Positions 1 through 64,000 of a stretch of 64,000 nt of DNA are shown in pieces. This DNA comes from Terriglobia bacterium. GTDB taxonomy: Bacteria; Acidobacteriota; Terriglobia; JAIQFV01. The first letter of the stretch is position 1. Each line of letters begins with the position of its first letter. Made by a program: the position numbers and the translations under genes. Under the pieces are notes generated by a model that worked only from the letters and a program-made list of their open reading frames with translations, was not told the DNA's origin and did no database searches. The stretch covers positions 186,001 to 250,000 of the forward strand of contig JAIQFY010000005.1 in assembly GCA_020072965.1 (NCBI GenBank). The letters run 5' to 3'.

Positions 1-311
1 TCAATGAGCCATAGATCCAGCTGGTCCTCCGCGACCCTCAGGTCGGAGGTGAGCTCGGTGTGATATCCCGCCGGGTCATCCACCAAATACCCGGGATGAA
101 CCTTGAAGAATTGAGCCAGCAACATGCGGGTCTTGTTGGTCAAATGAGGGCGGACCCCTCTTTCGATTTGAGAGAGGTAGGCCTGGCTGAGCGTTTTCCC
201 CTGATGCTTCTTGATGGCACGCACCGTCTCGGTCTGAGTCATCGGCCGTCCCAGCCCCCGGAGCGTCCCCTCAACTGACCGCAAGTAGCGAATTTTATTT
301 CCAAGTTTCAT
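1..311 (-). CDS. XRE-family helix-turn-helix regulator (C-terminus beyond window)
   Basis: An open frame on the minus strand starts with ATG at 311 and runs off the left edge after 103 codons. The N-terminus (MKLGNKIRYLRSVEG, then TQTETVRAIKK and LSQAYLSQIERGVRPHLT) has the layout of an XRE/Cro-type helix-turn-helix, in which the SQAYLSQIERG stretch is the recognition helix and the following residues close the domain (FFKVHPGYLVDD). Such proteins bind palindromic DNA as dimers and often repress their own gene. A strong promoter with a perfect inverted repeat inside it lies directly upstream, which fits autoregulation. There is no clear Shine-Dalgarno sequence. The target regulon cannot be told because downstream genes lie outside the window. 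Confidence 0.85.
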   Translation of the reverse strand, partial: MKLGNKIRYLRSVEGTLRGLGRPMTQTETVRAIKKHQGKTLSQAYLSQIERGVRPHLTNKTRMLLAQFFKVHPGYLVDDPAGYHTELTSDLRVAEDQLDLWLI

Positions 312-313
312 GA

Positions 314-365
314 TAGTATAACTAATTGCAATTTATATATAGCATTTAGCTATATTCTTTGTCAA
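314..365 (-). promoter_or_regulatory. Promoter and operator of the XRE regulator
   Basis: On the minus strand TTGACA (365-360) and TATATA (341-336) are separated by 18 bases. A perfect inverted repeat, ATATAGC-ATTTA-GCTATAT (337-355), covers the spacer and the -10 box, and a smaller one, TAGT-ATA-ACTA (314-324), lies near the expected transcription start. Both share TAG(C/T)...(A/G)CTA ends. The placement over the -10 box is what an autorepressor operator would look like. The region is far more AT-rich than its surroundings. Confidence 0.65.
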
Positions 366-521
366 GCAAAATCGGTAAGCGTGTAGCCTTTATAAAAACA
401 AGACGGGAGGAGACTCACCCGGGCAAGCCGATTCAGCGAATTCTGTGAATCCTCAAAGCTTGGAACGGGGCTTCCCGGTCATCATGAGGGAGGGGATCAG
501 GTGGATCCGGGCCATGGGGAA

Positions 522-1571
522 TTAGGCCGGGGTCTTTTGGGTAAGAACGGATCCAACGATCTGAATCGTTTTTTCGATGTCGTCCCGCGAGACATCGTAG
601 TGGGTCACCATCCGCATGTGGGTGGAGTCGATGCCATTCGCCAGGACACCCTGATCCTTCAGTCGTCTTGAGAATTCGGCGGTGTCCAGGCCGGCGGGGG
701 AGATATCAAACACCAGTATATTGGTTTGGACTTTGGCAGGATTGATCTTGATTCCCGGAAGGGCAGCGAGTGCCGCAGCCAGCCGTTTGGCATTGGCGTG
801 ATCTTCGGAAAGCTTGGAGGGGTGTTTCTCCAGGGCAATCAAACCCGCGGCAGCGAGGACGCCGACCTGTCGCATCCCTCCTCCCAGTGCCTTGCGATAG
901 ACGCGGGCCTTCTCAATGAAGGTCTGACTGCCCACCAGCATCGATCCGACCGGCGCGCCCAGACCCTTGGAGAGACAGAACATGATGCTGTCGAACTTCC
1001 GGCTTAAGTCGGCGACGGACTTTCCGGTGGCCACGGATGCGTTGAAGATGCGGGCCCCGTCGAGGTGAACCGGCAAGCGTGCCTCGTGAGCATGGCCGCA
1101 GATCTCTTCTGCCTCGGCTTGCGGATAAATCGTTCCTCCCGCCATGTTGTGCGTGTTCTCCAGGGTAATCAGGCTGGTGGGGGCCACATAATAAATATTA
1201 GGTCGGATGTGTTTCTTGATCTGGTTCCAGGTGATGGCGCCATCCTCACCGTGGATGGGCCGGGCGAGTGAACCCGAGAAAGAAGACATGGTCGCCATCT
1301 CATAATTAAAGATGTGGCTGGATTCTTCTACAATGATCTCACTGCCGGGTTGGCTGTGAATCTTCACGGCAATCTGGTTTCCCATGGTTCCCGTGGGAAC
1401 GAACAGGGCCGCCTCCCGTTCGAATATCTCCGCGGCCCGCTCTTGAAGACGGTTAACCGTAGGGTCTTCCATGTAGACATCATCGCCCACTTCGGCGTTC
1501 AGCATGGCCTCCCGCATCTCGCGGGTCGGCCGGGTGACCGTGTCACTTCTTAAATCGATCCAAGAGTTCAT
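522..1571 (-). CDS. ltaE: Low-specificity L-threonine aldolase
   Basis: This 349-residue PLP enzyme of the beta-eliminating lyase family cleaves L-threonine/allo-threonine to glycine and acetaldehyde in the cytoplasm. The N-terminus [13 protein letters not shown] is the family hallmark. HLDGAR (Asp171) holds the PLP pyridine nitrogen and the Schiff-base lysine is Lys202 in [11 protein letters not shown]. Length and motifs are typical. The Shine-Dalgarno sequence is weak. It is followed downstream, 210 bases away on the same strand, by the XRE regulator, which has its own promoter, so the two are probably not one operon. Confidence 0.93.
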
Positions 1572-1690
1572 AAGGGTTCACCGCCATGAGAATTTTGGCC
1601 AGGAGGAGAAGGCCGCATTCTGACAAAAAGCCAAAGGGAATTCAAGAGAAGACGAGAAAACGAATATCAGACTGGAGCGCGTCGACGGAA

Positions 1691-2917
1691 CTAAGTCTCC
1701 AGCGGCACGGCATCCAGGAAACGTCCAAAGATTTCATTGGAAACCAGGAGCGTCTTGGGAGCCAGACGCAGCGTGTCGCCCTGCTCGATCAACCAGCCCT
1801 CCGCCAGAAGGGGATTGATGATCGGGCGAAACAGCGTGCCCGCCTCCCGGCCCAAGAGGTCCGAAAGTGACCGGTATTGAATTCCGTCAATTTGCCGGAG
1901 GCCAAAAATAAAAGCATCCTCGGCGAGACGCGCCGGGGTGATCTCTTCAATTTCGCGTCGAGGATCATTCTCCGAAAACAAGGCTTGAATGTATCCTTCC
2001 GTGGAATTTTCATTGTGCCAACGGCGCGGAAGGAGAAAGGAATGTGCGGCACACCCCAGCCCCAGATAAGGCTCCATGTTCCAGTATTTCAAGTTGTGTC
2101 GGGAGCGGAGGGAGCTCCGCGGGGTATTTGTAGGGTTGGTCCGGCGCGCAAAATTCGAGATCTCGTACTGTTCGTACCCCAGCCGGTCGAGTTCGCAGAG
2201 CGCGAAATCGTAGATCCGTCTCAATTCCTCTTCATCGGGAAGGTTCCCGCCGGGACGCGGTTTCATCTTCTCCACCGGCCCGGATGCCTGTCGTAGGATC
2301 TTGCGGCCCAAGACGCTCTCCTCATCCTCATCGAATAAATAGAGTGAGACGTGCTCCGGTTGGAGGGCGGCAAGACGTTCGAAGTTCCGTTCCCAGTGGG
2401 ACACGGTTTGTCCGGGAAGCCCTGCGAGGAGATCGACCGAGATATTGTCAAACCCTCCCTGGCGCACCTGCTGGATGGCCGATTCAGCCTCAGCGGCGTG
2501 GTGGGTGCGGCCCAAACGTTTTAACTCTTCATCGTGGAACGATTGAACTCCCAAGCTGACACGGTTGATTCCCGCCTCTTGATAATGACGGATCTTCACC
2601 GCATCGAGGGAATCAGGGTTCACCTCAACCGTAATTTCGGCTCCTTCATCGACCGCAAAGCAATTGCGTACCGTTTGAATGATCTTCTCGATGGCAGAAC
2701 CCGGAATCCAGGAAGGGGTTCCACCGCCGATATAGAGGGTGTCGACTCTTCGACGGTCAGGATGAGACAGGCGGCTCCCCCAATGTTCAATTTCCATCTC
2801 CACGGCCTCCACGTAACGCCCTTGCACTTCGCCGCGAGCCAGGTCAATGACAAAGTGGCAGTAGGAGCAATGGGCGGCACAGAAGGGGATGTGGATGTAG
2901 AGGCCGATGGGTCCCAT
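1691..2917 (-). CDS. hemW: HemW-like radical SAM protein (coproporphyrinogen III oxidase-related)
   Basis: This is a radical SAM protein of about 408 residues. The cluster motif CxxxCxxC is at residues 13-20 (CAAHCSYC) directly after LYIHIPFC, followed by YIGGGTPSWIP, EVNPDS and SLGVQSFHDEELKRLGR, all typical of the HemN/HemW group. A C-terminal HemN domain is present (AHSFLLPRRWHNENS...). The short form beginning right at the SAM domain, and CxxxCxYCxF, match HemW (heme chaperone) better than the true oxygen-independent coproporphyrinogen dehydrogenase HemN. A GTG start 21 bases upstream (2938) is possible; ATG 2917 is chosen because homologues start just before LYIHIPFC. Neither start has a clear ribosome binding site. 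Confidence 0.85.
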   Translation of the reverse strand: MGPIGLYIHIPFCAAHCSYCHFVIDLARGEVQGRYVEAVEMEIEHWGSRLSHPDRRRVDTLYIGGGTPSWIPGSAIEKIIQTVRNCFAVDEGAEITVEVNPDSLDAVKIRHYQEAGINRVSLGVQSFHDEELKRLGRTHHAAEAESAIQQVRQGGFDNISVDLLAGLPGQTVSHWERNFERLAALQPEHVSLYLFDEDEESVLGRKILRQASGPVEKMKPRPGGNLPDEEELRRIYDFALCELDRLGYEQYEISNFARRTNPTNTPRSSLRSRHNLKYWNMEPYLGLGCAAHSFLLPRRWHNENSTEGYIQALFSENDPRREIEEITPARLAEDAFIFGLRQIDGIQYRSLSDLLGREAGTLFRPIINPLLAEGWLIEQGDTLRLAPKTLLVSNEIFGRFLDAVPLET

Positions 2918-3035
2918 GATGGAAGAACAAATTAACACAGATTGAGCGGGATCGAAAACGCGGTCACTGTTTTTGCTTCTTGGGCGCAGGTTCTCCCGTT
3001 ATAATCCGCGTGATTATTTTCAGGAGGGAGCTCGT

Positions 3036-4172
3036 ATGAAGCGAATTGGAGTGGTTACAGGCGGGGGCGACGCCGCCGGTCTGAATGCTGCCATCAAATG
3101 GGTCGTGTATGGGGCCATCTCGCGCTATGTACGCGCGAAGTTTGGCGGGGAACTGGATGTTTACGGTTTGAAGGAAGGATGGGAGAGCCTGATGTCCCTC
3201 GATCCGCAGAAGGGTCTGCAGGATGACCGTTATGTTATCCCTCTCACCGCCCCGGTGGTTCGGAGGATTGATCGCGACGGCGGAACTTACATTGGCACTT
3301 CCCGCACGAATCCTTTTGCGATGAAGAATGAAAAGGGCGAGAAAGTGGATCGTTCCGAAATTGCAGTGAAGAATTTTCAAGCCCTGGGGTTGGATGCCCT
3401 GGTTGCCATGGGCGGCGAAGACACGCTCGGGGTGGCGAATCGCCTCTCGCAAAAGGGAGTTCCCTGCGTCGGCATTCCCAAAACCATTGACCTGGATCTG
3501 CCCGGGACGGACTACTCGCTGGGGTTTGACAGCGCCGTGAACAACATCAAGTCGCTGATCGATCATGCGCGGAGCGTGGCAGGCTCGCACCGGAAAGTCC
3601 CCGTCATCGAGGTGATGGGACGGCATGCCGGATTCCTCGCGCTCTCGGGCGGCATTGTCTCCAGTGCGCATTTCATTCTGATTCCTGAATACGAGTTTGA
3701 CGTGAATCTCCTCAGTGATTTGATCAACCGGCGCAAGAACCTGAAATCGCGCTACACGCTGGTCGTTGTGGCGGAGGGCGCCAAGGAAAGTGGCGGTCAA
3801 ATTGTCGCGCGGCGGCAGGAGGTCGATAACTTCGGCCACGTCCATCTCGGCGGGATTGGGGAGCACCTGGCGGACGAAATCAAGAAGCGCACCGGGCTCG
3901 ACAGCTTTAGCGAAAAGCTCGGTTACCTGCAGCGCGGGGGCGCGCCCTCGGCGTTTGATGTGAAGATGGGGTTTATGTTCGGGATCACGGCGGTCAATCT
4001 TCTGGTCAACCAGCAGTTCGGTCAGATGGTCGCCGTTGAAAACGGCAAGATCACCTCGAAACCGCTCTCCGCGGTCAGCGGCACAGTCCGCTCCGTCGAC
4101 GTCGATTTAATGTACGACAAGGAGCGCCTCAATGCGCGAAGGGATACCGCGATGGGATGGAGAGTGATTTGA
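3036..4172 (+). CDS. pfp: 6-phosphofructokinase with PPi-type signature residues
   Basis: This 378-residue PFKA-superfamily enzyme phosphorylates fructose 6-phosphate. The start is ATG 3036 behind AGGAGG; upstream in-frame codons are not used. The nucleotide/phosphate loop is VVTGGGDAAGLNAA (residues 6-19). Two positions that separate donor types are both of the pyrophosphate kind: Asp129 in MGGEDTLGVA (Gly in ATP enzymes) and Lys149 in IPKTID (Gly in ATP enzymes). Catalytic Asp152 and Asp154 are kept, but the usual TIDND reads TIDLD. It is convergent with the FBP aldolase gene. The donor (PPi versus ATP) is inferred from residues only; group-III 'mixed' enzymes can also carry GGEDTL. Confidence 0.85.
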   Translation: MKRIGVVTGGGDAAGLNAAIKWVVYGAISRYVRAKFGGELDVYGLKEGWESLMSLDPQKGLQDDRYVIPLTAPVVRRIDRDGGTYIGTSRTNPFAMKNEKGEKVDRSEIAVKNFQALGLDALVAMGGEDTLGVANRLSQKGVPCVGIPKTIDLDLPGTDYSLGFDSAVNNIKSLIDHARSVAGSHRKVPVIEVMGRHAGFLALSGGIVSSAHFILIPEYEFDVNLLSDLINRRKNLKSRYTLVVVAEGAKESGGQIVARRQEVDNFGHVHLGGIGEHLADEIKKRTGLDSFSEKLGYLQRGGAPSAFDVKMGFMFGITAVNLLVNQQFGQMVAVENGKITSKPLSAVSGTVRSVDVDLMYDKERLNARRDTAMGWRVI

Positions 4173-4180
4173 AAAAGGCA

Positions 4181-4436
4181 GGTGTCAGGTGTCAGGTTCC
4201 GGGGGAAGAGATTCTAGCTCAAGCGAACGAAGTCAGAGGTCGGAAGTCAGATTGTGCACCAGAGCGAAAAATGATTTTCTGCGCTAAGCCGCAAAGCGGC
4301 GAATTGAAGTAGCTTGGGGCGTAAGCTCCAGGAACACATTTTCCGATGAGAACAAGCCCCGAAGGGGCGGCAGAGTCGAATGGGAAGCGTAACTGCCGAT
4401 ATTCCGACAAACGAAGTCAGACATCGGAAGTTAGAT
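4181..4436. repeat. REP-like hairpin cluster bracketed by 27-bp direct repeats
   Basis: The gap after the phosphofructokinase gene holds a short tandem (CAGGTGTCAGGTGTCAGG, about 4184-4200), then two near-identical direct repeats of about 27 bp (4226-4252 and 4410-4436; shared core AACGAAGTCAGA..TCGGAAGT.AGAT). Between them are small hairpins: GCCGC-AAA-GCGGC (4288-4300), an imperfect one around 4313-4331, and GCCCC-GAA-GGGGC (4356-4368). The arrangement resembles REP-type intergenic repeats. No coding potential is seen from 4173 to 4558. Confidence 0.6.
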
Positions 4437-4558
4437 GCGTAAGGGATCCTCTTACCGAAGATTCTTTCTGATGTTGAGCGATAAAGAGCCAAGAAGAAAA
4501 TACCTTTTGAGGCTTATTGGTTTCAACTCCCCAACGGGAATCCATCGCCATTATGCGT

Positions 4559-4972
4559 TCAGTCTGAAACCTTCAAACCAAAATTCGCAATCAGACGAAT
4601 GGAGCCCTTCGCGATGGTTCCATCCCCAGGGACCTCAATGCAGAATAAGTAACTTCCATCTTCCCGCCGTATGGTCTTATGTCCTCGAAATCCAAATTTC
4701 TCCTTCTTGAATGAGTCTCTTGTCTCATCAGGGACTTCATGAATGTCAACATTGACCGAGTTCTCGTTGTGATCCCACCTAAAACTAAATGTGGGGATTG
4801 AGTTTGACTTGGGAATGATTCGAAATAGTTCCAAGTGACCAGTCTTCGACGCCTCAGGATCGACAGCTATCTCTATTTCATATGGTGGATAAATGTCCTG
4901 ATCGAGCTGAACACGAACCCTACTCGCAGATTCTGTCTTGATGGAAAGGGAGCTATATCTTTCCGGATCCAT
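4559..4972 (-). CDS. Hypothetical protein, unrecognised
   Basis: The open frame encodes 137 residues from ATG 4972, which follows a purine-rich ribosome binding site (AAAGAAGAAAGA). A longer frame to 5008 would overlap the end of the aldolase gene and is not preferred. The protein (MDPERYSSLSIKTESASRV... to IRLIANFGLKVSD) has no signal peptide or membrane segment, looks largely beta-strand, and matches no family I know. The region is visibly richer in A and T than its neighbours, which suggests recent acquisition. It lies 11 bases downstream of the aldolase gene on the same strand and may be co-transcribed with it. Confidence 0.6.
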   Translation of the reverse strand: MDPERYSSLSIKTESASRVRVQLDQDIYPPYEIEIAVDPEASKTGHLELFRIIPKSNSIPTFSFRWDHNENSVNVDIHEVPDETRDSFKKEKFGFRGHKTIRREDGSYLFCIEVPGDGTIAKGSIRLIANFGLKVSD

Positions 4973-4983
4973 TCTTTCTTCTT

Positions 4984-6081
<1,098 letters not shown>

Positions 6082-6362
6082 AAATGGCACTCCTCTAAAA
6101 TATGCGCTTGGAAATTTCTAATATAAGGACAGTCCCAAATGAATGAGGTGACGGGACAGAACATAACCGGAGGGTCCCATCGCGACCCTCATTATAGCGG
6201 CGCAGGGGACGAGATTCAAGGAAGGGTTTCGAGCGGGGATCCTACCCGCTTCACTCGCTGTTCCGTTTCAGATTTCAGAAAAAAGGGAGGACTGAGTCAC
6301 TTTCAGGCATCGACGCACATCCCCCTTCCTTTATGCGCAGGAGGGGAGGGCCCTCTGGAGGA

Positions 6363-6992
6363 TTAACCCGCCTGCTTCATGGCAATATCGCCAATGACCG
6401 GGAGTTTGAACATCTCGTTGTTGTAGGCCTTGTACATCAGGAAGAGCCACAAGAAGAGCCCCCCCAGCCAGAAAACCAACAGCGACAAAATTGTGCCAAT
6501 GAAGTAAAGCGACCATGGTAGAGCAATCCAAATCACATGGATGACCGTGTACAGGACAAGCCACGCCACACTAGTGAAGATTGACTGAAAGGCATGAAAG
6601 CGAACAAATCGCTCTTTGTTAAGAGGTTCCATCACAAGAAAAATGATCCCTGTAATAAACCAGCCAAGGTAGCAAAGCATTCCTGCCACATTTTGCTGCA
6701 TCCCCGCCCCGGCGGGAGGCGCTTGATAAGGAGGCTGTTGATACCCCGGCGGAGGCTGCTGATATTGTTGTTGGTATTGCGGCTGCTGGTACTGAGCCTG
6801 CGGAGGCTGCTGGTACTGAGCTTGCGGAGGCTGTTGATACTGGGGCGCGGGCGCCTGGTACTGCGGCGGTGGCGGGGGAGGTGGCGGAGCTGCCTGAGGT
6901 GGTTGTGGGGGAGCGATAGTGGCCCCACAATTGGTGCAAAATCTCGCCGTGTCGTCCATTGCCGCTCCGCAACTGGTGCAATACTTTGCCAT
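6363..6992 (-). CDS. Zinc-ribbon, Pro/Gln-rich, DUF4870-like membrane protein
   Basis: The 209-residue protein has three parts. Residues 1-26 are a zinc ribbon with two CxxC pairs (YCTSCGAAM, FCTNCGATI). Residues 27-98 are a low-complexity linker of P, Q, Y and A, with QYQQPPQA repeated. Residues 100-209 hold three or four hydrophobic segments of the DUF4870/Tic20-like type (GMLCYLGWFITGIIFLVME, then NKERFVRFHAFQSI). AAAGGAGG sits 5 bases before the ATG. The function of this architecture is not known; it is common as a small inner-membrane protein. The linker DNA is itself repetitive (6715-6890), so length variation between strains is likely. Confidence 0.85.
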   Translation of the reverse strand: MAKYCTSCGAAMDDTARFCTNCGATIAPPQPPQAAPPPPPPPPQYQAPAPQYQQPPQAQYQQPPQAQYQQPQYQQQYQQPPPGYQQPPYQAPPAGAGMQQNVAGMLCYLGWFITGIIFLVMEPLNKERFVRFHAFQSIFTSVAWLVLYTVIHVIWIALPWSLYFIGTILSLLVFWLGGLFLWLFLMYKAYNNEMFKLPVIGDIAMKQAG

Positions 6993-7403
6993 GAAGTCCT
7001 CCTTTAGAGTTCAGGTCGGATGGTGTGTACCCCTTCTGGATGTGCGCTAGCCTGTTCTCGCTTGACTTCTAAATCCTGAATGTCATTTTGAGAGCGTGAA
7101 TCCCCATCCGCTTGTCAAGAGAAGGCGGCGCGCAACCCTCAGCCCGGCGGATTCTTGTCCTGCAGAAAGTATGTCCGTAATCTAATCGAGGAAGGGAAAA
7201 TTGTCAAAGGGAACTGAAAGAGAGCTATCAGCGGTCAGCCGTCAGCGAACGCCTTTCAACTCACAACCAAAATATTCGCTGTGGAGTAGATGACTCTTAA
7301 CGCGCATCCTTCTGCGCATTTCCCCCATCATCTACAACCCTGAACTGCCATCCCTTTCCAGAATATTCTAGCCTGGAAACTAATGGCTGGATGTTGACGG
7401 CTG
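6993..7403. other. Intergenic region with inverted-repeat arms, otherwise empty
   Basis: Between the zinc-ribbon gene and carB there is no credible reading frame. The only clear structure is the left arm of the inverted-repeat island at 7222-7247 and the start of its right arm near 7391. Confidence 0.5.
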
Positions 7404-10676
<3,273 letters not shown>

Positions 10677-10729
10677 CAAGAAGTCTGTTTATTCACGATT
10701 GAATTGCGTGTGTTCACGCGGTGGCGAGG

Positions 10730-10758
10730 AGTATAAGAGTCGCCGATGATTTCGTAAA
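10730..10758 (-). promoter_or_regulatory. Possible carB promoter
   Basis: On the minus strand TTTACG (10758-10753) and TATACT (10735-10730) are 17 bases apart. The -10 box is good and the -35 box is weak. This would give a leader of about 45 bases before the carB ATG. Confidence 0.35.
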
Positions 10759-10835
10759 CTGAAAAGGCAAAGGAAGGGGGTTTTTATTGGTATGGAGGCC
10801 GTTGGGGTCTCCGGTCGGGCTTTCACGCTTGCATA

Positions 10836-10845
10836 TAACCCGTTA
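10836..10845 (+). promoter_or_regulatory. Possible HigA operator at the higBA promoter
   Basis: TAAC-CC-GTTA is a small inverted repeat overlapping a TATAAC -10-like box (10834-10839) just upstream of higB. HigA-type antitoxins usually bind palindromes at this position. No convincing -35 box is visible. Confidence 0.35.
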
Positions 10846-10862
10846 AAGTGTTAATGTCTGGT

Positions 10863-11153
10863 ATGATCCTGACGTTTCGAGATCGGGCCAGCGAGGATGT
10901 CTACAACGGAGTGAATTCCCGGAATGCGCGGACTATCCCCCGCTCGATCTGGAAGATCGCTGGACGCAAACTCGATATGCTCAATGCGGCGAAGGATCTT
11001 CAGGATTTGCAGGCCCCTCCAGGAAACCATTTGGAGTGGCTGAAAGGGTCCTGGGCCGGCCACCACAGCATTCGGATTAACGACCAGTACCGGATCGTGT
11101 TCAAATGGGTCGCAGGCAACGCGAAGGATGTTGTGATCGTAGACTATCATTAA
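10863..11153 (+). CDS. higB: HigB/RelE-type toxin
   Basis: This 96-residue basic protein has the RelE-fold HigB pattern: MILTFRDRASEDVYNG at the N-terminus, WKIAGRKLDMLNAAKDLQDL, then LKGSWAGHHSIRINDQYRIVFKW and a short terminal strand (DVVIVDYH). Family members are ribosome-dependent mRNA endonucleases. The start at MILTF (10863) matches family starts; ATG 10854 and GTG 10848 are alternatives, none with a ribosome binding site. It is followed 13 bases later by its antitoxin, in the toxin-first order typical of higBA. The pair runs against the surrounding minus-strand genes. Confidence 0.9.
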   Translation: MILTFRDRASEDVYNGVNSRNARTIPRSIWKIAGRKLDMLNAAKDLQDLQAPPGNHLEWLKGSWAGHHSIRINDQYRIVFKWVAGNAKDVVIVDYH

Positions 11154-11166
11154 ACGGAGCAAAGCG

Positions 11167-11439
11167 ATGATCCCTAAGAACCGTGTGCCTACCCATCCCG
11201 GTGAGGTGCTCCTCCATGAGTTTCTTACTCCCATGGGGTTGAGCCAGGTCGAACTGGCAAAACGCATGGGTGTGCCTATCCAGCGGGTCAATACCCTGAT
11301 CAGGGGCAAGCGCGACATGACTGCGGAGACCGCCATTCTGCTGGCGCGCGCTTTGAAGACCTCATCGGAATTTTGGATGAACCTCCAGGTCGCGCTCGAC
11401 CTTTTCAAAGCCTCCAAGAACTTGGAGCACGCTGCTTAG
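11167..11439 (+). CDS. higA: HigA family antitoxin
   Basis: This 90-residue helix-turn-helix protein carries the HigA opening RVPTHPGEVLLHEFL, then the DNA-binding unit MGLSQVELAKRMGVPIQRVNTLIRGKRDMTAETA and the family tail FWMNLQVALDL. It neutralises HigB and represses the operon. GGAG lies 8 bases before the ATG. Its last codons overlap by 4 bases with the end of the convergent thioesterase gene. Confidence 0.93.
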   Translation: MIPKNRVPTHPGEVLLHEFLTPMGLSQVELAKRMGVPIQRVNTLIRGKRDMTAETAILLARALKTSSEFWMNLQVALDLFKASKNLEHAA

Positions 11440-11900
11440 CCATCAGGTGCCCTCACCTCAGCCATGGCCCGTGCATACTTTTCCCGCAACTCGAGGGGGG
11501 TTCGCACCGGCTTGCCGGTGTCCAGACGGATAAAAGCCCCGGACTGGCGGGCCGTGGCGACGACCTCGCCATTCACCGTAAATTCCCCCGCTAGCGTCCA
11601 GGTCGCGCGAGTCAGATCCTCCACCCAGCATTTGCCGATCACCGCATCAAACAGCCGCGTAATCTTGCGGTAGGAGATTTCCGTGTGGGTCAACGCGGGC
11701 GCAAAACCGGCCGCCATCTGGGCGTCGAGAGGCGAATGGACCTCAAGGAACTTCATGCGGAGGTCTTCCATCCATCGAACGTAAACAATGTTGCTGACGA
11801 TCCCCGCGAAGTCGATGTCGTAAGATCGGACGACGATGGGAATCGATACTTCCATGGGGCGAATCGAATTACCGGCTGTTTCCTCTGAGCTGCTCTGCAT
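11436..11900 (-). CDS. Hotdog-fold acyl-CoA thioesterase (4HBT/YbgC-like)
   Basis: The protein of about 154 residues has the hotdog signature SYDIDFAGIVSNIVYVRWME, where the Asp in DIDFAG occupies the catalytic place of 4-hydroxybenzoyl-CoA thioesterase-type enzymes, followed by strands THTEISYRK and ATARQSGAFIRLD. Such enzymes hydrolyse acyl-CoA thioesters in the cytoplasm; the substrate cannot be read from the sequence. The start is uncertain: ATG 11900 is chosen, ATG 11855 (MEVSIPIVVRSYD) would give the bare domain, and TTG 11930 is also open. Confidence 0.75.
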   Translation of the reverse strand: MQSSSEETAGNSIRPMEVSIPIVVRSYDIDFAGIVSNIVYVRWMEDLRMKFLEVHSPLDAQMAAGFAPALTHTEISYRKITRLFDAVIGKCWVEDLTRATWTLAGEFTVNGEVVATARQSGAFIRLDTGKPVRTPLELREKYARAMAEVRAPDG

Positions 11901-12111
11901 TCTTTGAAGGACCCCTTTTGCGGCGTGCAATGAGATGAAGTGGCAATTTCAAGGTTGATTGATCGAGGTCCATCATAATTGCGAAGAGCATCTTTGCAAA
12001 GCGGGATTTTTGAAGGAGAGCGTGTTTTTGAGATATCGATCGAGTCTCACCGCTGAGACGCGAAGATCGCCATAGGACATTTGGAATGAGAGCAGAAGGG
12101 TCCGGCCCCAT

Positions 12112-12780
12112 CTAGGGCTTGTACCGGGTTCCGAAAAGGTAATCGCCAATCGGGAATGTGATATTGAAGTTGTAGTTCGACATCAAGGCCGGGTCGTGAT
12201 GTTCGGTGTGGAGCCGGCGAAGCGTTTTCATTAAAGGGAGGCGGCCGGGCAGGGAGTCTTCCCGAAGATGATAGGCAAAATGCAGCCATTCGTAGGTGAG
12301 AAAATAGCCGATTGCCGTCGCCACAAAGAGGTAGGCGACATTGGAGGTGGTCAGGTAATACAGCAACACGCCGACCGGCACGGCATGAAGTCCCACGAAG
12401 AAGAGGATCATGACCGGTGGGAAAAGGACCATTTTGTAGTCCTGTGTTCCTTCATAGGCCATGGCCTCGTGCGTGAAAAAGCGATGGTGTTGCAGGGTAT
12501 GTCGCACGAACAGGGTTCTCAGAAGACGCACGGGGCGGTGCATCGGGCCTTTATGGCCCATGTATTCCACGAGGTTGGCATACAGAAAGGTCAGCGGGAT
12601 TACAGACCATTCGACGGGAGTTATGCTGTGGAGTCTCCCTAGGGAGAGACCGATGACTGCCAGCGCGGTAGTGCTCGTAAACAGGAAATGAAGGATGCCG
12701 GAGTAGGAGGGTGGAATCTCGGCTGCCCGGTATTCAGCCCTGAACCGGGCGACTAAAGAGGGAATGGCCTGGGCATTCAT
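12112..12780 (-). CDS. Sterol desaturase/fatty acid hydroxylase family membrane protein
   Basis: The 222-residue protein has several membrane segments and the histidine boxes of the fatty-acid hydroxylase superfamily: GHKGPMHRP, HTLQHHRFFTHE, WLHFAYHL and HTEHHDP. The histidines would bind a di-iron centre that hydroxylates or desaturates a lipid chain in the membrane. The start is ATG 12780; a longer frame to 12846 overlaps the end of carA and is unlikely. It lies 13 bases downstream of carA and upstream of the thioesterase on the same strand, so a lipid-related pair follows carA. The substrate is unknown. Confidence 0.82.
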   Translation of the reverse strand: MNAQAIPSLVARFRAEYRAAEIPPSYSGILHFLFTSTTALAVIGLSLGRLHSITPVEWSVIPLTFLYANLVEYMGHKGPMHRPVRLLRTLFVRHTLQHHRFFTHEAMAYEGTQDYKMVLFPPVMILFFVGLHAVPVGVLLYYLTTSNVAYLFVATAIGYFLTYEWLHFAYHLREDSLPGRLPLMKTLRRLHTEHHDPALMSNYNFNITFPIGDYLFGTRYKP

Positions 12781-12793
12781 GCGGGTTTCTTGT

Positions 12794-13966
12794 TCAGGAT
12801 TCGGACATGAGCTTGATGAAATCGTTGAAAAGATAGCTGGCGTCATGAGGGCCCGGTGAGGCCTCGGGATGATACTGAACCGAGAACACAGGCAGGGAAC
12901 GGTGCCGCATTCCCTCGCAGGTGTGGTCGTTCAAGTTCAAGTGGGTGATCTCGAGTTCGCTGTCTTTCAGAGAATCCGGGTCGACCGCAAACCCGTGGTT
13001 TTGCGCCGTTATCTCCACCTTGCCCGTCATGAGATTCTTTACAGGCTGATTGCCGCCGTGATGGCCGAACTTCAGCTTGTAGGTCTTTCCACCCAGGGCG
13101 AGGCCAAGGAGTTGGTGTCCCAGGCAAATGCCAAAGATAGGCTTTCGACCCATCAGTCCCCGGATGGCATTGACGGCATAGCTGACGGGCTCAGGATCGC
13201 CCGGCCCATTGGATAGGAAGATGCCATCGGGTTGAAGCGCCAACGCCTCTTCAGCGGAAGTCTGCGCCGGGACGACCGTGACATCACATCCCACATCGGA
13301 GAGCCTTCGGAGGATGTTGTACTTGATCCCGAAATCGTAAGCAACAACCTGGAATCGCCGCAAGGACTGAGCGGATGAGGAGACTTGTGTTCCAGGGGCA
13401 CCAAAGGAAGGAGAAGTGCCCGCCTTGCCTGCAAAGATGTCAGCGCTTTGCTGCTTCCAACCGTATTTCTCCGGGCAGGTCACCCTCTGGGCCAGGTCCA
13501 GGCCAACCATGGAGGGAGCCTGGCAGGCTTTCTTCACCAAACTATGCTCGTCGGTGTCAACGGATGAAATCACCGCACGCATGGAGCCGCGGTCCCGCAA
13601 ATGCCGGACCAGGGCGCGAGTATCGATCTCGGAAACGGCAGGAACTCCACGCTGCTTCAGATAATCCCCGAGCACCCACTCCGACCTCCAGTTCGAGGCG
13701 ACCGGTGAGTGCTCGCGCACGACAAGCCCTTCAATGAAAGGCTGGCGCGATTCCTCATCGAGACGGTTCAGCCCGTAGTTTCCGACTTCAGGATTGGTAA
13801 GAACGACAATCTGGCCGCAGTAGGAAGGGTCCGTAAAAATCTCTTGATAGCCCGACAGCGACGTATTGAAAATCACTTCTCCCGTTCTTTCAACAGGCGC
13901 GCCGAAGGCGTGTCCCCGGAAACAAAGACCATCTTCAAGGGCAAGGATGGCAGTCTGAAAATTCAT
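12794..13966 (-). CDS. carA: Carbamoyl-phosphate synthase small (glutaminase) subunit
   Basis: The 390-residue subunit hydrolyses glutamine and passes ammonia to CarB. The N-terminal half has [10 protein letters not shown] and [17 protein letters not shown], the CarA hallmark. The C-terminal half is a class I glutamine amidotransferase with the nucleophile Cys in [10 protein letters not shown] and the His/Glu pair in [12 protein letters not shown]. The gene starts 9 bases after lepB stops. A stretch near residues 175-200 ([20 protein letters not shown]) looks like a low-complexity linker between the halves. Confidence 0.97.
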
Positions 13967-13975
13967 TAAGGTTTT

Positions 13976-14548
13976 TCAGCGAATGAAGCTGAGCTTTTCC
14001 GGCGGCCAGTAACAGAGGACAGCCTTCCCATAGATGTTCTGACGGGGAACCTGTCCCCAGGCGCGGCTGTCATTGGACGAGCTTCGATGGTCTCCCAAGA
14101 CGTAAAAGTGGTTAGTACCGATCGTAACAGACGGTTCATTCTCGGGGGTCTGGAATCTCTTCGGGATATACGACTCCTTCAGTTCCTGGCCGTCAATAAA
14201 TACCTTCCCGTCCCGGATCTGAACCGTCTCCCCCGGCAGGCCGATGACTCTCTTGATAAAAAAGCGCTGGGGGTCCAGGGGATAAGAAAAGACAATGACA
14301 TCCCCCCGTTCAATCGGCTCGAAACGGTAAATGAACTTGTTAACGAAGATGCGTTCCTGATCCTCAATGCGGGGCAACATCGAAACCCCTTCCACCCGCA
14401 CTGGCTGATAAAAGTACACCACGATGACCAGGGCGAGCCCGGCTGCGATGATTAAATCGCGCATCCAGGAATGCACGGTTCCCCCGAAACCTCGGGTACT
14501 ATTCTGAGGGATCTTAGCAAAAGTGGAGGCGTCGTCTTCCGGGCCCAT
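13976..14548 (-). CDS. lepB: Signal peptidase I
   Basis: This is a membrane-anchored serine peptidase of 190 residues that removes signal peptides from exported proteins on the periplasmic side. One N-terminal membrane segment (about residues 31-47) is followed by the catalytic Ser56 in RVEGVSMLPR and Lys99 in FFIKRVIGLPGE, then the box GDHRSSSNDSRAWG. The start is ATG 14548, with AGGAG 6 bases upstream; the frame stays open further upstream but without a ribosome binding site. It leads a probable lepB-carA-desaturase transcription unit. Confidence 0.95.
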   Translation of the reverse strand: MGPEDDASTFAKIPQNSTRGFGGTVHSWMRDLIIAAGLALVIVVYFYQPVRVEGVSMLPRIEDQERIFVNKFIYRFEPIERGDVIVFSYPLDPQRFFIKRVIGLPGETVQIRDGKVFIDGQELKESYIPKRFQTPENEPSVTIGTNHFYVLGDHRSSSNDSRAWGQVPRQNIYGKAVLCYWPPEKLSFIR

Positions 14549-14856
14549 CAGTGTCTCCTGGTTTGATTTCGAGTGGTCGATTCTGTAAAAGGCGGCCATT
14601 CTCCGGGGGAATAAGCAGTCCCCGACTGGCGGTACGCTCAAGAGAATTTTTAGATTTATATAGCCATACGGAATTGTCAAGTGGTTTAATGATTCATCAA
14701 ACGCGGCCCGCCGACTCTGAGGGGTAATTCATCTGCCCACGCGGGGGTCGGCCAGAGTCGCCCCGACCCGGGAACGGGTTCTGCCATGATGAAGATTTGC
14801 AGGGCATCTGTTATACTCGTTCCAAACGGTGACACCAGAAAAACCGCCTGACGACC
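14549..14856. other. Divergent intergenic region lepB/larB
   Basis: No gene is seen. The region holds a TTGACA on the minus strand (14680-14675) followed by AT-rich TATATAAA (about 14662-14655), but the spacing (12-14 bases) is short for a standard promoter, so it is noted without a firm call. Confidence 0.3.
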
Positions 14857-15609
14857 ATGACCTCGGCTGAGATCAAGCGCATACTGGAAAAGGTAAAAGA
14901 AGGAAAACTCGGCGTTGACGAAGCCATGGAGACCTTGCGGAGACTTCCTTTCGAGGACCTGGGCTTTGCCCGGATTGACCATCACCGCTCTCTGCGGGTG
15001 GGATTCCCTGAGGTGGTGTTAGGCCGCGGAAAATCGATGGAGCAAGTCGTGGGCATCGTCCGGGGGATGTTGAAAAACAGGCACAACATTCTCGTTACGC
15101 GGTCGGATGAGACGACCTTTCGCGCCGTCAGAAAGATCTCGCGCCTGGCGGCGTTTCACAAAGCCAGTGGCGCGCTCTCGATCATCCGGGACAAGAACAT
15201 CTATGGGCGTGGGCGAATCCTCGTGATTTCCGCAGGCACTGCGGATATGCCTGTTGCTGAAGAAGCCCTGGTGACCGCCCGTGTGATGGGCAATGAAGTG
15301 GATGCTATTTATGATTGCGGGGTCGCCGGCATTCATCGCTTGCTGCAGGAAAATCAGCGGCTGCGGCGGGCGCGCGTGATCGTTTGCGTGGCCGGAATGG
15401 AAGGGGCACTGCCCAGCGTGGTTGGCGGCCTGGTAGCCGCCCCGGTCATCGCAGTCCCTACCTCGGTGGGCTATGGGGCGTCGTTTGGAGGAATTGCAGC
15501 TTTACTGGGAATGTTAAATTCCTGTGCTTCCAATGTCACTGTCGTGAATATTGACAACGGGTTTGGCGCAGGATACGTTGCCAGCATCATCAATCGTCTG
15601 GAAAATTAA
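14857..15609 (+). CDS. larB: Nickel-pincer cofactor biosynthesis protein LarB
   Basis: This 250-residue protein matches LarB, which carboxylates and hydrolyses nicotinic acid adenine dinucleotide to pyridinium-3,5-biscarboxylic acid mononucleotide, the first step to the nickel-pincer nucleotide. The C-terminal two thirds are PurE-like: [30 protein letters not shown] and [21 protein letters not shown]. The N-terminal region ([19 protein letters not shown]) is the usual helical cap. larC and larE are not in the window. The next gene starts 34 bases later on the same strand. Confidence 0.93.
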
Positions 15610-15643
15610 GAGGGGAATTGTCATTAGCCAGAATGGAGGCGCT

Positions 15644-16459
15644 ATGAGAACAAAAGTGATTCGAAACTTCTATGTTTTATGCGTCGGCGTTCTACTGGTG
15701 TGTGCGGCCGCATCCATCATCCTGGTGTGCCATCCTGCCAGGGTGGTGGCCGTTAACTTAGACACCCGACTTGGGGTCCAGTGGCAGGTGGTCGAAGAAG
15801 GTTGGACCGGCGCCTGGGTCCGGCGTGGAAGTTCTAACACCTTTGACGCCCGATGGACCATGCCCGGCCAATCCGAGATTCGGGGCGTGATCGATATGCG
15901 TTTGGATGGCCGCAATGTCAAGATGAGCCGAGTGGACCAGTACACCAACCAACGGTGCGAATATCAGGGACAGATTGCTAATGATTGGCGGACGGCGCAG
16001 GGATGGGTGAGTTGCAACAACGGGCCGCATGCCAATTGGACCGCCACCATTTACAAACAGGGTGAAGCATATCAAGGAAACAGAGAGGTCTTAAGTCCGG
16101 GGTATGGATCTGTGGTGAGAAAGGAAGGCCCCATCGTCCCTCAATACAGCCAGGCACAGGGCAATTGGCGCTATGACCTCACAGGTGTATGGAGTTGCAG
16201 TGACGGGGGAACCTATTACCTCCGGCAGCTTGGGGGCAATGTGTGGTGGTACGGCGAAGCCTCCAATGGCCGATGGTCCAATATTTTTCATGGGGCTCTA
16301 GACGGGGACTGGCTGGAGGGCATGTGGTTGGATGTTCCCAAAGGCCGCGATCGCAGTAATGGCGCGATGCGGCTGCGCCTGGATTCCCGCGACGAGTTTC
16401 ATCGTGAGCAAAACACGGGTGACGACTTCGGTGGCTCCCGGTGGCGGCGAGTCCGGTAA
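15644..16459 (+). CDS. Secreted two-module protein, function unknown
   Basis: The 271-residue protein starts at ATG 15644, 5 bases after GGAGG. A signal peptide (FYVLCVGVLLVCAAASIILV) covers roughly residues 8-37. Two tryptophan-rich beta modules follow: one at about 40-155 (WTGAWVRRGSSNTFDARW, then a Cys pair) and one at about 195-271 (LTGVWSCSDGGTYYLRQLGG, WWYGE, FHGALDGDWLEGMWLDVPKG). I recognise both as recurring uncharacterised small beta modules in environmental bacteria but know no function for them. It may share a transcript with larB. Confidence 0.75.
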   Translation: MRTKVIRNFYVLCVGVLLVCAAASIILVCHPARVVAVNLDTRLGVQWQVVEEGWTGAWVRRGSSNTFDARWTMPGQSEIRGVIDMRLDGRNVKMSRVDQYTNQRCEYQGQIANDWRTAQGWVSCNNGPHANWTATIYKQGEAYQGNREVLSPGYGSVVRKEGPIVPQYSQAQGNWRYDLTGVWSCSDGGTYYLRQLGGNVWWYGEASNGRWSNIFHGALDGDWLEGMWLDVPKGRDRSNGAMRLRLDSRDEFHREQNTGDDFGGSRWRRVR

Positions 16460-16860
16460 GTCCGGATATCGGCCCTCGCAAGCCGGGCGCAAGGTCGACA
16501 AGGTGAGAAATACTCCTTCGTGAAGGTTAAGGGCGTGCATCCTGCGGTGCAGGGGTGATCAAAGGCAGAACTTTTTCAAAGGAGTTTTAACGATTCCCGA
16601 GTGTTTTTCGACGTTCCTCTACTCCGGCAACACCGCGTTGACGTTGTTAAAATGGCTATGCTATAAACATGCGTTTGCCCAGGCATGGATCCGCACCTCC
16701 ATTCTGCTGGACTCTTTAATTCCCTGACTTCCGAAACCTCAGGGTCGCACGTCACGCTTGATTCCGTCGGGTCAGGAAAGTTCTTAATCCAAACGACAAG
16801 GAGCTCAGGCTTGGAGGCAGTGCGTAACGGGCATCCTTGAACTCCACAGGACATCAACTT
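16460..16860. other. Intergenic region upstream of the acyl-CoA dehydrogenase gene
   Basis: No credible gene is seen; an open frame on the minus strand (16576-17130) extends into the dehydrogenase gene and is a shadow. The one feature is the promoter at 16638-16667. Confidence 0.5.
16638..16667 (+). promoter_or_regulatory. Probable promoter of the acyl-CoA dehydrogenase gene
   Basis: TTGACG (16638-16643) and TATAAA (16662-16667) are 18 bases apart. Transcription would start near 16674, leaving a leader of about 190 bases before the ATG at 16861. Confidence 0.5.
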
Positions 16861-18006
16861 ATGAATTTCGAGCTGACAGATGAGCAGCGGCAAGTCCAAG
16901 AGACGGTAAGGGAATTTGCGCGGACAGAACTCGCACCTCATGTTATGGAGTGGGATGAGGCCCAGGAATTTCCGCGGGACGTCTTGAGGAAACTCGGTGA
17001 ACTTGGGTTTTTGGGCACTGTTTTTCCGGCGGAGTACGGCGGCGCCGGCATGGGCTACCAGGAATATGTGATCCTCATCGAGGAGTTGGGCCGAGTAGAT
17101 GGGTCCGTCGGCTTGAGCGTCGCAGCTCATAATTCCCTATGTTGCGGCCATATCTACTTGATGGGAACCGAAGAGCAAAAAAGGAAGTTCCTGGTGCCCC
17201 TGGCACGTGGAGAGAAAATCGGGGCGTGGGGACTTACAGAGTCCGAGGCTGGCAGTGATGCGGGCGGGACGAAGACCACTGCAGTGCGAGACGGCACAAG
17301 CTATGTTCTCAATGGTGCGAAGACCTTTATCACACATGGAAAAGTGGGCGACACTTGCGTGGTCATGGCAGTGACCGACCCCTCAAAAGGCCACAAAGGG
17401 ATCTCCGCATTTGTGGTCGAGAAAGGAACTCCGGGGTTTCATGCAGGAAAACATGAAAACAAGCTCGGGATGCGGGCCAGCGATACCTCGGAAGTCGTCT
17501 TTGAGGATTGCCGGGTGCCAGTGGAGAACCGCCTGGGTAACGAAGGCGAAGGGTTTACAGGAAGTTTGCGCGTGTTGGATGGTGGGCGCATCTCGATTGC
17601 GGCTCTGGCTCTCGGGATGGCACAGGGCGCCATGGACGCTTCGTTGAAGTACTCAAAGCAGCGCCAACAGTTTGGAAGACCGATCAGCGAGTTTCAGGCG
17701 ATCCAATGGAAACTCGCCGACATGGCGACCGAGATTGATGCCGCAAGGTGTTTGACCCATCGGGCCGCCTGGATGTACGACCAGAAGAAGAAGACCACGC
17801 TGGAATCATCCATGGCCAAACTTTATGCCAGCGAGGTGGCAGTCCGGGCTGCGAATGAAGCTGTACAGGTACACGGCGGCTACGGGTTTATCAAGGACTA
17901 CCCGGTGGAGAAGTTTTATCGGGACGCCAAACTCTGCACCATCGGTGAGGGAACCAGCGAGATCCAACGCATGGTGATTGCCAGGGAGTTGTTGAAAAAA
18001 ATCTAG
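16861..18006 (+). CDS. Acyl-CoA dehydrogenase, short-chain type
   Basis: The 381-residue FAD enzyme oxidises acyl-CoA to trans-2-enoyl-CoA and passes electrons to ETF. Domains run in the usual order: N-terminal helical ([18 protein letters not shown]), central beta ([21 protein letters not shown], the FAD/substrate region), C-terminal helical ([39 protein letters not shown]). The catalytic base is Glu363 in [11 protein letters not shown], the position of butyryl/short-chain enzymes. Start [10 protein letters not shown] fits the family. meaB and methylmalonyl-CoA epimerase follow, which favours a role in branched-chain amino acid or propionyl-CoA-yielding oxidation. Confidence 0.93.
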
Positions 18007-18009
18007 TTC

Positions 18010-18209
18010 CCAGTTGCCAGTTGGAAGAGCAGTTCTCGGTTGTCAGTTCTCAGTTGTCAGTTAAAACCTTGGTTCAGCCGTAACTTTTGCCGATAGTATC
18101 ATCCGGTTGAGCTCCCCTTGTCCTTGAGGACAAACAGAATTGAATTCACAATCACTGGCAACTGGTAACTGAGAACCGGCAACTTCCTTAACAACTGAGA
18201 ACTGACAAC
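18010..18209. repeat. Inverted island of degenerate CAGTT-type short repeats
   Basis: Directly after the dehydrogenase stop the sequence is built of short degenerate units (CAGTTGCCAGTTGG, CAGTTCTC, GTTGTCAG) to about 18064, and the same units recur in reverse from about 18150 to 18209. The longest perfect pair is 19 bp: GTTGTCAGTTCTCAGTTGT at 18039-18057 and its reverse complement at 18191-18209. The right arm ends 6 bases before the meaB ATG. Confidence 0.75.
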
Positions 18210-18215
18210 TGCCTT

Positions 18216-19193
18216 ATGCCCGTCGACCTCAACAAGCTGCTTCAAGGCGATCCCCGGGCCATTGCGCGGGCTATCACCTGCATCGAGAATGATCGTGAGA
18301 ACTCGGCTCGAATCCTGAAAACGATTTTTCCTCATACGGGTCACGCCTTTGTGGTGGGGGTGACTGGAGCGCCCGGTTCCGGAAAAAGCACGCTGGTCGA
18401 TCGCCTGGCGCGGTTCTATTTGAATGGGCAGAAGAAATCGGTGGGGATTGTGGCCGTGGATCCCACCAGTCCATTCACGGGCGGTGCGATCCTGGGCGAC
18501 CGGATTCGCATGCAAAACGTCGCGCTCGAGGAAGGAATTTTCATTCGCAGCATGGCGACGCGCGGATTTCTCGGCGGACTCTCACGGGCGACCCACGACG
18601 CGGTTTCGATCCTCGATGCTGCTCACAAAGAAGTCATCCTCGTGGAAACGGTGGGGGTGGGGCAGGATGAAATCGACGTCATCAAGGTGGCCCACGTTAA
18701 TTTGGTGTTGCTGGTTCCCGGGATGGGTGATGACATCCAGGCAATCAAGGCAGGAATCATGGAAATTGCGGATGTGTTTGTGATCAATAAAGCCGACCGC
18801 GAGGGTGTGGAGAGGATCGAAGCCCAGCTGCTGGCGATGCTCTCCATTTCCCCGCGCCCCGACGGTTGGGTGCCGCCGCTGGTCCGCACGATCGCCACTC
18901 TAAACGAGGGGATAAACCCCTTGGCGGCAGCCATAGAGTCATACGCCCGGTTTGCGAAAGACTCGGCCCTCTTCATTCAGAAAAGGCGCACGCATGCGCG
19001 CGAGCGGCTGCTCGAACTCCTGGGTGAGCAACTGGTGGGCAAGGTTGTTCATGAGCATCTGGAGAATGGCCTGCTCGATCAATATGTGGAACTAGTGGCA
19101 TCGCGGCAAAGCGACCCTTATTCTGTGGTGGACGAGATCATCTCAGGATTCTGCGGGGAAACCTCACAGAACCGGAAAGGGTCCGGGTTATGA
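18216..19193 (+). CDS. meaB: Methylmalonyl-CoA mutase-associated GTPase MeaB
   Basis: This 325-residue G3E GTPase protects and reloads B12-dependent methylmalonyl-CoA mutase. The Walker A loop is GAPGSGKST (residues 51-59); further signatures are VAVDPTSPFTGGAILGDRIRM, METVGVGQDE (switch II) and VINKADREG (guanine recognition, NKAD). No ribosome binding site precedes the ATG because the repeat island abuts it. The stop overlaps the next gene's ATG by 4 bases, so the two are translationally coupled. The mutase itself is not in the window. Confidence 0.95.
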   Translation: MPVDLNKLLQGDPRAIARAITCIENDRENSARILKTIFPHTGHAFVVGVTGAPGSGKSTLVDRLARFYLNGQKKSVGIVAVDPTSPFTGGAILGDRIRMQNVALEEGIFIRSMATRGFLGGLSRATHDAVSILDAAHKEVILVETVGVGQDEIDVIKVAHVNLVLLVPGMGDDIQAIKAGIMEIADVFVINKADREGVERIEAQLLAMLSISPRPDGWVPPLVRTIATLNEGINPLAAAIESYARFAKDSALFIQKRRTHARERLLELLGEQLVGKVVHEHLENGLLDQYVELVASRQSDPYSVVDEIISGFCGETSQNRKGSGL

Positions 19194-19597
19194 AGATCCT
19201 GCGGATCAGCCATGTGGGGATCGCCGTGAAGTCGCTGGACCAAGCGAGCAGGTTTTACGGCGAGACCTTGGGAATTCCTGCGGGGGATCGAGAGATTGTT
19301 GAAGAGCAGAAAGTAGCTGTTGCAATGCACCCCCTGGGAGAAAGCTGCATTGAATTGCTTGAACCCACGGACCCGCTCTCTCCGATTGCCAGGTTTCTCA
19401 ATAAGCGTGGCCCGGGAGTCCATCATCTCTGCCTCGAGGTGGAGGACCTGCAGGGCTTGCTCCGCGAGCTCAAAGCTCGCGGTGTTCGCTTAATCGATGA
19501 AATCCCGCGAACGGGCGCAGGAGGGTGCCAGGTCGCGTTCATTCATCCGGAATCGACTCAGGGTGTTTTAATCGAACTCAATGAGGAAATGAAGTAA
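19190..19597 (+). CDS. mce: Methylmalonyl-CoA epimerase
   Basis: The 135-residue glyoxalase-fold enzyme interconverts (S)- and (R)-methylmalonyl-CoA. It has two VOC half-repeats with metal-ligand positions His8 (RISHVGIAV), His in GVHHLCLEVED and Glu near the end (GVLIELNEE). FYGETLGIPAGDREIVEEQKVAVA is characteristic of the epimerase. It overlaps meaB by ATGA and is followed without a gap by the PPIase gene. Confidence 0.94.
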   Translation: MKILRISHVGIAVKSLDQASRFYGETLGIPAGDREIVEEQKVAVAMHPLGESCIELLEPTDPLSPIARFLNKRGPGVHHLCLEVEDLQGLLRELKARGVRLIDEIPRTGAGGCQVAFIHPESTQGVLIELNEEMK

Positions 19598-20629
19598 ATG
19601 AATCTTTCAAATTTTATTCGACGCGGCGGACTATTGCTATTGATCGGAGTACTTTTCGGCGGGCTGGGATCGTTACTGTGGGCCCAAGAACCCGCCGGCG
19701 GTTCCACGACAGCAAAGGCAAGTCAGCCGTCCAAGAAGGCCGATGCCGGGACCGATCCGATCGTGGTTTCTTTCAATGATCAGAAGATTACAGCAAGTGA
19801 ATTCAAGGAAATCCTCTTGCATCTCCCGGTGCAGCAGCGCCGCCAATACACGGGTGCGGGCGGCCCCCGGGCTTTTGCCGAATACCTGGGTCAACTCCTC
19901 GTGTTGAGTCAGGGGGCGGAAAAGGAAAGTCTCGAGCGGAACGCGGGAGTTGCCGCCCGACTCAAGTTTGCGCGCACCCAGGTACTCGCCCTTGCGGAGC
20001 AACAGGCCATTTCAGATCGCATGTGGGTCAGTGATGAAGATGTTAGAAAATACTATGACCAGAACCAGAATCGGTTCATCCAGTTGCACTTGCTACATAT
20101 TTCCCTCCGGTTGACGGGATCGGATACGCAGGAAAATGACCAGATGCGGAAAGGGCTGGAGGCGGTGCGAAAGCGAGCGCTGGAGGGGGAGGATTTCAGG
20201 GCGTTGGCGCGAGAGTTTTCCAAAGACAGTGATGCTCAGCAGGGCGGGGATCTGGGCTTCCTGGGCAGAGGGAATTTAGGGGATGCGATGGATTCCATTG
20301 TTTTCCGATTGAAACCTGGAGAAATAAGCGAGGTGTTTGATGCGCCAGCCTCCCTCCACCTATTCAAAGCGCTTGAAGAACGGCCGCAGCCGGTGTCCGA
20401 GGCGCGGCCGGTCATCGCCGAAATCCTTAGAAACCGGATGTTGCAGGCAGCATTGTCGAGCTTGATGCACGAGGTACAGCCTTCGGTGAATGAACAATAC
20501 TTCGCCCGAGAGAGTGAGAGGCTTTCGACAGACATGCCAATAACCGTACAAGTGGGAAAAGACGGGAAACTTCTATCCAACACCCCCTCGATTGCGCCGC
20601 CGTCTTCAACGAATGAGAAGAAAAAGTAA
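19598..20629 (+). CDS. Periplasmic parvulin-type peptidyl-prolyl isomerase
   Basis: The 343-residue protein has a signal peptide (about 1-29, ending LLWAQ), a SurA/PrsA-like N-terminal region (about 50-155, VSFNDQKITASEFKEILLHLP) and a PpiC rotamase domain (about 160-255, LLHISLRLTG, FSKDSDAQQGGDLGFLGRG, FRLKPGEISEVF). It would assist folding of exported and outer-membrane proteins. The ATG follows the epimerase stop directly, with a GAGG in the end of that gene as the likely ribosome binding site. Its place behind meaB-mce looks like chance operon membership. Confidence 0.88.
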   Translation: MNLSNFIRRGGLLLLIGVLFGGLGSLLWAQEPAGGSTTAKASQPSKKADAGTDPIVVSFNDQKITASEFKEILLHLPVQQRRQYTGAGGPRAFAEYLGQLLVLSQGAEKESLERNAGVAARLKFARTQVLALAEQQAISDRMWVSDEDVRKYYDQNQNRFIQLHLLHISLRLTGSDTQENDQMRKGLEAVRKRALEGEDFRALAREFSKDSDAQQGGDLGFLGRGNLGDAMDSIVFRLKPGEISEVFDAPASLHLFKALEERPQPVSEARPVIAEILRNRMLQAALSSLMHEVQPSVNEQYFARESERLSTDMPITVQVGKDGKLLSNTPSIAPPSSTNEKKK

Positions 20630-20961
20630 GCGCAGGAGACTCGGTCTTGTTTTCACGGGTATAGCTCATCGAAAGAGGGGAGAGGCGAACAGTCCGTAAA
20701 GATGTGGTTTTTTGACGTCTATGTTGTTTCGCACGGAACGTTTCGCCTGGATGGCGGTGCGATGTTTGGCGTTTTGATCGATACGGCGTTGCGTGAACAT
20801 CGGCTGTACATTTATTAGCACGATATACTATGCCTCATAGGCTCCCTGGCCGAGCTAAAGAGGAATATTGAGGTCGAACCGACCGCCTGAGACTCCAGGG
20901 GGGAAGCAGTCCCCACGGCGGGTCCTGTTCTGACTGTAAAGCCTGAAACTCGTGACCCAAT
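20630..20961. other. Intergenic region holding a gene remnant
   Basis: Apart from the 38-codon remnant at 20702-20818 nothing is recognisable. The stretch before mtnP (20840-20961) shows no clear promoter. Confidence 0.4.
20702..20818 (+). pseudogene. N-terminal remnant of an MBL-fold hydrolase gene
   Basis: An ATG-started frame of 38 codons reads MWFFDVYVVSHGTFRLDGG, then AMFGVLIDTALREHRLYIY and stop. The segment GTFRLDGGAMFGV is characteristic of the start of a family of MBL-fold metallo-hydrolases (lactonase-like). No continuation with the HxHxDH metal motif is seen in any frame downstream, so this looks like the 5' stump of a gene whose remainder is gone. Confidence 0.5.
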
Positions 20962-21873
20962 ATGCCTGTCCATAGACCTAAATCAAAATCTCGAAGCCAC
21001 GTGGAACGAGCCAATGCAGTCGAAGTCGGGGTGATCGGTGGGAGCGGTCTCTACGAGATGGCCGAACTGGCCGAGAAAAATGAAGTTGCGGTCTCGACCC
21101 CCTTCGGCAAGCCCTCAGACCCGCTCGTCATTGGCACCCTGCGAGGCCGGAGGGTGGCCTTTCTGGCCCGGCACGGACGGGGTCATCGGCTCATGCCGAC
21201 GGAAATTAATTATCGTGCAAACATCTATGCGATGAAGAAGCTGGGAGTGGAACGCATCATTTCGGCCAGCGCCGTGGGCTCTCTGAAGGAAGAGCACCAA
21301 CCCCTGGATATCCTGCTGCCGGATCAATTCTTCGACCGCACGCGTTACCGTGAAGGCGAGACTTTCTTCGGGAAGGGGCTGGTTGCGCATATCTCCTTCG
21401 CGGACCCGGTTTGTCCGCAGCTCTGCGACCTTCTCGAGACGTCTGCCCGCGTCGAATCGATTCCGATACACCGGGGCGGGACATACCTGTGCATGGAAGG
21501 CCCGGCGTTTTCGACGAAAGCGGAGTCTAATGTGTATCGGAGCCTGGGTATGGATGTCATTGGCATGACCAATCTGCAGGAAGCCAAACTCGCCCGTGAA
21601 GCCGAGATCTGCTACGCCACCTTGGCCTTGGTCACGGATTACGACTGCTGGCACCCCGAGCATGACGCCGTCACCGTGGCACAGATCATTGACAACCTGA
21701 ACCGCAACGCGGTCAATGCCCAGAAGGTAATCGCTGCGGCCGTTGCCGACATGCCGGCACAACGGATTTGCAAGTGTGGATCGGCCCTTTCCCACGCCCT
21801 GCTCACCGAACGGAGCAGAATTCTTCCGGCGACTCGGCGTAAACTGGATTTGTTGGTGAAAAAATACCTTTAG
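20962..21873 (+). CDS. mtnP: S-methyl-5'-thioadenosine phosphorylase
   Basis: This 303-residue PNP/MTAP-family enzyme splits methylthioadenosine with phosphate into adenine and 5-methylthioribose 1-phosphate (methionine salvage). Motifs: [12 protein letters not shown] (phosphate loop), [52 protein letters not shown] and [11 protein letters not shown], where the Asp in TDYD contacts the base. About 20 extra basic residues precede the domain ([13 protein letters not shown]). It opens a run of seven co-directional genes and sits 8 bases before the VWA gene. Confidence 0.93.
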
Positions 21874-21880
21874 ATCCACT

Positions 21881-22801
21881 ATGGAGCATCCCATTTTGCA
21901 GATGATTTATAGCCTTACACATCGGGGTGTGCGATTTGCCGTTTTAGCCGTGGCAATGATTTGCGCTCCCCCTGTCGTCCTGTCGCAAGGTGGGAACGAG
22001 GTTCATCTCCAGGTCACGGTCACCGATGAGACCGGGACCTTCGTCCGCGACCTCGCGGCCCCCAACTTTGTGGTTTCGGTTGATAAATCGAAGCTCGCTG
22101 TCCGGGAGGCCAAAGTCAGATCGGATGTGGCCCCGAGTGACATTTCCCTGCTGCTCGACACCAGTGTGATTGCGAGCCAGGTTGCCAATCCGCTGATTGA
22201 CATCACGCAGTCTTTCATCAAGGCCCTCGGAGCCAGCGATCAAATGGCGATCATCGCGTTTGATTCTTCCGCGAACCTGGTACAGGACTTTACCTCTTCC
22301 AAGAAACAGCTGACTGACGCCTTACGGGGGATGAAATATGGCAACGGGGCCGCCTTGCTCGATGCCATCTACGCGACAGCGGATGGCGGTTATGCCAACT
22401 CAACCGGCCGCCGCGTGATGGTTCTGCTCTCCACGGGAATTGACACCGGCTCCCGGGTCAGGCTCAAGGATGTGGCGCCCGTGCTCCAGCGGGAGAAGAT
22501 CACCCTCTTTGGGGTGTCGTTAGGGGGACGCGGGTTCTTCGCCGGAGGGACGAGCGAGATTTTTGAGAAATTGCCCGTCGCCACCGGCGGTCGGGCGTTC
22601 TACCCTCGGAAAGTTTCCGACATCGCGGGGATCGTGACCCAGATTCTGGGAAGCTCCTCGGGGCGCGCGTATTATGACCTTGTTGTGGAGTCGCTACCCG
22701 TCAGCCTCGACGAAGCCCAGAGGCGGGTACGGGTCCAAATTGATCGTGACCGCAAAGACGACAAGAATCTCATGGTCACAGCGAGGTTCGTGAAGGAGTA
22801 G
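21881..22801 (+). CDS. Secreted VWFA-related protein with degenerate MIDAS
   Basis: The 306-residue protein has a signal peptide (about 15-36, ending VVLSQ) and a von Willebrand A domain of the acidobacterial 'VWFA-related' type: a short beta leader (EVHLQVTVTDETGTFVRDL), ISLLLDTSVIAS, MAIIAFDSSANLVQDF, LLDAIYATADGG, RRVMVLLSTGIDTGSRV, and ITLFGVSLGGRG. The metal site is incomplete: DxSxS reads DTSVI (Asp93 and Ser95 kept, third ligand Ile97), and the later Thr is Ala. Metal-dependent ligand binding is therefore doubtful. Its role is unknown. Confidence 0.85.
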   Translation: MEHPILQMIYSLTHRGVRFAVLAVAMICAPPVVLSQGGNEVHLQVTVTDETGTFVRDLAAPNFVVSVDKSKLAVREAKVRSDVAPSDISLLLDTSVIASQVANPLIDITQSFIKALGASDQMAIIAFDSSANLVQDFTSSKKQLTDALRGMKYGNGAALLDAIYATADGGYANSTGRRVMVLLSTGIDTGSRVRLKDVAPVLQREKITLFGVSLGGRGFFAGGTSEIFEKLPVATGGRAFYPRKVSDIAGIVTQILGSSSGRAYYDLVVESLPVSLDEAQRRVRVQIDRDRKDDKNLMVTARFVKE

Positions 22802-22906
22802 CCCCGGGTTGATCGACAGAGCCGCCGGCCATCCCTTCCTTGCTCGGCAACGTCGGTTTACTTGAACAGCAACGTTCATTGATTCGAAAGGAACAACCAA
22901 TATTTC

Positions 22907-23830
22907 ATGGCGACCCTCGTTGTAGGTTCTGTGGCCTTTGACAATGTGAAAACCCCGTTCGGCACGGCGGAAAATGTGCTGGGTGGCTCGGCGACTTATT
23001 TCTCGGTGGCGGCCAGCTTCTTTTCGCCCGTGAATCTCGTTGCTGTCGTAGGAGAAGACTTCTCCAGACAGCATGAGAGGATTTTCAGGAAGCATGACGT
23101 GGATCTGCGGGGGCTTCAGCGGACACCCGGAAAGTCGTTTTTCTGGTGGGGAGAGTACAACGGCAACATGAACGAATGCCGCACCGTGGACACGCAATTG
23201 AATGTTTTCGCCGATTTTTCGCCCCGGATCCCCCGCGAATATCAATCCAGCGAATTTGTGTTCCTTGGCAATATCCATCCGCGCCTCCAACGTGAAGTCC
23301 TCAAGCAGGTGCGGCGTCCGCGGTTGATCGCGATGGACACGATGAATTACTGGATTAATAACACGCCCGGGGAGTTGCGCCAAACCCTGAAACTGGTGGA
23401 CATGCTGATTATCAACGACAACGAAACCCGGATGATTACGGGAGAACACAACCTGGTGAGAGGCGCGGAAAAAATCCTTACAATGGGGCCGAAAACACTT
23501 GTGGTGAAGCGGGGAGAATATGGTGTAGCGATGTTTCGGAAGGGATCCATCTTTGCAGCCCCCGCCTTTCCTTTGAAAAGGGTGTTTGATCCCACAGGCG
23601 CCGGGGACAGCTTTGCGGGAGGATTCGTGGGTTACCTCGCCTCCTGTCGCTCGTTGACCGAAGCGAGCATTCGTCGCGCGGTGGTATATGGTTCGGTAGT
23701 AGCCTCTTTCAAAGTTGAGGATTTTAGCCTGAGGCGATTGACGCGCCTGCGCCGGTCGGACATCGAGGGCCGCTTTAAGGCATTTCAAAAACTGATGCGC
23801 TTTGATTCTGCTCTCGGCAACGGGCGCTGA
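22907..23830 (+). CDS. PfkB-family sugar/nucleoside kinase
   Basis: The 307-residue ribokinase-fold enzyme has the N-terminal glycine motif NVLGGSATYFSVAASFF and the C-terminal signature DPTGAGDSFAGGF, whose Asp is the catalytic base. KTLVVKRGEYGVAMF is the strand before the lid. The substrate is not clear: ribokinase, adenosine kinase and phosphofructokinase-2 all share these motifs. Because it lies two genes after mtnP, a nucleoside or ribose-type substrate is a reasonable guess. The ribosome binding site is weak. Confidence 0.87.
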   Translation: MATLVVGSVAFDNVKTPFGTAENVLGGSATYFSVAASFFSPVNLVAVVGEDFSRQHERIFRKHDVDLRGLQRTPGKSFFWWGEYNGNMNECRTVDTQLNVFADFSPRIPREYQSSEFVFLGNIHPRLQREVLKQVRRPRLIAMDTMNYWINNTPGELRQTLKLVDMLIINDNETRMITGEHNLVRGAEKILTMGPKTLVVKRGEYGVAMFRKGSIFAAPAFPLKRVFDPTGAGDSFAGGFVGYLASCRSLTEASIRRAVVYGSVVASFKVEDFSLRRLTRLRRSDIEGRFKAFQKLMRFDSALGNGR

Positions 23831-23874
23831 ATGCGGTCGGTTTCCAGAGCGGAGGCAGGGGCGTCTCCGGGTTT

Positions 23875-25611
23875 ATGTCCCACGATCCCGAATCCGCACT
23901 TCGCAAAGAAAACGCACACCCGGTGAGGCCGCAGATGCTGTTCAGCAGAGAGTCAAACAGTGAGAATCCTGCCCTTTCCCTGGCGGGATCACGGCGTCAA
24001 TGTGCCCTGGCACTCCTGGTTCTCCTTGTCTTCAGTGTGGCGAGCTTCGCCTACGTCTATGCGCAGGGGTCGACCGATCTGGATGGAGACGGGTGGTCGC
24101 ACGTCAAGCGCGCACGGGTGCTTACTGATTCAGTGAATCCGGGATATCCCCAGATAGGCACCGTGTGGCTGCCCCTGTTTCACCTGCTGGCGGCTCCCCT
24201 GGCGATGAATAATTTTCTGTGGCGAACGGGGGTGGCGGGTAGTGTGGTGTCGATGGCCAGCTTTATGGGAGCGGGATTTGGGCTCTTCCTGATCTTACGG
24301 CTGACCCTCGATGAACGTGCCGTCGCCTGGTTGGGGTTGAGCGTAGTCGTCCTCAACCCCAGCTGGCTGTACTACCAGACCACGCCGATGCAAGAACCTC
24401 TCTCCATGGCGCTCCTCGTACTCAATGTATTATTTCTGGTGTTATGGCAGCAGCGGGGAAGTGGATGGTACCTATTGCTCGCCGCAGTCATGAATCTTCT
24501 AGCGGCGCTGAATCGATACGAAGCCTGGTTCTTTATCCCCTGGAGTACCCTCTGGATTCTTGGCGCCTCCACGTGGAGACGGGAGGGCCGGTCGTGGAGA
24601 TCCCGTTGTGGCGACGCCCTGGTCTACGGGTCTGTCGCCTCGCTGGCGCCGATCTACTGGTTTGCGCATAACTGGTTTGAGTATGGAGACGTGTGGGAGT
24701 TCATCCGCGGTCCATACTCGGCCAGGGCGCTTTACTGGAAGCAGATCGCCACGTACCACTTCCGCTATCCGACCGAAGGGCACTGGTGGCTCTCTCTCCT
24801 CTACTATACAAAGTCGGTCCGCCATTGCGCGGGGGAAGTCCCCTTCTGGCTTGCAACGATCGGGCTGCTGGTGGTGCTCATGCGGGCGATATCGAAGGGC
24901 CTATCCGGAACGCCCCGACAGAGGGAGCGAGGGTGGTCTTGGCACTCCGCCCATTTGCTGTTTCTGGTGCCATTTGTCTTTTATGTCCTCTCCCTGGTGA
25001 AGGGACGTGCACCCACGTATGTTGCCGAATACTATCCCTACACGAACTTCGGTGTCCGGTACGGTCATACTCCGATCCCAGCGGTTGTTACGCTGGTCGG
25101 TGTGCTTTTTGCGTTCGTCGCCGGTTGGGTTCACACCCGCTGGTTGCGGCGATCGCTCGTGGCTTTGTTTCTCGGCGTGTTGCTCGTCCCCCTTGGAATT
25201 GCCGTCAAAACCCATCTCCATTCACTGCCGGCGCACGAAGAGCCTTACTTTAACAATGATGACGATCGGCGCATTCTTCGCGTTTTGGCCGATTACTTGA
25301 AACCCCGCTGGCACGGAGAAATGATCCTGATGAACTCGGGATATCTGGGACGGATTGCACAACTCGACGAAATCCCCTTTCGAAAAATCATTTTCGAAGA
25401 TAATCTGGACGCGTGGCAATTTGCGTTGCGATACCCTTTTCCTCGCATCCAATGGGTATTGGCCGAAGAAGGCGATGATGTTTGGAAGATGGTTACCACA
25501 GTCCCGGCCTACCGGCGTTACTATCGTGAAGAGAAAACAGTGCGGGGAATCCGGGCCCATGTGATCCACGTGTACGCGCACCATGCACCGGTCGGAGGGC
25601 CCCCCGAGTAG
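23875..25611 (+). CDS. GT-C-like polytopic membrane protein (putative glycosyltransferase)
   Basis: The 578-residue protein has about ten hydrophobic segments from residue 42 on. The first periplasmic loop has TDLDGDGWSHVKRARV, where an acidic motif after the first membrane helix is the usual position of the catalytic acid in GT-C enzymes (GT39/GT83 and relatives). Further on are QIGTVWLPLFHLLAAPL and QTTPMQEPLSMALLVLN, also typical of the group. The C-terminal ~110 residues are soluble. A polyprenyl-phosphate-sugar-dependent transferase is inferred; donor and acceptor are unknown. Confidence 0.7.
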   Translation: MSHDPESALRKENAHPVRPQMLFSRESNSENPALSLAGSRRQCALALLVLLVFSVASFAYVYAQGSTDLDGDGWSHVKRARVLTDSVNPGYPQIGTVWLPLFHLLAAPLAMNNFLWRTGVAGSVVSMASFMGAGFGLFLILRLTLDERAVAWLGLSVVVLNPSWLYYQTTPMQEPLSMALLVLNVLFLVLWQQRGSGWYLLLAAVMNLLAALNRYEAWFFIPWSTLWILGASTWRREGRSWRSRCGDALVYGSVASLAPIYWFAHNWFEYGDVWEFIRGPYSARALYWKQIATYHFRYPTEGHWWLSLLYYTKSVRHCAGEVPFWLATIGLLVVLMRAISKGLSGTPRQRERGWSWHSAHLLFLVPFVFYVLSLVKGRAPTYVAEYYPYTNFGVRYGHTPIPAVVTLVGVLFAFVAGWVHTRWLRRSLVALFLGVLLVPLGIAVKTHLHSLPAHEEPYFNNDDDRRILRVLADYLKPRWHGEMILMNSGYLGRIAQLDEIPFRKIIFEDNLDAWQFALRYPFPRIQWVLAEEGDDVWKMVTTVPAYRRYYREEKTVRGIRAHVIHVYAHHAPVGGPPE

Positions 25612-25626
25612 GAAAGGAGACAATTT

Positions 25627-26286
25627 ATGAACATCGCAACCGAGACGATCCTTAAGATGGCTGCTTCGGCGGCGCTGGGGGGGTTGGTCGGGCTGGAGCG
25701 CGAATTGCATCACAAGCCCGCGGGCCTGCGGACCAATATGTTTATATGTCTCGGTTCCACGATGTTTACGATGCTCTCGCTCGAGGTGGCCGAGAAATTC
25801 CACAGCGACCCCGAACGCATCGCGGCCCAGATTATTCCCGGAATCGGGTTCATCGGGGCCGGGGCTATTTTGAGGGAGGGATTAAGCGTGGTGGGCCTGA
25901 CGACCGCTGCCACTATGTTTGTGGTGGCGGCCATCGGGATGGGCATCGGCTATGGCTATTTTGGCTCCTCGAGTATCGCTACAGGCATGATTCTGGCGGC
26001 CCTCCTCCTCCTCCGCTATGTCGAGCGGAAACTCGGGACAAAGTTTGTGCATTACCAGTTTTCAATGTCCACGGATAAGATGGCGGAGGCATCGACGAAA
26101 GTAAAAGCGTTGCTTGATGAACTGAAAATCCAGACTGAGGAAGTGAGCTGGTCCCGCGAAGGTGAAGGCCATTTCCTTCGCGTCAGTGCGTCCCTGTCCC
26201 CCGCACTCCATACGGAATTGATGCGCCGCCTCTTGCAGGTCGGGGAGCTGAATGATATTAAGTCGTCCATCTTCAGCGAAAAGTGA
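25627..26286 (+). CDS. MgtC/SapB family membrane protein
   Basis: The 219-residue inner-membrane protein shows the MgtC pattern: GGLVGLERELHHKPAGLRTNMFICLGSTMFT, IIPGIGFIGAGAILREG and VVGLTTAATMFVVAAIGMGIGYG, in about five membrane segments. The C-terminal ~80 residues form an ACT-like cytoplasmic domain (VKALLDELKIQTEEVSW). MgtC proteins help cells live at low Mg2+ and modulate the F-type ATPase in some pathogens; the role here is not evident. AAAGGAG lies 8 bases before the ATG. Confidence 0.92.
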   Translation: MNIATETILKMAASAALGGLVGLERELHHKPAGLRTNMFICLGSTMFTMLSLEVAEKFHSDPERIAAQIIPGIGFIGAGAILREGLSVVGLTTAATMFVVAAIGMGIGYGYFGSSSIATGMILAALLLLRYVERKLGTKFVHYQFSMSTDKMAEASTKVKALLDELKIQTEEVSWSREGEGHFLRVSASLSPALHTELMRRLLQVGELNDIKSSIFSEK

Positions 26287-26306
26287 AATGAGGTTGACAA
26301 CTCGGG

Positions 26307-27203
26307 ATGATCCCTTTCTACAAAGCGCATGGGCTTGGGAATGATTTCCTGATCGTCGACCGGGATGCCTTGCCGGACCGCGGGGAGGAATCTTTGACCC
26401 TGCTGGCACAGAAGATGTGCGATCGACACCGCGGCATCGGGGCGGATGGGGTGGTCTTCATTTTCCCGGGTATGGACTACCCCCAATATGATTTCTCTAT
26501 CCGTCTGTTCAACAGTGACGGCAGTGAAGCGGAGATGAGCGGCAACGGCATACGGTGCGCCGCGGCTGTCCATCATTGGAAGAGTCCGGAGGCCGCAAGA
26601 GAGGTTGTGCTGGGATCGGTCGTCGGCCGTCGCGTTCTGCGTCTGATCAAGCGTAATGGAGCAAGATTTACTTACGTGGCCGAAATGGGGGTCCCTGGCT
26701 TCAACCCTCAAGAAATTCCATTTTCGGCTGAGGGTCTGGAGATGAATGTTCGCCGGCCTGGGTCTTCCATGGTCCTCAGCGTTCCATTGACCGTGGAAGA
26801 TCGAACCTTTGAGATTACGGCAATGTCGATCGGGAATCCCCAGTGTATTACGTTGGTGGAGGAGTTTGAATCCTTCGATTGGAAACGGTATGGCCGTGCC
26901 CTTGAATCCCATTTGAGGTTTCCCAGGAAGACCAACGTGGAGTTTGTGCACGTCATTGATGAACATACGGTCGAGATCAGGATTTGGGAACGGGGGGCAG
27001 GACATACCGAATCCTCCGGCACCGGTTCGATTGCTTCGGCGCTCGGGGCTCTCCTCAACGGCCGTGTAACCAGCCCCGTGCGAGTTCTCACTGAGGGCGG
27101 CGTGCTCCAGGTCGAATGGAAGGGGGAAGGTGAGCCCGTCTTCCTGACAGGAGACGCAGAGGTGGTTTGTCAGGGAATATTTCTGGGGGCGAAGGGGATA
27201 TAA
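26307..27203 (+). CDS. dapF: Diaminopimelate epimerase homologue lacking both catalytic cysteines
   Basis: The 298-residue protein has the two-domain DapF fold: FYKAHGLGNDFLIVDRD at the start, DRHRGIGADGVVFI, RLFNSDGSEAEMSGNGIRCAAAV, MSIGNPQCITLVEEF, NVEFVHV and IWERGAGHTESSGTGSIASALG. DapF converts LL- to meso-diaminopimelate for lysine and peptidoglycan, using two cysteines as acid and base. Here the first (the C of CGNG) is Ser78 and the second (the C of CGSG) is Ser237. Everything around them is conserved. Either it works as a Ser/Ser enzyme, acts on another substrate, or is inactive. Confidence 0.85.
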   Translation: MIPFYKAHGLGNDFLIVDRDALPDRGEESLTLLAQKMCDRHRGIGADGVVFIFPGMDYPQYDFSIRLFNSDGSEAEMSGNGIRCAAAVHHWKSPEAAREVVLGSVVGRRVLRLIKRNGARFTYVAEMGVPGFNPQEIPFSAEGLEMNVRRPGSSMVLSVPLTVEDRTFEITAMSIGNPQCITLVEEFESFDWKRYGRALESHLRFPRKTNVEFVHVIDEHTVEIRIWERGAGHTESSGTGSIASALGALLNGRVTSPVRVLTEGGVLQVEWKGEGEPVFLTGDAEVVCQGIFLGAKGI

Positions 27204-27263
27204 CATCGGAGACAACCCGAGGCTCCATTAGCGCCGGGATTCAAAGGAGATTGGAAGGGAGTT

Positions 27264-27881
27264 ATGATTATCGAGATTCTATCCTCATTTCGTTCGCATG
27301 CGCTCCTGAGTCGTCGACAAGCGATGCTCTGGTTTGTGACGGTGGCAGGCGCTTCGACCGCCTGCTCCAGAGCGACTGCCGTTGGCGAAGCCGCAGCAAT
27401 TCAGGAGAGTCGAGGTATTGCAAATCCGAAAACCGCCGGGGCGGCGAATCTGAAGGTGTATTCAGTAAAGCAGGGGAGATATATTATGACTGAAAAGGTC
27501 GTCAAGTCGGAAGCCGAGTGGAGGAAACTTCTGTCCCCAGAGCAGTTTGAGGTGACCCGAAAACAGGGGACTGAAAGGGCGTTCACAGGCGAGTACTGGG
27601 ACAATCATGAGAAGGGGACTTATCAGTGCGTTTGTTGTGACAATGACTTGTTCAGTTCAGAAACAAAATTTGAGTCTGGGACCGGATGGCCCAGCTTCTG
27701 GGCGCCGGTCGCCAAGGAGAATATCGAGACCAAGACCGATGACAGCTTTGCCATGCGGCGAGTCGAGGTCCTGTGCCGTCGGTGCGACGCTCATTTAGGG
27801 CATGTGTTTGAAGACGGTCCAAAGCCCACGGGCCTCCGTTACTGCATGAACTCTGCTTCCCTCAAATTCGTCAAGGTGTAG
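27264..27881 (+). CDS. msrB: Peptide-methionine (R)-S-oxide reductase with export signal
   Basis: The 205-residue protein ends in a complete MsrB domain (from about residue 75): zinc-binding CVCC and CRRC pairs, [17 protein letters not shown], and catalytic Cys in [10 protein letters not shown]. It repairs methionine-R-sulfoxide. The N-terminal 40 residues resemble a twin-arginine signal ([16 protein letters not shown]) ending in a lipobox-like STAC (Cys34), suggesting an exported lipoprotein. A second ATG at 27486 ([12 protein letters not shown]) has its own GGGGAG ribosome binding site and would give a cytoplasmic form. Confidence 0.93.
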
Positions 27882-28065
27882 TCGACAGATTGCCATGGCA
27901 GCGGCGGTGAGATCGGAAATTGCCGGCGCTATCGGTTCGGGACTCGCACCTCCTTCTCGCCCTCACGTCGATGTTGTGGCGGAGGGAGAAAGTTGAGTTG
28001 TCTCCTTCCGGTCATTCGGGGCCAATGTGACCGGGTTTTCTCGGGTTCAATTCTTTGCCGAGCGA

Positions 28066-29070
28066 TTACGAATCGAATGGCTTTTTCGCAACAACAATTG
28101 AGTTCATGCCCTCCTCCCGCCGGGCGACAGCAACATCCCGAAAGCCCGCGCCTTCGAGATCTGTCTTCAGCTCCTCATCGGTAAAAGTTCCCCCCGATTC
28201 TGTCCCGACCAGCATATTGACGGCAAAAAGCGCCCCTGCGACCGGAAGTGTTCGACTAGGATCCATCAGAATATCCCGGATCGCGATCCTCCCTCCTGGA
28301 TCCAGAGACCGGAAGATTCGGTTGAAGAGTCCCTGATTCTGCTCCCTCGAGTTCTGGTGCACAATGGCGCTGACCCAGGCGAGGTCAGCTCCATGGGGCA
28401 GAGGGCCGATGAGGTAATCACCCGCGACAAGACTGACACGGTCATTCAGGCCCGCCTCGGTCAGAAGTTCTTTCGTCAGGGGAATGACATGGGGCAGATC
28501 GAAAAGCGTAGCCTTCGCTGCCGGACAAGCATTCAAAAAAGCAACGGTCCAGGTCCCGGATCCTCCGCCGATATCCAGGAGATGGCGGAACTCCAGGGGC
28601 TGTATTTCCCGGATGAGCGTATCGGCGAGCGGCGCGGAAAGGGTTTGCATCGCCCCAATGAACGAAGCGGCATCCGCTTCCTCTCCGCGGACGCTGGGTG
28701 TGCGATCTGCGGGCCTGCCGTTTTTAACGACCCACGCCAACTGCGCCCAACGGCGAAGACAGTTGGCCTGGTGTTGCGTCATCGCCAGGACACTGCTTGT
28801 GCCATGCTCTGTCAACATGGAGACGAGACTTGGGGGGATGGAATAGCGGGCGCCCTGCTTGTCCAGGAGCTTCAGTGCGGTCAGGGCGTCGAGCAAAACA
28901 GTGGTCCCCCGGATATCACTGGTGGCGGCGTTGGCCGCTTCCTCTGCGGTCAGGGGCCGTGTGCAGAGGCGGCTGAATAAATTCAGGTCCGCAGCAGCGG
29001 CGAGTACACAGGCCGGTTGAAAACCCCTCGCCAGCTCCAAAACCTCTTCTCTTGTCCACTGCTTTGACAT
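28066..29070 (-). CDS. SAM-dependent methyltransferase, O-methyltransferase family 2 type
   Basis: The 334-residue protein has an N-terminal winged-helix dimerisation domain (about 1-110: VLELARGFQPACVLAAAADLNLF, LDALTALKLLDKQGARYSI) and a Rossmann methyltransferase domain with the SAM loop LLDIGGGSGTWTVAFL, FDLPHVIP and VAGDYLIGPLPHGADLAWVSAIVH. The layout matches acetylserotonin/hydroxyindole O-methyltransferase-like enzymes, whose acceptors range widely. The start is ATG 29070 after GAAGGG; an upstream in-frame codon (29094) lacks support. Convergent with msrB. Confidence 0.87.
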   Translation of the reverse strand: MSKQWTREEVLELARGFQPACVLAAAADLNLFSRLCTRPLTAEEAANAATSDIRGTTVLLDALTALKLLDKQGARYSIPPSLVSMLTEHGTSSVLAMTQHQANCLRRWAQLAWVVKNGRPADRTPSVRGEEADAASFIGAMQTLSAPLADTLIREIQPLEFRHLLDIGGGSGTWTVAFLNACPAAKATLFDLPHVIPLTKELLTEAGLNDRVSLVAGDYLIGPLPHGADLAWVSAIVHQNSREQNQGLFNRIFRSLDPGGRIAIRDILMDPSRTLPVAGALFAVNMLVGTESGGTFTDEELKTDLEGAGFRDVAVARREEGMNSIVVAKKPFDS

Positions 29071-29449
29071 GGGGATTTTCCCTTCCGATCTCACAGAACG
29101 GATTCGTTACAGAGTCCTCGCAATAGATTATCGTTTACAAGGAACATCAGCAAGACTGCGGATCGCACAAGCTAAAATGCCTAACAGAGAGGGTGCCCGT
29201 GAGACGGAGAAATCGCTGGGGCATCTGATGTGAAGGTATGTGGAGGGTTAAGATTATTCTGACGGTTCACTTCGGCAACCAGGCTTCGCACGGGCCAAAG
29301 AGAACGTTCTATTTGAAACTTATCACTTTTCCATAGGGTCCAAATAGACTCTCTTAGATCAATCGAAATCAAGCCGAGCAGGGCGTCCTCTCAGCCCTCC
29401 CAATTTAACCGCCGTCTTCACGGCGTTCTCACTGCCTGAAGGGTTTAAC
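29071..29449. other. Intergenic region without recognisable content
   Basis: The AT-rich spacer upstream of the methyltransferase gene shows no gene or clear promoter. A 63-codon minus frame (29181-29372) has no family resemblance. Confidence 0.4.
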
Positions 29450-29483
29450 AAAAAAGGGGCCGATCCCCGGTCAGGATCGGCCC
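29450..29483 (-). terminator. Rho-independent terminator of the TonB receptor gene
   Basis: On the minus strand GGGCCGATCC-TGACCGG-GGATCGGCCC (29483-29457), a perfect 10-bp stem, is followed by C and a run of six T residues. It lies 70 bases after the receptor stop. Confidence 0.85.
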
Positions 29484-29552
29484 TTTGAAAGTGATCATCG
29501 CGAAGTGACTTCAGAAATCTCCAAGACTTCGGAAGTCTTACTGCTGGAGAAG

Positions 29553-32500
29553 TCAGAACGTGAACTTTACTGCAAGCTGGACCTGCAACGGATCGCCCAC
29601 GCCCTGTCGCAAGAACCCGTCAAAGTTGAACAGACCGGGGGTAACCAGCGGGTTGACATTGTTGACGTTGTTGAAGGTATTAAACATCTCGAGGATCGGT
29701 GTCACCGCAAACCGTTCCTTGAATTTAAACGGACGCTCCAGTCGCCAGTCGAGCGTGAAGAACGCATTGTCCTTGCGCAGGTGATTGCGGCCGCAATCCA
29801 CCCCGTTGACGAAACGGGTGAGCGAATTATTGTCACTGCAAGCCGACCCCGTTCCTGTCCCCGCCGGGTTGTCGGTGATGGGTTGGCCAGAATGGGCCTG
29901 TATCCGAAAAGTGCCCTGAAAGCCCTTAGGCAGTTCGCCGTACATATAAAAATTAAACTTGTGGCGTTGCTCGCGGTCCGAAGGGCTGTACTCCGCCGCC
30001 AGGTTGTGGAAATCGGCGTAGCGGAACGTGAAGGGGTCACGCTCGTTGGAATCGTCGTCGTAATCTCTGGAGTACGAGTAGTTTGCTTCCATCTGATAAC
30101 GCTGACTGAACCGCTTGCGGAGCCCAAACGTGATCCCCCGATAAAGCGATTTTGCAGAGCTGACCGTGTCGGTGATTTGACCCAGATTCGTGAAGGGTAT
30201 TGGGCCCGAGTAAGTCACAGTGTCAGCATTTTGGGGAATGATGGAAACTGGGCCGACGTTGGGGTTGACAAAGCGGGTGAGGTGAACACCCTTTGACCAA
30301 GTGAAGTCTACATACGCCGCCAGGGCTGGCATCAACTCCTGCTCGAACGCGAAGTTGGCGGTATAGATTCTCGGATTCGCGTAGTCCTTGCTGAAAACGG
30401 TCACGCCGGGCGTTCCGGGAAAGGTTCCCGGCGGAATAACCGGGGCGACCACGACGCCTGGATACGTGGGGGGATTACCGCCTGCCGTATTGAAGCCGGT
30501 GCCCGCCACGATATTTTGGAGTTGGACTCCATTGGTCGTTATGGGCCCCACCTGGGTCAGCATGTTCTGATTTCCGTTGTAAATGCCCCAGCTAGCCCTC
30601 AGCACGGACTTGCTGTTGTTGAAGAGATCCCAGGCGATTCCAACGCGCGGCTGGAACATTTTCTTCTGGCTGGGCAGCGTGCCATCCGAAGGGAATCTCG
30701 GATCGCTCAAATTGACCCCATAAGCCGTCTGTGATCCAGGGATGACCGGCTCAGCAAGTATCTGAGCTTCCCATCGCAGGCCGTAGTTTAAGGTAAAGCC
30801 GGGCCGAATCTGCCATTTGTCCTGAATGAACAGGGCATAATTCTGGTTGGTCTGATCGGCCTTTCCAGCAGCATCCGTGGTTGGGCCGCTCGGGGAGGCG
30901 TTCTGCAAGTAGAGGAGCAGTGGCCCACCCGTGGGGGTGGAGCCGGCGGGGCATGTTCCGGTCGGACCGACAAACGCACCGTTGGAACATTCCACGGCCG
31001 TCGGTCCGAAACCCGCTCCCAGCGACGCGGGGGAGGCGTAATGGAGGAAGCCGGTCACGCTGTCGAAGATATAGCGACCCGTGAAGAATCCACGGAATAC
31101 CTGGACATTCCGGCTGTGCAGCCATTCGCCCCCAAACTTGATATTGTGCTTCCCGGAAACAATGGACAAGTTATCCCGGATGTCGGTCCGGTAAAATAGC
31201 TCATCGACATTGGGCTCCAGGAAAAAAGGCTGCCCAAATCGAAAGGTCGTGGCGAACCCCATGGCCGTGTCCGGAACGGCAGAGGGTACTGCATTGCGTG
31301 GGCGATTTTCGCGCGAATAGCCGAAATGGAATTCATTCAGCTTGTTCTGTGAAAGCGTCGTAAACAAACTCGCGTTGACGGTCTGGATCTTGGACGGCCC
31401 TTCGATGCCGTTGGCGGAATTTCCGTACGTGGGGACATCGAAGGTCTGGTTGGTGTTCTTGGAATAGTCGAAGTTGTAGGAAAGGGAGAACTGGTTCGAA
31501 GGGTTGATGGTCCAGTCCAGCTTTCCCAGAGCATTTGAGTTCCGAATGGGATGTGAGATCGGATTGCCTTCGGCCTGGCTGAATCTATTCTGATAGAAAT
31601 TAATGAGCGCCACACGCTGGCAGTCGGTGTTGCTGTTGATCAGGGCATCATTAATCCCGACGATCGGTGCAGCCACCGGGCATGGGGTGGTGCCAATGGG
31701 CTGGCTCAAATTCGCCCGCGTCAGGTCCTCGAAAATCTGCTCGAAGGCGCCGAAGAAGAAGACCTTGTCCTTCTTGATGGGCCCGCCGATGGTGCCGCCA
31801 AACTGTTCGCGCTTGAAACCATCCAGCCCTTTGCCATCGGAGGTGTCCGCCGTCAATGCTTCTAAACGTTGAAAATAAAATAGGCTTCCATGGAACTGGT
31901 TGCCTCCGGACTTGGTGATGACATTGACGACGCCTCCCGCAGTCCGTCCGAATTCCGCGTTGGCGCCAGATGCCACCACCTGGAATTCCTTAACGGCCTC
32001 GAGCGTGATGTCAATCGCGGCGCGCTGGCCTCCCAACTGCTCTCCAAAAAAGCCGTTGTTATAGTCGGTTCCATCTAAACTGATGTTATTAAAAATCCCG
32101 CGCTGACCGTTGAAGTTGATCTCATCGCCGTCCGGGCCCTGAACGATGCTGACGCCCGGCGTCAAGGTCAGAAGATCCTCAAACTTTCTCCCCAGGACCG
32201 GCGTCTTCTCCACCGAAAGCTCGTTCAAGGTGCTGGCGGAGACCGTCTCTGAGCTTTCAATCGTGGGCGTCGCAGTCACGGTGATACGCTCCTCTCGTTG
32301 TGAAACCTTCATAGCCAGGTCGAGCGTAATCGTTTGACCCACCGTGAGACTGATACTTTCCTGCACCAGGGTGGCGAATCCCTGTTTCGATACCGTCAGG
32401 GAATATCGGCCCGACGGCAACTGCAGGAACACATAACGGCCATCACTGTCGGTCACATTCGTCCGGGTCAGGTTGGTGTTCAGGTTCTTGATTTCAACAT

Positions 32501-32669
32501 TTGTTCCCGGCACAACGGCCCCGGAGGGATCCGTCACCGTTCCCTGGATGTTCCCCGTCGTGATGGATGACTGAGCATACAGGCCAGATGTAACTGCCAG
32601 AGTGATCAACAAACAATAGATGCTGCCTCTAAGCCATGCCGACATGGCGTGTGACAAGGTGTTGCGCAT
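29553..32669 (-). CDS. TonB-dependent receptor with carboxypeptidase-regulatory domain
   Basis: The 1038-residue outer-membrane protein has a signal peptide (about 1-33, ending GLYAQ), an N-terminal carboxypeptidase-regulatory-like beta domain (about 38-120: NIQGTVTDPSGAVVPGTNVEI, DGRYVFLQLPSGRYSLTV), a plug (about 140-260: NGQRGIFNNISLDGTDYN, EFGRTAGGVVNVITKSG) and a large barrel ending in a terminal Phe (LAVKFTF), as outer-membrane proteins do. This Oar-like architecture is greatly expanded in Acidobacteriota, where it is thought to import oligosaccharides or peptides; the ligand here is unknown. GGAGG lies 5 bases before the ATG. Confidence 0.92.
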   Translation of the reverse strand: MRNTLSHAMSAWLRGSIYCLLITLAVTSGLYAQSSITTGNIQGTVTDPSGAVVPGTNVEIKNLNTNLTRTNVTDSDGRYVFLQLPSGRYSLTVSKQGFATLVQESISLTVGQTITLDLAMKVSQREERITVTATPTIESSETVSASTLNELSVEKTPVLGRKFEDLLTLTPGVSIVQGPDGDEINFNGQRGIFNNISLDGTDYNNGFFGEQLGGQRAAIDITLEAVKEFQVVASGANAEFGRTAGGVVNVITKSGGNQFHGSLFYFQRLEALTADTSDGKGLDGFKREQFGGTIGGPIKKDKVFFFGAFEQIFEDLTRANLSQPIGTTPCPVAAPIVGINDALINSNTDCQRVALINFYQNRFSQAEGNPISHPIRNSNALGKLDWTINPSNQFSLSYNFDYSKNTNQTFDVPTYGNSANGIEGPSKIQTVNASLFTTLSQNKLNEFHFGYSRENRPRNAVPSAVPDTAMGFATTFRFGQPFFLEPNVDELFYRTDIRDNLSIVSGKHNIKFGGEWLHSRNVQVFRGFFTGRYIFDSVTGFLHYASPASLGAGFGPTAVECSNGAFVGPTGTCPAGSTPTGGPLLLYLQNASPSGPTTDAAGKADQTNQNYALFIQDKWQIRPGFTLNYGLRWEAQILAEPVIPGSQTAYGVNLSDPRFPSDGTLPSQKKMFQPRVGIAWDLFNNSKSVLRASWGIYNGNQNMLTQVGPITTNGVQLQNIVAGTGFNTAGGNPPTYPGVVVAPVIPPGTFPGTPGVTVFSKDYANPRIYTANFAFEQELMPALAAYVDFTWSKGVHLTRFVNPNVGPVSIIPQNADTVTYSGPIPFTNLGQITDTVSSAKSLYRGITFGLRKRFSQRYQMEANYSYSRDYDDDSNERDPFTFRYADFHNLAAEYSPSDREQRHKFNFYMYGELPKGFQGTFRIQAHSGQPITDNPAGTGTGSACSDNNSLTRFVNGVDCGRNHLRKDNAFFTLDWRLERPFKFKERFAVTPILEMFNTFNNVNNVNPLVTPGLFNFDGFLRQGVGDPLQVQLAVKFTF

Positions 32670-33144
32670 GGTTTCCTCCCCAAGGTTGTACTTTCAATTT
32701 TTAGTTCTTGAAATGGAGCATCGCTCGGTGCCTGCCTCGCAGGGTCAAAAAGTTTTCCGCGCGCAGAGATAAGAGAAGGGCTGAGATCGACCTGCTTACG
32801 CCGTCCAAGGTTCAGTGAACAGGTTATGTCGTTAAAACAAACGTCCGTACGGTTCAGATTATGGCCTGCATGCCACATCCCCTCACAAGTTCAATCTGTA
32901 AGCGAAAGAAGCCGCCTCCGTGAGTTATTGGACGATCCGATTGGAAATAGCTGGTTTTCGGAATATTTATATGCCAAGACAGGAAAAAATTCAAGCAATC
33001 AAATGAATAAAAAATCTGCTGGCCGACCGGAAAATCTTTCGCTTGGACGAGAGGAAATTTCAAGGCGGGGAAGGCGGATTAGGTATGAAAATTGCTGTGT
33101 TCGGAGGGCGGGGTTCGGGCTGGGGCGAGGACGTGGTTCGAACC
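32670..33144. other. Intergenic region upstream of the TonB receptor gene
   Basis: About 475 bases without a supported gene. The promoter of the receptor gene must lie here but no convincing -35/-10 pair was found. A 125-codon plus frame (32826-33203) has no family resemblance and runs through the terminator at 33145-33178. Confidence 0.45.
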
Positions 33145-33178
33145 AAAAATGGGTCGATCCGCGAGGGAGGATCGACCC
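33145..33178 (-). terminator. Rho-independent terminator of the D/R/K-rich protein gene
   Basis: On the minus strand GGGTCGATCC-TCCCTCGC-GGATCGACCC (33178-33151) is followed by ATTTTT. The stem nearly matches that of the terminator at 29450-29483 (one base pair differs). Confidence 0.8.
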
Positions 33179-33204
33179 GGAGTGTGTAACTGTGGGGGAA
33201 TAAA

Positions 33205-33525
33205 TCAGTGTCCATGCCGATCTTGACGCAGGTCCTTGCGATCATGATAGAGGTCTCTTCGGTCGGCTTTGATATCCGCCTTGCTGTCCCCCTGCCTGAT
33301 ATCCTGCTTCAGGTCCTTCCTGTCTGACCTGATATCCTTTCTGTCGTTATAGACATCGTGGCGGTCGTGTTTGAGGTCGCGCGCATCGTGACGTATGTCG
33401 CGCCTGTCCTGTTTAATGTCGGAACTGCCGGTTGGGCCCGTGGTTTGCGCCCAGGCTCCAATCGAAAGCAAACCAACCAGGGCGCCTCCTGTCAAGATAC
33501 GCCTAATGATTTTGCTAGGGTTCAT
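33205..33525 (-). CDS. Small secreted protein with Asp/Arg/Lys-rich repeats
   Basis: The 106-residue protein has a clean signal peptide (about 1-26, ending GAWAQ) and a mature part made almost only of charged, helical repeats: DIKQDRRDIRHDARDLKHD, RHDVYNDRKDIRSDRKDL, then KADRRDLYHDRKDLRQDRH. The unit is roughly (R/K)-D-hydrophobic-x-x-D-R, about 7 residues, so a long charged helix or coiled coil is likely. AAGGAG precedes the ATG and a terminator follows, so it is a monocistronic gene. Similar repeat proteins occur in environmental bacteria, but I know of no function. Confidence 0.8.
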   Translation of the reverse strand: MNPSKIIRRILTGGALVGLLSIGAWAQTTGPTGSSDIKQDRRDIRHDARDLKHDRHDVYNDRKDIRSDRKDLKQDIRQGDSKADIKADRRDLYHDRKDLRQDRHGH

Positions 33526-33780
33526 ATTCGGCTCTCCTTGTTGTTGAGATTCTTACTAGCCTTCATCCTTTTAAACAGGCTGGTTGCCGAAAGGTTTAAT
33601 GAAGCAGGAAGGAAATCATCGATCGACATTATCGGAGGTGAGGTTTGATCGGGGAGTTGTTGAATACTGGGGGAGTTCTGATCATCTACCGCGCCGGGTG
33701 GCCCCGAGGTTTGTTTCCGCAATCCGAAATCAGCAATCCGCAAAGGTGGCGGGACCCGCACTGAATTTCTTGATGGGGTT

Positions 33781-36381
33781 CTAAACGACCCGCAGCACCA
33801 CCAGGGTCATATCATCATGCTGATCGGCTCCTGCCGAAAACCGGTCGGCCTCCTGAATGAGCTGGTCGATGATTTCAGTGGCCCGCAACTGAGCACACTG
33901 ATGAATCGCGTCTATCAACCGTTCCTCCCCCCACTCCTCCTCCCGGGGGTTCATGGCTTCGCTGATACCGTCTGTAAATGCCACCAACAAATCACCTGGA
34001 CTCAAGGGCACAACCCCCTGCCGGTACTCCATGTTTTGGATCAAACCGATCACGGAGCCTCCGATTTCCAGACGGATCACATCGCCTTCGGACCGCGTTG
34101 TGCGGAAGAGCATGGGAGCGTTGTGTCCGGCATTCACGTAGGTCAGTGTTCGGGTGGTGGGGTCATACTGTGCGAAAAAAAATGTGGCATAGCGATTAGT
34201 GGGGGAGGCATCGAAGACGAGGCGGTTGACATTGGAGATTATTGTGGACAGGCTCATCGACCCCGCCATGGTTTGTCCGCGCAGGGAGGCCTGGAGGCTG
34301 GCCATGAGTAACGCAGCCGGAATCCCTTTTCCAGAGACATCCCCGATCGCGATGCCAAGGTTCCGGTCCGACAGGGGAAGAAAGTCATAATAATCGCCGC
34401 CTACTTCCAGGGCCGGCCGGCATTTGCCTGCGTAATCGAGACCGGGAATCTCAGGAAAATTCTGCGGAAACAGGCGCTCCTGAACCTCTCGTGCGATTTC
34501 CAGTTCGCGGTTCATCTTTTCGCGCCGGGCAATTTCAGCTGCTACCGTGGCAGTTAGATGGCTGTTTTCCAGCGCCAGGCCGGTCTGCGCTGCCACCGAC
34601 TTCAACAGGCGGAGGTCGGAGTTGGAGTACGGCTCTTCCGAGAGCTTCGGTCCGAGTGTCATGAACCCGAGCAGATTCTCTTTCACTGCCAGGGGTAAAA
34701 GGAGTTGTGCCTTCAAATCCTCCAGCTGTTTTCGCTCCCCCGAAGGAATGAATTCCCGGTTGACCCATGAGTCGGGGTCCTCGAGATAGACTCGCAGAGG
34801 CTCCCGTGTTCGACGCAGATATTCGACCGCCCCAGCACTTTCAGGAAATGAAACGGGAGGTGAATCGCCGAAGCCCAGGGCGTAAGCGGGTGCGTAAATC
34901 CCTCCCGCTCTCAGCAGCACGGCGACCCGGAGTACATGCAGCGTGTCCGCGATGCTTTTCGATACGGTCTCAATCAGTGGCCCGGTCTCCACCAACGAAC
35001 GCACATTCTCGCCCAAATCGGTGAGAACCTTTTCGGCGTTGTATGCCTCGCGGAAGAACCGACGGTCCGTCCAGGCGCGGAGGCGATCGGCAAGGCGCCG
35101 CATCAGAAAGATGACAAGGATCCCGATGGCAATTTTTGTGATCTTCTGTGACCGGTTCGTCAGGGGGTCGGACGCCAGGGTCACCGACACCAGGATGACC
35201 ACGAAGCTCGCGAAAACCTGGAGAACAAGAATGCCCCGAGTGGCAAGAGCGTATTGCAGCCCCTGGCGGACTACGACCCGAACGTCCAGTGCTCGATGCA
35301 CGACGATCACATACGCCAGGGTGACCGGAAATAAAAAAAGGAGAAGGATCGAGGGGACCGTGACCCACGGGGAAAAGCCGGTAAAGGGATTTCTGTGTGA
35401 AACCAGTCCGGCCACGAGAAGGATGAAGACCGGCCCCAGGCTGATGCTTGCACCCCAGCGGAACAAGGCCAGGCGGCGGCGAGCATCCGCTGTAGAAGCG
35501 ACCCCGCCTTTGTAGCCGAGACTAAAAAAGAAGACACTGATGGCGATCGAGGTCAAAATGAACGGACCTGCTCCCAGATGCTCATAGAACCGATTGACTC
35601 CGGAAACCGCGGCGATGTTTTCAGAGGCTCCCACATCGATAACGGCCCGGGCCAGGGAGTTGGCAGCGAGCGGGACGATCAAAAACCACTTGATCCACGG
35701 GTGCCTCTCTTCAAACGGGAGCGCTTGCGGAAAATAGATTCCGAACAACATCATCCAGAGCGGCCAGCTGGTAGCCCATACGGTGTGATAAACGATGGCC
35801 CCTTCGCGCATCCCGTCTCCCCACCCGAGGATATTTCGTCCGGCGGAGAAACTCGTCATCTGGCTGAAGCTCACGAGTAATGCCACCAGAAGCCAGGCCA
35901 GGGGGTCCCGCGGCCTCACCGCAACCACTCCGAAACCGAGCAGCAGGCAAAGCAAGGGAGTGGCCACGTCGATCAAGAGGCTCATCGACCAGGCCCCAAT
36001 GTTCATCGGGGTTTTGGTGTTCGGGCCAAGGACGATCCTCGCAGTGCGCCTTCCGGACGAGTTCTGGAACTCGACCGTCATCACATCCCCGGCAGATGAC
36101 TGCTGAAGCACCCTCTGTAACTCGGCTTCACCGGTGAACGCGCGTCCATTGATGGCCAGGAGGCGATCGCCTACCTCTAGTCCAGCCTGCATCGACTCCG
36201 GCCGTACGCTCGCCACAAAGGAACTCCCGGGCGCCAGCTCGAAGGGGTTGGACACTCTCTCCATCCTGCCGAAGAGAGATAGCAGGGTGTCCCAACTGTT
36301 GCGCGTTTGATAGGAGAGGGCAACGAGGATTAACAGGACGAGGCCGGCATACTGCAAGCGGTGGCTGGATTTCCGTTCCAT
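33781..36381 (-). CDS. Membrane PDZ-GAF-SpoIIE protein phosphatase
   Basis: The 866-residue signalling protein has, in order: a membrane anchor (about 10-25), a PDZ domain in the periplasm (about 50-118, MQAGLEVGDRLLAINGRAFTG), about eight membrane helices (120-425), a GAF domain (about 455-610) and a C-terminal SpoIIE/RsbU PP2C-like phosphatase (from about 620: EIAREVQERLFPQNFPEIPG, EVGGDYYDFL, IAIGDVSGKGIPAALLMA, VAFTDGISEAMN, DQHDDMTLVVLRV). The metal-binding aspartates are in place. RsbU-type phosphatases usually activate an anti-anti-sigma partner; no such gene is adjacent. No ribosome binding site is obvious. Confidence 0.9.
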   Translation of the reverse strand: MERKSSHRLQYAGLVLLILVALSYQTRNSWDTLLSLFGRMERVSNPFELAPGSSFVASVRPESMQAGLEVGDRLLAINGRAFTGEAELQRVLQQSSAGDVMTVEFQNSSGRRTARIVLGPNTKTPMNIGAWSMSLLIDVATPLLCLLLGFGVVAVRPRDPLAWLLVALLVSFSQMTSFSAGRNILGWGDGMREGAIVYHTVWATSWPLWMMLFGIYFPQALPFEERHPWIKWFLIVPLAANSLARAVIDVGASENIAAVSGVNRFYEHLGAGPFILTSIAISVFFFSLGYKGGVASTADARRRLALFRWGASISLGPVFILLVAGLVSHRNPFTGFSPWVTVPSILLLFLFPVTLAYVIVVHRALDVRVVVRQGLQYALATRGILVLQVFASFVVILVSVTLASDPLTNRSQKITKIAIGILVIFLMRRLADRLRAWTDRRFFREAYNAEKVLTDLGENVRSLVETGPLIETVSKSIADTLHVLRVAVLLRAGGIYAPAYALGFGDSPPVSFPESAGAVEYLRRTREPLRVYLEDPDSWVNREFIPSGERKQLEDLKAQLLLPLAVKENLLGFMTLGPKLSEEPYSNSDLRLLKSVAAQTGLALENSHLTATVAAEIARREKMNRELEIAREVQERLFPQNFPEIPGLDYAGKCRPALEVGGDYYDFLPLSDRNLGIAIGDVSGKGIPAALLMASLQASLRGQTMAGSMSLSTIISNVNRLVFDASPTNRYATFFFAQYDPTTRTLTYVNAGHNAPMLFRTTRSEGDVIRLEIGGSVIGLIQNMEYRQGVVPLSPGDLLVAFTDGISEAMNPREEEWGEERLIDAIHQCAQLRATEIIDQLIQEADRFSAGADQHDDMTLVVLRVV

Positions 36382-36708
36382 AGACGGTTGACGTTTTCGA
36401 ATTCAACGTGAGGGATCGAGATCCCTCCCCCGCACCAGAGGTTCCGAGAACGGAAGTGCCCCCCGTGAAGATTCCCGAACTTTCCGTGTGTGTCCCCGTT
36501 ATTGACGGGCCGTGGCTGATCGACGCAGCGAAGATAGAGATTTTGAACATCCCTGTCAAATCCATTCTCGGCCCCGGTTAGCCGATATGTCGCCTGACGC
36601 TGTTTGGTGAAAGAACAAACAGGAGGCGAGGGAATAGACACCTTGTCGCTCCATACCGAAAAGGATTTCTGAAGCCCAGGGGCCTGCCCCCATCCGCGTT
36701 TACCTAAT
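36382..36708. other. Intergenic region upstream of the phosphatase gene
   Basis: No gene is seen. A short hairpin AGGGATC-GA-GATCCCT lies near 36411. The structured repeat begins at 36709. Confidence 0.4.
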
Positions 36709-36948
36709 GAGGACTGATTGTAAAGGGGGAGGGGGACGGCTTTGTCGAATCCCCCCAGCACAAGCTGGGGGAAAGTTCAAGTGCAGCCCACAAACACAGG
36801 CTCCCAAAAGAAACTATCCCCCCATCCCGCTTCGCGGGATGGGGGGGATAATGAAAACAGGATCGCTGCCGTAGGCTGTACCTGAACCATCCCCCGGCTT
36901 CCGCCGGGGGAATTATCGACCGCTCATTACTCCGGTCTTAGGTTAAGC
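36709..36948. repeat. Three-hairpin dispersed repeat, copy A
   Basis: About 240 bp nearly identical in order and sequence to 58329-58572, same orientation. It contains three stem-loops: CCCCCAGC-acaa-GCTGGGGG (36752-36771), a perfect 13-bp stem CCCCCCATCCCGC with loop TTC (36818-36846), and CCCCCGGC-ttcc-GCCGGGGG (36891-36910). The flanks show traces of inverted similarity (CCCCCAT...TTACCTAA on the left, TTAGG...ATGGGGG on the right). No reading frame is preserved between copies. Confidence 0.85.
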
Positions 36949-37040
36949 TTATGGGGGCCTGCCCTCCAGCGTCTCGATGTGGGGTGTTGGTTCCAAACCG
37001 AACTTGTATTGGGGCGGGAGTTTAGGGAACGAGTGGGATA

Positions 37041-37079
37041 TTGACAAGTATGTATAATTCATGCATATTAATATGCATG
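37041..37079 (+). promoter_or_regulatory. vapBC promoter and 20-bp palindromic operator over the start codon
   Basis: TTGACA (37041-37046) is 17 bases from CATATT (37064-37069). A perfect 20-bp palindrome, CATGCATATTAATATGCATG (37060-37079), spans this -10 box and ends with the vapB ATG (37077-37079). An alternative -10, TATAAT, lies at 37053-37058 without a -35. With the first pair transcription would start at or next to the ATG, giving a leaderless mRNA, in line with the missing ribosome binding site. Confidence 0.6.
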
Positions 37080-37274
37080 CGAACGACCTTAAACATCGAT
37101 GATAGCCTCGTGGCGCGCGCCTCGCGCCTGACGGGATTAAAGGAGAAGACCCAGCTCGTCAGGCTGGGACTGGAGGCCCTCATTGCCCGTGAAAGCAGCC
37201 GCCGCCTGGCGGCGCTTGCCGGCTCGGAAAAGAAACTTTCTCCCATTCGCCGAAGACGTCTGCGCCACACATGA
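37077..37274 (+). CDS. vapB: VapB-type antitoxin
   Basis: The 65-residue protein opens with the ribbon-helix-helix pattern MRTTLNIDDSLVARASRLTG and continues KTQLVRLGLEALIARESSRRLAALAGSE, typical of VapB partners of PIN toxins (type II antitoxins of the AbrB/RHH 'VapB family'). It binds VapC and represses the operon through the palindrome that covers its own start codon. The stop overlaps the vapC ATG by 4 bases. Confidence 0.9.
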   Translation: MRTTLNIDDSLVARASRLTGLKEKTQLVRLGLEALIARESSRRLAALAGSEKKLSPIRRRRLRHT

Positions 37275-37633
37275 TCCTCGTCGATACATCGGTTTGGGTG
37301 AGGCATCTCCGCTTTGGCGACACTCGCTTGAGCACCTTCCTCAACGACGCCGAAGTGGCCTGCCATCCCTTCATCATTGAGGAGCTGGCCTGTGGTCATC
37401 TCCATAACCGAAGCGAGATATTGTCCTTGTTGCAGAGTCTTCCTCAAGTCCCGGTGATTGATGAAGGAGAATTTCTTGAATTGGTCGAGAGGCGCCATTT
37501 GGATGGCCGGGGTATCGGGTACATCGACGTTCATCTGCTGGGCTCCGCGCTCCTGTCCGGGCTGCCGCTGTGGACGCTTGACCGGCGTCTCCATTTCATA
37601 GCACGAGAGAAGGGCTGCGGTGCTCAACGGTAG
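37271..37633 (+). CDS. vapC: VapC PIN-domain ribonuclease toxin
   Basis: The 120-residue PIN-domain protein has the acidic active-site residues in their usual places: Asp5 (MILVDTSVWV), Glu in FIIEELACG, Asp in GIGYIDVHLLGSALL and Asp in LWTLDRRL. VapC toxins cut tRNA or rRNA when freed from VapB. It overlaps vapB by ATGA. Intact, so the module is probably active. Confidence 0.93.
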   Translation: MILVDTSVWVRHLRFGDTRLSTFLNDAEVACHPFIIEELACGHLHNRSEILSLLQSLPQVPVIDEGEFLELVERRHLDGRGIGYIDVHLLGSALLSGLPLWTLDRRLHFIAREKGCGAQR

Positions 37634-37657
37634 CCGGAAACCAGCACGCTTTGCTGA

Positions 37658-37915
37658 ATTTCGAATTTTGGGTGTTGCCTCAGTGAGGCACTGCGCATCG
37701 ATCCCCCCAGATCAGTTGATCTGGATATCCAATTTTCCCGCGACTGGAAGAATATTGTGGTTTACACCGCGGAGGACGACGAAGGGAGCCATAAGAGGAT
37801 ATGGTCGTCCCAACGCTACTGTTGGTCGGACAACAACTACGAAGAGTGTGATCCCAGCCCCTCGGGTCCGCCTCCAAAGCCACGCCAGGTGGATTTGACT
37901 AAACCCGATTGGTAA
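37658..37915 (+). pseudogene. 5'-truncated gene fragment, unrecognised
   Basis: After an in-frame stop at 37655-37657 a frame of 85 codons runs to TAA at 37913-37915 without any ATG, GTG or TTG near its beginning. The encoded sequence (PPRSVDLDIQFSRDWKN, IVVYTAEDDEGSHKRIWSS, QRYCWSDNNYEECDPSPSG, PPPKPRQVDLTKPDW) has a natural protein-like composition, acidic and Trp-rich. It could be the tail of a gene truncated when vapBC arrived. No family is recognised. Confidence 0.35.
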
Positions 37916-37924
37916 TCCAGTCCT

Positions 37925-40153
37925 TCATGGTTTCGGCCATTCGGCCCCCTTTTTGGCGGGCGGCGCTTTCACTCCGAGGTTATGTGCCAGGAAAGCCCAA
38001 ACATCGGCGGTCTGGGCGATCCGCTTGTCTGTGGGCATATAACCATGGCTCGTCTGAGTCTCCACCCGGATAATCACTGGTTTTGCGCAACCCTGGTCAC
38101 GTTGCAAGGCGGCTGTGAATTTATAGGAGTGGCTGGGCACTACGCGGTCGTCGTGATCGGCGGTAGTGATGATGGTGGGCGGATAGCAGGCGTCCTGTTT
38201 CAAGTTTTGCAGGGGTGAATACGCAAACAGCCATTTGAAGGCCTGGGGGTCATCGGGCGAGCCATACTCCGGCGCCCATAGGTCGCCTCCTGAAAACTTG
38301 TGGTAGCGCAGCATATCCAGCACTCCCGCCCCGGCATAAGCCGCTCCAAACAGATCGGGCCGCTGCGTGAGGGTGGCACCCACCAGCAGGCCGCCGTTAG
38401 AATAACCCTCGATGGCCAGCCGGGAAGGCGAAGTGTACTTTTCTTTAATCAGGAATTCGGCGGCGGAAATAAAATCATCAAACACATTCTGCTTATGACT
38501 GAGCATTCCCGCCTCATGCCATACTTCCCCATATTCACCCCCGCCCCGCAGGTTCGCCACCGCGTAAACCCCTCCCAGCTCCAGCCAGACGGGAAGCATG
38601 GGCGAGAAGCCCGGGGTGATGCTGATATCGAACCCGCCGTAACTGTAAAGGACGGTCGGGTTTTGACCGTCCTGCTTTAGGTCCTTCCGGGCAGTGATGA
38701 ACATGGGAATCCGGGTCCCGTCCTTGGATTGGTAAAAGACTTGCTGGGTCTCATAAGGTGAAGGATCGAAGGCGACCTCGGGTTTGGCAAACACGGCGCT
38801 CCGGCCCGCGTGCATATCGTAGAAGTAAATTGTGGTCGGGTAGAGGTAGGAAGTGAACCCGTAAAATATTTCGGGAGTGTCATTGCGGGCGCTCAGTCCC
38901 TCCACCGAGCCGATGCCCGGCAGGGGGAGCGTCCCCATCGGTGCGCCCCCGGTCGAGAAGATCTTGACCTCGCTCTTCGCATCCACAAGATACTGGACAA
39001 CCACCTGGCCGCCGGCCATCAGGGAACTTTGAATGACGCTCTCTCCTTCCGGGATCACGGGACGCCAGTGTTCAGGTGCGGGGTCGGTCAAGCCCGTCGC
39101 GACAATCTTTCGTTTGGGTGCGTGGAAGGTCGTTTGCAGAAAGAGGGTATCGCCGATGTTTCCGATGGGGGCGTATTCGGCATCATTCTGGGTGTAAAGC
39201 GGCTTCACGGGAGCGGCTACATTCGGATGGGCGGGATCCCCGAGATCGACGAAGAACAGTTCGTTGGTCGGGGCCGTCCCGTTGACCAGTGCGATCGCCA
39301 GGTAATGACCGTCTTCGGATACAGAGCCCTCAATGATCCAACCGGGCAAATCCGGCCGCGCATAGATAGGCCGGTCCTTCGTCTGGTCCGTCCCGACCTG
39401 GTGATAGTAGAGGGCCTGGTTCTTAACCTGGTCACTGATTGCCTGGCCGGCAGGGGGTGCCGGGTAACGCGAGTAGAAAAAACCCTTCCCATCTTTGGTC
39501 CAGGAGATTCCGGAAAATTTGACCCACTGGACCTGGTCGGACAAATCCTTGCCCGAGGCAATTTCCTTGACGTGGAAAACAATCCAGTCGGAGCCTCCCT
39601 GAGAAAGGCCGTACGCGAGGTAGCGCCCGTCAGGCGACGGCGAGTAGTCGGCCAGGGCCACGGAGCCATCGGGCGAAAGCTTGTTGGGATCGATGAGGAG
39701 TCGAGGCCGGGCGACGAGTGAATCTTGCAAATATACCACGGACTGATTTTGAAGGCCGGTGTTCTTGCTCAAAAACAGCTTGCCCCCCTCCCGTCGCGGG
39801 ACCCCCACCTTCTCATAATTCCACAGCTTGGTCAGGTGCTCACGAATCCAGGTCCTCGCCGGAATCCCGTCCAAATAGGAAGAAGTCAGCTTGTTTTCAG
39901 CATCGACCCAGCTTTTTACGGGGGGACTGTTGAGGTCTTCCATCCATCGATACGGGGCTGGCACCTTGACGCCAAAGAGGTCATCCACCACGTTATCGCG
40001 AGTGGCGGTCGGGTATGTGAGTTTCGAGCCTGCCGTCCCGGATTCTTTTTCTCTTTCCGCCATCGAGGGAGCTTTTCCGCCTGTGGTTAGCTGTCCCAAC
40101 ATCATTCCGCCCGGCAAGGCGAGACCCAGCAGGATCATTCCAACCAGTTTCAT
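37925..40153 (-). CDS. Prolyl oligopeptidase (S9A), exported
   Basis: The 742-residue serine peptidase has a signal peptide (about 1-20), an N-terminal beta-propeller (about 90-450) and an alpha/beta-hydrolase domain. The triad is Ser585 in EGYSNGGLL, Asp near 668 in TADHDDRVVP, and His703 in TSHGYMP. PTATRDNVVDDLFGVKVPAPYRWMED at the N-terminus is the family opening. It cuts short peptides after proline, presumably in the periplasm. AAAGGGG precedes the ATG and a strong promoter lies about 100 bases upstream. Confidence 0.94.
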   Translation of the reverse strand: MKLVGMILLGLALPGGMMLGQLTTGGKAPSMAEREKESGTAGSKLTYPTATRDNVVDDLFGVKVPAPYRWMEDLNSPPVKSWVDAENKLTSSYLDGIPARTWIREHLTKLWNYEKVGVPRREGGKLFLSKNTGLQNQSVVYLQDSLVARPRLLIDPNKLSPDGSVALADYSPSPDGRYLAYGLSQGGSDWIVFHVKEIASGKDLSDQVQWVKFSGISWTKDGKGFFYSRYPAPPAGQAISDQVKNQALYYHQVGTDQTKDRPIYARPDLPGWIIEGSVSEDGHYLAIALVNGTAPTNELFFVDLGDPAHPNVAAPVKPLYTQNDAEYAPIGNIGDTLFLQTTFHAPKRKIVATGLTDPAPEHWRPVIPEGESVIQSSLMAGGQVVVQYLVDAKSEVKIFSTGGAPMGTLPLPGIGSVEGLSARNDTPEIFYGFTSYLYPTTIYFYDMHAGRSAVFAKPEVAFDPSPYETQQVFYQSKDGTRIPMFITARKDLKQDGQNPTVLYSYGGFDISITPGFSPMLPVWLELGGVYAVANLRGGGEYGEVWHEAGMLSHKQNVFDDFISAAEFLIKEKYTSPSRLAIEGYSNGGLLVGATLTQRPDLFGAAYAGAGVLDMLRYHKFSGGDLWAPEYGSPDDPQAFKWLFAYSPLQNLKQDACYPPTIITTADHDDRVVPSHSYKFTAALQRDQGCAKPVIIRVETQTSHGYMPTDKRIAQTADVWAFLAHNLGVKAPPAKKGAEWPKP

Positions 40154-40254
40154 CGTTATCCCCTTTGATGTGAGCGGGCATTCAGGATGCCGCTGACTTG
40201 AGCCAGGTCAACACAGGCTGCGTAGATTTCTGTGTGATTCAGATTTTCACAGGA

Positions 40255-40282
40255 ACTATAAACCGCATTGAAAAAAAGTCAA
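40255..40282 (-). promoter_or_regulatory. Promoter of the prolyl oligopeptidase gene
   Basis: On the minus strand TTGACT (40282-40277), 16 bases, TATAGT (40260-40255), followed by TC. The layout and much of the sequence (TTGACTTTTT...GTTTATAGTTC) match the promoter at 43513-43540. Confidence 0.65.
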
Positions 40283-40415
40283 GACGACAGAGCGGCTCCG
40301 GCAATTGAGCATAAGAGTATCTGCTTCGCGGGGTCAGTATTTTAATAACGCTCGATAGAGACCCCTCAAAGCGGAACTGGAAGTTCCGCACTCCAAAATT
40401 CTTTGAAGTGCCTCT

Positions 40416-43373
40416 CTATTGAAGTTTAGCGTATTCGGTTTGGGCTTCTTTTAAGAGTGGAATATCCGGATCTGCATCCTTCCAAAGGGCGAGAAAATCC
40501 TGATAGGCGATCCGGCTTTTGGATTTATCACCTTGCGCAGCATAAGCACGGGCCAAGCCAAGATGTGCCAGGGACTGGATGGTATCCGTGGGATTGAGGT
40601 TGCGAAAAGCTAGAATCTGCTCGTACTCCAGGACCGCCTCCTTGGAGCGGCCGGACAATCGATACGCCTCGGCCCGGATGTATCGAGATCCCGAATTAAC
40701 GCGATCGTAAGGCGCGGCCGCACTCATCAACTGAAGGGCTTTACCGTATTCGGCGCGGTTCATCTCCAGAATCGCCTGAACGGCTGGGACTGAGACGTAC
40801 TGTACTATAGTATCCTCAGGGCGGCGCTTGGCCACCTCTGCAGCCAACTCCCGGGCCTTGTTGTCGGCGCCCGCCAGGGCCAGGGCCACAGCCGCATTCA
40901 TCGTCACATCAGGACTCTGGGAGATCGCCAGGGCCTTAGCGGCCCCCTCTGCCGCCCGCGGACGGTTCAGAAACGCCGCTTCCAGGAGGGCCTCCTGGGC
41001 AAACGTGCCTGCTTCTCCTTCCTTCAGGTTCAATCGATGGAGGGTTTCCCTAATCCGAGTCGAAATTTCACGGGCGCGGTGTATTTGACCGTGGGAAGCC
41101 GCCATGCCCATCTCGGTGGAGAGGATCGTGAGGTCTCCAACGGGGGTCCCCTTCAGGGCGGCGAATTCCCGATCCAGGGCGGCCTTATCCCCTTGGACCA
41201 AGGCGATCATCGCGAGGTTCGCGTGGATCTGATTGCCGCCGATTTTCCGTTGAAGGGCGCTTTCCAGCACCGCCTTGGCTTCATCAAGGCGGTTCAGAAC
41301 ACAGTACGCCTCGGCAACCACGCCATAACCGAAAACGGAGTCCGGGGCCAGACGGATGGCCTCTTTCGCGTTTTCCAGCCCCTTTTCAAATTGTCCCAAA
41401 GCGAGGTATTGAATGGCGAGGTTATTGTAAGGGATGGAGTCCCGCGGATAGGTCTGCTTGAAGACTTCGTAGGTGGCGATTCCTTTCTCGATCTGGTGCC
41501 GGTCGGAATAATAATGGGCGGTGATATACAGCATTTCACGCTCACTGGCGCGGTCTTTGCGATCGAAAGCCTTTTGCTCGTACTCCTCGGACAACTCGCT
41601 CAGGCCGATGTTGTGATAGGCCGTGCCGAGGCGGGCGTAAGCAAGAGCAAAATTCGGGTCCAGTTCGATGGCGTGCTGGTAGAAGGGGATTGAAGCCAAC
41701 TCCTCGAATTGATTCCGTTTCGCATCTCCCAGGGTGAACGCCTTGAGGGCCTCCAGTGACGACGTCGTCGCTTCCTGCAAGGGTTTATCAAATCGCTGAA
41801 TGGAACTTAACGACTCGCCCAGTTTCTCACGGACCCCGGTGCTGGCCTTGTCGAGTGCGTTGAGCACCTTCTCCTTGCTGGTGGCCTGCATTTCTTCTTT
41901 GGCCAGGGAGTCGCCCGTGATGGCATCGGTCGCCTCGAGGCTAATGACGAATTGACTGCCCAGGTTGGCGACAGAGCCGGTCAGAATCACTTTGATGCCA
42001 TTGCGCTGGCAGATTTCCCGCCCAACATCGTTCGTCACCCGGTCATCCGGCGAGCGGCCCATGAACTTCAGAGTCTGTCTCACTTTCTCTTCCGGAAAAA
42101 CATTCAGGAATGGGGATTGCTCCAGATCCACGGCCAGGGCCTTCTTCAAGGTTCCGTCGAACATCGAGTCGCCCGTGGTGTTCACGAAATCCGTGAGCAA
42201 GATGAAATCCTTCTCAGTCAGAGCACGCGCACGATGACCATAGAAGGAGGCAATCGCAACGACGATGATCACGGCGGCGGCCACGATGGGGCCGTATTGC
42301 CACAACCTCCTGCCTTTGCGGGCTGCTGTCTGTACTACTGAATCCGGACTACTGACGCTGCTCCCGGCTGCCGGTCGGAGCTTCTCAGAGCCCGGGGTTG
42401 AAATGCCGGGCACCACGGCCCGCCCGTTGGAACTCACCCCGCGTTCCGCGGGCAGAACCCCGCTGGATACTGCGGAGCGACCGGAGTCGGTATCCCGCTT
42501 CAATCGTTTGAGATCAGCGCGCATATCGGAGGCGTTCTGGTAGCGGAGCTCCCGGTCCTTCTCGAGGGCTTTGTTGACAATTTCCTCCAGCTTTGACGGC
42601 AGTTCGGGGTTCAACCGGATGGGCGTGACGGGTGTGCGGTTCAGAATTGCATCAAAGATAATCGCGGAAGTCTCGCCGCGAAACGGCTGGAATCCGGTCG
42701 CCATCTCGTAAAGGACGGTTCCGAATGAAAACAGATCTGTGCGGGCGTCCAACTCCTGCCCCCGGGCCTGTTCAGGAGACATGTAAGCTATAGTGCCGAC
42801 AGTACTGCCCGGGCTGGTGAGATGGGCCTCCGTCGGGGCGACCACTACGGTGGGTTGCTGGGCGCCGTTCGAAGTTCTCTGGTGTGGCTGGCCGGCGATC
42901 TTGGCCAGGCCGAAATCCAGGACCTTGGCCTGACCCCGGGAGGTGACAAAGATGTTGGCAGGCTTAATGTCGCGATGGACAATTCCCTGGGTATGGGCGG
43001 CATCCAGGGCGTCGGCGACCTGAATAGCTAATTCCAGCAATCGTTCCAGCGGGACGGGCTTGCCCTCGATGAGATGATTGAGACTCCGCCCATCGAGATA
43101 TTCCATGGCAATAAAACGGCGGACTTCCTCCCCCATGGTTCCTTCACCGATGTCATAGAGGGTGCAAATATTAGGGTGGCTCAAGGCTGAAGCCGCACGA
43201 GCCTCACGTTGGAATCGTTCGAGTGCCTGCGGATCAGCAGAGAATTCATCGGGAAGAAACTTGAGCGCGACGAAACGGCCGAGGCGGAGGTCTTCAGCCT
43301 TGTACACCACGCCCATTCCGCCGCCGCCCAGCTTTTCGAGGATCCGGTAATGTGAAATTGTTTCGCCGATCAT
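40416..43373 (-). CDS. Membrane Ser/Thr protein kinase with TPR domain
   Basis: The 985-residue protein begins with a PknB-type kinase (about 9-275): glycine loop [17 protein letters not shown] lysine Lys38 (VALKFLP), catalytic [11 protein letters not shown] (133-135 HRD), DFG at 153-155, and APE-like [12 protein letters not shown] Pro/Ser linker leads to one membrane helix near residue 365 ([15 protein letters not shown]). Outside are a region related to adenylate-cyclase-associated TolB-like sensors (about 390-520) and a run of TPR units to the end. All catalytic residues are present. It probably senses an extracytoplasmic signal; its targets are unknown. Confidence 0.93.
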
Positions 43374-43512
43374 GGTTTTTGAACTCCATCCACCCGAGAG
43401 AAGATTTCAGCCATCCTGGTGCAATCAAAATGAACCGGCATGCTTCACCTGGTTCGCATGACGCCCAATGACGGACATGGGATGAATGGCGCGTGCTGAA
43501 TAATTCAACTGA

Positions 43513-43540
43513 ACTATAAACGCTGCCCCGAAAAAGTCAA
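43513..43540 (-). promoter_or_regulatory. Promoter of the Ser/Thr kinase gene
   Basis: On the minus strand TTGACT (43540-43535), 16 bases, TATAGT (43518-43513), followed by TC. It shares spacing and flanking bases with the prolyl oligopeptidase promoter. The leader would be about 130 bases. Confidence 0.65.
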
Positions 43541-43970
43541 GGCAGCTTGTCGATCACGGGTTGAGGCGTCGGAATCGTCGATAGGCCAAGCGGGTCGCCC
43601 CGATCCTACCGACGTTCTTGGAATAGACTGAGAGATGGAAGCGGAAGGTTGTCGACAGGTGCACGATTGATAGCCCCCGCTGAGTAAAGTGTTCACCGGG
43701 GCTACCCGGGCTGGATCACCGGTTCATTCGCTTTCTTCCGCCGCTCTTTTTCACTTTCCTCAATGGTGTTGGTTCAGCAGGAACGAGTCGGTCTGATTCC
43801 GCCCAGTTTTGGTTGAAGTCTGCCTTTGCTTGGAGTAGGCTCAGATTTTCTCATGAGGTATCATCAGAAGTGCGGGGTATATCCTCCGCGCAGGAACTCT
43901 ATGCCCCGGGAATGCTTGCAATCCGGGCTGGCGTCTCGCCATCGAGATTCAGGGAGAGTGGGGAAGAGTT
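43541..43970. other. Intergenic region between divergent kinase and Mo-enzyme genes
   Basis: No gene, repeat or clear plus-strand promoter was recognised. Confidence 0.4.
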
Positions 43971-45548
43971 GTGGACCTGTTGAGACTCAATCTTGAGGGA
44001 AGAAAACCATCACTCCCTTCGCAGGCGGAGATTCGATGGCAGGTGGGGCTGCTGAGTTCAGTCCTGGCCCTGGCTTTCAACCTTCTTGCCCGCTTTGCCT
44101 TCGGAGCGCCCTCGGTCCCGGAGCTAATGACCGAGCGTCTCTTTGCTGTCGTGCCCATCAGTCTCGTCGAGTTTGCGGTGAGCCTGCTGGGGATCTTTGC
44201 AAAGCATTTTGCCTTCATTGGGTGTGCGGCGATTTATGTGGCGCTACTGACAGTTGCGGCCACAGCGTTTCTTCATCGATCAAAGAAGCAGGGCCCGGTC
44301 TCCATCGCCTTGTTCACCCTCTTCATCTGGTTCTTCACATTGGTTTGCGTGGTGCCCTCGCTCGGTTTTGGATTCTTTGGCAGGAATTTGCCCATGGGTG
44401 TGGTCACGGTTTCGTTGTGGTTGTTTTTCGTCTACTCACTTTATGGTTTTTTCATAGGGTTCTTTGGTGGGCTTTTCGTGGAGCAGACTGGAAAGAGCGT
44501 CTGGCTCAGTCGGGTGAGCGAGCGATGGCTATCGCGGCGGCAGATGATGGCAGGTTTGGGATATACGCTTGTCGCCGCGGGTGTCTATGATATTGTCGCC
44601 CGGCCCTTGTGGCAGTGGTTGCGGCAAAGTGCGGCCGGGCTGATCACCGGTGGGAGTGGGATTTTCCCCAGCATCGACGGGCTAGCGCGTGAAGTTTCGC
44701 CCACCGCCGATTTCTACCAGGTTTCAAAGAACGCCTTCGATCCCCATGTCGAAGTTCATTCATGGAAACTCGATGTCGGCGGGCTGGTCGAGAACCCGCT
44801 GTCCATGACCTATTCCGACATAAAGGCCCTCCCCGCGATTGAGCAGTATGCAACCCTCGAATGCATCAGCAATACGGTGGGAGGCCCCCTGATCGATAAC
44901 GCCCTGTGGCGTGGGGTGAAACTCAAGGACGTCCTCGAACGCGCCCATCTCAAACCAGGGGTCCTCAAGATTGTCCTTCATGCGAGCGACCATTATTCGG
45001 ATTCTATCCCACTGGGCCGGGCCCTCGAGGAGGGGACTCTACTTGCTTACGCCATGAACGGGGAGGCGCTCAATGCGATCCATGGGTATCCGCTTCGACT
45101 CATCGTCCCCGGCATCTATGGCATGAAGAATGTCAAATGGATCACGAAGATCGAGGCAGTCGATTACGACTTCAAAGGGTACTGGCAGGCCCGCGGCTGG
45201 GATGACAAGGCGGAATACAAAACCATGTCGCGCATTGATGTCCCGCGAAAATCATTTCAGGGCAAAACGACTATTGCCGGAATCGCCTTTGCCGGCGATC
45301 GCGGGGTCAGGACGGTCGAGACTTCCAAGGATGGTGGAGAAACCTGGGAACAGGCCGAGATCAAGCCGGCGGTTTCTCCGTATTCATGGGTGCTGTGGCA
45401 TCAAGAGTGGACTCCGGCCCACCCGGGTAATCATGCGCTGGTGGTGCGGGCGACCGACGGAGCCGGGCATTTGCAGATCGCAGAGGAGGCGCCCCCCATC
45501 CCGGACGGGGCCTCAGGATTCCATCATCGAAAGGTCAAGTCGGGATAA
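43971..45548 (+). CDS. Membrane-fused sulfite-oxidase-fold molybdopterin protein
   Basis: The 525-residue protein (GTG start, GGGGAAG 4 bases upstream) joins two parts. Residues 1-175 contain four to five membrane helices with no family I recognise. Residues about 235-525 are a sulfite-oxidase/YedY-type molybdopterin domain with the Mo-ligand Cys298 in ATLECISNTVGG, AYAMNGEALNAIHGYPLRLIVPGIYGMKNVKW, and a C-terminal dimerisation-like domain (SKDGGETWEQAEIKP). Between them is WLSRRQMMAGLGYTLVAAG (RR189-190), a twin-arginine-like motif before another hydrophobic stretch. It likely works as a quinone-linked oxidoreductase at the outer face of the membrane. Confidence 0.85.
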   Translation: MDLLRLNLEGRKPSLPSQAEIRWQVGLLSSVLALAFNLLARFAFGAPSVPELMTERLFAVVPISLVEFAVSLLGIFAKHFAFIGCAAIYVALLTVAATAFLHRSKKQGPVSIALFTLFIWFFTLVCVVPSLGFGFFGRNLPMGVVTVSLWLFFVYSLYGFFIGFFGGLFVEQTGKSVWLSRVSERWLSRRQMMAGLGYTLVAAGVYDIVARPLWQWLRQSAAGLITGGSGIFPSIDGLAREVSPTADFYQVSKNAFDPHVEVHSWKLDVGGLVENPLSMTYSDIKALPAIEQYATLECISNTVGGPLIDNALWRGVKLKDVLERAHLKPGVLKIVLHASDHYSDSIPLGRALEEGTLLAYAMNGEALNAIHGYPLRLIVPGIYGMKNVKWITKIEAVDYDFKGYWQARGWDDKAEYKTMSRIDVPRKSFQGKTTIAGIAFAGDRGVRTVETSKDGGETWEQAEIKPAVSPYSWVLWHQEWTPAHPGNHALVVRATDGAGHLQIAEEAPPIPDGASGFHHRKVKSG

Positions 45549-45689
45549 TTCACGGAGCCTCCACATTTTGATTCCAGCGATAGGACTTGCCGCGTCCTTA
45601 AAGGCCGGTCAAACAATCAGCCCCGTGGATCGTCAGGATGACAACGAAAAAAGTGCTTTTTGCATCCATTTGACTATCAAGTCATAGCA

Positions 45690-48359
45690 ATGGGCGGGGA
45701 CGTGCCATTTGTCATCCCTGATGGAATTTTCAAAAGGGACGGTAACACCGTGTATTCAGTCAGAGTCGATCCCAGGGGAATTCTAGGGCATTGTCCGACC
45801 GAGCTGTCCCGTCACGGCGTCGGGATTCAGCGTTTGTCAATTCGGGTTGCTTTTCTGGTTCTCTGTTCCTGGATTTCACTCTCGAGGGCTTTTGCTGGGC
45901 CGCAGTCCGCGCCGGGGCAAGAGTCTCAAGCCCCCCTCTCTGTCCCTGTCCAAGCACCCTCAACTCCCACCCAGCCAGCGAGACAGAAACTCGTGGTTAC
46001 CGTGATCGACGAAAATGGAGTTCCAGTTTTCTCCGCTCAATTGACGCTCACTTCAAAGGAGGACCAGAGGATTGTCAAAGCCAGAACGGATCACGCCGGT
46101 CGGTTCGAGTTTGAAAATCTGACTTCCGGTCTTTACCAACTCCGCGTCGAGAAGGAAGGATTCTTTGTGGTCACTTCCGATGAACCCCGTGTGGGTGAAA
46201 CCCAGACCGTAGAGATTACTCTCAACCACCTTCAGGAATTGCACGAGGTCATGAATGTGGACTATTCCCCTCCGGCCATCGATCCCGAGAAGACTACAAG
46301 TAGCGAGGGCCTGACGGGTCAGGACATCGTTAATCTGCCTTATCCGACGACTCGAGACATCCGCCAGGCACTGCCGTTGATCCCGGGAGTGCTGCCGGAT
46401 CCCACCGGGCAGATTCACGTGAATGGGGCCGCCACGTATCAGATCTTCGATTTGCTCGATGGATTTAATATCACCCATCCCGTCACCGGCCTGCTGGATC
46501 TGCGCGTCAGCGCAGATGCGGTTCGATCCGTTAACATCCAGGATAGCCGCATCCCGGTCGAGTACGGGAAAGGCTCGGGAGCGGTCCTCAACATGATCAC
46601 GGGAATGGGAGATGATCGCTTCCGCTTTTCTGCCACGAACTTCATCCCCTCCATTCAAAATCGCAAGGGATTGAATTTCAACGAGTGGACTCCACGAGCG
46701 ACTTTTTCGGGCCCGCTGAAAAAAGGGAAGGCCTGGTTTTATGACGCGGTCGATGGCGAGTACGGTTTGAACATCATCGAGGAATTGCCGGACGGGGCGG
46801 ACCGGACTCATGACTGGCGATGGAGCAATCTCGCCAAGGCTCAAGTCAATCTCAGCCCAGCGAATATTCTCACGGCGAGTGTTCTCATCAATCAATTTCA
46901 CGCTCCGAATTTCGGCTTTTCCGTTTCCAACCCGCTCCCCTCGACCATCGACCAAAGGCAATCTGCCTTCCTGGCGACGATCAAAGACCAGGCCTACTTC
47001 CGGAATGGCCTGTTGCTGCAGCTGGGGATGGCTGTAAATCAGTTCCGGACCGATGATGCCCCGCAACCCGGCGACTTGCCTTTCTTGCTCCACCCCGAGG
47101 GGACCAGCGGAAACTTTTTCCAAACGGACCACGGGAAGGCACGGCGCTTTGAATGGACTGTCAATGCGACCATGCCTCCGGCGCAATGGCACGGCCGGCA
47201 CGAGTTCAAAGTGGGGGCGGAAATCGATCAGGTGACCTACCAGCAGGCGTTGCAACGCGAACCGATCTCCATCGTCCGGGAGGATGGAACCCTCGCGCGC
47301 TTGATTACTTTCGTAGGGAATCCAAGCTTCAGAAGAACCAATTCTGAGTGGACCGGTTATGCCCAGGATCGATGGTCTTTGTCGGACCGACTCTTGCTCG
47401 AAGTCGGAACTCGTCTAGACTGGGATCAGATCATTCGGGATATCCTGATTTCTCCCCGGATCGCATCGACATATCTCTTAACCCAGGATGGCCTGACAAA
47501 AGTGTCTGTGGGAATCGGTCTCTACTACGATGCCACGAATCTGGATTTTGTCACTCGTCCCCTGGGGGGACAACGAATCGATCAGACGTTTGCGGTCGAT
47601 GGAGTGACACCCCTCGGCCCGCCTGTCGTGACTGCGTTTCACGTCAATGAGCAGACCCTGAAAGCGCCCCGATTCCTGAATTGGAGCATCGGGCTGGAGC
47701 GAACCCTTCCTCATTCCGTTTATCTCGGCTTGAATTTCATTGAGAGGCGAGGAACCCATGGCTTCGCATTCGTAAACACGGATACGAGCGGGACCGGCGG
47801 GGCGAGCGGTCAGTTTCTATTGACGAACGAGGGGCAGGATCATTTTGATGCATTCCAGATCAATCTCAAGCATACGTTCAAAGGGAGTTATCCATTCCTC
47901 GCCTCGTATACCCGGTCCGCAGCTCGTTCCAATGCCGTGGTTGACTTCAATCTCGGCAACCCTGTTTTCTCGCAGCAGGCGGGAGGGCCGCTTCCCTGGG
48001 ACTCTCCGAACCGATTTCTCTCCTGGGGCGGGTATCCACTGATCAAAGGGATCGATCTGTTCTACTCTTTTGACTGGCGCACGGGATTTCCATTCAGTGT
48101 GATCGACCAGAATCAAATCCTTGTTGGTGCCCCGAACTCTCACCGTCTTCCCGATTTCTTTTCCCTGAACATACATCTGGAACGTAGGTTTCATCTAGTA
48201 GGCTATCAGTTGGCTCTGCGCGCCGGCTTCAACAACATCACCAATCATCAGAATGCAGCAGGAATCAACAACAACATCGACTCCCCGGGGTTTTCAAGCT
48301 TGAACGGGGTGCAGGGCCGTGTGTTCACGGCCCGAATCCGGTTCTTGGGGAAAAAGTAG
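45690..48359 (+). CDS. TonB-receptor-like outer-membrane protein with carboxypeptidase-regulatory domain
   Basis: The protein of about 889 residues has a hydrophobic signal segment (IRVAFLVLCSWISLSRAFA) some 50 residues after the chosen ATG, a Pro/Gln linker, a carboxypeptidase-regulatory-like domain (LVVTVIDENGVPVFSAQLTL, GRFEFENLTSGLYQLRVEKEG), a plug-like region (GQIHVNGAATYQIFDLLDGFNI, EYGKGSGAVLNMITG) and a barrel ending FTARIRFLGKK. The start is uncertain: TTG 45660 and GTG 45750 are alternatives, and none has a good ribosome binding site. Shorter than the receptor at 29553 and not closely similar to it. The cargo is unknown. Confidence 0.82.
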   Translation: MGGDVPFVIPDGIFKRDGNTVYSVRVDPRGILGHCPTELSRHGVGIQRLSIRVAFLVLCSWISLSRAFAGPQSAPGQESQAPLSVPVQAPSTPTQPARQKLVVTVIDENGVPVFSAQLTLTSKEDQRIVKARTDHAGRFEFENLTSGLYQLRVEKEGFFVVTSDEPRVGETQTVEITLNHLQELHEVMNVDYSPPAIDPEKTTSSEGLTGQDIVNLPYPTTRDIRQALPLIPGVLPDPTGQIHVNGAATYQIFDLLDGFNITHPVTGLLDLRVSADAVRSVNIQDSRIPVEYGKGSGAVLNMITGMGDDRFRFSATNFIPSIQNRKGLNFNEWTPRATFSGPLKKGKAWFYDAVDGEYGLNIIEELPDGADRTHDWRWSNLAKAQVNLSPANILTASVLINQFHAPNFGFSVSNPLPSTIDQRQSAFLATIKDQAYFRNGLLLQLGMAVNQFRTDDAPQPGDLPFLLHPEGTSGNFFQTDHGKARRFEWTVNATMPPAQWHGRHEFKVGAEIDQVTYQQALQREPISIVREDGTLARLITFVGNPSFRRTNSEWTGYAQDRWSLSDRLLLEVGTRLDWDQIIRDILISPRIASTYLLTQDGLTKVSVGIGLYYDATNLDFVTRPLGGQRIDQTFAVDGVTPLGPPVVTAFHVNEQTLKAPRFLNWSIGLERTLPHSVYLGLNFIERRGTHGFAFVNTDTSGTGGASGQFLLTNEGQDHFDAFQINLKHTFKGSYPFLASYTRSAARSNAVVDFNLGNPVFSQQAGGPLPWDSPNRFLSWGGYPLIKGIDLFYSFDWRTGFPFSVIDQNQILVGAPNSHRLPDFFSLNIHLERRFHLVGYQLALRAGFNNITNHQNAAGINNNIDSPGFSSLNGVQGRVFTARIRFLGKK

Positions 48360-48847
48360 CTGCCTCTAACGAGTGAGAAACCACAGAGGCGCCGAGACCG
48401 GGAAGAAGGGACCGGGCAGCGCGGCCATCCCGCTCTTTGGGATGTGTGCGTAGTTCTCAGGGGACAGGTTCACATAATTACATCAGGGCGGATTAATCCT
48501 TCATCGCACACCTCGCAGAGAACGCGATGTGTGCGCCACCCTGCCACGCGGCCGCCGCAATGCTTTAAGGCGTCGTATACGACCTTCGAGTGAGTCACGG
48601 ATACAGCCATCGCAATTCCTTCAGGAGATACGGATTTCCGGATTAAGATCGACCGGAAGCATACCACGGGAGGTGACTTCTCAAGTCTCAAAGACATCGA
48701 AACTCGCACGCCTCTCAGTCTCGAGAGCAGGGGATTGGTCCGCCGTATTAGGAAGCCTCTTTATGGAACGGGATTCCTCTAAAATGTTTCGTTCAAAAAG
48801 AGTGCATCCGGAGGTTGTGTGCATCAGAACAGGGATTGCGTAACCTC
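48360..48847. other. Intergenic region with no supported gene
   Basis: Small frames exist on both strands (for instance 48470-48709 minus) but none resembles a family. The tag GGGGACAGGTTCACAT near 48459 is of the kind that often borders mobile-element remnants; no partner tag was found. Confidence 0.4.
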
Positions 48848-48936
48848 GTGCCCTGCAAGGGCACCCTTCAAAAGCCCAGGGCATCGCCCTGGGGCCAATG
48901 GCAATTATATCTTCCTGACTTGCCCTGTAAGGGCAA
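48848..48936. repeat. Array of three perfect tri-loop hairpins
   Basis: GTGCCCT-GCA-AGGGCAC (48848-48864), CCCAGGGC-ATC-GCCCTGGG (48875-48893) and TTGCCCT-GTA-AGGGCAA (48920-48936) follow one another in about 90 bp. All have 3-base loops and share the CCCT/AGGG stem core. They resemble REP-type elements. Confidence 0.7.
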
Positions 48937-49032
48937 TCTTGTGGTGACAGGAGCCGACGCTGCTAAGAATCCCCATGACCCGGGTGTTGGGAATTTAATA
49001 CCTGCTGCCTCGGCGTTCTTGGAGCTTGCCCC

Positions 49033-49058
49033 GCGAACCCGCCGCGCGGCGGGTTCGC
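49033..49058. terminator. 26-bp perfect palindrome, possible terminator
   Basis: GCGAACCCGCCGC and its complement form a 13-bp stem with no spacer, followed on the plus strand by CTTTT. It could end plus-strand transcription before the trehalase promoter, though the T run is short and the nearest upstream plus gene stops 670 bases away. Confidence 0.4.
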
Positions 49059-49173
49059 CTTTTACACACACCGTTTCCGGAAGCGCCCAGAAAGGAAAGG
49101 TTCTGACCAGGCTCCTGTCTTGAAAAAGGCGCTTGGGAAATGACTCGAAAACACTCCGATGGGAGCACTTCGG

Positions 49174-49204
49174 TTGGTTTCAGGCCCCAGAGGCGTACTA
49201 TAAT
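49174..49204 (+). promoter_or_regulatory. Trehalase promoter placed for a leaderless mRNA
   Basis: TATAAT (49199-49204) lies 8 bases before the ATG at 49213, with TTGGTT (49174-49179) 19 bases upstream. Transcription would begin at about the start codon, and no ribosome binding site precedes it. Confidence 0.5.
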
Positions 49205-49212
49205 CCACTACG

Positions 49213-50904
49213 ATGAACAATAAAATAAAGGGCGCGATTTTTCTGTCCGGCCTGTGTCTGCTCGCGGTGTTTCCGGGGGTCTCGGCACGCACTGCGGCGG
49301 TCGAAGGCGCAAAGGAGAACCAGAGGATGAACGATATTCTCCAATATATCTCCTCGAGCTGGGGTGCTCTGACGCGGTCGATGACGGCGTGCAACGAATT
49401 CCTCGATCCGAAAGAGTCCGCGCGGCCCGTTCTTTACTTCCCGGCGGGATATGCCGTACCCGCTGATGTCAAGACCCTGGAGAGGAACTGTTCAATTTCC
49501 ATCGAACACTTGCCCCAGGTGATCACCGGGCTCGGAGAAATCGACTTGGACAAAGTCGCGCCACCCGGTTTGCTATACCTTGAGCACCCCTACGTTATTC
49601 CCGGGGGGCGGTTCAATGAGATGTATGGCTGGGACAGCTATTTCATCCTGCGGGGCCTTCTGCGCGAGGGAAAACTGGATCTCGCCCGGGGGATTGTCGA
49701 GAATTTCTTTTTCGAGATAGACCATTACGGAGGGGTGTTGAACGCCAATCGCACCTATTACTTGACTCGTTCACAGCCTCCCTTCCTGACCTCGATGATT
49801 CTCGCGGTCTACGATTCTGAAAAAGCGAAGGGACAGGACGATCCGGCGTGGCTGGAGAAGGCCTATCCCTACGCCGTCAAAGACTACCGCTTTTGGACCC
49901 ACTTGCCCCATCTTGCGGGCGATACCGGCCTTTCACGTTACTTCGATTTCGGCAATGGACCCGTGCCTGAAATGGGAGACTCCCCGGGCTATTATCGGGA
50001 GGTTGTGCGACATTTTCTCACCTACCCCCGGGAAGCCGGATCCTTTCTTGTCCGTTCCCCGGACCCGCATCGAATCCCGAATACCATCGGGCCGCGTTTT
50101 CCCCTCGAACTGTGCGAACCCGATGCAGAGTCCACGAAGGATTGCACGCCCGTCGAAGGGGTGAGTCTTTCGCGCGAATATTACAAAGGAGACCGCAGCA
50201 TGCGCGAGTCAGGCTTTGACGTCTCCTTTCGCTTCGGGCCTTTCAGCGCGGCGACCCATCATTACGCCGGCGTGGACCTGAACAGCCTGCTTTACAAGAC
50301 TGAGAAGGACTTGGAGCGAATCAGCGGGATCCTGGGACATAAGCAGGAGGCAGCTCAATGGCGGACGCGGGCAGAGAAACGTCGCGAGGCCATGGACAAA
50401 TATCTTTGGAACTCGCAACGGGGTCTCTACTTCGATTACGACTTTGTGGCTCACGCCCAGTCTTCCTATGTCTTCGCTGCGACTTTCTATCCGCTGTGGG
50501 CGGGACTTGCTTCGCCCGAACAGGCGGAAGCAGTCCGCCAGAACCTGAAGCTCTTTGAACAACAGGGCGGACTCGCGATGAGCGGAACGGCCTCCGGCGC
50601 GCAGTGGGATTATCCCTATGGTTGGGCTCCCATTCATCTGATTGCGATCGAGGGGTTACGTCGCTATGGATTCAACGAAGATGCTGACCGCCTCTCCTAT
50701 AAATTTCTTTCGATGGTGCTTGAAAACTTCCGGCGCGATAAGACGATTCGTGAAAAATATAATGTGGTGACCCGATCTTCGGAGACCCATGTCGCGGAGG
50801 GTTACCCGCAGAACGTGGTCGGCTTTGGATGGACGAACGGAGTCTTTCTTGAACTGTTGCACGCCCTGCCTGAACCGTGGGTGAAACGCCTCCATGTGAA
50901 GTGA
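49213..50904 (+). CDS. treA: Trehalase (GH37), exported
   Basis: The 563-residue enzyme hydrolyses trehalose to two glucoses. Trehalase signature 1, PGGRFNEMYGWDSYF, is at residues 130-144 and signature 2, QWDYPYGWAP, at about 464. The catalytic acid lies in MRESGFDVSFRF and the base in ETHVAEGYPQN. A signal peptide (about 1-25, LSGLCLLAVFPGVSA) indicates a periplasmic enzyme. A second ATG at 49327 (MNDILQYISSSW) has AAGGAG 9 bases upstream and would give a cytoplasmic protein, so two products are possible. Confidence 0.93.
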   Translation: MNNKIKGAIFLSGLCLLAVFPGVSARTAAVEGAKENQRMNDILQYISSSWGALTRSMTACNEFLDPKESARPVLYFPAGYAVPADVKTLERNCSISIEHLPQVITGLGEIDLDKVAPPGLLYLEHPYVIPGGRFNEMYGWDSYFILRGLLREGKLDLARGIVENFFFEIDHYGGVLNANRTYYLTRSQPPFLTSMILAVYDSEKAKGQDDPAWLEKAYPYAVKDYRFWTHLPHLAGDTGLSRYFDFGNGPVPEMGDSPGYYREVVRHFLTYPREAGSFLVRSPDPHRIPNTIGPRFPLELCEPDAESTKDCTPVEGVSLSREYYKGDRSMRESGFDVSFRFGPFSAATHHYAGVDLNSLLYKTEKDLERISGILGHKQEAAQWRTRAEKRREAMDKYLWNSQRGLYFDYDFVAHAQSSYVFAATFYPLWAGLASPEQAEAVRQNLKLFEQQGGLAMSGTASGAQWDYPYGWAPIHLIAIEGLRRYGFNEDADRLSYKFLSMVLENFRRDKTIREKYNVVTRSSETHVAEGYPQNVVGFGWTNGVFLELLHALPEPWVKRLHVK

Positions 50905-50994
50905 GAACATGATCGTATCAGGATTCACCGCGGAGGCGCCAAAAACGCCGACATTCTTCTGGGGACGGCCTTTAGGTTTGCCAACACTCGAATC

Positions 50995-51174
50995 CCCCCA
51001 ACGGGAGTTGGGGGATCGTTCAGGTTCCGCCTACCACCTGACCGCTCTCGATCTCGGAATCCCACCAGCGGAAGCTGGTGGATCGTTCATAGTAATTAGG
51101 GCCTGTCCCGAATGGCACTAAGTTAAGACGGCCGGTGGAACTAGGGGCTCCATCCCTGAAAGGTGGATCGTTCA
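50995..51174. repeat. Three hairpin-ATCGTTCA units
   Basis: Three times a hairpin ends in GG followed by ATCGTTCA: CCCCCAAC-ggga-GTTGGGGG (50995-51014, box 51015-51022), CCACCAGC-ggaa-GCTGGTGG (51062-51081, box 51082-51089) and an imperfect hairpin with box 51167-51174. The first hairpin of the ~240-bp repeat at 36752 and its copy near 58375 has the same form and is followed by AAAGTTCA, so this locus belongs to the same family. Confidence 0.6.
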
Positions 51175-51191
51175 TAGGAGGGGAAATGGAG

Positions 51192-51310
51192 GGGTCAGGC
51201 ACCGACATTCGACAATTCAGTAATTATTGGTATGAAGCGAAACGCAGACTTCATTGTCTTTGCTCCGCAATTGTCGAATGTCGGTGTGAACAAATGTCGG
51301 TGCCTGACCC
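51192..51310. mobile_element. MITE-like element with 18-bp perfect terminal inverted repeats
   Basis: GGGTCAGGCACCGACATT (51192-51209) is exactly repeated in reverse at 51293-51310. A second, overlapping 18-bp inverted pair, CACCGACATTCGACAATT (51200-51217) and its complement (51269-51286), makes the element nearly a full hairpin. It is followed by a 16-bp tandem (51306-51321 and 51322-51337, GACCCGA.AATTCTG). No coding sequence fits within 119 bp, so it is non-autonomous. Confidence 0.7.
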
Positions 51311-51376
51311 GAGAATTCTGTGACCCGAAAATTCTGCGCCCTTAATGGTTCTGTGGAGTCGGATCGTGAGGCACGA

Positions 51377-52648
51377 ATGCGCCGATCGGCGGGTACAGCA
51401 CTGCGTACTGCCATCTTACGCCTGACGGCGGTGGGTTTGCTCCTCGTGGCGGGTTCAGCCCTTGCCCCCGCCGCCCAAGTGCCGCAGCCACAGCGAAAGC
51501 CGTTGCGGGTCCTTTTTGTCGGCAATAGCTACACCTATTACAACAACCTGCCGGAAATGCTGGAGCAACTGTCGTTGTCGGCGGGCACAGACTCCCGCAT
51601 CCAGGCCCGGATGATTGTCGCAGGGGGAGCGATGCTCGAGCAACTCTGGCAGAGAGGGGCGGCTCTTTGGGCCATCCAGCATGGCGGGTGGGATTACGTG
51701 GTGCTGCAAGAGCAGAGTTCGCTCGGCCCCAGCCCGATGGTAGACGGTCTGCCGACCATTCGCTCCCCCGACGATTTTTACAAGTATGCGCGTCTGTTCG
51801 ACGAAGCCATCCGGCAGGCCGGCGCGAAGACCGTATTCTATTCTACGTGGGCGCGGCGCAATGCCCCCGTCCAGAATCAGCAGGCGCTGGACTTCGCCTA
51901 CATGAGGATTGCTCGCGAGCTCCATGCGCGGGTCGCGCCGGTGGGGCTGGCATGGCAAGACCTTCGGACAAAAGGCTCGGGCGTTGACCCCTACTGGCAG
52001 GATGGCTCTCATCCCTCGCCGGCTGGGACGTACCTGGCCGCCTGCGTGTTCTATGCGACCTTTACTGGCAAGAACCCCAAAGGCCTGTCGCACGAAATCT
52101 TTGGGCCTCCCGTGGACGACACCGGCCGTATCGATGGCGACAAAAAAGTGCAGCTAGTGGGTCTTTCGGCAGCGTCTGCGCGTCTCATCCAAGAGGCAGC
52201 TTGGAAGGCGCATCAAAAGCTGGAGTCGTCCGGGGGTTACCTGAGTGCTTCCCCGCCGCCCGAGCCTCTGCGCACGGCACTGCCCACCGGGCGCAAGCCC
52301 GTTCCGGCGGATCTCGAAGGATACTGGAGGGGGGAGACTCGCGTCTTCTCCCGGGCAGTGTCCTGGCCTGCAGCTATGGAACTCCATCTGACCAGGGCCG
52401 GCGAGGATTTGCGGGGGGAGCTGAAGATCCGATTCGGTAATCCCCGGGATGATATTACGACTCAAGTGTCCGACGTCCGGTTAACTGAAACCGGGTTTTC
52501 CTTCATCCAGCCGCAGGGGGTCAGCGACGCCATCGTAAAATACGAGGGTGTGTTTACAGGCCGATCGCTCGAAGGCGAGGCCCGGATTGTCCTGACGGAT
52601 GGAGCAGTCGTCGGCATCGGCCGATGGAGTTTGAAACGCAGGAAGTGA
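51377..52648 (+). CDS. Exported SGNH/GDSL-type hydrolase with C-terminal beta domain
   Basis: The 423-residue protein (ATG 51377, GAGG 5 bases upstream) has a signal peptide (about 10-35) and an SGNH domain: block I VLFVGNSYTYYNNLPEML with the nucleophile Ser, block with GGWDYVVLQEQSS, and block V DGSHPSPAGTYLAACV with Asp/His. The GNSYT form is that of the DUF4886-like branch. After a Pro-rich linker (about residue 290) a separate beta domain (LEGYWRGETRVFSRAVSW to GIGRWSLKRRK) follows. A carbohydrate or ester substrate is likely, but not identifiable. Confidence 0.83.
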   Translation: MRRSAGTALRTAILRLTAVGLLLVAGSALAPAAQVPQPQRKPLRVLFVGNSYTYYNNLPEMLEQLSLSAGTDSRIQARMIVAGGAMLEQLWQRGAALWAIQHGGWDYVVLQEQSSLGPSPMVDGLPTIRSPDDFYKYARLFDEAIRQAGAKTVFYSTWARRNAPVQNQQALDFAYMRIARELHARVAPVGLAWQDLRTKGSGVDPYWQDGSHPSPAGTYLAACVFYATFTGKNPKGLSHEIFGPPVDDTGRIDGDKKVQLVGLSAASARLIQEAAWKAHQKLESSGGYLSASPPPEPLRTALPTGRKPVPADLEGYWRGETRVFSRAVSWPAAMELHLTRAGEDLRGELKIRFGNPRDDITTQVSDVRLTETGFSFIQPQGVSDAIVKYEGVFTGRSLEGEARIVLTDGAVVGIGRWSLKRRK

Positions 52649-52982
52649 AATCAGAAGAATTAGAATCCGGGTTCCAGCCGGAAGAGTGAACATTTTGAAA
52701 GGCGTTAATCGAGAAGAAGATAAAGGGGGTTCTCGTTGAAACATCGTCGCTTGTTCAAATCCGCATCGATGCGGAATCGGAATGGGCGGTGGGGAGATTG
52801 ACACACGACGACAATGGTTGAAATTGTCGTCGTTCTCTCACCTGAAATATGGAGAATCATGCTGGGGGAAATCGGGCTTTGCTCATTAAATCGGAGGTGA
52901 AGCCATTGCCCGGAATTGCGTACAAATGCCTTGAACCTTCTCTGAATTCAAAACGGGCAATGGCCGTATTCCTCAACACCCT
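52649..52982. other. Convergent intergenic region
   Basis: No gene is seen apart from the hairpin at 52805-52833. A 66-codon plus frame (52849-53049) overlaps the end of aceA and is a shadow. Confidence 0.4.
52805..52833. terminator. Hairpin between convergent genes, possible terminator
   Basis: ACGACGACAAT-ggttgaa-ATTGTCGTCGT is a perfect 11-bp stem between the convergent SGNH hydrolase and isocitrate lyase genes. No T tract follows on either strand, so the terminator role is inferred from position. Confidence 0.4.
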
Positions 52983-54341
52983 TCACGCCGGGAGAGAAGG
53001 GAACTGCGATGGATCGATCATCAGCGGATCCGAGGGAGCAGGCGCGTGAGCTGACGCGGGTTGTGAAAATTGTTCTTCTTCCGTTGAGCCCGCCAACGCG
53101 GTGGTCGAGGAGGTTCCCCCCGCGATCGTCTGTGTGACATCATCAAAGTATCCCACCCCCACAAACGACTGGTGTTTGACAGCCCGGTAGCCGCTGTCGC
53201 TCTCCCGAGCGAACTCGCTTTCCTGCACCCGGGCATAGGCGGTCATCCCGGCCTCCTTGTAGCTCTGGGCCAGCTCGAACATGCCGAGGTTCAGGACATG
53301 GAAGCCGGCGAGGGTGATGAACTGGAACTTGTATCCCATGGCTCCAAGCTCTTTTTGGAAGCTGGCGATGGCAGCATCATCCAGTTTCTTCTTCCAGTTG
53401 AACGAAGGGGAGCAGTTGTAAGCCAGCAATTTGCCGGGGTATTCCGCATGAATTGCTTCGGCGAAACGGCGGGCTTCTTCGAGGTTCGGCTCCGAGGTTT
53501 CACACCAGATCAGGTCAGCATAGGGGACATAAGAGAGTCCACGCGCGATGGCGGCTTCGAGCCCGCCTTTTACCGTAAAGAACCCTTCCACGGTCCGCGC
53601 GCCGGTCAGGAACGGGCGGTCCCGCTTGTCGACGTCACTGGTGAGAAGGTTGGCCCCGTTGGCGTCCGTTCTCGCGACGATGAGAGTGGGCACTCCCATC
53701 AGGTCCGCCGCCAGGCGGGCCGCAATGAGCTTTTGAATGAATTCCTGGGTCGGCACCAGCACCTTGCCGCCCATGTGGCCGCATTTCTTTGCAGAGGCCA
53801 GTTGGTCTTCAAAATGGACCCCCGCGACGCCCGCTTCGATCATGGATTTCATCAACTCAAAGGCGTTCAAGGTGCCGCCAAAGCCGGCTTCTGCATCGGC
53901 CACGATGGGAGCAAACCAGTGGGGTCCCGGTCGTCCTTCCGCATGCTGGATTTGATCGGCCCGCTGGAACGCATTGTTGATTTTGCGCACCACGTGCGGA
54001 ACACTGTCCGCCGGGTAGAGGCTCTGGTCCGGATACATCTGGCCGGCGTTGTTAGCATCGGCCGCCACCTGCCAGCCGCTGAGATAAATAGCCTTGAGTC
54101 CGGCCTGGACCTGCTGGACCGCCTGATTGCCGGTCAAGGCGCCCAGGGCCGCCACATAAGGCTCCGAGTGCAACAGCGACCACAACCGCTCGGCTCCCAT
54201 CTCGGCCAGGGTGTGCTGGACCTGGATGGAGCCGCGGAGACGGATGACATCATCCGCCGTGTACGGCCGCGTGATCCCTTTCCATCTCGGGTGAGTGGCC
54301 CATTGTTCAGAAAGTTCTGCTGCCAGAAAATCGCTCTTCAT
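52983..54341 (-). CDS. aceA: Isocitrate lyase
   Basis: The 452-residue enzyme splits isocitrate into succinate and glyoxylate (glyoxylate shunt). The start is ATG 54341 behind AGGAGAAG; the frame is open further upstream (to 54503) but that part covers the regulatory region. Signature [18 protein letters not shown] carries catalytic Cys187; [19 protein letters not shown] binds Mg2+, and YNCSPSFNW and [10 protein letters not shown] are conserved. Malate synthase is not in the window. Divergent from an IclR-family gene, which very probably regulates it. Confidence 0.96.
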
Positions 54342-54496
54342 GTCTCTTCTCCTCAAAAGAATCGGACGGTCGATTACAGGAAAACGCCTTTGTAGAAAGG
54401 AAATGCGGGCCCGGCGGTGATCCGCCCCCTTCGGTGGATCCGGCAAGCCCGGGTCCCTGCCGAAGAGTGGAAGCCCATGTCCGGCCATCGGGCCGG

Positions 54497-54593
54497 TGTT
54501 CAATATATTGAACAGTTATTCAATTCAGTGCACATGATAGCCGGTCCGCGGGCGCTGTCAAGCGCAACTTCCTCCTTGTTCAATATGTTGAAC
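54497..54593. promoter_or_regulatory. Twin palindromic operators between aceA and iclR
   Basis: TGTTCAATATATTGAACA (54497-54514) is a perfect 18-bp palindrome and GTTCAATATGTTGAAC (54578-54593) a near-perfect copy, with centres 80 bp apart. The first lies just downstream of the aceA start of transcription and the second over the iclR promoter. An extra half-site (TTATTCAA) adjoins the first. These are the expected targets of the IclR-type protein encoded at 54684. Confidence 0.75.
54534..54561 (-). promoter_or_regulatory. aceA promoter
   Basis: On the minus strand TTGACA (54561-54556), 16 bases, TATCAT (54539-54534). Transcription would start near 54527, so the palindrome at 54497-54514 would act as a roadblock. 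Confidence 0.6.
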
Positions 54594-54606
54594 GTAAATT
54601 CATAAT
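54577..54606 (+). promoter_or_regulatory. iclR promoter
   Basis: TTGTTC (54577-54582), 18 bases, CATAAT (54601-54606). The second palindrome (54578-54593) covers the -35 box, suggesting autorepression. Confidence 0.45.
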
Positions 54607-54683
54607 ACGAATCATGCCTTTGACAGCGCCGAGGGGGCTTGTTAGGATGAGATTCGACAAAACGATCGGTCAGAGGACGGCGT

Positions 54684-55481
54684 ATGCGTGGAGCAGCAGA
54701 ACAGGCGTCATCGGCGGTGGATCGGGCGCTGGGCATGCTGGAGGCTATCTCCGAGCGTGGCGCGGGAATGACCAATGCGGAACTCAGCCGCAAGCTGCGG
54801 ATTCCAAAAAGCTCGGCCAGTTACATCCTCCGGGTGCTGGAGCAGCGGGGATACCTGCGCCGGGAGCGCGCCACCGGCAAGTACCGCCTGGGGCTCAAGG
54901 TGGTCAGCCTCAGCCGCGGAGTCCTCGGCGGCCTCGATATCCGGGAACTGGCGATGCCGGCGCTTCATCACCTCGTGGAGCACGTCCACTTGACGGCCCA
55001 CCTAGCCATCCTGGACGGGGGCAAAGCGGTCTACGTTGAAAAGGTCGAAGCCCCCGGCTTCATCAAGATGGACACCTGGGTGGGTCGCCGCATGGAGGTG
55101 CATACGACGAGTGTGGGGAAGGCAATACTGGCTCATCTGCCAAAGTCGGAAGCGGACGCGCTCTTGAAGGGCCTCGAGCTGACCCGCCGGACCCGAAAGA
55201 CGATAACGACCCTCCCGCAATTGTCGCGCGAGCTGGCACACATAAGAACCCGGGGATTTGCAGTGGATGATGAGGAGAACAACCTGGGAGTGCGTTGTGT
55301 GGCGGCGCCGATCTTCGATGCCCTGGGGGACGCCGTGGCGAGCGTTGGGGTCAGCGGCACGACAAGCCAGGTGGACCGCTCCAGCATGTCGAGGATTGCG
55401 GATCTGGTGAAAGACGCCGCGCGCCGAGTCTCCCACCAGCTGGGCCATCAGTCGGCGGCGCGCAAGGCCCGGGCGGGTTGA
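54684..55481 (+). CDS. iclR: IclR-family transcriptional regulator
   Basis: The 265-residue protein has an N-terminal winged helix (about 8-68: SSAVDRALGMLEAISERGAGMTNAEL, IPKSSASYILRVLEQRGYLRR) and a C-terminal effector domain (about 80-250: HLVEHVHLTAHLAILDGG, RMEVHTTSVGKAILAHLP, GFAVDDEENNLGVRCVAAPIFD). These are the IclR hallmarks. Divergent placement next to aceA and two matching palindromes point to control of the glyoxylate shunt; whether it represses or activates, and which small molecule it binds, is unknown. Confidence 0.93.
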   Translation: MRGAAEQASSAVDRALGMLEAISERGAGMTNAELSRKLRIPKSSASYILRVLEQRGYLRRERATGKYRLGLKVVSLSRGVLGGLDIRELAMPALHHLVEHVHLTAHLAILDGGKAVYVEKVEAPGFIKMDTWVGRRMEVHTTSVGKAILAHLPKSEADALLKGLELTRRTRKTITTLPQLSRELAHIRTRGFAVDDEENNLGVRCVAAPIFDALGDAVASVGVSGTTSQVDRSSMSRIADLVKDAARRVSHQLGHQSAARKARAG

Positions 55482-55571
55482 GCGAAGGCCTACACCTTAA
55501 TAGCGGCCAATAGCTGAAAAGTACAACCCCACAAGGAGGGCAGCCTGCGCACCTCGGGGAGCAGGAATCGG

Positions 55572-57932
55572 CTAGCCCTTGACTGCATCAAGCATCGACT
55601 GGATGCGCTGCAGGCGTTTGCCGCGATCGCGGACGAACCGCTCGATGCCCTCCAGCAGCCAGCGGGGCGAAAGATGCGCCTCTTCGATGACCTCGTCGAC
55701 GCTTCCGCCCGTGCGCCAGCGGTTGTCCCAGTCGGAGGTCATGGCATACTCCTCGGCAATCTTGGTCATCAACCAGTCGTGCATTAAGCGGCGGCCCCGG
55801 TTAGAGATCACCGTCGAATCAATCCACTCTTTCTCCGGCAGCACCTGGTTGCGATAGGCGTCATCCTGGGCCGCAAACAACTGGGGACTGATCGCCGCCA
55901 CGATCTTGACGTTGAGCCTGGCTTCACCGAGGTCCTTCAGGATCTTGACGATGTTGGCTGTCGTTGAAGTCCCCTGCACAATGATCGTCCCCATCGGTTT
56001 CTGACCCGCGCGAAAAGGCCGCAGTACGTAAGCACCCCGGGCTGCTTCAAAATGTGAGGCGATGCCCAGGGCTTCTCGATTCGGAATCTCGATCGCAGGG
56101 CGGGTGAGATGGAGAGCGATGACGGCGGCGTCCATCTTCAGCGCAGCCCCCAGGACGGGGGCGACTTCGTTGTGCTCCCATGGATGCAAGTCAATGCACT
56201 TGCCATCGGGAAAAAGCTGGGTGACGCCGGGCGCCAGAATTCCAAAGTGGGTGCGCGAATCCTCGGCGGTCTCCGGTCCGGAGTGGCTCGCGCAGAGGAT
56301 AACCTTTCCCGCCTTGATCTGTGAGTCCTGCGCCAGTTGACTGAACAGCCTCATTGGGCCGTACTTCAAGTAAACGAACGATCCGTAAGTAGAGCAGGTC
56401 GCGAAGAACCCGTTGAACTCCTCGAAGGGTTTCTCTGAAAGATTGACACAAGCAATACCAACGGAAAGGCCGGAATTGGAAAACTCGGTGATTTCCTGGG
56501 GCAGCAGTGTTCCCTCGGGGTTCTTCTCGCGCTCGTACCACCCGTATCCTTTCGTGTCGCCAAAGTCCTTGGCGAATCCGGAGATGTTGGTGGAGTCGGC
56601 CAGGTCGGCCGACATCGCCAGAAACAGCGGCCGATCATATTCTTTCCTGCAGAAAGCATTCACCCAGGCTCCCCACTTGGCAAAACCGGCGCGGTTGGCT
56701 TCTTTGGCGCCCGGAGACAGAAACAGTTCCGGAGGATAGTTCCGATAGTCGTAGAGGCGTTCGTCGTGAACGGGATTCCTCTTTGTCTTTAGTCGGAAGC
56801 CTTGAATATCTTCAGGAACCCCCTCTCCAATTTCCACCAGGCGACTGGCAAGGTAATCGACGAGTTCCTGATCGGCACGGATCACATCCACGACCACCTT
56901 CAAATTGTTTCTAAACTGCTCTTTGATGGCGGCGGAATCCTTGGGGGCGGGTTGGGCGTAGCCATCGAACTCCACGCCATACTTGTCCATGAATTCCTTC
57001 TTGGTCTGCCAGAACAACACATGGTTCATCGGATGAGGGGAGCCGTGGGACTTGTTGTCGTACTTCAAGTACCCGCGGCCTTTGCGAGTCTTGAACCAGA
57101 TCATCGTGGGGACCTTGGATGGATTGTTGGCGACCATCGCTTCGATAAAGGGATCCACAATGGTCTCCCACTCGCTTCCCTGGTCTGTTCCGAAGACGCG
57201 CCATCCATAAGGCTGGAACCAATCCACCGGCGTCCCCCGGACGACGGAACTGGCCGGCCGGTCGTCAATTCCAAAATCATTCCAGTCGATACAGAAGTAG
57301 AGGTTGTCCAGGCCCAACCCCCACGCTGAGTTCTTGGACTCGTGGGCCGAACCGGGCGTGAGCCCGCCTTCACCTTCATAAAGGATCACCTTTACTCCAC
57401 TGGCTCCAGCACGCTTCAGGGCCATGGCTTCGCCCACGCCCACTGGAATTCCATGACCGGAGGGGCCGGTATTGAACTTGAGAAACAGTGTTTTTCCTTC
57501 CTGTTCCGCATGCCCCGCCAGTCCCTTGTTGCGGCGAAAGCCAAGCAGGTCTTCCCACGTCAGCTGCCGCTCGCGGGATTCCGGAACCATATACCGGCGG
57601 TCTCCCGTCTGTTCATACTTGGCCCGCAGCGCTTCATTCAAAACAGCCAGGGTGCAATAGATCAGGGGAACCGTATGACCTGCGCCCAAGAGAAATCGAT
57701 CTCCAAAGCGCTTTTCGGGATGCCGGATGTCCCATCGCATGAAGCCGCTCAACAAGGTGGTCAGCAGGGCATGCACCTTGGATCGCGAGCCTCCCGGGTG
57801 GCCGCTCTGCCGATAATTCAAGATAATGTCGATGAATTGGTCGATGCAGTCCTTGGTCTTCTCCCACTTGGGAAATAAGGTGGCGAGTTCTTTGTGTCTT
57901 GAAGACAACAGATCTTCGGTGGCAGTGGACAT
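55572..57932 (-). CDS. tkt: Transketolase-like ThDP enzyme, long form
   Basis: The 786-residue protein is a fused-type transketolase/E1 enzyme. The N-terminal ThDP domain has SGHPGGSRSK (His45), GAGHTVP (His86) and a variant diphosphate motif: GDG reads GEG (187-189) and the closing NN reads as Asn218-Asp219 in CIDWNDFG. The Pyr domain is near 420-600 (FLAMSADLADSTNISG), and the C-terminal domain ends with STTANIVKILKDLGEARLNVKI. It is over 100 residues longer than standard transketolase. AGGAG lies 6 bases before the ATG. A second copy of the same type begins to show at 63601. Confidence 0.85.
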   Translation of the reverse strand: MSTATEDLLSSRHKELATLFPKWEKTKDCIDQFIDIILNYRQSGHPGGSRSKVHALLTTLLSGFMRWDIRHPEKRFGDRFLLGAGHTVPLIYCTLAVLNEALRAKYEQTGDRRYMVPESRERQLTWEDLLGFRRNKGLAGHAEQEGKTLFLKFNTGPSGHGIPVGVGEAMALKRAGASGVKVILYEGEGGLTPGSAHESKNSAWGLGLDNLYFCIDWNDFGIDDRPASSVVRGTPVDWFQPYGWRVFGTDQGSEWETIVDPFIEAMVANNPSKVPTMIWFKTRKGRGYLKYDNKSHGSPHPMNHVLFWQTKKEFMDKYGVEFDGYAQPAPKDSAAIKEQFRNNLKVVVDVIRADQELVDYLASRLVEIGEGVPEDIQGFRLKTKRNPVHDERLYDYRNYPPELFLSPGAKEANRAGFAKWGAWVNAFCRKEYDRPLFLAMSADLADSTNISGFAKDFGDTKGYGWYEREKNPEGTLLPQEITEFSNSGLSVGIACVNLSEKPFEEFNGFFATCSTYGSFVYLKYGPMRLFSQLAQDSQIKAGKVILCASHSGPETAEDSRTHFGILAPGVTQLFPDGKCIDLHPWEHNEVAPVLGAALKMDAAVIALHLTRPAIEIPNREALGIASHFEAARGAYVLRPFRAGQKPMGTIIVQGTSTTANIVKILKDLGEARLNVKIVAAISPQLFAAQDDAYRNQVLPEKEWIDSTVISNRGRRLMHDWLMTKIAEEYAMTSDWDNRWRTGGSVDEVIEEAHLSPRWLLEGIERFVRDRGKRLQRIQSMLDAVKG

Positions 57933-58201
57933 TAAGGCTCCTGGAGTATTTCACCACAGCCTCATGGGTGGCGAAATCGAGGTCGTGACAGCGTGAGCGC
58001 TCCTATAATTCCATTTTCATCAGGAAATCGTCAAGATGTAAAAGCAGCGTAGGGGCGGGGGAGCCGGGACACTTTCTGATGAAGGAGCCCGGGGCGATCG
58101 ACCTCGATCAATCGCCCCGGGCCATTAAGATTCTTGTTCACGAAAATCTACTGAGAATGATTAAATGTAATGACATCCGCGAATGAGTTCGGTGATGACG
58201 G
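57933..58201. other. Intergenic region upstream of the transketolase gene
   Basis: No gene is seen. It contains the perfect hairpin at 58087-58122; a promoter for the transketolase gene was not identified. Confidence 0.4.
58087..58122. repeat. Perfect 12-bp-stem hairpin
   Basis: GCCCGGGGCGAT, a 12-base loop, ATCGCCCCGGGC. It looks like a terminator stem but no T run follows on either strand and no gene ends nearby. Confidence 0.6.
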
Positions 58202-58687
58202 GCGGCTCTGCCGCTTCCGCCGTGACGGACGGAAAAGCTCAGCTTTTCTGGCACATGGAGAGTCTACGCTCCCCCTGATCCGAGGTTGGAGCCCGCCGTC
58301 CCGCGAGGCGCATAGGCGTCAACCCAAAGAGGATTGATTTTAAAGGGGGAGGGGGACGGTTCTGTCGAAATCCCCCCAGCGGAAGCTGGGGGAAAGTTCA
58401 AATACGGCCCACAAACACACGCTCCAAAAAGAGACCACATCCCCCCCATCCCGCTTCGCGGGATGGGGGAGAGATAATGAAAATGGGGTCGCTGCTGTAG
58501 GCTGTACCTGAATCATCCCCCGGCTTCCGCCAGGGGGATTATGGACCGCTCTTTCCTACGGTCTTAGGTTGACGCGTATGCGCGAGGCGGGACGGCGGGC
58601 TCCAGCAGTCTAAGGAAATAGGGGAAGAAGGTTCATCCCGGCAAGCCGGAGGCTTTCCGTCCGCCACGGCGGAAGCGGCAGAGCCGC
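58202..58687. repeat. Nested inverted-repeat island
   Basis: Two concentric pairs of long inverted repeats enclose a structured core. Outer arms: 32 bp at 58202-58233 and 58656-58687 with one mismatch (GCGGCTCTGCCGCTTCCGCC...). Inner arms: 34 bp at 58289-58322 and 58569-58602 with four mismatches (GAGCCCGCCGTCCCGC...GCGTCAA). The core is copy B of the three-hairpin repeat. There is no coding frame. The whole 486-bp unit could fold into one large cruciform. Confidence 0.85.
58329..58572. repeat. Three-hairpin dispersed repeat, copy B
   Basis: Matches 36709-36948 in order and nearly in full sequence: GAGGATTGATT..TAAAGGGG at the left, hairpins CCCCCAGC-ggaa-GCTGGGGG, a CCCCCATCCCGC stem with loop TTC, and CCCCCGGCttccgccAGGGGG, and TCTTAGGTT at the right. 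Differences lie partly in loops (ggaa for acaa) and one stem (a mismatch in hairpin 3). Confidence 0.85.
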
Positions 58688-58769
58688 AAGTCTCAGGTGT
58701 TTCCTAATTCAGAGCCTTTCCCGTCACTATATTCTCTCATCCTCAGTAGTGGAGACAAAACTCACCCAT

Positions 58770-61700
58770 CTAACGCAGGGCCAGCGCCACGCTCGTTCCC
58801 ACGTCATTGAAGAAATCGAGCTGGACCGCTCCCGCGATGCTGGAAGTGCTGAGCAGGATCAGTTGAGTTTGAAATCCCCCGCCATCGACAATTTGTGGGA
58901 GGAACAGAGACCCCACCGGCGGATTGTTCAGATCAGCCACAGGCAGGGTTGAGAAAATGTCCTCGGTGCGCTGGTTCTTCGTGAGCCTCAATGTTAGGGG
59001 AGAGACAGGCACGTTTGAACTCAGTGTCAATACACCCAGGAAGTTCGTGGATAGCGTAGGGATCAATTCGGTAATAAACCGGGCCACATGTCCGTTGGGA
59101 GGGATGGTCAATGTACCTGAAAAAGGCGTCCCATCGAGGCCAGTCAGGCTGAGATTCACGGTCGCCGTAGCAGCATTTCGATTGACGATCGCGATACCGG
59201 TGTTGCGGCTTAATGGCGAGGCGGCGACTTCCACAAACAGCCGTGCTGCGGTGGTCTGGGGAGAATCAGGTACCCCGGCCTGCGAAGAGATGCCGGCACC
59301 GCTCTTACTAGTAAAAATTCCACTCCCGATCGGCAGGGCGCCGGATGAGGGGTTGACCACAGCATAACCGACGCGCAGTGGCCCCAGGCCCGTCGTTGAA
59401 AATTTCACCATCCCGTCAGGCGGCATTGAATAATTCAGTAATCCCTGGGGACCGTCCCCGAAATCCAACGACAACGGCGACCCGTCATCGCCGAACAAGG
59501 AGATCGTTCCCGCACTGGACGTGGTGGCGGAGGGGTTCATCAAGAGGATTTGCGTCGGTAAGCCGCCCCCGTCCACGATTTGAGGGAAGATCAGGTTCGT
59601 CCCGGCCGGGGGGCTGTTCAAATCCGCCAGGGGTAATGCCGTTGAGACAAGTTCCCCGTGCCCGTTGGTCGCGTTCCGCAGATTGGTCGCAGCAAACAAA
59701 TTACAGCTCGAAAGTGTCAGTGTCCCCAGGAAATTGACCGGCAGATTCAAACCCATCTGGCTGACAAAGAGGGCCGTATGGCCGCGCGAACCGAGGTTGA
59801 GGGTCCCTTGGGAAATGCTCAGACCTGTAGCCTCTTTTGCGTCCAAATGGATTGAAATGGGGGCGTCGTTGGGATTGACGAGCGCAACACCGGTGTCCTG
59901 TCCGGTCCCGAGGTCCACAAAGAGCCTGGTGCGCGAGATCAGTGAAGAGGCAGGAACTCCGACTTCAGAGATCAGTGCCCCATTCTGGGTGAATCCGAAG
60001 TTAGCGAGTGCGACCGGCTGAGAGGGTGTTGTGGCGACGAGTTGGCCATAGAAGACCGACAGAGGGCCCTCATTGAGCGACGATTTTGACAGACCCCCAC
60101 CCACGGTCAGAATGGTACTGAAGCTGACCGGGTTATTTCCGGCTTGGACCAGGATAAGAGGGAGTCCGGCAACGGTGATCGTGCCGGTGCGGGGGTTCGC
60201 ATTGGAGTTGGGCGCCACCGCAAAGTTCACGGCGCCGTCCCCGCTGCCGCTGCTACCGGGAGAAACCGTGAGCGAGAGGGAATTACTGCTGGCCGTCCAA
60301 CTGCAGGAGTTCGGCGCCTGGACAGTGGCACTGCCCGTTCCCCCGCTGGCGGTGAAGGATTGACTGGCGGGAGAAATGGCGTTGACGCACGACGAACCGA
60401 GAACCGTGAGGTGGCCGAATCCCGTGGAATCAAATTCATTTCTGCTCTGGTCACCCTGAACGACTACCCAAACAACATAGCCGCCCGGGTTCAAGGGACA
60501 AGGAACGGTTGTCGTCTGGGCGGCATCAATGGTGGTGCCGGGTCCAATGACCGGGGTTTGGAGGGTGGCGAGGAGGAAATCGCTGGCGCTCACACTGGTT
60601 GTTGAAGTGTTCAGGCGGAGAAAGACCGTCGAGGGGCTGGCCGTCCCGTTACCTTGGTTGGAGATGGTGAATCCCACAGAAATGCGCGTCGCCGTGGGGC
60701 CGCTGTCGGGAGTCACCAAGACATTTTGAACTTTCAGGTGGGTGTGACAGGGCGGGCCAGAGAGGGCTTCAATCATTTCGGGAGGAACATTCAACGGGTT
60801 CGGCACAAAACTCAGGATGCTGCCCGATGGAATTTCGGACTTAAACCCGGATCCCGCGTTAGGGCCCAGGAGGACTTGAGCTGTGGTCGTCGAAGGAACC
60901 GCGGGGAATGGAACCGCAGTAGCACAGAAGGTCACCGGAATATCGATACTCTCCACCACTGTCGGGTCATCGGAGAGCACATTGTACGTGAAACTGATGT
61001 CAGCCGGGGTCGTAATGGAGGTGTTCGTGAAAGAGGGGGACGCTCCGTTCAGGGAAATCGTAAGCGCCGCGCTGGTGACCGATGGCGGCAGGGAAACCGT
61101 AACCCCCGGTGATATGCTGGCAAGAACAATCTTCAACTGGGTGCCGTGGGCGGCGGGCTTGGCCCCAGCGTCGCCAGGTTTATGCTGAAGATCATTTTCT
61201 TCCAGTAAGGAGGTCAACGCCGACGGAGTTCGCTCGGTGATGGTGACGGTTCCAACCTGGCAGCGGCCGGGATCGCAGAACACCAAAGGCGCTGCCGAGG
61301 TCACCTTGGCCTGGATCTCATCCAGGACGAAGGCCACGGGAAAGCTGGAGACATTGTCGATCTGGAAGGCATTAGGAGGATTCGCAACGATGGTACCGAA
61401 GACCTGAGTTGCCGGAGGCAGATGGGCCTCGCCGATGTTCGCGCGGATCCCGGCGATACGGATGACATCGCCCACTGCCGCATTGCCGGAAAGGGTGACA
61501 GTGAGGCTATTGGGAGTGACCGCATTCAGCGTGGCGGTGCCAATCACAATCCCCGTGGTCGTGGGTTCGCTCTCGACGTGGGCCTGGCGCGCATTGGAGG
61601 CCTGGGCGTTTGCCACCGTAAAAGCGCCACCGGTGGAATTCACCAGGCCAAACACCGGCGCATAGAGGACCGTGAACGAAGAGGAGGGTGGATATGTTCC

Positions 61701-61871
61701 TGCCACATCGCAGGTCAATGTCAAGTCGCCCATGACTTCTGTCTGTCCATGCAGACGAACCTGAGCGTTGGTTCCACTGAGGACGAAGTGTGGAACTTGG
61801 GCATACAGAGCTCCACTTAGAAAAAGAAGCCCCATCACACCCGCAACAAAAGAGAGTGGTTTGTTAGACAT
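58770..61871 (-). CDS. Large secreted protein with CARDB- and BACON-like domains and a C-terminal duplication
   Basis: The 1033-residue protein has a signal peptide (about 1-25, ending GALYA) and AAGGAG before the ATG. The N-terminal ~350 residues are beta-rich without a known family. A CARDB-like segment (LKVQNVLVTPDSGPTATRISV...) precedes a BACON-like domain near 495-580 (ISPASQSFTASGGTGS, CSWTASSNSLSLTVSPGSSG, ANPRTGTITVAG). The rest is two homologous units of ~190 residues, each with (T/A)RLFV(D/E), TG(V/I)A(L/I)VN, FLG(T/V)LTLSS, LP(L/V)ADLN(S/N)PP and PQIVDGGG(L/F). A cell-surface or extracellular role is inferred; ligand unknown. Confidence 0.85.
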   Translation of the reverse strand: MSNKPLSFVAGVMGLLFLSGALYAQVPHFVLSGTNAQVRLHGQTEVMGDLTLTCDVAGTYPPSSSFTVLYAPVFGLVNSTGGAFTVANAQASNARQAHVESEPTTTGIVIGTATLNAVTPNSLTVTLSGNAAVGDVIRIAGIRANIGEAHLPPATQVFGTIVANPPNAFQIDNVSSFPVAFVLDEIQAKVTSAAPLVFCDPGRCQVGTVTITERTPSALTSLLEENDLQHKPGDAGAKPAAHGTQLKIVLASISPGVTVSLPPSVTSAALTISLNGASPSFTNTSITTPADISFTYNVLSDDPTVVESIDIPVTFCATAVPFPAVPSTTTAQVLLGPNAGSGFKSEIPSGSILSFVPNPLNVPPEMIEALSGPPCHTHLKVQNVLVTPDSGPTATRISVGFTISNQGNGTASPSTVFLRLNTSTTSVSASDFLLATLQTPVIGPGTTIDAAQTTTVPCPLNPGGYVVWVVVQGDQSRNEFDSTGFGHLTVLGSSCVNAISPASQSFTASGGTGSATVQAPNSCSWTASSNSLSLTVSPGSSGSGDGAVNFAVAPNSNANPRTGTITVAGLPLILVQAGNNPVSFSTILTVGGGLSKSSLNEGPLSVFYGQLVATTPSQPVALANFGFTQNGALISEVGVPASSLISRTRLFVDLGTGQDTGVALVNPNDAPISIHLDAKEATGLSISQGTLNLGSRGHTALFVSQMGLNLPVNFLGTLTLSSCNLFAATNLRNATNGHGELVSTALPLADLNSPPAGTNLIFPQIVDGGGLPTQILLMNPSATTSSAGTISLFGDDGSPLSLDFGDGPQGLLNYSMPPDGMVKFSTTGLGPLRVGYAVVNPSSGALPIGSGIFTSKSGAGISSQAGVPDSPQTTAARLFVEVAASPLSRNTGIAIVNRNAATATVNLSLTGLDGTPFSGTLTIPPNGHVARFITELIPTLSTNFLGVLTLSSNVPVSPLTLRLTKNQRTEDIFSTLPVADLNNPPVGSLFLPQIVDGGGFQTQLILLSTSSIAGAVQLDFFNDVGTSVALALR

Positions 61872-62522
61872 TGTTTTTCTCCTTCGGCCGCGTGGATATT
61901 GTTTGATTGCGTCGATTAGAGCTACCTCAAGGAATGAGAACGTAACTTTCCTGGAGACACGAACTCAACAGGTGGAAATCTATGGGTAGAGGAAAGGAGG
62001 TCAGGTGTCTATCTAATCCAAGGCCACGAAAGGCCGGTCATCCAATGGTATGTGAGCAAGTCGACTGTTCGGCTCGTGCTTAGCCTCCGAATACAGTTCA
62101 AAGATCACACGGTAAGCCATTATAGCACATACCGCCGTCGGAGTTGTGGCATTCCCGCGATGAGTCCTTGCGATCAGCAACTCCGCATGGAGATGGGCGT
62201 CAAGGGATGAATCCTGGTGCGACTGAGCTGAAGTTCAGGGATCAGGAATTCGGGGAGGAGAAAAGGAGGTCTGGATCAACACAGGAGATCTGACGGGTGG
62301 GTCATGAAAGACTCCGGCCCACCCACAGGTCTGGATCGGCGGTTAATTCAAAATGATCAAAGTGCATGAAGCCTGCTCATTGAGCTACAGGCATTCACCT
62401 CCACCCGGGTAGGAGCCTCCTCCGGGGACGAAGCTGAGATCTCTCCTGTGCCGCACTGCGCCCCCTTCGATTACTCATCCACGGAGGGAGGCGGGAATAC
62501 CCTTGCCGTGACTCTTTTCAGA
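61872..62522. other. Intergenic region with a possible promoter
   Basis: No supported gene. On the minus strand an extended -10 box TGC-TATAAT (62127-62119) could serve the large secreted protein gene, leaving a leader of about 240 bases. A hairpin with GGGTGGG/CCCACCC arms lies near 62295-62325, without a T run. Confidence 0.4.
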
Positions 62523-63086
62523 TTACGCTGCCTTGTTGATGTAGTCGAACGGATCAACGTGTTCCACGGGTTTCTTCACAGGCTTAAAGTGCAACACAAT
62601 CCCAAACACGCAGGCAAGCGCAATCATCGTCAATGCCGATCCCCCCACCAAGTTCCGGAAACGCAACCACGCGAATTTGTCGAAATATGCGATCGGGAAG
62701 ACGGGCTGGTCGGAATACTGAAAGGAGGTGATATCGGTCTTCTCGGGCACTGCAAAAACGAGAAGATTTTCAGTTGGAGTCGATTCATTCCAGATGGCGG
62801 TTTGAAGCTTGTGGATACCGCCCTGCGTGTCGATCAGTTTCGCCGTATAGAAGTCAATCTCGCGTGGGGCCTTCGGCTTGCCCTCGAATCGCATGACCAC
62901 AAGCTTGTTCTCAGGCTGGGTCAGCAGGTGCTCAGTGGTTGTCTGCAGATCGCTTAGCTTGTCCATGGCCATGAGGTGACCGTAAAGCACCAGCCCCGTG
63001 TAATTCGACTCGTAATAGGACAACACTTCCCACCCTGCGGCCAGCACCACCGCGAGGATGAGCGACAGCAGGAAAAGTTTTTTCAT
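62523..63086 (-). CDS. Two-TM protein with periplasmic domain, unrecognised
   Basis: The 187-residue protein starts at ATG 63086 behind GGAGGG; a longer frame to 63212 is not supported. An N-terminal signal/anchor (KKLFLLSLILAVVLAAG) and a C-terminal membrane helix (about 155-175, SALTMIALACVFGIVLHF) enclose a domain of about 120 residues (SNYTGLVLYGHLMAMDKLSD, ENKLVVMRFEGKPKAPREID, FAVPEKTDITSFQYSDQPVFPI). The short tail KPVKKPVEHVDPFDYINKAA would be cytoplasmic. No family is recognised. Confidence 0.65.
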   Translation of the reverse strand: MKKLFLLSLILAVVLAAGWEVLSYYESNYTGLVLYGHLMAMDKLSDLQTTTEHLLTQPENKLVVMRFEGKPKAPREIDFYTAKLIDTQGGIHKLQTAIWNESTPTENLLVFAVPEKTDITSFQYSDQPVFPIAYFDKFAWLRFRNLVGGSALTMIALACVFGIVLHFKPVKKPVEHVDPFDYINKAA

Positions 63087-63600
63087 GGTGCCCTCCAGGA
63101 ATTCAGATGCTCCTTGAAATGCTTTCGCTACGATGGATGAATCCACTAAACGGCTCTTAAGGATCTTGGGCTCAAGGGAGACTGGAACACGAGGCGGCTC
63201 AACGAAAGTCAAAAAGGTGAGGGTTCAAAGGTGAGGTACTGTGTCGATTTATTTCTGTAAAGCCGCAAAAAGCCTCGCCCTCAGCCACGTTCCCCAAACC
63301 GGGAAACGCGGCCTCGGTTACGGGCTCATTATAAACCACATCACGTCGCTTTAACAAAGGTTATTACAAAATTAAAACTCAACAACTGACGCAGCCCCAT
63401 CAGATCTGATCCGGGTGTCAGCGATAGGATCCACGGACTGCATTCACATCAAAAATCACCCGTTCTCCCCAGGAATACGGGTAGAGGAGGTATTCTTCAC
63501 GATGCACGGTGTCTGTACCCTCCGACAGGGGAAACCCTCTCACCGTCAGAATCCCCCACACCCGTCGGCCTCATTTCATGGACACGCCCGTCAAACCGGA
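63087..63600. other. Intergenic region between the second transketolase and the two-TM gene
   Basis: No gene is supported; a 143-codon plus frame (63415-63846) overlaps the transketolase end and is a shadow. The promoter at 63328-63357 is the only feature. Confidence 0.4.
63328..63357 (-). promoter_or_regulatory. Probable promoter of the two-TM protein gene
   Basis: On the minus strand TTGTTA (63357-63352), 18 bases, TATAAT (63333-63328). The leader to ATG 63086 would be about 235 bases. Confidence 0.5.
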
Positions 63601-64000
63601 TTAGCTGGTGATGTTGTCCAGGATCGACTTCAGGTGCCGCAGTCGGCGCTCGCGTTCACGGACAAAGCGTTCAATTCCGGTCAGCAGCCACTGCGGGGAC
63701 AAATGAGCCTCTTCCAGCACCTCGTCCAAAGTCCCGCCTGTCCGCCAGCGATTGTCCCAGTCGGAGCACATAGCATATTCACGCGCCACATCCGTCTTGA
63801 TCCAGTCGCTCATCAGCCTCAAAGCCCGGTTCGAGATAACCGTTGAATCAATCCAGTCGCCTTCTGAAAGGACTTCGCGTTGATAGGATAAATCCTGCAA
63901 CGCAAATAATTGAGGCGAGATGGCGACGACAATCTTGACATTCAGCTTTTGCTCATCAAGCATGGGGAGGAGCTTGATGATGTTGGCGGTGGTCGAGGTC
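63601..64000 (-). CDS. tkt: Second transketolase-like ThDP enzyme (3' end only)
   Basis: The last 132 codons of a gene entering from the right edge. The protein tail (TSTTANIIKLLPMLDEQKLN, VKIVVAISPQLFALQD, STVISNRALRLMSDW, MCSDWDNRWRTGGTLDEVLE, EAHLSPQWLLTGIERFVRE) lines up without gaps of note with the end of the transketolase at 55572-57932, differing at many positions. It is therefore a diverged paralogue, and two copies of this long-form enzyme lie within 6 kb on the same strand. Confidence 0.88.
   Translation of the reverse strand, partial: TSTTANIIKLLPMLDEQKLNVKIVVAISPQLFALQDLSYQREVLSEGDWIDSTVISNRALRLMSDWIKTDVAREYAMCSDWDNRWRTGGTLDEVLEEAHLSPQWLLTGIERFVRERERRLRHLKSILDNITS

Follow-up and report, generated by a model that had tools for sequence, protein, structure and literature searches.

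A diaminopimelate (DAP) epimerase homologue encoded within the window, by which we mean the whole 64,000-nucleotide stretch analysed from a Terriglobia bacterium, carries serine at both of the positions that are occupied by the catalytic cysteines in DapF. We consider it likely that this protein is the working DAP epimerase of the cell and a member of an old lineage that exchanged its two catalytic cysteines for serines, which then became fixed. It is probably a functional enzyme with unusual chemistry rather than the product of a broken gene. The fold, the family and the probable reaction are known; what is new is the natural Ser/Ser pair, for which no report was found among the papers searched. 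The gene and its active-site features are the following:

26307..27203, + strand: dapF-like gene encoding a Ser/Ser DAP epimerase homologue, an open frame of 298 aa with an ATG start codon
26511..26555, + strand: first active-site motif, N69-SDGSEAEM-S78-GNGI-R83, from the alignment; agrees with the PROSITE DapF signature except for Ser in place of Cys
26538..26540, + strand: Ser78, codon AGC, at the first catalytic Cys position (H. influenzae Cys73)
26841..26843, + strand: Gln179, codon CAG, at the position of the DapF catalytic His (H. influenzae His159)
26988..27026, + strand: second active-site motif, E228-RGAGHTES-S237-GTG, in which E228, R229 and S237 are invariant
27015..27017, + strand: Ser237, codon TCC, at the second catalytic Cys position (H. 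influenzae Cys217)

In the alignment, the cysteines of the CGNG and ACGTG motifs of solved DapFs correspond to Ser78 and Ser237 of the window protein. An earlier sequence-only reading of this DNA had placed an AGC and a TCC serine codon at the two catalytic positions, and the codons, the alignment and a survey of relatives confirmed this assignment. The same reading held, from the full conservation of the flanking motifs, that the change was not random decay, and this stood. The rest of the active site is nevertheless not entirely canonical: the histidine that follows GNP in DapF is replaced by Gln179, as it likewise is in 36 of 144 Ser/Ser proteins. This histidine has been described as essential for catalysis (PMC5885031), and three of the four residues usually named catalytic (Cys, Cys, His and Glu; PMC5885031) are changed in the window protein. 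A 387-aa open frame, probably a shadow of the GC-rich coding sequence, runs antisense to the gene (26052-27215, - strand).

The window protein scored 222.5 bits against the equivalog model TIGR00652, above its curated cut-off of 114.65, and the only Pfam family found over cut-off was PF01678 (DAP_epimerase), the same scan giving no assignment to the proline racemase family (4HypE, t3HypD type). The model for bifunctional DapF/glutamate racemases, NF038284, gave 64.4 bits, below its cut-off of 350. The PROSITE DapF signature, quoted as N-x-[DN]-[GS]-[SENGFT]-x(4)-C-[GI]-N-[GA]-x-R (PMC8225329), is missed by the corresponding segment (NSDGSEAEMSGNGIR) at a single residue, the S found where C is required. 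The thiolate/thiol pair of catalytic cysteines that defines DapF is thereby absent, Ser78 and Ser237 standing in its place. The DAP-binding residues are retained: N12, N69, N177, N210, E228 and R229, invariant in 144 sequences, are the equivalents of N11, N64, N157, N190, E208 and R209 in H. influenzae numbering, which we take from established DapF structures to be the residues that bind DAP. An AlphaFold model built from 82 of the sequences (mean pLDDT 94) predicts the DapF fold, namely two alpha/beta domains and two central helices, each with a catalytic residue at its N-terminus; in this model Ser78 directly precedes helix 79-92 and Ser237 helix 238-250, which are the cysteine sites in DapF. 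Its best PDB match was the cyanobacterial DAP epimerase 9mro (Z 37.6, rmsd 2.3 over 277), and the Arabidopsis DAP epimerase 3ejx matched at Z 37.1. We therefore describe the window protein as one that works like DapF but that, lacking the two cysteines and the PROSITE signature, is not a fully qualified member of the family.

The genome that contains the window (5.9 Mb in 108 contigs, scored 100% complete) holds one DapF only in both TIGR00652 and PF01678 searches, which bears out what the sequence-only reading had entertained as a condition. An additional weak PF01678 match (C68/L174) was discarded as a second DapF, being by sequence proline racemase/hydroxyproline epimerase-like and adjoining an FAD oxidoreductase. 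The host possesses a DAP pathway in need of an epimerase: dapA, dapD and asd are consecutive on contig C89, with dapD passing NF008808; murE (C70:299347-300738) encodes the DAP-type motif TSDNPR; and lysA, on contig C15, scored 480 bits, meso-DAP being the substrate of LysA (PMC4176475). Across 101 genomes of the class, no match to DAP dehydrogenase (Ddh) was over cut-off, and the 22.9-bit candidate in the window genome is a Gfo/Idh/MocA oxidoreductase beside lpxI/lpxA-like genes. DapL was below cut-off in the window genome with all DapL models; a TIGR03540 match of 400 bits was rejected because it is itself sub-cut-off and the protein scores equally high as an alanine transaminase. Thus, the checks proposed earlier for a second dapF, for ddh and for the LL-DAP aminotransferase route returned nothing over cut-off. 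Since DapA-DapD-Asd, MurE and LysA are present and neither Ddh nor DapL is seen over cut-off, the Ser/Ser protein appears to be the sole visible LL-to-meso-DAP epimerase of this genome, unless something unrecognised acts; of the pathway, the search covered dapA, dapD, asd, murE, lysA, ddh and dapL.

The window dapF does not adjoin the dap genes. An MgtC-like gene lies immediately upstream of it, and mtnP-like, PfkB-like kinase and membrane glycosyltransferase-like genes precede it at 20962-26286, in an order that recurs in relatives. These recurrent neighbours (mtnP, PfkB kinase, membrane protein) were considered as a clue to the substrate, and they name none.

In the final alignment, S78 and S237 are serine in all 144 main-clade sequences, together with invariant K6, N12, N69, G79, N80, N177, N210, E228 and R229, while Ser236, which adjoins Ser237, is variable (Ser in 109, Ala in 33). 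Each of the two sites draws on both serine codon boxes (TCN 136 and AGC 13 for Ser78; TCN 146 and AGC 3 for Ser237), and the comparison of the window dapF with that of the congeneric genome G001 gave a dN/dS of approximately 0.125. Invariance of both serines under such a dN/dS is the pattern of needed residues and not of decay. A sequencing or assembly error, or the decay of a paralogue, has next to no chance of explaining the serines: the survey of relatives refuted it, as the same state recurs in 144 independent main-clade sequences and in two codon boxes, under purifying selection and with no Cys/Cys copy in the genome. The outcome that had been named in advance as refuting the earlier claim, a Cys/Cys dapF elsewhere combined with relaxed selection, came out negative on both counts. 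We also regard it as very improbable that the protein is a catalytically dead homologue with a regulatory or binding role, meso-DAP coming from elsewhere. Non-catalytic roles do exist, since E. coli DapF complexes with RppH (PDB 6d13), and Cys-to-Ser mutants are nearly dead; however, drift would then be expected at positions 78 and 237, where 144 sequences display none, the remaining key substrate-binding residues are invariant, and no other epimerase or Ddh was found in the genome.

Only a few columns separate the main clade from the Cys/Cys proteins, for which the comparison set was small (14 sequences): 78, 237, 87 and 180. Residue 87 is Ala in 131 of the 144 main-clade proteins and mostly K/R/H in the Cys/Cys proteins compared, and C180 is present in 123/144 versus 2/14. 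Judging from the alignment, these four columns may be the places to look for compensating change. An unlikely alternative is that the protein is a DAP epimerase whose serines only position the substrate, the protons being carried by another group (Glu228, Gln/His179, a bound water, or a nearby cysteine such as C84 or C180). By its pKa serine is a poorer base than cysteine, E228 is invariant, and C84 (140/144) and C180 are both frequent in the main clade. Nevertheless, C84 is equally common in Cys/Cys DapFs, C84 and C180 are both missing from four main-clade sequences, and residue 179 alternates among H, Q and N. No cysteine column is invariant among the 144 main-clade sequences, and on this ground a rescuing cysteine elsewhere in the protein was rejected. 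Moreover, a mere positioning role hardly explains the absolute conservation of serine at exactly the two catalytic positions.

The Ser/Ser state extends well beyond the window genome. A first survey within the class found it in 88 of 88 DapF sequences readable at both sites, and across the phylum it occurs in most sampled families, others having Cys/Cys; the swap is thus the norm for its class and for a large part of the phylum. Gene content, along with weak best plasmid matches to Granulicella, indicates that this phylum is probably Acidobacteriota. In a DapF tree computed without the two catalytic columns, the main Ser/Ser set forms one clade (bootstrap/SH-aLRT support 100/97) that spans dozens of families of the phylum, which answers in the affirmative the earlier proposal to check whether such proteins group together. 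A second, small Ser/Ser clade sits elsewhere in the tree with support 100/95, and Ser/Ser label changes numbered two in all bootstrap trees. It is therefore likely that Ser/Ser arose twice, although a single origin is all that the starred branches by themselves require. Pairwise identity among all Ser/Ser sequences has a median of 41% and a minimum of 26%. Taken together, the single copy, the purifying selection and the Ser/Ser clade upheld the view of a paired, fixed variant.

The second-clade proteins, of the SGNGLRIF, ASGSSS type, are found elsewhere in the phylum at loci L128 (genome G496), L119 (G487) and L144 (G323). G496 has two DapF-family matches; in its family (f33), the relatives that were typed have a divergent DapF of the Cys/Cys kind. 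A contig scan with the window protein alone returned one Cys/Cys relative, in a record marked as contamination. Outside the phylum, a plasmid protein of Streptomyces sp. NBC_01216 that bears the annotation DapF (WP_327378980.1, L192:101-1045) is also Ser/Ser; its gene is flanked by 2OG-Fe dioxygenase and molybdopterin oxidoreductase genes, and it is possibly a racemase of a natural-product pathway. A mixed state, in which the first catalytic position is Cys and the second Ser, was observed in DapF homologues encoded on replicons of Rhizobium, Sphingomonas and Burkholderia (L198, L200 and L205) and in one homologue from the same phylum as the window genome (L146, G156).

Genomes of the phylum usually have a single dapF, either Ser/Ser or Cys/Cys, and two families (f37 and f38) include both types in different genomes; in f38 the Cys/Cys dapF adjoins lysA. 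At least one genome of another family (G499, f59) has two DapF matches, of which the copy on contig C7 is Cys/Cys. This mutual replacement in a single dapF slot suggests that the two types do the same job. A second indication comes from G026, a genome of the same class that carries a second-clade homologue scoring 73.6 bits, below the DapF cut-off. Here (L067:909-8804) the Ser/Ser dapF lies directly between murE and dapL, with dapA, dapB, lysA and an ArgE/DapE-like gene in the same cluster, and G026 has DapL (614 bits) instead of the DapD present in its relatives. Genomic context thus names the function of this second-clade homologue within the DAP pathway.

These observations weigh against the possibility, in our estimate quite unlikely, that the window protein epimerises, racemises or isomerises some other amino acid, meso-DAP being made by some unrecognised route. 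Enzymes with the DapF fold do switch substrate, as the histidine, O-ureidoserine and Dab racemases illustrate, the Streptomyces plasmid homologue lies amid secondary-metabolism-like genes, and another route to meso-DAP may exist in the class, given that most genomes of family f6 have LysA and MurE without dapF. On the other hand, N69, N177, N210 and R229 do not vary, the acyl-DAP route is otherwise in place and no alternative to it was seen, Cys/Cys dapF substitutes in related genomes, and the G026 operon puts a Ser/Ser relative in the DAP pathway. The sequence-only reading had proposed altered chemistry or an altered substrate. The latter found no support, since the key DAP-contact residues are invariant, the DAP/lysine route is otherwise in place while Ddh and DapL are not, and related genomes have Cys/Cys dapF instead of Ser/Ser; altered chemistry is a reasonable proposal. 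A search of the literature on the DAP isomer in acidobacterial walls yielded nothing usable.

Family f6, of the same class, includes at least 16 genomes without DapF by two models (e.g. L182-L187, L227 and L228), which retain LysA and, where checked, MurE with the DNPR motif. All of them encode a 337-aa protein related to 2,4-diaminopentanoate dehydrogenase, with NF040740 scores under the cut-off; it is strong in only eight genomes outside f6 and represents a possible substitute route to meso-DAP. Five genomes of family f8, genus g9 (G009, G017, G031, G038 and G045), have DapF but only weak LysA matches (approximately 100 bits), and may be auxotrophic for lysine or rely on a different decarboxylase.

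Returning to the preferred reading of a working Ser/Ser DAP epimerase, the conserved residues would bind LL-DAP in the usual closed cleft, where one serine hydroxyl, acidified by the helix dipole and neighbouring groups, would take the alpha proton and the other would return a proton from the opposite face; the resulting meso-DAP would feed MurE and LysA. By a narrower balance of judgement, we favour the proposal that both thiols gave way to serine hydroxyls in one lineage of phylum scale and in a second that is smaller, and that these enzymes still epimerise LL-DAP; this would be the first amino acid epimerase to work without a cofactor through a Ser/Ser acid-base pair. Such a pair is unexpected because engineered Cys-to-Ser mutants retain so little activity: single mutants of PddB keep <0.1%, in line with reports on DapF of M. 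tuberculosis and on other enzymes (PMC8225329), and those of HisR are greatly slowed (PMC11602996). Cysteine is favoured in cofactor-independent racemases for its easier desolvation and lower pKa (PMC8142540). Catalytic serine has a precedent in the proline racemase superfamily, in which a 4-hydroxyproline epimerase has a Ser/Cys pair and a dehydratase has Ser/Thr (PMC4113996). The points against a Ser/Ser epimerase are the mutant data, the pKa of serine, Gln179 in place of the histidine described as essential, the location of dapF apart from the dap genes, and the division of the genome into 108 contigs.

Cofactor-independent racemases are seen as thiolate/thiol enzymes, since the removal of a proton of pKa ~29 seems to be within reach of a desolvated thiolate alone (PMC8142540). 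If a natural Ser/Ser DapF, ancient in origin and apparently needed, is indeed at work, either hydroxyl pairs suffice or another residue does the work, and the wild-type and Cys-restored enzymes offer a simple pair with which the thiol question becomes testable. Ser/Ser DapFs are predicted to be insensitive to thiol reagents and to cysteine-alkylating DapF inhibitors, and automatic annotation as plain DapF would hide a mechanistic split in an enzyme required for cell-wall building blocks and lysine.

Among known systems, the closest is canonical Cys/Cys DapF (EC 5.1.1.7; 9mro, Arabidopsis 3ejx, H. influenzae 1gqz), with which the window protein shares the fold (Z 33-38, 33-40% identity), length, two-domain symmetry, single gene copy, pathway company and the equivalents of N11/N64/N75/N157/N190/E208/R209. 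It differs in having Ser for both catalytic cysteines and Gln179 for His159, and the Ser/Ser proteins further differ from the Cys/Cys proteins in the predominance of Ala at position 87. The H. influenzae DapF mutants C73S (2q9h) and C217S (2q9j) have the same substitutions at the same places, singly, and a nearly identical fold (Z ~33); they are laboratory mutants meant to hinder catalysis (PMC12039745), whereas the serines described here are natural, paired and ancient. Natural catalytic serine also occurs in the Ser/Cys 4-hydroxyproline epimerase B9JQV3 and the Ser/Thr trans-3-hydroxyproline dehydratase B9K4G4 (PMC4113996), members of a superfamily that distantly shares the fold (Z ~25); these belong to another family with other substrates and combine one Ser with Cys or Thr, no Ser/Ser epimerase being reported there. 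Finally, the Dab racemase PddB, the histidine racemases HisR/CntK and the O-ureidoserine racemase DcsC have a DapF-like fold in common with the window protein but act on other substrates in other gene company, and PddB and HisR rely on catalytic cysteines whose replacement by serine nearly kills activity.
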